From a virus: DNA of 32,872 nt. Shown here piece by piece: positions 1 through 32,872 of the stretch. The stretch covers positions 1 to 32,872 of the IMG/VR virus record IMGVR_UViG_3300048589_000243; one strand, 5' to 3'. The first letter of the stretch is position 1; every line of letters starts with the position of its first letter. The position numbers and the translations under genes are program-made. The notes under the pieces are model-generated. The model worked only from the letters and a program-made list of their open reading frames with translations. It made no database searches and was not told the origin of the DNA.

Positions 1-80
1 GGATTCTCGCGTGGATACAAAAACCCGGCAGCGTGGGCAAGATTTGTATGGAATTCGAGACAACAAAGAAAAAGAACAGA

Positions 81-314
81 ATGAAACTAGAAGACTACCA
101 AACACCGGAAACGGACATAAGAATAAAGATGATGAAGGACGGCCATTCTCGGCATGTCCCAAAATGGGAAGATTTCGCCCGCAACCTAGAGCGACGACTG
201 TGCAAAGCAAACACGGTTCTTATGGGAATCGCTTACGGCATGGAACTTATGAAGCAGAATCCGAGAACCGTTAAGCTAATCAGAGAAGCCCTAACGGAAA
301 CACACAGGCCATGA
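81..314 (+). CDS. small phage protein with TPETD / FARxLER motif
   Basis: This 77 aa protein is of unknown function. It begins MKLEDYQTPETD and carries a later FARNLERRLCKAN segment. That layout (a TPETD-type start, a short variable part, then a charged helix) is one I know from many small early phage proteins. The frame is open upstream to a GTG at 33 and an ATG at 48. I chose the ATG at 81 because the family-like sequence starts there. The stop overlaps the next start as ATGA at 311-314, implying translational coupling. An 88 aa protein at 27562 has a similar Arg/Glu-rich helix. No catalytic motif is visible. Confidence 0.65.
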   Translation: MKLEDYQTPETDIRIKMMKDGHSRHVPKWEDFARNLERRLCKANTVLMGIAYGMELMKQNPRTVKLIREALTETHRP

Positions 315-673
315 ACAAACAAAAGCAACGAATTGCGATTGCGGAGTTTTGCGGGTGGGATTTTGACCCGCAGGAGGCTAGTCGATGGATGTCAAGGGGA
401 AGGTTGGTGAAGTCACCAAAAGGCGATCTTGTCTTTCGTTACTCAATCCCCGACTACCTCAACGACCTCAACGCGATGCACGAAGCGGAGAAGATGTTGA
501 CTGAAAGGCAAATTGTTGATTACGAAGTTATCATTCGTGAAGTTGTTGCAAACAAGATTTGGTTTTGGTATACTCCATTCGCTGGTGAGGTGTATCAGCT
601 TTGTCACACAACCGCCGCCCAACGCGCAGAGGCTTTTCTGAAAACCATTGGACGATGGGAGGGAGGCGAATGA
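311..673 (+). CDS. small phage protein, possible ABA-sandwich fold
   Basis: A 120 aa protein of unknown function. It contains a DYLNDLNAMHEAEKML helix and ends in TTAAQRAEAFLKTIGRW. Both segments resemble small phage proteins assigned to the ABA-sandwich group, which are common in environmental phages; this is recognition from memory, not a search. It overlaps the genes on both sides by four bases (ATGA), so it belongs to the same early operon. No enzymatic motif, membrane segment or signal peptide is visible. The stop region carries GGGAGGGAGG, which serves as the ribosome binding site of the next gene. Confidence 0.7.
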   Translation: MNKQKQRIAIAEFCGWDFDPQEASRWMSRGRLVKSPKGDLVFRYSIPDYLNDLNAMHEAEKMLTERQIVDYEVIIREVVANKIWFWYTPFAGEVYQLCHTTAAQRAEAFLKTIGRWEGGE

Positions 674-1056
674 ACGAAACCGCAATCCTCCAATCAATCC
701 GCCTTGGGCTATCGCAAGACCCGGCTGTTAGAATATTCCGCAACAACGTCGGCACCGGGTGGACGGGATCACGAATCACCAGACTAATCACAGGACAAAT
801 ACTGATTTATAACCCGCGACCTCTTCATGCGGGACTTTGCAACGGGTCAAGCGATTTGATAGGATGGAAGTCTGTCACGATCACGCCTGACATGATCGGA
901 AATCGCGTCGCCGTGTTCGTTGCAGTAGAGGCGAAGGGCGAGAAAGGCAAGGCCACGCCGGAGCAAATGAACTTTATTGGCCGAGTGATATTTGACGGCG
1001 GCCTAGCCGGTGTTGCGCGGTCAGTGAACGAAGCAAAGGAAATCATCACGCCATGA
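670..1056 (+). CDS. VRR-NUC domain nuclease
   Basis: A 128 aa protein matching the stand-alone VRR-NUC nucleases, a branch of the PD-(D/E)XK superfamily found in phages and in FAN1. Visible features are an N-terminal FRNNVG strand, GSSDLIG around D62, the catalytic pair in VAVEAKG (E87 and K89), KATPEQMNFI, and a final GGLAGVARSVNEA segment typical of the fold. The frame is open further upstream, but the ATG at 670 follows GGGAGGGAGG and overlaps the previous stop, so it is preferred. Phage VRR-NUC enzymes are thought to act on branched DNA such as Holliday junctions. Its place next to the methyltransferase and primase/helicase fits replication or recombination. Confidence 0.9.
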   Translation: MNETAILQSIRLGLSQDPAVRIFRNNVGTGWTGSRITRLITGQILIYNPRPLHAGLCNGSSDLIGWKSVTITPDMIGNRVAVFVAVEAKGEKGKATPEQMNFIGRVIFDGGLAGVARSVNEAKEIITP

Positions 1057-1250
1057 ACACACCAGAACAAAACGCGCTCGAAATACTGCGCCAAGAACAA
1101 CAAATCATCGAAGCCCGCCTGAATATGGCAATCGTGCATGAGGGGCAAATTCGCGCAATCCACGAAGACGCCAGCGATGTTTTATTGCAACTGAGAATGC
1201 TCAAGAAAGACATGGATGAACGCGTCAAATCACTAACCGAAAGATTATGA
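1053..1250 (+). CDS. short coiled-coil protein
   Basis: A 65 aa, strongly helical and charged protein. Heptad-like leucine and isoleucine spacing runs from about residue 8 (ALEILRQEQQIIEARL) to the end (LLQLRMLKKDMDERV). It overlaps both neighbours by ATGA, which supports real translation. No known family was recognised. It may be an oligomeric accessory factor of the early operon, but nothing in the sequence gives a specific role. Confidence 0.6.
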   Translation: MNTPEQNALEILRQEQQIIEARLNMAIVHEGQIRAIHEDASDVLLQLRMLKKDMDERVKSLTERL

Positions 1251-1612
1251 CAACTCGCCAATCATTTGAGCAATGGATAACCGCGCCGCCGTTTGAGCGG
1301 TCAATAAACCGACACGGACCGGACAAGGCATGGCCGGGCCATTATTGCGAATACGAAGTCCAACTGGCATGGGAAGCATACGAGCGCGGCGCCGCGAGCA
1401 ATTCGACTTGCATTCGCCTTTACATGTCAGACATCGACAAATCCGCTTTGGAAAAACACGATGGCAAGACCGGGATTGTGCTTTACGTCACCCCTGCCGA
1501 TGGGTTGCCACACGGCGCAACGCATGCGGTATATCAAGGAATGGCGATACTCGGGACGGATCACCGGGTGATTGGGCATGCGAGGATGTATGAGGCAAGG
1601 AGGGACGGATGA
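1247..1612 (+). CDS. hypothetical phage protein
   Basis: A 121 aa protein of unknown function. The N-terminal part (FEQWITAPPFERS, then WPGHYCEYEVQLAWEAYERG) is a pattern I recognise from many small phage proteins, in which a short FEQW helix is followed by YxVQLAWEAW. The C-terminal half is mostly beta-strand. It is in phase with the operon through four-base overlaps on both sides. Its last codons contain AAGGAGGGACGG, an unusually strong Shine-Dalgarno sequence for the methyltransferase gene that follows. Confidence 0.65.
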   Translation: MTTRQSFEQWITAPPFERSINRHGPDKAWPGHYCEYEVQLAWEAYERGAASNSTCIRLYMSDIDKSALEKHDGKTGIVLYVTPADGLPHGATHAVYQGMAILGTDHRVIGHARMYEARRDG

Positions 1613-2304
1613 AAACCTCATTACTCGACATCCGGCACATGGACTGCATGGACCTCATGCGGGAGTTTCCTGATAAGCATTTCATCCTTGCTATTTGCGA
1701 CCCACCCTATGGCATCAATGCCGCTGAAAAAGGAGTCGGCGAAAACACCCGCCTGAAAATCATCGACGGCAGGATGGACGCGAAGAAATGGGACAAGCAA
1801 GCACCGCCGCAGCAATACTTCAAGGAATTAAAAAGGGTATCAGTAAATCAGATTGTATGGGGCGGGAACTACTTCCCGGCTTTATGGGACAAGCCATGTC
1901 GCGGGCTTATAACATGGGACAAGGGAGCCGGAATGAAAGGTCGGGACTTTTGCGAAGCTGAATTTGCATGGACTTCGATCCAAACAGTTTCGAGGATTTT
2001 TGAGTACGATTTGCTCGCTGATGGCAATGAGCGAAAGAACAAGATTCACGTCTGCCAAAAACCCGTCGCCCTATACCGCTGGCTTCTCGCCAACTACGCC
2101 AAGCCGGGGCAAACGATCCTCGACACGCATTTGGGCAGCGGGTCAATCGCCATCGCCTGCCACTACGCCGGGAATCCGCTCACGGCTTGCGAGCTAGACG
2201 CGGATTATTACGCGGCAGCCTGTGAGCGCATCGAGCGCGAGACGCGGCAAGCGGATTTCCTGACGCCAACCTTGCCACGGCACGAACAAACCGAATTACT
2301 ATAA
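1609..2304 (+). CDS. DNA methyltransferase (N6-adenine or N4-cytosine)
   Basis: A 231 aa amino-methyltransferase. The catalytic motif IV DPPYG is at residues 31-35, and the AdoMet-binding motif I (LDTHLGSGS, about 171-179) follows near the C-terminus. This is the permuted order of the beta-type enzymes. The QIVWGGNYF segment and the QKPVALYRWLL segment are typical of phage members. DPPY enzymes modify adenine N6 or cytosine N4; sequence alone does not say which, nor which site. No restriction partner is next to it, so it is probably an orphan enzyme protecting phage DNA or marking it. The start follows AAGGAGG and overlaps the previous stop. Confidence 0.92.
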   Translation: MKTSLLDIRHMDCMDLMREFPDKHFILAICDPPYGINAAEKGVGENTRLKIIDGRMDAKKWDKQAPPQQYFKELKRVSVNQIVWGGNYFPALWDKPCRGLITWDKGAGMKGRDFCEAEFAWTSIQTVSRIFEYDLLADGNERKNKIHVCQKPVALYRWLLANYAKPGQTILDTHLGSGSIAIACHYAGNPLTACELDADYYAAACERIERETRQADFLTPTLPRHEQTELL

Positions 2305-2317
2305 CCAATACCCAACC

Positions 2318-2800
2318 ATGACATATTCAGAAAAACTGAGAGACCCAAGATGGCAGCGCAAGCGTCTTGAAATAATGAAAAGAGACGATTTTGCGTGCAT
2401 GAACTGCAAATCGAAAGATAAGACATTAGTTGTTCATCACAGGGTTTACATAAACGGAAGAGAACCGTGGGAATATGAAAATCACTCGCTGGAAACTCTT
2501 TGTGAAGAATGCCACAATAGAATCCACTCTCAACATGAAATAAACAAATGGGCATATGCTCTAACAGGATTGCTTTGTAAAGGAACTACTGGAAGAAAGA
2601 TAGCGATCACAATGTCTTGTTGTTGCTCTGGATTTCACCACATGCTGCAATTGAGTGATTCATCGCTGGCTCCAAATGACTTCCATGAACCAAATGAAGA
2701 ACGCAATAGGATTTATTTGAAGCACTTAGTTTGGTATAAGAAAGCGGCTGAGTTTTTAGATATTTTAATCAAAGACGTTGAGAGGAGATTGCAACCATGA
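2318..2800 (+). CDS. HNH endonuclease, AT-rich insertion
   Basis: A 160 aa HNH nuclease. The N-terminus (YSEKLRDPRWQRKRLEIMKRD) leads into a zinc-binding HNH core with C27/C30, the HH pair 40-41, C62/C65-H66 and H70. The PWEYENHSLETLCEECH segment is characteristic of small phage HNH enzymes. The C-terminal 85 residues are not recognised. Base composition is visibly more AT-rich than both neighbours, and the gene has no Shine-Dalgarno sequence, only an AACC-rich leader. Its stop overlaps the next start by ATGA. These points suggest a mobile, homing-type or recently acquired gene. A packaging role, as for some HNH proteins beside terminase, is less likely here. Confidence 0.88.
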   Translation: MTYSEKLRDPRWQRKRLEIMKRDDFACMNCKSKDKTLVVHHRVYINGREPWEYENHSLETLCEECHNRIHSQHEINKWAYALTGLLCKGTTGRKIAITMSCCCSGFHHMLQLSDSSLAPNDFHEPNEERNRIYLKHLVWYKKAAEFLDILIKDVERRLQP

Positions 2801-5436
2801 TCGACTTCCAAGCCATCGCCGCCGCCGCGCTGCAATCCCTGCCATCACTCCTTGCCGAATGGTTTCCTAACGGACACCGTGAAGGCAATGAATTGAAGGT
2901 CGGATCACCGGCGGGCGAACCGGGGCGCTCATTGTCTATCAATCTGCGATCAGGGGTTTGGAAAGATTTCTCAAGCGGGGACGGCGGCAGCGACCCGATC
3001 AGCCTGCTCGCCGCTATCCGGTCATGCTCGATGACCGACGCCGCACGGGAGATTGACGCCCGCCTTCAAACCAACCTTGCGCCGCCGGAGTGGCAACCAG
3101 CGGCAACGAAGCAAGACTGGCTGCCGATTGTCCCGGTGCCGGATGGGGTGCCGTCGCCGGTGTTTCGGCACAAGCGGCACGGGATGCCGTCGGCAAGCTG
3201 GACCTACCGGACGGCTGATTGCGGCACGATTGGATTCATTCACCGCTTCGACCTTGCGGACGGCCACAAGGAAATTCTGCCACAAACCTACTGCCAAGCC
3301 GGGGACCGCCGCGAATGGCGGTTTCAATCGTTTCCGAAACCCCGACCGCTTTACGGGCTTGATTTGCTCGCCGCCAATACCGACGCCGGGGTGATCGTGG
3401 TCGAAGGCGAGAAAGCCGCCGATGCCGCTCGGACTATCTGCCCCGGCGTGGTGGTGACTTGGCCGGGTGGATCAAAAGCCGTTCGCTACGTCGATTGGAC
3501 TCCGCTCGCCGGGCGGAAAGTGCTTATTTGGCCAGATGCCGACGCGCCCGGTCATGACGCGGCGCGGGCTATCTGCGGGGCGCTCGCGGGCATCGCCGAT
3601 AAGGTCCGAATAATCCACCCCCCCGCCGGAGTCGCCGAGGGATGGGACTTGGCCGACGCTGTAGCGGAGGGGTGGGACCGGGAGAAGTTGCTGGCATGGC
3701 TCAAACCACCCGCCACGCCGACACAGGACGCGCCGGAGCCGCCGCCGGGATATGATTGTCCCGAGGATACCGCCATCCCCGTGGAGGCAGCCACAGCGCA
3801 ACCACAGCGCAAATGGAAAGACGACCGAATCGGGGACTTGCCGTTCCGACTTTTGGGCGTCGATGGCGACTCGTTTTTTTACATGCCGGACAGCGGGCAG
3901 CAGATCGTCGGGCTGTCCGCATCGGCGCACTCAAAAAACAACCTCATGCGCCTTGCGCCGCTGCAAATCTGGGAAGCTGAATACCCGACGAAGCAAGGCG
4001 CGGACTGGGACGCGGCAACCAACGCGCTGATCCAGCGCAGCCAAGGATTGCCGAAATTCGACCCTCGACGAATCCGTGGGCGCGGATGTTGGATTGACGG
4101 GGCCGACGTGGTTTTTCACGCCGGGGACAAGCTTGTGGTCAACGGGCGCGAGGTTGACATTCCTGTCTTCCAGTCAGCGGTTCGCGCGATCTACGAAGGC
4201 GCGCTTGAAATCCCCGTGGACAGCGCCGAGGTTGCCACGAACGCGCAAGCCGCCAGGCTGATTGAATTGTGCGAACTCCTAAGCTGGGAGCAGCCGCTTT
4301 ACGGCAAACTGCTCGCCGGGTGGATCGCACTCGCGCCAATCTGCGGGGCGCTCGGGTGGAGGCCTCATCTTTGGGTTACTGGACCGAGCGGCAGCGGCAA
4401 ATCATGGACCGTGGCAAACATCATTCATCCGATGGTCGGAAGGACGGCGCTACACGTGCAAGGCAATACCTCAGAGGCCGGGATCCGCGGGCATTTAGGC
4501 AGTGACGCGCTGCCGGTCGTTTTCGACGAGGCTGAGAGCGAAGACCGGGCATCGCAAATCCGGTTTAATGGCGTGCTAGAGCTTGCCAGGCAGGCCAGCA
4601 CCGAAACCGGCGCTGGGATCGTCAAGGGGACGGCGAGCGGAGGTAGCATCACCTACATGATCCGCAGCATGTTCCTTTTCGCGTCAATCGGAGTCGCGGC
4701 GGTAAAAAAAGCCGACACCAGCCGCGTGACGGTCCTGCCATTGCGTAAAAATACCGGTCCCTACGCTCAGGAAGACTTCGACCGAATAAAGTCGCTATGG
4801 CGTGACACGGTGGGCTTAGAGGGCTACTGTGAGCGCATCCGCAGCCGGTCTTTGCGCAACGCCAAGGTCATCAACACCAACACCGAAACCTTCTCGTCGG
4901 TGGCCGTGGAGTTTACGGGCGACAAGCGGAGCGCGGACCAGATCGGAACTCTACTTGCCGGTGCCTACTCACTGACCAGCGGCAAGGAGATATCCAAGCA
5001 AGCCGCGCGCTCATGGATGGCACAGCAGGAATGGTCTGGCTTCCGCTCGGAGGACGTCGACAACGACGAAAACCAATGCCTTGCGCACCTGTTCGCCGCG
5101 CCAATCCGGTTTGAAATCCAAGGACACGGCGCAACTATGTCGGTGTCCGAGATCATCGCAGAGATCCATGAGATGCCGGAATACACGCCGGTTGAGGCTG
5201 AGAATTTCCGCCGTGACGAGTTCCGAAAGACGCTGCTCCGGCACGGGATGAAGCTGGAAGGTCGGGCGCTGTTCGTCGCCAACCGGCACCAATTGCTTGA
5301 GAAAATCTTCGCCGATACCGCCTGGGCAGGGGCGAAGTGGAAGCTCCAATTGGAGCGGGTCAAGGGGGCAAAACGGGTCGAAACGATGGCTTTTGGATCG
5401 CATGTGAGGCAGCGGGCGGTGGAGATTCCGGTGTGA
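2797..5436 (+). CDS. TOPRIM-DUF927 primase/helicase
   Basis: An 879 aa replication protein. Residues 1-110 hold a conserved region with FSSGDGGSDPISLL, typical of the N-terminus of phage primase-helicases. A TOPRIM domain follows, with the glutamate in VIVVEGEKAAD (E203) and the D247-x-D249 pair in LIWPDADAPGHDAA. The second half is a DUF927-type P-loop ATPase with Walker A GPSGSGKS (529-536) and Walker B VVFDEAE (574-580). The expected role is unwinding and priming at the phage origin. A proline-rich linker (about 305-325) separates the two halves. The gene starts on the HNH stop with GAGAGGAG upstream, and a strong terminator follows, so it closes the early operon. No DNA polymerase is visible, so host polymerase is probably used. 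Confidence 0.88.
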   Translation: MIDFQAIAAAALQSLPSLLAEWFPNGHREGNELKVGSPAGEPGRSLSINLRSGVWKDFSSGDGGSDPISLLAAIRSCSMTDAAREIDARLQTNLAPPEWQPAATKQDWLPIVPVPDGVPSPVFRHKRHGMPSASWTYRTADCGTIGFIHRFDLADGHKEILPQTYCQAGDRREWRFQSFPKPRPLYGLDLLAANTDAGVIVVEGEKAADAARTICPGVVVTWPGGSKAVRYVDWTPLAGRKVLIWPDADAPGHDAARAICGALAGIADKVRIIHPPAGVAEGWDLADAVAEGWDREKLLAWLKPPATPTQDAPEPPPGYDCPEDTAIPVEAATAQPQRKWKDDRIGDLPFRLLGVDGDSFFYMPDSGQQIVGLSASAHSKNNLMRLAPLQIWEAEYPTKQGADWDAATNALIQRSQGLPKFDPRRIRGRGCWIDGADVVFHAGDKLVVNGREVDIPVFQSAVRAIYEGALEIPVDSAEVATNAQAARLIELCELLSWEQPLYGKLLAGWIALAPICGALGWRPHLWVTGPSGSGKSWTVANIIHPMVGRTALHVQGNTSEAGIRGHLGSDALPVVFDEAESEDRASQIRFNGVLELARQASTETGAGIVKGTASGGSITYMIRSMFLFASIGVAAVKKADTSRVTVLPLRKNTGPYAQEDFDRIKSLWRDTVGLEGYCERIRSRSLRNAKVINTNTETFSSVAVEFTGDKRSADQIGTLLAGAYSLTSGKEISKQAARSWMAQQEWSGFRSEDVDNDENQCLAHLFAAPIRFEIQGHGATMSVSEIIAEIHEMPEYTPVEAENFRRDEFRKTLLRHGMKLEGRALFVANRHQLLEKIFADTAWAGAKWKLQLERVKGAKRVETMAFGSHVRQRAVEIPV

Positions 5437-5491
5437 AATTCGGAAAATCGGCAGCAAAACAAAGTTTAAAACGACCGTTTGAACCAAAACC

Positions 5492-5525
5492 GCCCCGGAG
5501 TGCAACGCGCATTTCGGGGCTTTTT
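5492..5525 (+). terminator. rho-independent terminator after the primase/helicase
   Basis: A 12-bp stem (5492-5503 with 5509-5520) contains two G-U pairs, closes a five-base AACGC loop, and is followed by five Ts. It begins 56 bases after the DUF927 gene. It should end transcription of the early operon before the non-coding region. Confidence 0.9.
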
Positions 5526-5790
5526 GTTACCACCGTAACCGGTTTTGTTATCCGTAAATCGTTGCAATCACAGTGTTTTTGCGCCTGAATCGGTCGGTAA
5601 CGGCACCTTCCGCTGTAGAGGCGCTTGGGGGCGCGGGTGTGGGCGCGGGTGTGGGCGCGCGCGCCTGCGCCATATTATTATTATGTACATTTTTCTGTTA
5701 CTCTCTCTCTCAGTGGCGGAAATGATTGATTTGCAATGGGTTAGGAGGTAACAACCGACCGTTACCTGCCCGTTACCGCCGTTACCACGA
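5526..5790. promoter_or_regulatory. candidate origin or control region with GTTAC motifs
   Basis: This is non-coding DNA between the early operon and the packaging genes. GTTAC or its complement occurs at 5526, 5535, 5597, 5697, 5748, 5761, 5772 and 5781; the last three are full GTTACC copies at about one-turn spacing. A 12-bp unit GGGCGCGGGTGT is repeated at 5629 and 5641 and leads into a perfect 12-bp palindrome (5654-5665). An AT-rich tract (about 5671-5696) and a CT run follow. Iteron-like motifs plus an AT-rich tract beside a primase gene suggest an origin. An operator array is the alternative. Confidence 0.4.
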
Positions 5791-5842
5791 AAAACCGCTT
5801 GCCATCTGGGCGATTCTGGCCAAGTTTTGAGCATCACAAGCC

Positions 5843-6055
5843 ATGAATCCGAAACTACTCCAAGCCGTATGCCTCGCCGCAATGTTCGGTGGGCCGCCAC
5901 TAGTCCGCCGCGATACTCCGGTCGCCGACGAAAACGAAGACTTCCAGGGACATCCCGGCGGTGAAGATCCTGGGCAGAACGATTTAGTCCTCGGACCGCT
6001 CGACTCAAAAAGCCAATGGAAAACACCGGATACTGCCCCAACTGCCCGAACCTGA
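5843..6055 (+). CDS. hypothetical small protein
   Basis: A 70 aa ORF with a hydrophobic N-terminal stretch (LLQAVCLAAMFGG) followed by a polar, acidic and glycine-rich tail. No family was recognised. It has no clear Shine-Dalgarno sequence and overlaps the next ORF by 40 bases, so translation is uncertain. A longer ORF on the opposite strand (5782-6288) has a composition-driven look and was judged a shadow. Confidence 0.4.
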   Translation: MNPKLLQAVCLAAMFGGPPLVRRDTPVADENEDFQGHPGGEDPGQNDLVLGPLDSKSQWKTPDTAPTART

Positions 6056-6324
6056 TTGCATGCTATCAAACCGGGAGATGCTGGCCACCAGTCGCCAAAG
6101 AAACGCCTTCGAGCGGTTCCGAGCGACGGCTTGTTCGCGTTCCATGGAGCGCCGACGAGGACGAAAAAATCAAGCTGGATTACGCCTACGCCAACGGGGA
6201 ATTCAACAGCCACCGCTCGCAGGCCGAAGACCTCAACCGAAAGTTCCACGGTGGAAAGCCCGTGCGATCCGCCTCCGCCGTGAGACACCGGGAAGGGAAG
6301 CTCTTATCCGGTAGCGCGAACTGA
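6016..6324 (+). CDS. Myb/SANT-like DNA-binding protein
   Basis: A 102 aa protein. The N-terminus has a CPNC...C...C cluster (residues about 7-22) that may bind a metal. The middle has WSADEDEKIKLDYAY followed by AEDLNRKF and RSASAVRHREGKL, the tryptophan, acidic helix and Arg-rich recognition helix layout of Myb/SANT-type domains in phage and bacterial regulators. It lies between the early operon and the terminase genes, where a late-gene regulator or DNA-site binding factor would fit. Target and function are inferred, not seen. Confidence 0.6.
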   Translation: MENTGYCPNCPNLIACYQTGRCWPPVAKETPSSGSERRLVRVPWSADEDEKIKLDYAYANGEFNSHRSQAEDLNRKFHGGKPVRSASAVRHREGKLLSGSAN

Positions 6325-6544
6325 TAGCGCTTGCGCACTTCTCAAACCTTCGCCCCATGCGGGCGGCTGACAACATGTCGAAGCACGCGAAGATCGTGAC
6401 GTGCCAGCCAGAACTAACCCTGTCGATACGGTGAATATGCACAAAAATGTTAGGTTCTTCTGGGAAAAATCGCCCGAGCGGTCATCCGTCCCCCAGCAAA
6501 ACCCTAGTCACAGAAATTTTTGACAGCCCCTTGAATTTATCGCC
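6325..6544. other. intergenic region upstream of terminase; possible cos region
   Basis: These 220 bases contain no convincing gene. They hold a GCGCTTGCGC repeat near 6327-6336 and a short inverted repeat CGCCC / GGGCG (6351-6355 with 6361-6365) followed by GGGCGGCTGAC. The position directly before the small terminase gene is where cos lies in lambda-like phages. The resemblance of GGGCGGC to the lambda cosN overhang is short and may be chance. TTGACA at 6520 has no matching -10 box. Confidence 0.3.
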
Positions 6545-6991
6545 ATGAGCGCCAAACCAAAACCACACGAAGCCACCTCGAAAGAGCTGTGCGATCTGCT
6601 GAATCTGACCGAGGCTCGGGTGACTCAGTTGATCCAACAAGGAATCTTGCATCGCCTTGGCCGCAACCGCTACGACCTTTGGGGATGCGCTCGGGCGTAT
6701 ATCGAGTACCTCCAAACGAAGAAAACCAACCAGCACGGCCCAACCGGCAATGCTGACCTTGACGCTGAGCGGCTGCGCAAGACGACCGAGGAAGCCGACA
6801 AGTTGGCGCTGGCCAACGCCCGTAGCCGCGGCGAACTGGTGGAAATCCACAAGGTAACAAAACTCGGGCAGAAAGTTCTAATCGCCGTCCGCAATCGTAT
6901 CCTGTCGATGCCGATGACCGACGAGGAAAAGGATTCTTGTCTGCGTGAATTGCTTGCGCTGAAGGAAATGGATTGGACCCGCGAACCATGA
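6545..6991 (+). CDS. terminase small subunit (Nu1-like)
   Basis: A 148 aa packaging protein. The N-terminal 60 residues form a winged-helix DNA-binding domain (SKELCDLLNLTEARVTQLIQQG, then LGRNRYDLWGCARAYIEYL) as in lambda Nu1 and related small terminases. A long helix with DLDAERLRKTTEEADKLAL follows, typical of the oligomerisation region. It binds the packaging site and recruits the large subunit. The stop overlaps the large-subunit start (ATGA at 6988-6991). There is no clear Shine-Dalgarno sequence; the start lies 20 bases after a TTGACA-containing leader. Confidence 0.88.
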   Translation: MSAKPKPHEATSKELCDLLNLTEARVTQLIQQGILHRLGRNRYDLWGCARAYIEYLQTKKTNQHGPTGNADLDAERLRKTTEEADKLALANARSRGELVEIHKVTKLGQKVLIAVRNRILSMPMTDEEKDSCLRELLALKEMDWTREP

Positions 6992-8817
6992 TTGAGAACT
7001 TTATAGCCGGAGACATGCTGTCGGTGTTCATGCCACCGCCGCGAATGACCGTGAGCGAGTGGGCTGAGGAATATCGCTACCTGTCGCCTGAGTCATGCGC
7101 CAACCCAGGCAAATACACCGTGGCCGCCACGCCGTATTGCAAGGAGCCGATGGACAGCGCCAACGATCCGACCGCTACCAGCGTCGTCCTCATGTGGGCG
7201 TCTCAGCTTGGGAAGACTGAGATCGGCAGCAATATCCTCGGTTACTTTTTTCACATCGAGCCATGCCCGATCCTGCTGGTGCAGCCAACGATTGAGCTTG
7301 GCGAGAGCTTTTCAAAGGAGCGGCTTGCGCCGATGATCCGCGACACGCCAGCTCTAACCAAGCTGGTATGTGACGCCAAGTCGCGAGACAGCGGAAACAC
7401 AATCCTACACAAGACATTTCCGGGAGGCAACCTTGCAATCGCAGGAGCCAACGCGCCGAGCGGACTTGCGAGCCGCCCGCGTCGCGTAGTCATCCTAGAA
7501 GAAGTTGACCGATACCCGGCAAGCGCTGGCACTGAGGGCGACCCTTCGGCGCTCGCTATCCGTCGAACTGAAACGTTCCCCGACGCGCGGATTTTCAAAA
7601 ACTCAACCCCTACCGTAAAGGGAAGATCGCGAATCGAAAAGGATTACGATGCAAGCGACCAGCGCCGCTGGTGGTGTCCGTGCCCGAAGTGTGGGCACCT
7701 GCAAACAATGAAATGGACGCAAGTCCGATACGACAAAGACGGCAATGGAAGCGATGCGTACTACGAGTGCGAAGGGTGCAAGGCCGCGCTGAATGACGCC
7801 GAGCGGGTTGGCATGGTGAGGCGCGGTAAGTGGATCGCCGAGTTTCCTGAGCGGACAGATAGAGGATACCACCTCTGCGGGGTGGCGAACGTGTTCCGGC
7901 ACAAGCAGGGTTACAAGTCGCGGATGCACCAGATGGTGGCCGACCACTTGGAGGCAAAGCGCAAAGGCAAGGAGACGCTGCGGACATGGGTAAACACCTT
8001 CCTCGCCGAGACGTGGGAAGATGAGGGCGAGGTGGTCGCGTGGGAACCGCTGATGCAGCGGCGCGAGAACTGGGGTGAGTTTCCCGCTGGCGGATTCATC
8101 GTGACTGCCGGGGCTGACATCCAAGGGGACCGGATAGAGATTGAATTCGTTGCGTGGGGCACGGATGAGGAAAGCTGGAGCCTCGGCTATTCCGTGATCA
8201 TGGGTGACTTCAACAACCCGACGATCCAGGCCGACGTCGAGGCGGAATTGAAGCGGACATGGCGGCACCCGTGCGGCGTGGAAATGCGGGTGACGTGCGC
8301 GTTCCTTGACAGCGGCCACAAGACCAAGGCAGTCTATCAATTCACTAAGAAGCGCGAGCGGGTGAAGATTTACGCGGCGAAGGGTCGCGGCGGCGCTGGG
8401 ATCCCGCTGCTGTCGCGCCCGACCCGGCAAGGAACCGTGCGGGCCGCGTTGTTCGCCGTTGGCACCGACACGGCCAAGGATCTGATTTATTCGCGCCTCG
8501 CCACTGCCGACCTCGGGCCGGGTTACATGCACTTTCCCAGCGACCGAGACGAGACATGGTTTCGCCAGTTGACGGCTGAAACCAAGGTGACACGCTACAA
8601 AGACGGCGTGCCGTTTTCCAAGTTTGAAAATCCCTCGAAGGCGCGCAACGAAGCGCTTGACTGCCGGGTTTATGCGCTCGGGGCGCTGCAACTTCTGAAT
8701 GTGAACTGGAAGCGGTTGGCAGAATCGTTCGTGATGACGGATGAGAAACCGAAAGCAGCGGCAAAGCCAGCGAAGAAACCAGCGAAAAAAGCAGGCGGAT
8801 GGGTGAATGAGTGGTGA
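6988..8817 (+). CDS. terminase large subunit (GpA family)
   Basis: A 609 aa packaging motor and nuclease of the lambda GpA family. The ATPase half shows a deviant Walker A SQLGKTE (72-78, K76) and a Walker B VVILEEVDRYP (from 167), with the EVDRYP form typical of this family. A zinc-finger-like CPCPKC...CEGC cluster (C230, C232, C235, C261, C264) follows. The nuclease half begins near VTAGADIQGDRIEIEF. The ATG at 6988 overlaps the small-subunit stop and is preferred over an upstream TTG at 6973. The C-terminus is a Lys/Ala-rich tail (AKPAKKPAKKAGG), probably a flexible portal-contact segment. A cos-type packaging mode is likely. Confidence 0.96.
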   Translation: MIENFIAGDMLSVFMPPPRMTVSEWAEEYRYLSPESCANPGKYTVAATPYCKEPMDSANDPTATSVVLMWASQLGKTEIGSNILGYFFHIEPCPILLVQPTIELGESFSKERLAPMIRDTPALTKLVCDAKSRDSGNTILHKTFPGGNLAIAGANAPSGLASRPRRVVILEEVDRYPASAGTEGDPSALAIRRTETFPDARIFKNSTPTVKGRSRIEKDYDASDQRRWWCPCPKCGHLQTMKWTQVRYDKDGNGSDAYYECEGCKAALNDAERVGMVRRGKWIAEFPERTDRGYHLCGVANVFRHKQGYKSRMHQMVADHLEAKRKGKETLRTWVNTFLAETWEDEGEVVAWEPLMQRRENWGEFPAGGFIVTAGADIQGDRIEIEFVAWGTDEESWSLGYSVIMGDFNNPTIQADVEAELKRTWRHPCGVEMRVTCAFLDSGHKTKAVYQFTKKRERVKIYAAKGRGGAGIPLLSRPTRQGTVRAALFAVGTDTAKDLIYSRLATADLGPGYMHFPSDRDETWFRQLTAETKVTRYKDGVPFSKFENPSKARNEALDCRVYALGALQLLNVNWKRLAESFVMTDEKPKAAAKPAKKPAKKAGGWVNEW

Positions 8818-8840
8818 GGGTTTGACACTCCGCCGCAAGC

Positions 8841-9086
8841 GTGACCAACGCGGAAGAACTGACACAAGTCGAGGCCGAGATTGCGGCTATCAGCGCAACG
8901 CTGCTGAAGATCTACGCCAAGACCAATCAATCGGTTTCCTTCGGCGATCAAACCTACTCGCTCGCGAATGCGAAGATGCTGGAAGACGCCCGCGACAGGC
9001 TCCGGCAACGGCGCAAGAACCTTGAATCCGCGCTCGCCGGTGGCACGCCTCGCAGAACCATAAAAATCGGCTTTCCGTCATGCTGA
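8841..9086 (+). CDS. gpW-like head-tail joining protein
   Basis: An 81 aa protein between the large terminase and portal genes, exactly where lambda W lies. The sequence is two helices around a short beta hairpin (QSVSFGDQTYSLANAKMLEDARDRL), the layout of gpW-like joiners, with a charged C-terminal end. The start is GTG at 8841, which follows a TTTGACACTCCGCCGC leader; no Shine-Dalgarno sequence is present. The end overlaps the portal start by seven bases. Expected role: sealing the portal and providing the tail docking site. Confidence 0.75.
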   Translation: MTNAEELTQVEAEIAAISATLLKIYAKTNQSVSFGDQTYSLANAKMLEDARDRLRQRRKNLESALAGGTPRRTIKIGFPSC

Positions 9087-10534
9087 AATCACTCCGCAAT
9101 TTCTTCTTTCGATCCGCTCCGAAGGCTGCCCGCAACTTCAGCGCCGCCAACACATCGCGCTTGACCGCCGATTGGATCACCGCGCCGCTGTCGGCAGACT
9201 CCGCCATGCGCGGAAGACTTGGCACCATGCGCCATCGTGCCCGCGACCTCGAAAGAAATAACGAGTGGGCGCGTGGATTCCTTCGGACGCTGGAAAACAA
9301 CGTGATTGGCGAGATGGGGATTTCCTTACAAATGCGAGTAAAAGACCCCGGAAAAGAAACGTTTGACGAGGTGGCCAACGACAAGATCGAAACCGCTTGG
9401 TACCAGTGGGGCCGCATCGGCAATTGCACGGTGTGCGGTCGCTACACTTGGCGTGACCTGCAACGCCTAATAGTCCGCACCATCGCCCGCGACGGAGAAG
9501 TTATCCTCCGCAAAATCTGGCAGCGCGCCGGGTTCAAGCTGCAAATCATCGAAGCTGACCTCCTCGACGTGGATGCGAATTTTATTGCCAGCAATGGAAA
9601 CGAGGTACGCTTCGGCGTGGAGATCGACAGCTTCGGTGCCGCCGTTGCATACTACCTGCTCGGCCACCACCCCGGCGATTCAGATTTCCAGCAACGCCCG
9701 GCCAAACGCGCCCGCATTCCCGCCGCTGAGATCATCCATCTTTTCATCTCTGATCGACCCGGCCAAACTCGCGGGCTGCCGTGGTTGTGCGCATCCATGC
9801 AGCGGATGAAGATGCTCGACGGATACGCAGAGGCCGAGCTTGTCGCCGCCCGCACCAGCGCAGCCAAGATGGGATTCTTCACGAAGCAGACGCCGGAAGG
9901 ATGGGACGGGGTGGTCGATGGCGACGGCAATCTGGCGATGGATGCCAGCCCTGGCACCATCGAGGAACTGCCGCCCGGTGTGGATTTCAAATCGTGGGAC
10001 AGCAACCACCCGAACAGCGGATATGGTGACTTCGTGAAGTCATCGCTGCGCGGCATCGCAACCTCGCTCGGGATCAGCTACAACACCTTGGCCAGCGATC
10101 TGGAAGGCGTGAACTATTCCAGCATTCGCGCTGGCCTAATCGAAGAGCGCGAAGTATGGAAGGCGATCCAGCGCTACTTAATCGACCACCTATGCGAACC
10201 GGTGTTTGAGGACTGGCTGACAATGCAACTGGTCAACGGGTCGCTCGGCCTGCCGTTTGAGAAGATGTGGAAGTTCAACGTGCCGGAATTCCAGGGCCGC
10301 CGGTGGGCGTGGGTCGATCCGAAGAAAGACATGGAATCCGCCATCCTTGCAATCCGCTCTGGCCAGACATCACTGCGCAAGGTGGTCGCTGAATCAGGCG
10401 GCGACATCTACGACGTGTTGCGCTCGATCAAGGCCGACAATGACCTAGCCGCTTCGCTTGGCGTGACGCTGCCGGAACTGGTTGACCCGCCGAAAGCGCC
10501 GCCGCCGCAAGCGGTGATTGACACCGAAGATTAA
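9080..10534 (+). CDS. portal protein (lambda family)
   Basis: A 484 aa portal protein of the lambda gpB family. The N-terminal RARDLERNNEWARGFLRTLENNVIGEMGI segment (about 52-80) is a signature of that family. The segments RTIARDGEVILRKIW and IIEADLLDVDAN and the later region of SLGISYNTLASDLEGVNYSSIRAGLIEEREVWK are also typical. Twelve copies form the ring at the head vertex through which DNA enters and leaves. The order terminase, W-like, portal and protease/capsid is the classic head cassette. Length is normal to slightly short for the family. Confidence 0.95.
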   Translation: MLKSLRNFFFRSAPKAARNFSAANTSRLTADWITAPLSADSAMRGRLGTMRHRARDLERNNEWARGFLRTLENNVIGEMGISLQMRVKDPGKETFDEVANDKIETAWYQWGRIGNCTVCGRYTWRDLQRLIVRTIARDGEVILRKIWQRAGFKLQIIEADLLDVDANFIASNGNEVRFGVEIDSFGAAVAYYLLGHHPGDSDFQQRPAKRARIPAAEIIHLFISDRPGQTRGLPWLCASMQRMKMLDGYAEAELVAARTSAAKMGFFTKQTPEGWDGVVDGDGNLAMDASPGTIEELPPGVDFKSWDSNHPNSGYGDFVKSSLRGIATSLGISYNTLASDLEGVNYSSIRAGLIEEREVWKAIQRYLIDHLCEPVFEDWLTMQLVNGSLGLPFEKMWKFNVPEFQGRRWAWVDPKKDMESAILAIRSGQTSLRKVVAESGGDIYDVLRSIKADNDLAASLGVTLPELVDPPKAPPPQAVIDTED

Positions 10535-10538
10535 GGCG

Positions 10539-12566
10539 ATGCGACCTCGCTCAAATAACCCGTTTATCACCACCCGTGACGCTCTCGAAGAGTTGCTTTA
10601 CCGCTCTATCGAGATTGACCGGTCGGCAATCAACGAAAAGGAACGAACCGTTTCCTTGTCGTTTTCCAGCGAGACGCCAGTCGAAAGATGGTTTGGCTCC
10701 GAAGTGCTAGGCCATGAATCCGGCAACGTGAGGATGAACCGGTTAGAAAACGGCGCGGCTTTGCTGATGGACCATGACCGCAAGGATCAGGTTGGCGTGG
10801 TTGAAACCGCCACAATCGACAAAGACCGCAAAGGCCGCGCAGTGGTTAGGTTTTCGCGGAGCGCGCGCGGCGAGGAAATTTTTCAGGACGTGAAGGATGG
10901 CATCCGCCGATTGGTTTCGGTCGGATACCGGATTCACAAGCAGGTTACCGAGAAGCAATCCGGCGGCGTGGAAGTCGTTAGGGTTACGGATTGGGAGCCT
11001 TACGAATTGTCCATCGTTGCAATCCCTGCTGACGACACCGTGGGAGTCGGTCGGGGTGAAGTGTCACCGCCCGCGCAGTCTAACTATTTTCAGAATCAAA
11101 ATATGAATCGTTCTCAACTTATCGCCGCGCTACGCGCCGCAAATATCACGTTTCAGGACACTATGACGGATGACGAGCTTCGCGCTCTGCTTCCCGCTCA
11201 GACTCCTGCCGCCCCGCCTTCCGCTACTCGCTCACACGAACCCGGAAACGTCGTTACCATCACCCGCGAAGCTCCGCCCGTCACCGAGGCCGACCTGCAA
11301 CGCGGCATCGCCACCGAGCGCACCCGCATCGGCACAATCAACGCCATCGCCAATCAGGCGAGGGCGCAAGGACTGACCGTTGACGAGCACGCCGCGATCA
11401 CCGCAGGCCACACGCCCGAGATGTTCCGCGAAACTGTGCTGAATGCACTCTGTGCTCGCACTCAGGCATTCGCTCCCGGCACGCAAAGCCGCCAAGAGGC
11501 TCGCGACATGAATCGCTTCTCAATCGCTCGTGGCATTCAGCTCGTCGCATCTGGCCGCGCACTCGACGGCGTGGAGCGTGAGATGCACGAAGAGGCTTTG
11601 ACCGAGGCTCGTAACTTCGGACTTGGAATCTCCGGTCAATTTGCCGTGCCAATGATGGCGCTGCAACACGGTCGGCGCGATCTTACTGCAACAGGCGGCA
11701 CAAATGGCGACGCTGGCGGCAACACCATCACCACCACGCACGGAGCATTTATTGAGCTGCTCTACAACAAGCTTTCGTTGCGCAGTCTCGGAACTCAGTT
11801 TCTAACGAACCTGCAAGGCAACTTTGCGCTGCCGAAAATGCTCACCGGCACGGCACCAGCGAAGGCAACTGAAAATGCTGCGCTTGGCGAATCCAGCCCA
11901 ACGACCGGGCTAGTAAACTTCTCGCCAAAGCGGGCGGGTCGGTTTGTGGAATACTCGAAGCAACTCGTTGCGCAATCCCCGCTCGCATGGGAAGGCATCC
12001 TTCGTGGCGACCTCTCCACGATGCTGGCGATCCTGATGGAAACCGCCGCAATCAACGGCGGAGGCAGCGACGAGCCAACCGGCATCCTGCAAACCAACGG
12101 CATCGGCAGTGTTGCGGGTGGCACGGATGGGCTCGCGCTCACTCGCGCCAATGCCATTCGGCTGAAGACGCTTGTGGCGTCGTCTAACGCCCTCGCTGGC
12201 TCGCTCGGATTCCTGACTAATTCCGCAGTTCGCGGCAAGGCGCAGGAAACCGCAATTGATAGCGGCTCGGGCCTATTCCTTTGGAAGGATGACCAGGATG
12301 ACCGCTTCATGGGCTACCGCGCCGAGGTCAGCGAAAGCGTTCCAAGCACGCTTACCAAAGGCAGCAGCGGCGCGGTTTGCTCTGCTATGATCTTCGGTAA
12401 CTTTGCTGATTCGATCTTGGCGCAATGGGGCGGGATTGATTTCACCGTGAATCCTTACATCAAGGACACCGAAGGACTCATCCGCATTACCGCCGATTGC
12501 TTCTACGATTTCGGCATTCGTCGGGCAGCGTCGTTCGCTGCGATCAAGGACCTCCTCACCGCGTAA
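10539..12566 (+). CDS. prohead protease fused to major capsid protein
   Basis: A single 675 aa frame joins two normally separate head proteins. Residues 1-185 form an HK97-type prohead protease. The catalytic His lies in LLMDHD (H79) and the Ser in RLVSVGYR (S127), followed by DWEPYELSIVAIPAD. Residues from about 189 form a scaffold-like delta region with an HeH-like helix (SQLIAALRAANITF). From about 325 it is an HK97-fold major capsid protein, with SPKRAGRFVEYSKQLVAQS and GGGSDEPTGIL typical. The ATG at 10539 is chosen; a TTG at 10518 is also in frame. An internal ATG at 11103 (MNRSQL) could give separate capsid. A terminator follows. Confidence 0.93.
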   Translation: MRPRSNNPFITTRDALEELLYRSIEIDRSAINEKERTVSLSFSSETPVERWFGSEVLGHESGNVRMNRLENGAALLMDHDRKDQVGVVETATIDKDRKGRAVVRFSRSARGEEIFQDVKDGIRRLVSVGYRIHKQVTEKQSGGVEVVRVTDWEPYELSIVAIPADDTVGVGRGEVSPPAQSNYFQNQNMNRSQLIAALRAANITFQDTMTDDELRALLPAQTPAAPPSATRSHEPGNVVTITREAPPVTEADLQRGIATERTRIGTINAIANQARAQGLTVDEHAAITAGHTPEMFRETVLNALCARTQAFAPGTQSRQEARDMNRFSIARGIQLVASGRALDGVEREMHEEALTEARNFGLGISGQFAVPMMALQHGRRDLTATGGTNGDAGGNTITTTHGAFIELLYNKLSLRSLGTQFLTNLQGNFALPKMLTGTAPAKATENAALGESSPTTGLVNFSPKRAGRFVEYSKQLVAQSPLAWEGILRGDLSTMLAILMETAAINGGGSDEPTGILQTNGIGSVAGGTDGLALTRANAIRLKTLVASSNALAGSLGFLTNSAVRGKAQETAIDSGSGLFLWKDDQDDRFMGYRAEVSESVPSTLTKGSSGAVCSAMIFGNFADSILAQWGGIDFTVNPYIKDTEGLIRITADCFYDFGIRRAASFAAIKDLLTA

Positions 12567-12583
12567 TTGTTGCTAGGTTGGTT

Positions 12584-12627
12584 ATGGCGGCGGAGGTTTT
12601 ATCGTTTCCCCTCCGCTGCCATTTTTT
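12584..12627 (+). terminator. rho-independent terminator after the capsid gene
   Basis: A 13-bp stem (12584-12596 with 12610-12622, one G-U pair) closes a 13-base loop and runs into five to six Ts. It begins 18 bases past the capsid stop. It would lower transcription into the following genes and keep capsid expression high relative to them. Confidence 0.9.
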
Positions 12628-12648
12628 CAAACGACTACTTTCAAAATC

Positions 12649-13533
12649 ATGAAATTTCTACTCCTGTTTCTAACGCTTATCGCATCGGCGTTTTCGCAAA
12701 CCTCAGTCACCTTGCTTGCTCACCAAAAGCTTGTTGTCGCTAATAATGGCGGGCAAACAATTACAGACGTTGGTCCACTCTACACCGGCCAAGCCAAGTT
12801 CTTTCTCACTGCGAAATCAGACGCTGGGACCAGCCCGACGCTTGCGGTAAAACTCCAATCGTCGCCGCCTCTAAATCGGTTTTTCGATGTTGCGTCAACC
12901 TCGTCCGATACCGTTGCTGACATTAAGCACCGATCAGGAGCTGCTGAAAATCTGAAGATTGCTGCGAAATTCGTTGTTCCGACAGGCGGACTGACTATAT
13001 CGAAAGTATATCTTCCACTCAAAAAAGCAGGAGCGCCAACAGGCACCTTCACCCTTGCTGTCTATGCTGACACCGCTGGCGATCCATCTGGCTCAGCGCT
13101 CGCCACGTTCGGAACTCTTAACGTCGCCACGCTTACCACTTCATACGCACAGACAGCGTTTTCCCTAACCACTCCGGTTGATTTGGCGGCTGGCACGTTT
13201 CATCTTGTTGCCACGTCAGACGTCTCAGCGTCCGCTTCGGTAAATGTGCTATGGCGATCAATCACGGTGGCAAGCGGCGGAAACCTTAATCTATACGGCT
13301 CCGCGTGGGTGCCGACAGCAACCTCTAATATGGAGTTCCAGGCGTTCTTCTATCAGTTCGCTGACATCACTGGCGGTGGATTCGCGAGCGTCGCCGCAGT
13401 AGCAAGCACTCAGGCAATCGAGCTAAATATCGACAAGTTTTCGCTCATTCGTCCTTACATCACAATCGGAGGGACTGATAGCCCGGCGTTTTATCTATCG
13501 GTTTCAGCGCTCGCGAAACAGGTCCAACCATAA
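12649..13533 (+). CDS. structural protein with Sec-type signal peptide
   Basis: A 294 aa protein of unknown function. It opens with MKFLLLFLTLIASAFSQ, a textbook signal peptide with a likely signal peptidase I cut after AFS. The rest is beta-rich, Ser/Thr/Ala-rich and low in charge (for example VKLQSSPPLNRFFDV), fitting a jelly-roll or Ig-like particle protein. The position right after the capsid gene suggests a head decoration or fibre protein. A signal peptide on a phage particle protein is unusual because assembly is cytoplasmic. It has no Shine-Dalgarno sequence and sits behind the capsid terminator. Confidence 0.65.
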   Translation: MKFLLLFLTLIASAFSQTSVTLLAHQKLVVANNGGQTITDVGPLYTGQAKFFLTAKSDAGTSPTLAVKLQSSPPLNRFFDVASTSSDTVADIKHRSGAAENLKIAAKFVVPTGGLTISKVYLPLKKAGAPTGTFTLAVYADTAGDPSGSALATFGTLNVATLTTSYAQTAFSLTTPVDLAAGTFHLVATSDVSASASVNVLWRSITVASGGNLNLYGSAWVPTATSNMEFQAFFYQFADITGGGFASVAAVASTQAIELNIDKFSLIRPYITIGGTDSPAFYLSVSALAKQVQP

Positions 13534-13540
13534 CGCGAAA

Positions 13541-13759
13541 ATGAAAACGATTAAAGTAATCACATCGTGCCTGATCAGCGGTGAGCATGTCTCCACTGGA
13601 TCGAGTTTTCAGGTAAATGACCGCACCGCAGTCGAGCTTGTTGCGCTTGGTCGGGCATCCATCGTCACGCCGGAAATCGAAACCCGGCAACCTGAAATCG
13701 AAAACCGCGATCCGGTCACCGAGTCCCCCCGCAAGGCACGGTCGAATAAATCGAAATGA
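13541..13759 (+). CDS. small head-cluster protein
   Basis: A 72 aa protein. The first 45 residues (IKVITSCLISGEHV, then VNDRTAVELVALGRASIV) match a small beta-rich module that is widespread after capsid genes in siphoviruses, where it may aid head completion. The C-terminal tail is repetitive (PEIETRQ followed by PEIENRD) and ends Lys/Arg-rich. The start lies seven bases after the previous gene and the stop overlaps the next gene (ATGA). Function is unproven. Confidence 0.65.
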   Translation: MKTIKVITSCLISGEHVSTGSSFQVNDRTAVELVALGRASIVTPEIETRQPEIENRDPVTESPRKARSNKSK

Positions 13760-14070
13760 CCAGCGAAACCGCCAACGCAATCGCCGACGCATTCCGGGAA
13801 CTCCGGGATGCGTTCGGTGTTTCGATTGCGTTCGGGGCAACCACGATCACGGCCATTGTTGCCGAGTCGGAACTATCGAGGGAACTGGTCAACGGTGGCT
13901 TTGCAGCTACCGGAGAAATCCAAGTGAAGGCGCTGCTGGCTGACCTTCCATCCACCCCAGCGCTAGGCAGCGCTGCCACATATCAGGCGGTGGCCTACAA
14001 GGTGGACAAGCGAGCGATTCAACCCGGAGGGCTCATCGGCGAGTTTACCTTGCGACCAGCTAAGCGTTAG
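13756..14070 (+). CDS. head-tail joining protein (lambda FII-like group)
   Basis: A 104 aa protein. The N-terminal helix (AIADAFRELRDAFG) is followed by beta-strands ending in GGLIGEFTLRPAKR. This layout resembles the small head-closure proteins annotated as lambda gpFII-like or ATP-binding sugar transporter-like in phage genomes. The position at the end of the head cluster fits. Its TAG stop overlaps the TAA of the opposite-strand gene in the four bases TTAG, so the two genes converge with no space between them. Confidence 0.6.
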   Translation: MTSETANAIADAFRELRDAFGVSIAFGATTITAIVAESELSRELVNGGFAATGEIQVKALLADLPSTPALGSAATYQAVAYKVDKRAIQPGGLIGEFTLRPAKR

Positions 14071-14780
14071 AGCGCATTCAGAATGTCGCGCAGTTGCTCC
14101 GTATCCTCGCGCAACGCCTCGCGCTGTTCATCCGTCATTCCAGGAAGCGTCTTGCGCAGCACGGTCAATAGGCGGGTGAGGTGTGGCACGTAGTTATCGT
14201 GCCCGACATGCTCGCCTCGGCTGGTGATTTCCTCATCAGTGACGATGCGAGGGCGGTCTTCCGCGATGCGCACCGATAGCGCGAGGCGCTTGACGGTGGG
14301 TGGCTTAACGGATTCGGAATCCGTTAGCATGCTCATCCACGCCAACCGCTCAGGTGTTGGCAGCGGTGCCAGCACCCGGTGATGACCGAAAGACAACCGC
14401 TCGCGACGTTCTTCCATCGGGATTCTGCGAGCGACTTCCGCGTACTTGGAAATCGTTTGGCGATCCAATCCGGTAGCCTCAACCGCAAGATCGAAGGCGT
14501 GAGACGGGATGCGGTTCGGCACCTTTGGATCGAACTCCGCGCTATCAAGAAGCAACTGCTTGCCCCACTTGCGCTCACCGTAAACCATCCAATCACCGAT
14601 GCACCAGGCCGCACTTTGAAGGGCTGTGCCGAAGCTGGACCCGATGGCGTTCCACTCCTCGAAAGTTAGATCTTTCGCGAGCAGCAACCCGGTGGGGGTA
14701 GCAGTGATGAACTTCGGCAGCGGTGCGATGGCGTTTCCCATGCCATCGGTCACAACGTCAAAATCAAGCGTCGAGATCAT
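14067..14780 (-). CDS. LmbU-like regulatory protein
   Basis: A 237 aa protein on the strand opposite to almost everything else. The central part (LTFEEWNAIGSSFGTAL, then WCIGDWMVYGERKWG, and TGLDRQTISKYAEVARRIP) matches LmbU-type transcription regulators, which are HTH proteins spread through actinobacteria and various phages. A C-terminal helical region with QREALREDTEQLRDIL follows. The start overlaps the upstream HTH gene by ATGA, so the two are co-translated. A role in repressing or activating phage genes is inferred. The gene lies inside the late region but is transcribed against it. Confidence 0.7.
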   Translation of the reverse strand: MISTLDFDVVTDGMGNAIAPLPKFITATPTGLLLAKDLTFEEWNAIGSSFGTALQSAAWCIGDWMVYGERKWGKQLLLDSAEFDPKVPNRIPSHAFDLAVEATGLDRQTISKYAEVARRIPMEERRERLSFGHHRVLAPLPTPERLAWMSMLTDSESVKPPTVKRLALSVRIAEDRPRIVTDEEITSRGEHVGHDNYVPHLTRLLTVLRKTLPGMTDEQREALREDTEQLRDILNAL

Positions 14781-15151
14781 TGGCCAGTGAGTGACTTCAT
14801 CCGCGCTTCCCGGCAGTTCTCGCGGTTCGCCTTAGGGCGCATCGCCCGCACCGGAGGAATACCGAACGCCTCGCACAATTCGATGCAGCGCTTCGATACT
14901 GCCGCCCGCGTGACGGCGTGACGGCGGGCAATATCCGCCTCGCTCGCGCCTTCGTATCCGATGCCGGTCACCAGCGCCACACACTCGACTCCGAGCGCCG
15001 GGTTGCTATCGGCGAGCATGATTCCGACGAGGCGACGAACAACGACCAACGCCCCGCGCTCGGGCCGTGGCGCTTCTCGTTCTCGTTTCGGCTCCGCTAC
15101 TGGCACCAGCGATCCGTTTTCCCACGCTGATTGATTGGCTTGACAACGCAT
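14777..15151 (-). CDS. HTH protein, first gene of antisense cassette
   Basis: A 124 aa protein if started at the ATG at 15151; the frame is open to an ATG at 15205. The second half has a clear helix-turn-helix (EADIARRHAVTRAAVSKR), followed by FGIPPVRAMRPKANREN, a motif seen in sigma-like or recombinase-like HTH proteins. The middle (VECVALVTGIGYEGA) is hydrophobic. The 15151 start is favoured because a promoter fits directly upstream and would give a leaderless message. It pairs with the LmbU-like gene as a small regulatory operon. Confidence 0.7.
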   Translation of the reverse strand: MRCQANQSAWENGSLVPVAEPKREREAPRPERGALVVVRRLVGIMLADSNPALGVECVALVTGIGYEGASEADIARRHAVTRAAVSKRCIELCEAFGIPPVRAMRPKANRENCREARMKSLTGQ

Positions 15152-15157
15152 GCCGAT

Positions 15158-15186
15158 AGTATGCCAGCATCCGTTTCCGGCGTCAA
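15158..15186 (-). promoter_or_regulatory. sigma-70-type promoter of the antisense cassette
   Basis: On the minus strand TTGACG (15186-15181) and CATACT (15163-15158) are separated by exactly 17 bases, matching the -35 and -10 boxes at five and four of six positions. The predicted transcript start, seven bases beyond the -10 box, coincides with the A of the ATG at 15151. It is the only promoter in the window with both boxes well placed that I noted. Confidence 0.5.
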
Positions 15187-15883
15187 GAGCCGCGCAATCC
15201 TCCAAACCGAAGAAACCGGCACGATGGATCGGTTCGGCGTGGACACTCTAACCAGCGTCGAAGAAATCCCAGTCGAGTTATTCCCGCAGGCCATGCGAGG
15301 TATCGGCGCGCGTCACCCGCGATTTGCAAACATGGCGGTTTCAAAGGTGAATTACTCGGCGGCCAAGCACGGGCGATTTTTCCGAACCACCTACATTTAC
15401 GAGGGATTCCTGCTGAGCCTACCAGAACCAACCTATGAACTCGATGTTTCGACCGGCGAAGAACCTATCCAGACTCACCCAGATTTTGAGACGTTCGCAG
15501 GCACGCCGGCCGCACCGCTCAACGGCGCGATCTTCCTCGATCCGGAGACGCGAAAACCGTCGAAGAAAGCCGATGCGGTATGGTATGAATTCAAGGTTGC
15601 CGATGCGGCACCAGGCACCAGCAACAAGAAGGCAGGCATCCAAAGCTACCTTGTGCCTGGGGCAACATGGACTGAAATTTCCTACTCTAAAACCAGGCCG
15701 TCCGACCTCGGCAACATCGGTAAAATCGACACGCCAAACGGACCAGCGCCAACTTTGCCAGATGGGGCCGATTGGCTTTTCGTCGGCATGACTTACACGA
15801 AGCGCGGCAGCATTTATGAGATACGACGGACGTGGCGAGCGAGTTCACGCGGCGGATGGGATACCGACATTTACGACACATGA
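15161..15883 (+). CDS. hypothetical tail-region protein
   Basis: A 240 aa protein of unknown function. Starts at 15161 and at 15224 (giving 219 aa, MDRFGVDTL) are both possible; neither has a Shine-Dalgarno sequence, and an ATG at 15131 would run through the divergent promoter. The protein is beta-rich and aromatic-rich, with YIYEGFLLSLPEPTYE and a C-terminal YEIRRTWRASSRGGWD. That composition suggests a particle component. It is the first rightward gene after the antisense cassette and overlaps the next gene by ATGA. Confidence 0.6.
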   Translation: MPASVSGVKSRAILQTEETGTMDRFGVDTLTSVEEIPVELFPQAMRGIGARHPRFANMAVSKVNYSAAKHGRFFRTTYIYEGFLLSLPEPTYELDVSTGEEPIQTHPDFETFAGTPAAPLNGAIFLDPETRKPSKKADAVWYEFKVADAAPGTSNKKAGIQSYLVPGATWTEISYSKTRPSDLGNIGKIDTPNGPAPTLPDGADWLFVGMTYTKRGSIYEIRRTWRASSRGGWDTDIYDT

Positions 15884-16662
15884 TGAGCATCGAAGATATC
15901 TTCCGTGGCCAGATGACCGCGCCAAAGTGGCGGGCACTTGGCGAGTATCTGCGAGGGCAGAGGATCACCGCAGGCCAAGGCGTGCGGATATCGAAGGACC
16001 GAAACGGGATCTTGATTGCGGCCAAGTTGCGCGAGTTATTGCAGCCGCCGCAACGCATCTTTTGGCCAACTTTGCACATCGACGACAGCGGCGAAACGCC
16101 AGCATACACCGTGACGGTCAGCTTCGGGTTAGTGAATGAGCGCGACGTCACCAAGGGCGATGGAGTCGGAGCAATGAGCCAATGGATTTGCCCGTCTCGG
16201 CTCGATGGCGAAGACGAGCATGAGTTCCCGATTGCAGATGGAGAATCCATTTACGTCATGGTCAATGAGCTGCCTAGCGGAAATATAGGAGTTTCCATCG
16301 GAGAGCCTGTTGATCTTGTCGTTATGGCTTCACTAACCGAATCAACGAACTACATCAACGGCGTGCAGGACGGGGTTTATTACTATGAGCTTGCCAAATT
16401 TACCGTTACTGACGACATTCCAAACCTCGAAATGGTGCTGGCCGGTGGCCACATCTTCCACACTTCAGGACTCACTTGCGACGTGCGCGTGCTCACTTGC
16501 GATCCTGACAGCGACCCCGAAACCAGCGGCGAAGGATACGAGCCTGCCCAACTGCTGCGAATGTCGTTCGTTTCCGGGCGTATTGCCGCAGTCGGAGACA
16601 CCGTGGCGGCGCGTCCGCTTGCGCCAGTGGTGGAGGAATGCAACGTCGCGCACTGCACATGA
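15880..16662 (+). CDS. hypothetical tail-region structural protein
   Basis: A 260 aa protein. The N-terminus is helical (IEDIFRGQMTAPKWRALGEYL). After a GVRISKDRNGILI strand pair the rest is beta-rich with many acidic residues, as in tail or baseplate proteins. The ATG at 15880 overlaps the previous stop and is preferred over an upstream in-frame start at 15832. A Cys-rich segment near the C-terminus (TCDVRVLTCDPDSD, EECNVAHC) is unusual for a tail protein and may bind a metal. No family was recognised. Confidence 0.6.
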   Translation: MMSIEDIFRGQMTAPKWRALGEYLRGQRITAGQGVRISKDRNGILIAAKLRELLQPPQRIFWPTLHIDDSGETPAYTVTVSFGLVNERDVTKGDGVGAMSQWICPSRLDGEDEHEFPIADGESIYVMVNELPSGNIGVSIGEPVDLVVMASLTESTNYINGVQDGVYYYELAKFTVTDDIPNLEMVLAGGHIFHTSGLTCDVRVLTCDPDSDPETSGEGYEPAQLLRMSFVSGRIAAVGDTVAARPLAPVVEECNVAHCT

Positions 16663-17282
16663 GTCACCGCGCATTCATCATCGCCCGCCCGTATGACATC
16701 GCAATTGCGCGGGCATGTTCGGCGGCGCTCGCCCGGCAAGGCTGGCTGCCGTCGATACTGCTTGATCCTCGCGAGTGGGATGAGTTCCCGGCGGACGCCA
16801 TCGCGTCGAACTACTGGACAGAGGGGCGCGGCATGTTCGGGAATGAATGCGCCGCCAGAATAGCCGAATCAATCTGGACCAACTCAGAACGCGGCGACGT
16901 GGTGGCAAAATTCGATTGCGACACCCGCTTGACCGACGCCGCGTCACAATGGCTTGCAGGCGAGTCGGAATCGGCCCGCTGCTTCACTATGGCGGGGAGG
17001 TATTGCGGAACGCTGTGGGCCGCGCCACGCGCGCAGGTAGCGGCTGCCGCTGATCTTGTCCGCTCGATGGCTCCTTGCCGGTGTCCCGAGAGCGGACTAC
17101 TGACAAAGGCGTTTCGCCATGTCGGCGGGCTCTGCCACCACCAGACGCTGACGCTCGAAAAGTGGCTCCCGCCGCGACCGTGGCCGGAGAGCGCCGGAGC
17201 GATCACCCTGCCGACCGTTTGCCGAGGCATGTCCCGCCGCGATGCCGGCCTTTCCATGTTTGACGCGCAGCCGCCTGCATGA
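16659..17282 (+). CDS. glycosyltransferase-like protein in the tail cluster
   Basis: A 207 aa protein started at the ATGA overlap at 16659. The N-terminal strand-helix unit (HRAFIIARPYDIAIARAC) and GDVVAKFDCDTRLTD, with a D86-x-D88 pair at the end of a hydrophobic strand, are the signature of GT-A-fold glycosyltransferases, in which DxD holds metal and sugar nucleotide. The following segment (CFTMAGRYCGTLWAAPRAQV) fits the acceptor side. The gene lies within the tail operon with four-base overlaps on both sides. It could glycosylate a virion protein or host surface. The fold assignment is from motif only. Confidence 0.45.
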   Translation: MSHRAFIIARPYDIAIARACSAALARQGWLPSILLDPREWDEFPADAIASNYWTEGRGMFGNECAARIAESIWTNSERGDVVAKFDCDTRLTDAASQWLAGESESARCFTMAGRYCGTLWAAPRAQVAAAADLVRSMAPCRCPESGLLTKAFRHVGGLCHHQTLTLEKWLPPRPWPESAGAITLPTVCRGMSRRDAGLSMFDAQPPA

Positions 17283-18055
17283 TCACAATGCAAGCCGACA
17301 CACGCGGATTGGAAGACGCCATCACAGAATTTGCGAAGGTCGCCAGAAAAGACCTCGGCGACGTCGTAAAGCAGCAAACCGGAATACTGGTCGGGCACAT
17401 TATCGCGCTGACGCCACCGGGCGGCAAAGGTGGCGACGCGATGAACGACGCTGGCGGAATTTCGCTCGCGGCAAAGAAGCGCGGGGAGGCATCTATCGCC
17501 GCCGACATCACGAAGTTATTCCCGACCTCCAAGCTGCCGCACGAACAGCTTGCGGCCATGGTCGCGGGTGGCTTTGAATTTCGCACCGGCAAGGGCCACA
17601 AGGACACGGTTAGAGAAGTCGCTGAATCAACCGAAGACCTCCGGCGTATACATCAATTCGCCCGCAATCCCCGCTCGGGACGCACGCGCAAAATGAAAGG
17701 AATCGGAATGGCGATTACGAGGGCACCGATCCTGAAGCGATACATCCGCCAAGAGATCGCCAAGGTCGGCAAGCTGAATGCTGGCTGGCTGGCTGCGGCG
17801 TCGGCTCTCAGAACATCTAAGCGGGCGACTCCGGCGTGGATCACGCGGCACGGCAACCGCCCCGGCGGCGCTGACGTTAGAGACACCGGCCCGAAAATCG
17901 GAATCCGAATCTATAACTCACAGGCATGGTTTCCCGCCAGCATGGATGCTCGGGTTAGAATATCAATCTCCAGACGAGAGCGCGGGATTTATGTTGCGAT
18001 GGAGTCGATCCTGAAAAAAAGAGCCGACGCCGCTGAGCGCCGGATGGGCCGTTGA
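17279..18055 (+). CDS. minor tail / tail-completion-like protein
   Basis: A 258 aa basic protein. The opening (MQADTRGLEDAITEFAKVARKD) and the region with a small TPPGGKGG loop resemble the HK97 gp10-like tail-completion proteins, though this protein is longer. The second half is Arg-rich, with RNPRSGRTRKMKG and a C-terminal RISISRRERGIYVAM. It lies just before the tail-terminator and tube genes, the usual place for such a connector. It starts on the previous stop (ATGA) without a Shine-Dalgarno sequence. Confidence 0.55.
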   Translation: MITMQADTRGLEDAITEFAKVARKDLGDVVKQQTGILVGHIIALTPPGGKGGDAMNDAGGISLAAKKRGEASIAADITKLFPTSKLPHEQLAAMVAGGFEFRTGKGHKDTVREVAESTEDLRRIHQFARNPRSGRTRKMKGIGMAITRAPILKRYIRQEIAKVGKLNAGWLAAASALRTSKRATPAWITRHGNRPGGADVRDTGPKIGIRIYNSQAWFPASMDARVRISISRRERGIYVAMESILKKRADAAERRMGR

Positions 18056-18070
18056 CTTACCGCCGCTTGA

Positions 18071-18481
18071 ATGATCCGCGCAACCGTCGTCTCTGAGCTT
18101 TGCAGCTACCTCGCCGCCACCTACACCGGCCCGGTCGCTATCCATCCAGAATCTAGCGAGGAAGAAATGGCTCCGCCCTACGCCGTCGTTAGAATCGGCA
18201 GCGGCGAGCAGATGTTTCCCGGCGATGCTGAGGTTTGGGATCTGAATATCCTGATCGGAGTTTTTCACGATGCCGACACCACCACCGCAGAAACCGCAGA
18301 GGCACAAGCAGCCGCATTTTTCGCCACGCTGGAAGACCCTGACGGGCTTTTCACGGCATCCGCCGCAACGCTCGCATGGTCAACGCTCGACCGCATGACC
18401 ACCGATGCATCTATCGTTGAAACTCGCTGGCAACACATCGCAGGCTTCCACGCCATAGTCGCGCCAGCTGCGGAAGTTTGA
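18071..18481 (+). CDS. tail terminator-like protein
   Basis: A 136 aa protein. The helix-strand start (MIRATVVSELCSYLAATYTG), APPYAVVRIG and the strand DLNILIGVFHD, followed by an AEAQAAAFFATLED helix and WQHIAGFHAIV, give the alpha/beta layout of tail terminator proteins such as lambda gpU. Those form a ring that stops tube growth and binds the head. The gene sits right before the tube gene, as expected. A GTTGAC...CCGCCGC leader lies upstream instead of a Shine-Dalgarno sequence. Confidence 0.65.
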   Translation: MIRATVVSELCSYLAATYTGPVAIHPESSEEEMAPPYAVVRIGSGEQMFPGDAEVWDLNILIGVFHDADTTTAETAEAQAAAFFATLEDPDGLFTASAATLAWSTLDRMTTDASIVETRWQHIAGFHAIVAPAAEV

Positions 18482-18497
18482 CACCCGCCGCGTAGGC

Positions 18498-18890
18498 ATG
18501 GCAGCAGCAGTTAAAGGCGTCCAAGTGGTGTTCGGTGTCCCCGCCGGGGTCAATACCGAGGTGTTGAAATTCGTCACCGCCGGAGTCGTGGCGGATTACG
18601 GAATTGCGCTAGGCGGCGCTACCGACACGGTGAGCGATGGTGATAACGACATTGTGACCCGCATCGACAGCGCAGCCGAAAACAAGGTGACTCTTTCGAT
18701 CAATGCTGTGGCGACTTCGGTTTTGCCAGCCAAGGGGCTGGAAGTTACCGGCTTGCTAGCGCTCGACGGCGTGACATTCGCCACGGGCCGCACCTTCGTT
18801 GACGACAGCAAAGTCGATTACGCCAACAATGCGGTCAAAAAAATCAGCGTCTCTGCGACCCATTACCCGGCAATGGCTGCCGACGCCTAA
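18498..18890 (+). CDS. major tail tube protein
   Basis: A 130 aa beta-rich protein of a length seen in small siphovirus tube proteins. It contains VQVVFGVPAG, alternating strands (KVTLSINAVAT) and a long loop region with GVTFATGRTFVDD. It lies between the terminator-like gene and the frameshifted chaperone, which is the standard order. It should stack as rings to form the tail tube. A TTTGACACCCGCCGC leader lies just upstream of the start. Confidence 0.65.
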   Translation: MAAAVKGVQVVFGVPAGVNTEVLKFVTAGVVADYGIALGGATDTVSDGDNDIVTRIDSAAENKVTLSINAVATSVLPAKGLEVTGLLALDGVTFATGRTFVDDSKVDYANNAVKKISVSATHYPAMAADA

Positions 18891-18893
18891 CCG

Positions 18894-19436
18894 ATGGACG
18901 CAAAAAACGATTCGCTGCCAGACCTAGCCGACATTGCTGCCGCCATGGAGGCGGTTGACGGCAAGACTCCAACAACGGTCCTTGAGGCATTCCTTCCCAA
19001 AGTCGCGACCCATCTTGGCAAGCGACTTGTGCCACTAACAGCAGGCCATGAGCTTGCGCTTGCCCAACTCGGGCACCCACTCGCCACCGGCACCAAGTGG
19101 GAAGACGTCGATGTTCTAATGGCGCTGTTCGTATTCTCTCGCCCATCTCGCGAAGTGTTCGCCATGATCGCAGGCGGCACGTTTGAGGCTGATTTCTTCA
19201 TCTTCATCGACACGATTCCGAGCGCTGACATCCCCAAACTCGGCAACGACATGGTTGCACATTGGATGCGGTCACGTGCAACGGCGCTGGCCATGGAATC
19301 ACCGACACCGGGCGCTCAAAAAAAAACGGTGGTTTCGGATGGTGGCTCAACTCTATCTCGTCGGCTTGCGCAACTTACGGCTGGCTGCCGGACGTGGTTA
19401 TCCACGACATTCCGCTTGTCCAAATCTTCGCCTTGA
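18894..19436 (+). CDS. tail assembly chaperone, unshifted product (G-like)
   Basis: A 180 aa protein in the lambda G position between tube and tape measure. Residues 1-144 are mainly helical (LADIAAAMEAVDGK, VLMALFVFSRPSREVFAMI) as in tail chaperones that coat the tape measure protein. At codons 142-144 the gene runs over nine As. In the zero frame the last 36 residues are basic and low-quality (TLSRRLAQLTAG). In the -1 frame a better-looking extension follows. Both products are expected, and their ratio sets tail assembly. Confidence 0.8.
   Translation: MDAKNDSLPDLADIAAAMEAVDGKTPTTVLEAFLPKVATHLGKRLVPLTAGHELALAQLGHPLATGTKWEDVDVLMALFVFSRPSREVFAMIAGGTFEADFFIFIDTIPSADIPKLGNDMVAHWMRSRATALAMESPTPGAQKKTVVSDGGSTLSRRLAQLTAGCRTWLSTTFRLSKSSP
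19318..19326 (+). promoter_or_regulatory. -1 ribosomal frameshift slippery site
   Basis: Nine As contain the heptamer A AAA AAA in the proper phase of the upstream gene (codons at 19320 and 19323). Slipping back one base joins the frame of the downstream extension. Tail chaperone genes of siphoviruses nearly always use such a shift, so the position supports function. Confidence 0.85.
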
Positions 19437-19555
19437 ACGCATGCCATGCGTGGGGGCAAGGGCTTGAAGTGGCGGGTGAAACATACGAAGACCGCCACAT
19501 GAATGAGGCGCTATCTCATATCATGACGGCGAAATCTTTGACAACCGCAGAATGA
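19325..19555 (+). CDS. tail assembly chaperone, -1 frameshift extension (T-like)
   Basis: After a -1 slip at the A-run, translation continues for 76 codons (NGGFGWWLNS, then YGWLPDVVIHDIPLVQIF and a helical C-terminus) to a TGA at 19553. The fused product would be about 220 aa. The extension corresponds to the T domain of lambda gpGT, which binds the tape measure and tube proteins. The segment lacks a credible start of its own; an upstream in-frame ATG at 19262 lies in out-of-frame sequence. The tape measure gene starts two bases after this stop. Confidence 0.8.
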   Translation, partial: NGGFGWWLNSISSACATYGWLPDVVIHDIPLVQIFALNACHAWGQGLEVAGETYEDRHMNEALSHIMTAKSLTTAE

Positions 19556-19556
19556 C

Positions 19557-21164
19557 ATGGCCGGAATTTCAATTACCATCGGAGGCAACTTCACCAAGCT
19601 CGACGAGCTAAAGAACCGCGCCAACAAAACCGCCAACTCTATCAAGTCGGCTTTCGGCGGGACTATGGCAAAGGCAATGTTTGCCGGTGTCGCTGCCGCA
19701 GGCGCTGCCGCGTTTGCAGGGGTCACAGCAGCGGTAAAGAGAGCGGCTGACGCAGGCGGAGAATTGTCCGACGTCATGGCCCGCACCGGAGCAGAGGGCA
19801 AGGGGCTGGTAATCATGCAACGCGCATTCGAAAATGCGGGAATGGCGGCATCACAAGTCCCTGTCGCGCTCAACAAAATGCAGAAGGCGCTCGCAGGATT
19901 GAATGAGGAAGGCGAGCCGACAAACAAGGCATTTGAGCGGTTAGGGCTATCCATCAACGAGCTGATCGGGCTTGACCCGGTGGCGGCATTCCAGCGGATT
20001 AGTGAAACCATCGCAGCCATCGAAGACCCCGCCAAGAGAGCGTCCATCGCCATGGAGTTATTCGGAAAAAACGGCGGTGAAATGCTGGTTACAATGACTG
20101 ATCCAAGGGCTTTTCAAACCGCCGCAAAGCAGGTCGGTGGGCTTGGGCAAACGCTGGCCGATAACGCAGTTCGGCTCGATGCCGTTTCGGATTCTTTCGG
20201 GCTGCTGGAAACCAAGGTGTTGCAAATCGGCGCAGAGGTAGCGGTCGCTTTGCTGCCGAGGCTGGAAGAGCTTTCAGAATGGCTCGACCAAACAGACTTT
20301 CAAACGGTCGGAACAGCTATCGGAATCGCGGCGGAAGAGACAGCAAAATGGGCCGACCGCATGGCCGGAATCGCAGAATATTTACCAGTATTCCAAGCCG
20401 TGAAAAAGCTAATGGAATGGACCAGCGGAGGCGGCAGCGCAATCACCGCAGACGACCAAGCGGCGGGCCTTGCCATGGCGCAGGAATGGGCTAAGAGCAA
20501 CGACGGGAAGAGCGATAGGACAAAAGAAAGCGAGCGCCGAAAGAACGCCGCCACGGCAGCCACAGACGCCGCCACGGCCAAGGCGGTGAAGGACGCTGAG
20601 AAAGAATCGAAGCTTTCCGAAAATGCCGCCAAAGCAGCGGAGAAGAAAGCGGAGGCAGACAAGAAGGCGGCAGACGAAAAAGCCAAGTCACGATCCGCAG
20701 CGCAGGCAGAATACAATATGGAATCCGCGATCCTATCCGCCCGCCTGGCTGGCGACGCAAAGCAGCTGGAAGCGTTAGAGCGAGAGAAGAGGATCCGCGA
20801 AGAGATCGCCCGGCTTGAGGCTGCTGGCTTTACCGCCACTGAGGCGCGGGGACCAGCTACCGCAAAGGTGGACGCTGAAACCAAGGCAGACGCCGCCGAC
20901 AAGGCAAAAGAGAAAGCAGAGGCTGAGCGCAAAAAGACAGAGGACATTTTACGCGGGAAGCTCGACGGCGTGCTCGGGCAAAACGCCAACCGACAATTTG
21001 AATCGACCGTTGGCGCAGCAACCTCCATGCAGCGCATCGGCGGAGGCGGCGGCGCGGTATCTTCCGGCTTAGACTACGCCCGCCAGACCGCCGACCTGCA
21101 ACGCGAAGCGAACGACCTGACCCGGCAACTGATCGCCGTCATTCGCCCCGAGCCATCGGTTTGA
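19557..21164 (+). CDS. tape measure protein
   Basis: A 535 aa protein with the hallmarks of a siphovirus tape measure. It has an N-terminal helix-rich region, a hydrophobic stretch (AMFAGVAAAGAAAFAG, about 41-56), a conserved block with LELFGKNG-like sequence (AMELFGKNGGEMLV), and a long Ala/Lys/Glu-rich coiled coil from about 320 to 480. It sets tail length and is ejected with the DNA. The length is short for the family, suggesting a tail of about 80 nm by the usual 0.15 nm per residue. No lysozyme or peptidase domain was seen. Confidence 0.9.
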   Translation: MAGISITIGGNFTKLDELKNRANKTANSIKSAFGGTMAKAMFAGVAAAGAAAFAGVTAAVKRAADAGGELSDVMARTGAEGKGLVIMQRAFENAGMAASQVPVALNKMQKALAGLNEEGEPTNKAFERLGLSINELIGLDPVAAFQRISETIAAIEDPAKRASIAMELFGKNGGEMLVTMTDPRAFQTAAKQVGGLGQTLADNAVRLDAVSDSFGLLETKVLQIGAEVAVALLPRLEELSEWLDQTDFQTVGTAIGIAAEETAKWADRMAGIAEYLPVFQAVKKLMEWTSGGGSAITADDQAAGLAMAQEWAKSNDGKSDRTKESERRKNAATAATDAATAKAVKDAEKESKLSENAAKAAEKKAEADKKAADEKAKSRSAAQAEYNMESAILSARLAGDAKQLEALEREKRIREEIARLEAAGFTATEARGPATAKVDAETKADAADKAKEKAEAERKKTEDILRGKLDGVLGQNANRQFESTVGAATSMQRIGGGGGAVSSGLDYARQTADLQREANDLTRQLIAVIRPEPSV

Positions 21165-21186
21165 CAATCCACCACCTAACGACACC

Positions 21187-22098
21187 ATGCAATTCTTCAT
21201 CGACCTCGACACGCTAAAGCTCGTCACGTCCGCAGCGGACAATCGCGAGGTGTATCAGGTGGACGGGAAGCGCGGCGACGCATCGCCTTTTGTGGTGACC
21301 TTCCTGCGCGATGGCGTCGCCGAAGACCTCGATGTTTTCGCCGTGCTGACCTTCGGGGCAAAGCCTGAAGGAGAGTATGATTCCGACGCCGTTGTGCTCG
21401 ATGGCTCCTTTGCGCTGGTTGGCGACAACTATGAGGCGAGCCCATCATTTAACACCGCCGAGTTGAACGCGCTGTTCCTCATAAACGGTGACGAGTCCGA
21501 CGATCCGGCATACGTTGACCTCATGGCTGAATTTACGTGGAAGGTCGGCAGCGGTGAACCGACCAGTTCAAAGACCTTCCGTTTCCGCGTCCACAATGAC
21601 GTTGTGCGCGGAGACGAGAGCGGCCCGACAGGTATCAGCAGCGGCACGCCAACGGTCGCTTATGCCACCGTCACAGGCACGCTGACCAGCGACGGCAGCA
21701 CGCCGGTCACGTTCGCCAACGCTGCATTCGTTGGTGCTGATGCGTTTGACGGGAGGCCGGAGTTTTCTAACGTTTCACCAGCTACTATCATCGCTGCCGC
21801 TTATGACGGAGGCGGGGTATTTTTGAATTGGGCAATCACAAACGGCCCTGATTTCTGGACCAGCACAGCCGATGTTGAGCGGCCCGACCTCGTTCCTACC
21901 GGAGCTTGGCACACCACCACCAACCCGCACGCGTGGAAGCCAACAGCGCCAGCGACCGGAACACCAGTGGTTGCAATCACCATCCCGGCAGATGGCCGCA
22001 TCGGCACACAGCGAGTTGACGCGACTGATCTTTACGTCGTGTCCGCTGTCACTGCCGGAATCCCGACATGGCGCAAAATCTCACACTCCGCACTCTAA
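21187..22098 (+). CDS. minor tail / baseplate protein
   Basis: A 303 aa beta-rich protein after the tape measure. The N-terminus (MQFFIDLDTLKLV, GKRGDASPFVVTFLRDG) resembles upper baseplate proteins that bind fibres through a beta-sandwich. A Gly/Ser/Thr-rich linker near residue 143-155 leads to a second beta domain ending DATDLYVVSAVTAGIPTWRK, a short element common in phage fibre proteins. It has an unusual leader, TTTGACAATCCACCACC, before the start. The next three genes are fibre-related. Confidence 0.6.
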   Translation: MQFFIDLDTLKLVTSAADNREVYQVDGKRGDASPFVVTFLRDGVAEDLDVFAVLTFGAKPEGEYDSDAVVLDGSFALVGDNYEASPSFNTAELNALFLINGDESDDPAYVDLMAEFTWKVGSGEPTSSKTFRFRVHNDVVRGDESGPTGISSGTPTVAYATVTGTLTSDGSTPVTFANAAFVGADAFDGRPEFSNVSPATIIAAAYDGGGVFLNWAITNGPDFWTSTADVERPDLVPTGAWHTTTNPHAWKPTAPATGTPVVAITIPADGRIGTQRVDATDLYVVSAVTAGIPTWRKISHSAL

Positions 22099-22101
22099 CC
22101 A

Positions 22102-22473
22102 ATGGCCGCCCCTGTAAATCTAACGCTTTCGACCCGCTGCACGTTCGGTCCCGTGCTGCTGACATGCACCAGCGGAGGCGAGCCTTACCCGCTGTCCGGG
22201 TTCTCAGCATTTGCCGAGGTGCGGAAAATTGCCACCCAGCGCAACGAACTCAAGACCTACGGAGAAATCGTGATCGACCTCTCTCCGGTGATCGAAGCCG
22301 ACGACGCAGTTGGGCTCATCACCATCCCTGAAATCGACTTCGCCATCACGAAGGATCTTTGCCCGATGGTCGCCGAGTGGGATCTAATCTTGCAGGATGC
22401 AGACGGCAACCGCTGGCCGCCAAGCATCGCCGGGCGCTTCACCATCACCAACACTGTAACCCAGCCGCAATGA
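22102..22473 (+). CDS. small beta-sandwich tail protein
   Basis: A 123 aa protein. The layout (GFSAFAEVRKIATQRN, IVIDLSPVIEADDAVGLITI, AEWDLILQDADGNRW, IAGRFTITNTVTQ) is that of a small beta-sandwich common before tail-fibre genes, related in appearance to the N-terminal domain of baseplate upper proteins. It overlaps the SGNH gene start by ATGA, so the two are probably made in fixed ratio. It is likely a fibre adapter. Confidence 0.6.
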   Translation: MAAPVNLTLSTRCTFGPVLLTCTSGGEPYPLSGFSAFAEVRKIATQRNELKTYGEIVIDLSPVIEADDAVGLITIPEIDFAITKDLCPMVAEWDLILQDADGNRWPPSIAGRFTITNTVTQPQ

Positions 22474-23984
22474 TAGAAGAAATCACAGTGGAGATCCAGA
22501 ACGCGCCGACAATCGAAGTGACGGCAGAGATCCTTACCGGCCCCGCTGGACTCGACGGCGAAGACGGAACCAACGGCGAAGCCTACCAATCCGCCACCGC
22601 CCCCGACCCTGCCGAGCATCCGCTTTGGTATGACCTAACTGACGGCACGCTCAACCAATGGCACGGAACGCCCCCTGATGGGGTGTGGGTGCAAGTGAGC
22701 CATGAGGAAGGCGTGACGGTGCCACCGCTCTACCGCGTTGCGCTGGTTGGTGATTCCAACACTGACCGAACCACCAACGTTAGTTACCCCACCGGCCAGA
22801 ACGCAGTTTGCTACGATCAGCGGGCGTGGGGCGCATTGCTTGAACAGGTCACAAACCGACAAGTTGTCGGAGTCGGGCCAACGGAGGCGAACACCTACAA
22901 GGTTGGGACGCTGTTTGACCGTGATCATGGATATACTGGCATCACAGCTTATAAGATGGTCAACGGGGATGCGGTTTATGGATCGCTCATTCCGATTGAT
23001 GACGCGATCGCCGCCGAGTCTGATTTCTTCATTGCCAGCATCGGAACTAATGACGTGTCCGACCAAGACGTGCCGACAACCATCGCCCGCGTCCGCGCGG
23101 TGTGGGCCTTACTGGTCGCTACTGGCAAGCCAGTTATCGGAACCGACTTATGCCAACGGGCGAGCGCCCATAACTCCGAAGCGATTCGGGACCGCATCAT
23201 TGCGGTGAACGCTGGACTTCGTGCCGCGTGGGAATCCGACGGCCTGTGGAGCTATCGCCAGTGGGATGACTTGGTGGTGAAGGATGAGCTTACTGGCTTC
23301 GCAGCCGACTCAGAGTATCCAGATAACTTCCGCCCTGTTGATGGGCCAATCGGGCCTGATGGCATCCACTACGGCGCGGACCTGTCCTTGCGGTTTGCCA
23401 ACGATTTGAAAACTTTCCTCGCGCCATACTACACCGGCACACCACCAACCATTCCCACAGACGGCAGCCCGTCGTGGGTGACGCCAAACCCATACGTTGC
23501 TGGCGGGACCGGACTTGCAACAAGCTGGACACAGCAGTTCATCGACTCGGTTGGTGGAGGGGCTTACACGGCATCAAAAGTCACCGACGCAGACGGCGTA
23601 TGGCAGCGAATTGAGATCACCACTGAGCGAACCTATCGCGGGTCATTTGCGACTGAAGGGGTCTATGCCGCCGCTACTGGCGGGGCAGTTACCGCGCTGA
23701 TCGGGCAGCAAGTTCGCCCCACCGCCCGCATCCGCATCCCTGCCGGACAGAACCTATCAGGCGTCGGAATCTCCGTGCAATGCGTTGGCGCTGCGACTCC
23801 TTGGACCTACAACGCCGCGACCAACTGGCAGTACGATTTGCAACCGCTGAGCGAGTATGACGCCACGATCTACTGCGACGCTTTCACGGTCCCTGCTGGC
23901 ACAACTCAAATCTGGTTTATGATCACCCCGGCACGCGGGACCGGAATCTTTGAATTTCAAAAGGCAGGAGTTATTGTAATATGA
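22470..23984 (+). CDS. tail protein with SGNH (GDSL) esterase domain
   Basis: A 504 aa protein started at the ATGA overlap at 22470; an upstream in-frame start at 22359 would overlap the previous gene. Residues 23-36 form a short collagen-like stretch (GPAGLDGEDGTNGE). The middle is an SGNH hydrolase: block I VGDSN with nucleophile S96, block III IGTND (192-195) and block V D297-G-I-H300. The C-terminal 190 residues are beta-rich (carbohydrate-binding-like). It probably removes acetyl groups from host surface polysaccharide during adsorption, as SGNH domains do in other phage tailspikes. The substrate is unknown. Confidence 0.85.
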   Translation: MIEEITVEIQNAPTIEVTAEILTGPAGLDGEDGTNGEAYQSATAPDPAEHPLWYDLTDGTLNQWHGTPPDGVWVQVSHEEGVTVPPLYRVALVGDSNTDRTTNVSYPTGQNAVCYDQRAWGALLEQVTNRQVVGVGPTEANTYKVGTLFDRDHGYTGITAYKMVNGDAVYGSLIPIDDAIAAESDFFIASIGTNDVSDQDVPTTIARVRAVWALLVATGKPVIGTDLCQRASAHNSEAIRDRIIAVNAGLRAAWESDGLWSYRQWDDLVVKDELTGFAADSEYPDNFRPVDGPIGPDGIHYGADLSLRFANDLKTFLAPYYTGTPPTIPTDGSPSWVTPNPYVAGGTGLATSWTQQFIDSVGGGAYTASKVTDADGVWQRIEITTERTYRGSFATEGVYAAATGGAVTALIGQQVRPTARIRIPAGQNLSGVGISVQCVGAATPWTYNAATNWQYDLQPLSEYDATIYCDAFTVPAGTTQIWFMITPARGTGIFEFQKAGVIVI

Positions 23985-24652
23985 TCACCTTCCCCGATCC
24001 AGCAGGATACAGCTTCACCCCGTGGACCGACCCCAACGGCATCCAGTGGATTTACAACAGCGTCAAGACCCGCTGGGCTCGCTACCGCGTGGCTGGAGGC
24101 GGCACGGCGCTGACAAGCTATGTCTCGCAGGTTGCGAGCCTGTCGGATTACCCGGCGATTCTGGAAACGCCACAAGCTGCCGCTACCGCCTCAATACGCA
24201 AGATCGGAACCGGAGCAACCGATTCGGCGGCGGGGAATCATACGCATCCGCCACAAACCGAAATCACCATCGAGCAGTTCGGGGCACTATCGTTTACGGG
24301 CGGCGTTTCTGGAGTTCTCAATATTTTCGCCGACAACGTTGACGGCAATCACGACGTGCAATTGCCCAACAAAGGCGGCACCATTGCTTTTACGTCCGAC
24401 CTTGGCGGGCAGTCTAACGCGCTTGTTTTTGGAACAGGTGACGAGGTTGTTTCCATGTCGTTGATTTCGACAGTGGCAACATTCACTTTCGGTACCAATG
24501 CCAAGGCCGCGTTACGCGACGCACTCGACGTGCCTGCCAGCGATCCAACCGGCATCACCGGAGCCGACGCCATCACAAACATGGTGAGTCTCACCGCTGC
24601 CGAATACGCAGCGATCACCCCGAACTCAACCACGCTCTACGTCGTTACATGA
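23981..24652 (+). CDS. tail fibre protein
   Basis: A 223 aa protein starting on the previous stop. The DPAGYSFTPWTDPNGIQWIYNS segment at the N-terminus probably attaches to the tail. The segment TGATDSAAGNHTH is a motif common in phage fibre shafts. Thr, Ser and Gly are frequent. The C-terminus ends in a short LTAAEYAAITPNSTTLYVV element, also known from fibre tips. It overlaps the next gene by ATGA. Confidence 0.7.
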   Translation: MITFPDPAGYSFTPWTDPNGIQWIYNSVKTRWARYRVAGGGTALTSYVSQVASLSDYPAILETPQAAATASIRKIGTGATDSAAGNHTHPPQTEITIEQFGALSFTGGVSGVLNIFADNVDGNHDVQLPNKGGTIAFTSDLGGQSNALVFGTGDEVVSMSLISTVATFTFGTNAKAALRDALDVPASDPTGITGADAITNMVSLTAAEYAAITPNSTTLYVVT

Positions 24653-25530
24653 TCAAGCTCGGGGCAACGTCAATCAGTAGCGCGAAACTCGGGGCCACTC
24701 AGGTTTCCAAAATCTATCTTGGCTCGACTGAGGTGTGGGCAAATCTTGACTCGGATGTGGATGCGTTTGTGCTTGCGACCGGAGCGACTGACACGACCAC
24801 AATGAATGCGCTTGCGCTATACCTAAAAGCGCAGTCGCTCTGGACTAGCTGCCGATTCTTCCCGTTCAAGTCCACGCAGAACTACGCTACAGGAACATCG
24901 GTAAAAGGTCTTGGCGGATGGACCTCCAACGATATTGCGCTTTTTGGCAGCGTGGCCAATCCGACAACGGCGGGCCGCGCATTTGACGCAACCGATGATC
25001 GCGGAACGTGGGACGGGACAGGGATTGAATTGCTAAGCGAACTTTATGTTTTTTCAAGGTCAATCACATCGGCAGCGAGCTTAGCCGAGAACAATCGGAT
25101 AGGATACATTTCCATAGGAGACAATTCAATCCCCCGCGCGCTATTTCTTAACGCTGGATCATCTGCAATAACCGGAGAAACGACAGGGATCAATCTAAAT
25201 AACGCATCACCCACAAGATTCGGTATAACAGATGCTTGGTCAGCAGTCCAAGATTTACAAATTGTCTTTAGACTGGTCGCGTCAGGGACCGATATTTGGT
25301 TTTCAAAGTCCAACACCACCGATTGCTCTCCCCAAAGCGGAAGCCTTAACTTTGCCCCGTCGTCGCTTGGGTGGTCCGCAAACTCAATCGTCAACATTAG
25401 CGCAATCAAAAACGGAGCGGCATATATATACCCATCCGTTGGGGAGACGAGGAAAGCTATTCTTTTCTGCAAAACATCGCTAACCACGCTACAACGCGAA
25501 ACCATTACCGATTACCTCGACGCTCTATGA
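24649..25530 (+). CDS. distal tail fibre / receptor-binding protein
   Basis: A 293 aa protein. The N-terminus repeats a short element (LGATSISSAK, LGATQVSKIY, LGSTEVW), as in fibre proteins where each copy adds a strand. The rest resembles a beta-sandwich lectin-like tip (FDATDDRGTWDGTG, DIWFSKSNTTDC). Codon use and base composition are less GC-rich than upstream tail genes, which fits a fast-evolving receptor-binding gene. A minus-strand ORF at 25044-25505 was judged a shadow. It is the last fibre gene before lysis. Confidence 0.65.
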   Translation: MIKLGATSISSAKLGATQVSKIYLGSTEVWANLDSDVDAFVLATGATDTTTMNALALYLKAQSLWTSCRFFPFKSTQNYATGTSVKGLGGWTSNDIALFGSVANPTTAGRAFDATDDRGTWDGTGIELLSELYVFSRSITSAASLAENNRIGYISIGDNSIPRALFLNAGSSAITGETTGINLNNASPTRFGITDAWSAVQDLQIVFRLVASGTDIWFSKSNTTDCSPQSGSLNFAPSSLGWSANSIVNISAIKNGAAYIYPSVGETRKAILFCKTSLTTLQRETITDYLDAL

Positions 25531-25961
25531 ACGGACTCACCCTAGATCCTGCCGCCATCACCGCCGCGAACATCCTTGCCGAGATTCGTGGATTGGCTGG
25601 TGATTACGAAGCCGCAACCAGACGCCTCGACGCGATCACAGGTAACCTAACAAGACTCGGCAACGATGACCTGGCCGCGTTCGGGAACCTGATCGGACCT
25701 ACCGAAATGGAGGCGCTGAAAACATTGCATCTTATGCACGGGCAGACGGTCAACGAGCTTGCGAAATCTGCCGAAACCGTGCTGGCAAAGGCAAGCAACC
25801 GCGAACCATCGACGCCGCGCCAAGTGGACATCCGCCCGCTAGAAACAAAGCTAGCCGAACAATTCCGCGCCATCACTTTTGACGGTGAGACGTTCGGAGT
25901 GATTGACCTTCCGCAACCAGAACCAGAACAACCAACAGAACCAGCGAATGATGCAAATTGA
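25527..25961 (+). CDS. hypothetical protein before the lysis genes
   Basis: A 144 aa mostly helical protein (TRRLDAITGNLTRLGNDDLAAF, TVNELAKSAETVLAKASNRE) with an acidic, proline-rich C-terminus (QPEPEQPTEPAND). No family was recognised. It starts on the fibre gene stop and its end overlaps the holin-like gene by 14 bases, so it may belong to either the fibre or lysis group. Confidence 0.55.
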   Translation: MNGLTLDPAAITAANILAEIRGLAGDYEAATRRLDAITGNLTRLGNDDLAAFGNLIGPTEMEALKTLHLMHGQTVNELAKSAETVLAKASNREPSTPRQVDIRPLETKLAEQFRAITFDGETFGVIDLPQPEPEQPTEPANDAN

Positions 25962-26190
25962 AATTGGATGGGTGCTAGCCGCGATTGGCGGCATGGCAGG
26001 GGCGATTACCGGGCTTGCCGGGATCATGTGGGCGTTCGTCAAGGAGCGACTAACAGCACAAGATACAATCATATCCAACCAGCAAACCACAATCACCAAA
26101 CTACAAGACGACGTCGACCGCCTATCGAGAGGTTGCGGTCATCCTGACTGCCATTGGACCCAACGAAGCTTTCCAAGAATCGCGCCATGA
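25948..26190 (+). CDS. holin-like membrane protein
   Basis: An 80 aa protein. One membrane segment (WVLAAIGGMAGAITGLAGIMWAF, given here only in part as AAIGGMAGAITGLAGIMW) is followed by a coiled coil (ISNQQTTITKLQDDVDRLS). This one-span layout resembles small holins and XhlA-type lysis proteins. A short Cys/His tail (CGHPDCHW) is odd. It is followed directly by a lipoprotein gene and endolysin, which supports a role in membrane permeabilisation. Starts at 25948 and 25951 are equally possible. Confidence 0.65.
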   Translation: MMQIEIGWVLAAIGGMAGAITGLAGIMWAFVKERLTAQDTIISNQQTTITKLQDDVDRLSRGCGHPDCHWTQRSFPRIAP

Positions 26191-26333
26191 AAACACGCAT
26201 CGCATACACAATCGCACTGGCCTTGCTCGCGCTATCTCTAACCGCTTGCTCTATCACATGGGACGACGCCGGGAATCGCTCGGCGACGCTTGACGGCGAC
26301 GGGTTGGCAAAAGTTATCCGCTCGGCAAAATGA
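26187..26333 (+). CDS. small lipoprotein, possible spanin component
   Basis: A 48 aa ORF with ATGA overlaps at both ends. The N-terminus MKTRIAYTIALALLALSL leads to a lipobox LTAC with C21 as the lipidated residue, leaving only 28 mature residues (SITWDDAGNRSATLDGD). Small lipoproteins between holin and endolysin genes can serve as Rz1-like outer-membrane spanins, but this one lacks the usual proline-rich body. The position and lipobox are seen; the spanin role is inferred. A Gram-negative-type host envelope is implied. Confidence 0.65.
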   Translation: MKTRIAYTIALALLALSLTACSITWDDAGNRSATLDGDGLAKVIRSAK

Positions 26334-26824
26334 CCCTATCCGAACGAATCAAAGCCGTTGCGCTCGCCGAGGTTGGCGTGCGCGAGGAAACCACGAATTG
26401 CGGGAAGCGGGTCAACGAGTACAAATCAGCCACATCTCTACCAGCCGACAAGCCGTGGCCATGGTGCGCGGCGTTTGTTTGTTGGGTCATACGCGAGGCC
26501 ATGAGACATCACTACGCCGCCACCGGCAAGCTCCTCACGTTCGCCGCGCCACGCACCGCTGCTGCGTATGGATTTGACGAGTGGAGCCTTGACCAAGACA
26601 ACAGCACAAAGACCCACCGGGGCCACCCTGGCGTCGCCGTTGGCATCTTCTCGCTGCGCTCAACCAGCCATTGCGGGATCGCGATTTCCAAGCCTGACAG
26701 CCGCGGGTATTTCGCCACCGTGGAGGGCAACACCAATCCCGGTGGGAGTCGCGAAGGGGACGGCGTGCATAAACGCCGCCGAAACGCGCTGGATGTTCGG
26801 GATTTCATCGAATTTCGGGTCTAA
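26330..26824 (+). CDS. CHAP-type endolysin
   Basis: A 164 aa cell-wall hydrolase. A CHAP/NlpC-like core shows the nucleophile in PWPWCAAFVCW (C46), histidine in SHCGI (H114) and the EGNTN motif (131-135) that completes the active site. The end (GSREGDGVHKRRRN) matches bacterial and phage members with this fold. It probably cuts peptide cross-links or the amide bond of peptidoglycan. No signal peptide is present, so it depends on the holin. It overlaps the lipoprotein gene by ATGA and is the last gene of the late rightward block. Confidence 0.85.
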   Translation: MTLSERIKAVALAEVGVREETTNCGKRVNEYKSATSLPADKPWPWCAAFVCWVIREAMRHHYAATGKLLTFAAPRTAAAYGFDEWSLDQDNSTKTHRGHPGVAVGIFSLRSTSHCGIAISKPDSRGYFATVEGNTNPGGSREGDGVHKRRRNALDVRDFIEFRV

Positions 26825-26887
26825 CCTAACAGCTAGAAAATAATTCTTGCCAACCGCCCGAAATCGGGCAATCTTGCGCCGTCATCT

Positions 26888-26947
26888 GGTTGGTGACCCG
26901 CCGCTGCTCTTTGTGACGGCAAATCCTGAGAGCGGCGGCCACCAACC
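26888..26947 (+). other. large imperfect inverted repeat
   Basis: Arms GGTTGGTG (26888-26895) and CACCAACC (26940-26947) are perfect complements. Inside them CCGCCGCT (26898-26905) pairs fully with AGCGGCGG (26931-26938). Only an AC/C internal loop interrupts the 16 paired bases, and the 25-base loop can add a CTC/GAG pair. No T-run follows, so it is not a standard terminator. A shorter hairpin (GCCCGA/TCGGGC at 26856-26869) precedes it. The 3' arm equals the leader motif of downstream genes. Confidence 0.75.
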
Positions 26948-26962
26948 AAGCGACAAACAAAA

Positions 26963-27036
26963 CGCGTGGAGGGCGAATGGCAAGCCTCCAGCCTCATAAG
27001 CTGGCCAAGCGGGTTCGACTCCCGCCCGCGCAACCA
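26963..27036 (+). tRNA. tRNA-Met-like (CAT anticodon), CCA encoded
   Basis: A 74-base cloverleaf fits. The acceptor is 26963-26969 with 27026-27032 (six pairs plus a C1 x A72 mismatch). The D arm is GGC/GCC. The anticodon stem CCAGC/GCTGG holds the loop CTCATAA, giving anticodon CAT. The variable region is four bases. The T arm is GCGGG/CCCGC with the consensus loop TTCGACT, then discriminator A and an encoded CCA. The C1 x A72 mismatch is the mark of bacterial initiator tRNA, but the three GC pairs expected at the base of the anticodon stem are absent, and position 8 is A instead of T. A tRNA-Ile with modified CAT cannot be excluded. Confidence 0.8.
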
Positions 27037-27052
27037 CCAACCAAATAAACAC

Positions 27053-27565
27053 ATGACAAACGAAAAACACAGCGCGGAATCGCGCATTAATGACGGCGGG
27101 CCTGCTTATCCAAGCGATAACTTCGGGCAGGACGCACAACGGGGAATGAGCTTGCGAGACTGGTTCGCCGGGATGGCTTTGCAGGGGATGCTCGCAAGCG
27201 AATGGGAGGACTCGCCCACGCATGGCGGAGAGTGGGCTTACAAATACGCCGACGCCATGATAGCCGCCCGCAAACCAGCGGAGCAAAGCTGCGAATACTG
27301 CGGTGGATGCGGAATGCTCCACGGGAAAGAACCGGATGACGACGTGATGAACACACCATGTCCACGATGCAATCCGCACGCGGAACCGGAGTGGATTCCT
27401 TGGCATGGCGACGCTCCGCCTGTTGATCGCGGAGACGTGGTCGCAGTAAAATACCGAGACGGGTCATTTTCTCCGCCGTGTGAATACAACGGGACAAATA
27501 TAAGTTGGGCGCATTACGGCATTCCGTCTGACATCATTGCCTACCGGATCGGAGGTAAGCCATGA
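27053..27565 (+). CDS. phage protein with GMSLRDWFA module and zinc-finger-like region
   Basis: A 170 aa composite protein. Residues 1-78 contain INDGGPAYPSDN, GMSLRDWFAGMALQGMLAS and YKYADAMIAARK, a module found in very many phages and of unknown role. Residues about 82-110 carry CEYCGGCGM and CPRC, similar to a DnaJ-type zinc site. The C-terminus (DVVAVKYRDGSF, SWAHYGIPSDIIAYRI) is another common phage module. The ATG at 27053 follows the tRNA and a CCACCAACCAAATAAACAC leader. An in-frame upstream start at 26966 lies inside the tRNA and was rejected. Confidence 0.8.
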   Translation: MTNEKHSAESRINDGGPAYPSDNFGQDAQRGMSLRDWFAGMALQGMLASEWEDSPTHGGEWAYKYADAMIAARKPAEQSCEYCGGCGMLHGKEPDDDVMNTPCPRCNPHAEPEWIPWHGDAPPVDRGDVVAVKYRDGSFSPPCEYNGTNISWAHYGIPSDIIAYRIGGKP

Positions 27566-27828
27566 GTGACACGCCAGACGTTGATACATACATCGAAAAT
27601 CAAACCAACTTGCATCCAAATGGAGGAATTGCCGAGTTTGTTAGAGGCATCGCAAGAGAGCGCAACGAAGCAATCATGCAACGCGACAAGCTGGCAACTC
27701 TTGCTGAAAAAATCCTATCAGATTACGAGAGCGAAATCCACTGCTCAATTGAATGTGAATGCTCACGCAGGAGAATAGCAAAATCTCACCGTGAAAAACT
27801 AACTGAACTGGAAAGGATCGCGCCATGA
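27562..27828 (+). CDS. small coiled-coil phage protein
   Basis: An 88 aa charged helical protein (FVRGIARERNEAIMQRDKLATL) with a four-cysteine segment (CSIECECSRRR has three, near residues 60-66). It resembles the small early protein at 81-314 in its Arg/Glu-rich helix, though it lacks the TPETD start. A Shine-Dalgarno sequence GGAGGTAAGCC precedes the start, which overlaps the previous stop. Function unknown. Confidence 0.65.
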   Translation: MSDTPDVDTYIENQTNLHPNGGIAEFVRGIARERNEAIMQRDKLATLAEKILSDYESEIHCSIECECSRRRIAKSHREKLTELERIAP

Positions 27829-28613
27829 CCCAAATCATACACGACCTACCCAACGCCGGCTACCACGCCAACCCGGCAATATCGAAATCCGGTCTTGACC
27901 TAATCGCCCGCGCGCCAGCGCTCTACAAATACCGCCGCGACAACCCTACTCCGCGCACGGATGCGATGCGGTGGGGGTCACTTGTGCATACGGCGATTTT
28001 GGAGCCGGAGAAACTCGCCGACAGCGTGGCAATCATGCCAGCGATTGACCGCCGCACGAAGCAAGGAAAAGAGGACTACGCGGCATTTGTAATGAGTGTT
28101 GGCGACCGCGAACCAATCACGGCGGATGAGCACGAAGAACTCACGGCAACCCGCGACGCCGCATGGGCTGACCCAGTGGCGCGCAAGGCGCTTGCGATGA
28201 TCGAGATTGTCGAAACGTCCATATTTTTCCAAGCCAACGGCATCGACTGCCGGTGCCGGCCGGACGCGATTCTAACCAATGGCGTGATTCTCGACCTGAA
28301 AACCACCAGAGACGCCGCACCGGATGCGTTCTCGAAGTCGATTGCAAGTTTCCGATACCACGTCCAAGCGGCGTTTTACGCGGATGGATACGCGGAGGCG
28401 TTAGGGCATGTCCCACGCGGCTTCATGTTTCTGGCGATAGAAAAGGATCCTCCATACCTATCCGCATGCTACGTCGCGACCGCTTCCATGATCGCACGCG
28501 GCAGGATGGAATATCAGAGAGATTTGGACACCTACGCGCGGTGTCTGGAAACCGGCGAGTGGCCGGGTTTAACGCGCGGAGTCACAGAAATAGACCTGCC
28601 CAAATGGGCGTAA
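27825..28613 (+). CDS. RecE-like exonuclease (PD-(D/E)XK)
   Basis: A 262 aa nuclease of the RecE / exonuclease VIII type. It opens with YHANPAISKSGLDLIARAPALY, which is typical. The active-site residues are visible: H55 in GSLVH, D147 in CRPDAI, D157 and K159 in ILDLKTT, and the Q181...Y185 pair in YHVQAAFYADGY. Such enzymes resect the 5' strand of linear double-stranded DNA to expose 3' tails for annealing. The gene lies two genes upstream of a possible annealing partner at 29126. The start overlaps the previous stop, with GGAAAGGA upstream. Confidence 0.9.
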   Translation: MTQIIHDLPNAGYHANPAISKSGLDLIARAPALYKYRRDNPTPRTDAMRWGSLVHTAILEPEKLADSVAIMPAIDRRTKQGKEDYAAFVMSVGDREPITADEHEELTATRDAAWADPVARKALAMIEIVETSIFFQANGIDCRCRPDAILTNGVILDLKTTRDAAPDAFSKSIASFRYHVQAAFYADGYAEALGHVPRGFMFLAIEKDPPYLSACYVATASMIARGRMEYQRDLDTYARCLETGEWPGLTRGVTEIDLPKWA

Positions 28614-28625
28614 CACCAACCAAAC

Positions 28626-28946
28626 ATGAAACACAAACACGCTGAATTGATGGCGGAATACGCCAAGGATGCAATGGAAACTGACGAGCCGTGGGAGCGG
28701 TGGGAGCACATGGGTATAAATACGGATATTTGGCGGCAATGCCTAGATCACCCATCATGGATGCCACGAAAGCAATACCGCCGCAAACCCGAACCGCCAA
28801 AGCCGAGGGAGTGGGAAATAGGAATCCATGACCACGACCACTACACCGGAGACATCGCTTGCTGCATTTCACCGCCTGGTGAAAAGCTGAAAAATTGCAC
28901 AGGAACCATCATCCGCGTCCGCGAAATCCTAGAATCCAACCAATAA
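28626..28946 (+). CDS. hypothetical phage protein (MKHKHAELM family)
   Basis: A 106 aa protein of a family frequent in phages, with MKHKHAELMAEYAKDAMETDEPWERWE followed by WRQCLDHPSWMP and YRRKPE. I recognise the first half from many phages, where function is unknown. (The motif above is residues 1-27; the key part is KHAELMAEYAKDA.) The C-terminal half has HDHDHYTGD and is not recognised. The start has no Shine-Dalgarno sequence but an ACACCAACCAAAC leader. Confidence 0.75.
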   Translation: MKHKHAELMAEYAKDAMETDEPWERWEHMGINTDIWRQCLDHPSWMPRKQYRRKPEPPKPREWEIGIHDHDHYTGDIACCISPPGEKLKNCTGTIIRVREILESNQ

Positions 28947-28952
28947 CCAACC

Positions 28953-29129
28953 ATGAAACGACCAAAACAATACCCGATGGACGGACCAACACGCGACATC
29001 CAGCGCAAGATGGAATCGCCAATTGCCAACCGTGCCGAGCTTGAAGCATACGCCAACAATCACCCGAACATGCGACGCGAAACACTCGACGCTTGCAGGA
29101 TTGGAAACCTAACAAAACGCCAACCATGA
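28953..29129 (+). CDS. 58 aa basic protein
   Basis: A 58 aa ORF, MKRPKQYPMDGPTRDIQRKM followed by a helical part (NRAELEAYANNH) and an Arg-rich end. The start follows TAACCAACC directly, the stop overlaps the next start by ATGA, and codon use matches neighbours, so translation is likely. No family was recognised. Confidence 0.6.
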   Translation: MKRPKQYPMDGPTRDIQRKMESPIANRAELEAYANNHPNMRRETLDACRIGNLTKRQP

Positions 29130-30073
29130 ACACCGAACTATCCACCCCGGCATCGCCGGTAAATCCATTCGCCCGCCAACTGGCCGAACACGTCAACGCC
29201 GGGACCGTCGAAATCGAATCATCCCGCGCGGTTGCGGAGGCGCAGGGCTCGCTTGTGATCGCGCAACGATTCCCTCGCAACCAAGCCAAAGCCTACGATG
29301 ATGCGATGAACGCCTGTCGCCGCCCAGGGTTGGCGGAAGAAGCGATTTACACCGTGCCGCGCGGAAAAGAATCCGCAAGCGGGCCAACCATTCGTCTCGT
29401 TGAAGAGTTGGCCCGAGTGTGGGGCAATATCGAATATGGAGTGCGCGAATTGAGCCGGTCAAACGGAGTGTCAGAAATGCAGGCTTTCGCGTGGGATCTC
29501 CAAACTAACACGAAGGCGCTTCGCAACTTTTCAGTCAAGCATTGGCGCGATACCAAGGGCGGCGGTTACGCTCTATCAAGTGAGCAGGAAATTTACGAAC
29601 TGACCGCCAACCAAGGCGGGAGACGCTTGCGCGCTTGCATTGAGGCAATCTTGCCGCATGACTTGGTTAGGGACGCCGAGAACGAATGCAAGCGGACCTT
29701 GGCCGGTAACAGCGAGGAGCCGATTGCAGACCGGGTGCGGAAAATGCTTGCCGCGTTTTCCAAGTTGGGAGTGACTCCGGCTATGATCGAGTCGCGGTTA
29801 GGTCATTCGCTGGATTCGGTTTTGCCAGAGGAATTTTCCGACATGCGCGGTGTCATCAACAGCCTCAAGACCGGCATGTCTAAGGCCGGTGACTGGTTCG
29901 GAGGCGTCAAGGTCGAGCGCGAGTCGTCGGATATTCTCGACACCCCGGCAACCGCTGCCACTCCGTCCACGCGGGCGCGCAAGCCAACTCCGGCGACTGA
30001 CACGCCACCGGAGCCGGAACCACCAGCCACGGCGGCAGAAGCCAAGCCAGCAGATGACGTGTTTGACGCGTAA
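29126..30073 (+). CDS. conserved phage protein beside RecE; possible annealing protein
   Basis: A 315 aa protein started at the ATGA overlap at 29126; an in-frame start at 29093 lies in the previous gene. Residues 25-260 are a conserved phage protein (VEIESSRAVAEAQGSLVIAQ, RLVEELARVWGNIEYGVREL, VSEMQAFAWDLQTNTKA, ELTANQGGRRLRACI). I know this sequence type from many phages but not a proven function. Standing beside a RecE-like exonuclease, it may be a single-strand annealing protein or regulator of recombination. The last 60 residues are a Pro/Thr/Ala-rich tail ending in DDVFDA, like the acidic tips of SSB-type proteins. Confidence 0.7.
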   Translation: MNTELSTPASPVNPFARQLAEHVNAGTVEIESSRAVAEAQGSLVIAQRFPRNQAKAYDDAMNACRRPGLAEEAIYTVPRGKESASGPTIRLVEELARVWGNIEYGVRELSRSNGVSEMQAFAWDLQTNTKALRNFSVKHWRDTKGGGYALSSEQEIYELTANQGGRRLRACIEAILPHDLVRDAENECKRTLAGNSEEPIADRVRKMLAAFSKLGVTPAMIESRLGHSLDSVLPEEFSDMRGVINSLKTGMSKAGDWFGGVKVERESSDILDTPATAATPSTRARKPTPATDTPPEPEPPATAAEAKPADDVFDA

Positions 30074-30091
30074 CCATAACCACAGAAAAAA

Positions 30092-30478
30092 ATGAGCATT
30101 CAAGCAATATTAGACGAATTGTCTGCAAAATTGCAGAAAGAAAGAGCCGGGTCACAAATGACACTCGGAAAACTTATCGACGCATTAGCTGCATTGCCAA
30201 AAGAAACCGAGCTAGACGGATTCAATGAGCCTCACAGCTATCGAGGTTACTACACCGATCTTGCTTTCGAGAGGACGGAAGAAAAGACAACGGCAGGAAA
30301 TGCGCTTGAAATGGCGCGTGCATGCATGGGTGAAGTGTTCCAAGGATACAAAGGCGGCGACTTCCAGATGGGGCGTAATACGCCAGTTTGGATTGCCAAC
30401 TACGCATCATCCGGAATGAAGATTATTTCAATCAATCCAGACGGAACACTGGAATTGGCTGACGATGATTTTTTATGA
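30092..30478 (+). CDS. hypothetical phage protein
   Basis: A 128 aa protein. MTLGKLIDALAALP, PHSYRGYYTDLAFE, ACMGEVFQGYKGGDFQMGRNT and a hydrophobic SSGMKIISI strand form a module seen in small phage and actinobacterial proteins of unknown function. It starts after TAACCATAACCACAG and has no Shine-Dalgarno sequence. A terminator follows 22 bases after the stop. Confidence 0.7.
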   Translation: MSIQAILDELSAKLQKERAGSQMTLGKLIDALAALPKETELDGFNEPHSYRGYYTDLAFERTEEKTTAGNALEMARACMGEVFQGYKGGDFQMGRNTPVWIANYASSGMKIISINPDGTLELADDDFL

Positions 30479-30500
30479 TAACAGTCAAATAACCGCAATC

Positions 30501-30535
30501 AAACCCGCTTCCCCACCATAGGAGGCGGGTTTTTT
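30501..30535 (+). terminator. rho-independent terminator
   Basis: A 12-bp stem (30501-30512 with 30521-30532, one G-U pair) closes the eight-base loop CCACCATA, and the Ts continue to 30535. It ends the transcript that begins near the tRNA region. An AT-rich stretch (30550-30610) follows, which may hold a promoter for the genes to the right, though no clean -35/-10 pair was found. Confidence 0.9.
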
Positions 30536-30678
30536 GCCTAACGGATAGGCGATTTTCCCTTGTAGGTATAAGGAAATCAAAAATAAATTTCCGATTAGAA
30601 AGATTTTTCTTGCGAAGTCGGGCCGATTTGGTAACTTGTCGCCGTTGCCAGTGACGGCAGCGATAACCAACCAAAACA

Positions 30679-30858
30679 ATGACAACGATCACCAACCGCA
30701 CCAACCTTACCAACGAACAAATCACCGAACTCGTCAAAGCTCATAATGAGTTTTTTGCTGATTTCGCGCTTCCCGAAACGCAAGGCTTCGACCTGGTTGA
30801 CGGCAAGCTTATCCAAACCTCTGGGGTTGATCCTCAAATCGTGGTTTCTCACATCTAA
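30679..30858 (+). CDS. 59 aa hypothetical protein
   Basis: A 59 aa ORF: MTTITNRTNLTNEQITELVK opens it, followed by AHNEFFADFALPET and DGKLIQTSGVD. The start lies behind the leader GATAACCAACCAAAACA. Composition and codon use match neighbours. No family was recognised. Its last 37 bases overlap a tRNA-like fold at 30822-30890. Confidence 0.55.
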   Translation: MTTITNRTNLTNEQITELVKAHNEFFADFALPETQGFDLVDGKLIQTSGVDPQIVVSHI

Positions 30859-30890
30859 CCATCCCGCCGGTTCGACCCCGGCAACCTCAA
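30822..30890 (+). other. tRNA-like or degenerate tRNA element
   Basis: A 7-bp acceptor-like stem (TGGGGTT 30822-30828 with AACCTCA 30883-30889) and a perfect T arm (GCCGG/CCGGC with loop TTCGACC, 30866-30882) are seen. The middle is not canonical: the TGGTT/AACCA stem encloses a ten-base loop, and no CCA is encoded. The 5' half lies in the 59 aa gene. It may be a tRNA remnant, a tRNA mimic or coincidence. Confidence 0.3.
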
Positions 30891-30912
30891 TCAACGCCAA
30901 CCAAACGACACC

Positions 30913-31335
30913 ATGAAAAACATCCAATCCGCAATCATCAAAACAATTAGCACCAACGCAACAGTCATTGGCGGCGATGGTATTGTCGAATGCACCGGCC
31001 TTACCGTCCTGCTCATCAGCGAGCCAAGCGACAGCGAATACGATAGCCGCTACGTCATCGGTCGCACTGAGCATGTCGCGCAAGACATTGTCCACGAGGG
31101 AGACGAACTCCGCAGCCTAGCTGCTGGATGGACAGTCAAGCTCCAACCACCACTAACCATGACCGCCGACACCATGACCGCCCAACGAGTAAAAGACCTA
31201 GCAGTTTCGCTCACTGTCGCCGCCGCCGCAATGCTAAGGCTTGAGCAAGCAATTCTGGCTGGCGACGTATCGCCAGCGGAAGCAGCGGAGGAAATCACGG
31301 AAACGATGCGCCTGCTTGCGGTAGCGGCAAAATAA
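30913..31335 (+). CDS. hypothetical protein
   Basis: A 140 aa protein. The first 80 residues are mainly beta-strand (TVIGGDGIVECTGLTVLLI, RYVIGRTEHVAQDIV). The last 50 are an Ala-rich helix pair (VKDLAVSLTVAAAAMLRLEQ, SPAEAAEEITETMRLLAV). No known family was recognised. The leader is CGCCAACCAAACGACACC, without a Shine-Dalgarno sequence. An internal ATG at 31159 could give the helical part alone. Confidence 0.6.
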   Translation: MKNIQSAIIKTISTNATVIGGDGIVECTGLTVLLISEPSDSEYDSRYVIGRTEHVAQDIVHEGDELRSLAAGWTVKLQPPLTMTADTMTAQRVKDLAVSLTVAAAAMLRLEQAILAGDVSPAEAAEEITETMRLLAVAAK

Positions 31336-31354
31336 TCACCAACCACAACCAACC

Positions 31355-31531
31355 ATGAAAGACAAAGTATTTTTAACAGTCGGGACCGAGCAAGTCGTCA
31401 CCGACATAAGCGCAACCAACGGTCCAGCCGGGATCATTATTCAGCTCGGCACGGATACGAAAATCGAAATCAGCGCCGAGAACTTTGGCCGACTGGTCGC
31501 CTCCGTTGCCAGCGCCATCTGGCAAAGATAA
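31355..31531 (+). CDS. 58 aa hypothetical protein
   Basis: A 58 aa ORF: MKDKVFLTVGTEQVVTD, GIIIQLGTDTKIEISAEN and a helical end (LVASVASAIWQR). It looks like a small beta-hairpin plus helix. The leader ACCAACCACAACCAACC lies directly before the ATG. No family was recognised. A compact pseudoknot-like sequence begins six bases after the stop. Confidence 0.6.
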   Translation: MKDKVFLTVGTEQVVTDISATNGPAGIIIQLGTDTKIEISAENFGRLVASVASAIWQR

Positions 31532-31536
31532 TCTCC

Positions 31537-31564
31537 CCACCGGTTCCCGAGGTGGCAACTCGGG
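31537..31564 (+). other. candidate H-type RNA pseudoknot
   Basis: Stem 1 pairs CCAC (31537-31540) with GTGG (31552-31555). Stem 2 pairs CCCGAG (31546-31551) with CTCGGG (31559-31564). The order (stem 1 5', stem 2 5', stem 1 3', stem 2 3') with loops CGGTT and CAA is that of an H-type pseudoknot. Stem 2 alone is a six-bp hairpin with a seven-base loop. It sits between a short gene's stop and the start at 31626. Confidence 0.4.
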
Positions 31565-31625
31565 TTAAATTCGATCCTCGCGAAGCGAACAAACGAAGCC
31601 GGTTTACTCTCACCAATACCAAACC

Positions 31626-31973
31626 ATGACCAGCACCGCAGGAATCGCGAGACTTGGCAAGCTACGGCCAGACAAGGCACCGCAGGCTAGGAGCGGCATG
31701 GCGCGGCGCGGCACGACTCGGCACGGCATCGCAGGCAAGGCCCGGCGCGGCTCGGCTGGGCGCGGCACCGCAGGCAAGGCCCGGCGAGGCTCGGCTGGGC
31801 GCGGCACCGCAGGCAAGGCCCGGCGCGGCTCGGCTGGGACTGGCTCGGCATCGCAGGCAAGGCCTGGCCCGGCGCGGCACGGCGCGGCGCGGCATAGCAA
31901 AAACCGGTTGGCGGGCCGGGGTATAAAATCCGCCGCATTCTCCCAGACAAAACAAAACACCAACCAAATATAA
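31626..31973 (+). CDS. Gly/Arg/Ala repeat ORF over the GGCNN array; doubtful
   Basis: A 115 aa ORF begins at an ATG that follows the leader CTCACCAATACCAAACC, as real genes here do. Almost the whole frame is the pentamer array, giving 13-residue repeats GKARRGSAGRGTA. The predicted protein is extremely basic. Because the pentamer pattern leaves most frames open on both strands, the long frame alone is weak evidence. Either a real gene start was overrun by the repeat or a repeat protein is made. Confidence 0.3.
   Translation: MTSTAGIARLGKLRPDKAPQARSGMARRGTTRHGIAGKARRGSAGRGTAGKARRGSAGRGTAGKARRGSAGTGSASQARPGPARHGAARHSKNRLAGRGIKSAAFSQTKQNTNQI
31632..31899 (+). repeat. degenerate GGCNN pentamer array, copy 1
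   Basis: Successive pentamers GGCNN, with NN varying, are grouped in blocks of 7 to 9 that each end in GGCAC or GGCAT plus the tetramer CGCA. Block starts are seen at 31685, 31734, 31773, 31812 and 31856. Two adjacent blocks (31734-31772 and 31773-31811) are 39 bp and almost identical; the others differ in NN order and number. The left edge is degraded but still in register, and the last block ends GGCAT AGCA. Confidence 0.9.
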
Positions 31974-31975
31974 AC

Positions 31976-32608
31976 ATGAGCACGAAAGCAAAACAACAAA
32001 TAGAAAACGTATCAATCACGGCACCGCGCATCCATACGGCGGAGTTCCAAATCGTCGGCACCGCGCCGTATATCCAGTTGCGGTTCTCGGAAAAAGCCAT
32101 CAACGCAATGAGGGACAAACACGAAGCCGGGAGCCAAGCCAACAAGAAAAAGGCGAAAGAAGCTCGCGACTTCCACGCTGATTTCGTCGGCGCGCAGCAC
32201 ATCTCAGATGATGGATGGAACGGCATCCCGGCGAGCGCATTCCGAAACGGCATGATTTCAGCTTGTCGCCTGGTGGGCTTTAAAATGACGCTGGCAAAGC
32301 TGTCGGTTTTCATCCTGCCGGATGGGTTCGACAAGGTGGACGGCGTTCCGCTTATCAAGATCGAAGGCGAGCCTGAATCGCACCTAATGCACGCTCGCAA
32401 CGCAACCGGAGTCTGCGACTTGCGCGTTCGGGCGAAGTTCTGGCCTTGGTCGGCAGTGGTTCGCGTGCAATACGATGCTGACCAATTCACTGCGACAGAC
32501 GCAGCAAACCTCATGACTCGAGTGGGAGCGCAAGTCGGGATCGGTGAAGGCAGGCCGGACTCAAAAATGAGCGCCGGAATGGGCTGGGGAACCTTCAAGC
32601 TCGCCTAA
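31976..32608 (+). CDS. conserved phage protein with Gly-rich C-terminal loop
   Basis: A 210 aa protein. The segments TAPYIQLRFSEKAINAMRDK, DGWNGIPASAFRNGMISACR, VGFKMTLAKLSVFILPDGFD and VGIGEGRPDSKMSAGMGWG are a combination I recall from uncharacterised phage proteins, usually near recombination genes. The C-terminal GxGxGRxxxxxxGxGxG loop resembles the glycine-rich loop of RAMP-type RNA-binding folds (Cas5/6/7), which is only a motif-level similarity. It has a CACCAACCAAATATAAAC leader and is bracketed by the two GGCNN arrays. Confidence 0.7.
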   Translation: MSTKAKQQIENVSITAPRIHTAEFQIVGTAPYIQLRFSEKAINAMRDKHEAGSQANKKKAKEARDFHADFVGAQHISDDGWNGIPASAFRNGMISACRLVGFKMTLAKLSVFILPDGFDKVDGVPLIKIEGEPESHLMHARNATGVCDLRVRAKFWPWSAVVRVQYDADQFTATDAANLMTRVGAQVGIGEGRPDSKMSAGMGWGTFKLA

Positions 32609-32628
32609 CACTCACCAACCGCAAGCCA

Positions 32629-32872
32629 ATGCTAAACGCCAGTCAAGCCGATGATTTGCCAGCCTTCGCGGGCTTGGCATGGCGAGGCTCGGCAAGGCCC
32701 GGCACCGCAGGCACGGCTTGGCGCGGCGTGGCCTGGCATGGCTGGGCCCGGCAAGGCTCGGCATCGCAGGCGAGGCTCGGCTTGGCCCGGCCCGGCGAGG
32801 CGAGGCGAGGCATCGCAGGCGTGGCTTGGCCACGCGAGGCAAGGTCCGGCATCGCAGGCGAGGCTCGGCTTG
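32629..32872 (+). CDS. partial ORF over the second GGCNN array; doubtful
   Basis: An open frame starts MLNASQADDLPAFAGLAWRG at 32629 behind a CTCACCAACCGCAAGCCA leader, then runs through the pentamer array and off the window. The first 15 codons are not repeat-derived, which hints at a real gene start that the array has entered. The rest reads as Gly/Arg/Ala/Trp repeats. The opposite strand is open too, so coding status is unresolved. Confidence 0.25.
   Translation, partial: MLNASQADDLPAFAGLAWRGSARPGTAGTAWRGVAWHGWARQGSASQARLGLARPGEARRGIAGVAWPREARSGIAGEARL
32671..32872 (+). repeat. degenerate GGCNN pentamer array, copy 2, cut by window end
   Basis: The array has the same structure as the one at 31632 but different content. 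Blocks of 7, 11, 9 and 7 pentamers (starting 32671, 32710, 32769 and 32818) each end in GGCAC or GGCAT plus CGCA. A fifth block begins at 32857 and is cut by the window end. NN is highly variable, yet the block end GGCAYCGCA is invariant. Confidence 0.9.

Follow-up and report, generated by a model that had tools for sequence, protein, structure and literature searches.

A probable VIPR locus with block-punctuated GGCNN arrays in an uncultivated tailed phage

The window analysed here is the whole 32,872-base stretch of an IMG/VR virus record (IMGVR_UViG_3300048589_000243), and both this provenance and the presence of a phage terminase point to a phage origin. Close to its end, the plus strand carries a first pentamer array (31641-31899), a 3' tail (31896-31935), an unannotated gene for a 210-amino-acid RAMP-family protein (P0001, 31976-32608), and a second array (32671-32872), inside which the record stops. 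The first-pass annotation had placed the repeat at 31632-31899. It missed the second array, which begins at 32671, and the tail and the gene extend the unit further.

Array 1 consists of six blocks of GGCNN pentamers with 8, 9, 7, 7, 8 and 8 units, preceded by a CGCA at 31637-31640. Block 1 (31641-31680), in which several GGC triplets have decayed, is followed by CGCA at 31681-31684, block 2 (31685-31729) by CGCA at 31730-31733, block 3 (31734-31768) by CGCA at 31769-31772, block 4 (31773-31807) by CGCA at 31808-31811, and block 5 (31812-31851) by CGCA at 31852-31855. Block 6 (31856-31895) closes with GGCAT and AGCA (31896-31899) and gives way to the 3' tail. In array 2, CGCA separates blocks of 7, 11, 9 and 7 units (32671-32705, 32710-32764, 32769-32813 and 32818-32852), and a fifth block is cut by the contig end; the tail of this array falls outside the record. 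The earlier description of GGCNN pentamers in blocks with a fixed end holds, except for the AGCA closure of array 1 and for the degenerate GGC triplets, a few of which read GGA, GAC or GCT. The sequence GGCAYCGCAGGC occurs nine times in the window, always on the plus strand, where shuffled sequences lead one to expect 0.03 occurrences. As had already been noticed, the 39-bp stretches 31734-31772 and 31773-31811 are nearly identical, with a single base difference, so whole-block duplication also happens. Both arrays are preceded by a CACCAA..ATG leader (31626-31640 and 32629-32670) that resembles the leaders of neighbouring phage genes.

A strict search pattern, five GGCNN units followed by GGCAYCGCAGGC, matched 37 viral contig stretches; the 84,980 bacterial and archaeal genomes gave no match. 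Among the matches listed for a looser pattern of nine GGCNN units, 113 of the 120 bacterial and archaeal loci had at most four distinct NN pairs and are simple repeats, and the viral loci had diverse NN. Diverse GGCNN arrays were also seen in 6 of these 120 listed bacterial and archaeal loci, all of them MAG contigs (L059, L068, L070, L089, L137 and L144). The grammar of the repeat was derived from 321 distinct perfect GGY blocks. In these, interior NN pairs reach an entropy of 3.88 bits out of a possible 4. The pair that closes a block is usually AT, AC or AA and differs from the interior by 0.79 bits, and Y is C at 96% of positions. Block length has its mode at 8-9 units and shows no preference modulo 3 (counts of 113, 104 and 104). 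The last NN and the NGCA punctuation are thus constrained, and the interior NN is nearly random. It had been argued beforehand that invariant GGC triplets and block ends combined with a free NN reflect constraint rather than slippage, and that the same punctuation with different NN should be sought at unrelated loci. The retention of GGC beside almost random interior NN bears out the argument, and the search returned just this combination in the 37 viral stretches and 321 blocks. With respect to codons, NN composition is best matched by positions 1-2 (r 0.54), with no match to positions 2-3 or 3-1 in the sense direction, which is indirectly in keeping with guides that pair with coding DNA and skip the wobble base.

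The protein encoded between the two arrays can be assigned by several routes. A profile built from 54 relatives retrieves PDB entry 36pp, the 'SUSP1 Vipr protein', with E=1.7e-36; as a single sequence, the window protein matches SUSP1 Vipr weakly (E 0.45). SUSP1 Vipr shares phrog_4652 with the window protein and with each of the 54 proteins in the alignment. The AlphaFold model (pLDDT 88.7, pTM 0.82) finds its best structural matches in Csm3/Cas7 chains from type III CRISPR complexes (Foldseek E 4e-5; VIA Z 11.3). A G-loop is present around residues 184-194 (GAQVGIGEGRP), and G184, G188, G190, R193 and P194 are conserved in the alignment of the 54 relatives. Profile, PHROG, fold and conserved residues therefore agree on a RAMP homolog with an RRM-like core and a G-loop, as expected for Vipr. 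The association between gene and repeat is not peculiar to the window. An iterated HMM search found a Vipr ORF in 108 of 144 IMG/VR loci with degenerate GGCNN arrays, and when all ORFs of these 144 loci were compared, one family was prominent, with the main Vipr cluster covering 84 loci. Members of this cluster lie at a median of 56 nt from the array, on the array's strand in 84 of 86 cases. Another cluster of array-adjacent proteins was set aside, because the member that was checked is an out-of-frame shadow of vipr.

VIPR (Viral Interference Programmable Repeat) was named in a 2026 preprint (PMC13142463), and the repeat can thus no longer be considered to lack a named phage counterpart, as the first-pass annotation had it. 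There, Vipr is counted among the RAMP proteins and described as ancestral, and vrRNAs are RNAs that alternate GGY with NN and carry a 3' tail; their NN pairs recognise double-stranded DNA and leave out one base in between. The preprint also names competing phages and satellites as the targets, distinguishes seven VIPR types, one of them with 'staggered arrays with overlapping vrRNAs', gives 9-16 tandem repeats per vrRNA for the SUSP1 and P. fulva clades, and proposes that VIPR predates CRISPR. In the window, GGY alternates with variable NN beside vipr and on its strand. With 7-11 units, the blocks reach the low end of the preprint's range or fall short of it, and a single guide may span more than one block.

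The 3' tail of array 1, read directly, forms an H-type pseudoknot. Its stem pairs CCGG at 31904-31907 with CCGG at 31916-31919, and its loop, TGGCGG at 31909-31914, pairs with CCGCCG at 31930-31935, with U-G as the first pair; the terminus of the array as a whole reads AGCAAAAACCGG-TTGGCGGG-CCGGGGTATAAAATCCGCCG. In related arrays, 12 of 13 distinct loop sequences pair with the segment just downstream through compensatory changes (GGCGG/CCGCC, GGAGCG/CGCTCC, GGGAG/CTCCC, GTGAG/CTCAC, GCGAT/ATCGC, ACTGG/CCAGT and GCCGGT/ACCGGC), and the observed pairing was reached by one of 5000 permutations. An alignment of 11 tails, from which the window's own tail was left out because its loop is one base shorter, has 97% paired cells and both-side changes at all five pseudoknot pairs. 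The predicted nested fold of the window tail is not significant, so it is the covariation that carries the claim of a structured 3' tail for array 1. For the array body there is no consistent signal of structure: average folding in arrays exceeds that of dinucleotide shuffles but stays below that of controls in which the GGC frame is kept and the NN bases are permuted, and over the window's first 120 bases it is weaker than in shuffled sequence. Of the explanations initially offered for the repeat, RNA structure thus stands for the tail but not for the array body, there is no sign of a mobile repeat, and a protein-binding array came nearest, though most likely in the form of a guide RNA on a RAMP protein. 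Rfam gave one sub-threshold match near the window locus, taken as chance, and none in eight related loci. In one array, L163, the GGCNN units are broken by repeated hairpin-like stretches (GCGGCTAAAAACCGC), for which an Rfam search returned no family.

Protein, repeat grammar, genomic setting and tail together give good support to the classification of the locus as VIPR. We consider it very probable (roughly 0.93) that the window repeat is the vrRNA array of a VIPR locus in an uncultivated tailed phage, a guide RNA that would be bound by Vipr and serve to silence rival phages or satellites. By analogy with the system of the preprint, from which expression is also extrapolated, both arrays would be transcribed in the direction of vipr to give guide RNA. 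Cas7-like Vipr subunits would line up on this RNA, one per 5-nt GGC-NN unit, with GGC as the grip for the protein and the NN pairs left exposed. Together, these pairs would recognise double-stranded DNA, passing over one base from each pair to the next as in the SUSP1 experiments, and the complex would attach to genes of the rival phages or satellites and silence them. The pseudoknot at the 3' end of the array would serve as the guide tail. We propose that each guide block is delimited by NGCA, because in many related arrays this element both precedes the opening pentamer and follows the closing one, and an array would therefore hold several guides.

The alternative that the arrays of the window phage bind Vipr as a decoy or scaffold RNA, and are not DNA-targeting guides, appears improbable. 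It would accommodate the several decayed GGC triplets in one block and the outcome of the target searches. Searches of IMG/VR for natural targets of the window guides C2, C3 and B1 and of one Brocalys guide gave no convincing match, the sole match (L284) being at chance level and not wobble-aligned, and guide C2 had no match with up to three mismatches in 42 related records. First tests of the skip rule on mutual targets among array loci were null, and a later one gave a weak excess at skip 1 (eight pairs), with matches that do not extend and in mixed codon phase. These outcomes also weigh against the VIPR guide reading as a whole, as do the small block sizes relative to the preprint's range, the weak single-sequence match to SUSP1 Vipr and the lack of an accessory gene in the record. 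The decoy alternative is opposed, however, by the resemblance of NN to codon positions 1-2, by the DNA binding that SUSP1 vrRNAs guide according to the preprint (PMC13142463), and by the swapping of guide blocks between close relatives. One such relative is L038, whose Vipr is 97% identical to that of the window and whose leader and tail are similar; one block is nearly identical and the remaining guide blocks are different. The CACCAA..ATG leader of the window arrays is also kept there.

The same comparison argues against a functionless GGCNN repeat with a history of slippage expansion followed by neutral decay, since L038 retains the flanks and not the guide blocks. Slippage would be in keeping with the two 39-bp blocks, which document block duplication, and with the simple GGCNN repeats (1-4 distinct NN) that are common in bacterial genomes among the matches listed. 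Yet it leaves the retention of GGC next to almost random NN, the recurrence of the punctuation in unrelated phages, the same-strand association with one gene family and the covarying tail without explanation, and we regard it as very unlikely. Translation of the arrays into low-complexity Gly/Ala/Arg peptides (ORFs at 31626-31973 and from 32629) is to be discounted to a similar degree. Both arrays do lie in open frames, with an ATG behind a leader that resembles those of the neighbouring genes, but a 5-base period with few TA pairs keeps frames open on both strands anyway, and ORFs covering arrays are about equally frequent on the same and the opposite strand (59 and 52). Moreover, the block lengths are even modulo 3 and therefore do not keep a reading frame, and the matching frame of L038 stops at the array end, whereas that of the window continues. 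TRAP binds triplets 2-3 nt apart, and an array of binding sites for a ring protein of the TRAP kind, with triplets spaced by two bases, would have a similar 5-nt period, but this is hardly credible when a sequence search, positive for the B. subtilis control, finds TrpBP-family proteins in 0 of 50 array-bearing records, the window's included, when the neighbour of the array is a RAMP protein, and when NN differs between near-identical systems, as suits a guide and not a fixed binding site.

Within the VIPR reading, the closest experimental reference is Escherichia phage SUSP1, which shares with the window a homologous Vipr, GGY/NN repeat RNA on either side of vipr and in its orientation, a structured pseudoknot tail and a phage-borne location. 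SUSP1 has four separate vrRNAs, mostly with GGT and each with its own tail, whereas in the window CGCA divides GGC units into several blocks, and one tail is seen for each array. It is conceivable, if rather doubtful, that the window represents a VIPR variant in which one multi-guide transcript carries NGCA-bounded guides and a single pseudoknot tail, comparable to a CRISPR-array precursor but without CRISPR repeats. In such a variant the 4-nt NGCA, which breaks the 5-nt phase, could be a minimal signal for processing or counting. The 'staggered arrays with overlapping vrRNAs' of the preprint may already describe this punctuated multi-guide layout. The backbones of Class 1 CRISPR-Cas complexes (Csm3/Cas7) share the RAMP fold with Vipr (Z about 11), and the analogy would extend to a protein arranged along a guide RNA at regular spacing. 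In contrast to CRISPR-Cas, the window locus has no CRISPR repeats and spacers, with 5-nt GGC/NN units instead of contiguous spacers, and no cas genes were recognised among the window proteins scanned. A CRISPR array proper was rejected, as the conserved part is a 3-nt GGC every 5 nt plus the 4-nt punctuation, and near-identical repeats with unique contiguous spacers are absent.

SUSP1 and the relatives of the window also differ in the accessory gene beside vipr, which is phrog_5926 in the former and phrog_15946 in the latter. A phrog_15946 member was identified in 40 of the 42 records examined (clade relatives, other array-bearing contigs and three named phages), most commonly in the order vipr-array-gene, and in L038 it occupies 1-474 on the minus strand. 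It has no Pfam match above the cut-off. It is likely to be the vap of this Vipr clade, and we treat it as a candidate. The gene is absent from the window record, which stops inside array 2, before the place where it would be expected. In cyanophage Cy-LDV1, g34 (BK059895.1, annotated as hypothetical) encodes a Vipr with 62.7% identity, beside two adjoining GGCNN arrays and a phrog_15946 neighbour. That locus differs from the window in having GGCA instead of CGCA punctuation, and a CCGS pseudoknot tail was not seen in it by eye.

The window thus adds a VIPR clade from uncultivated phages, related to the Viprs of mycobacteriophages and Gordonia phages, and characterised by guides strung together in blocks, a tail that covaries and differing guides in near-identical systems. 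Its block-by-block layout may reveal how one transcript accommodates several guides, and the locus offers a concrete handle on how VIPR guides are gained and sized, and on possible forerunners of CRISPR arrays. Vipr homologs, annotated as hypothetical, occur in 27 mycobacteriophage records. In Mycobacterium phage Brocalys (L281, 2040-3507), a GGCNN array with GGCA punctuation lies upstream and a phrog_15946 gene downstream. Gordonia phages have Vipr homologs as well, and the array of Gordonia phage ODay (L282, 2492-3757) contains both GGC and GGT units, in line with the GGY rule.
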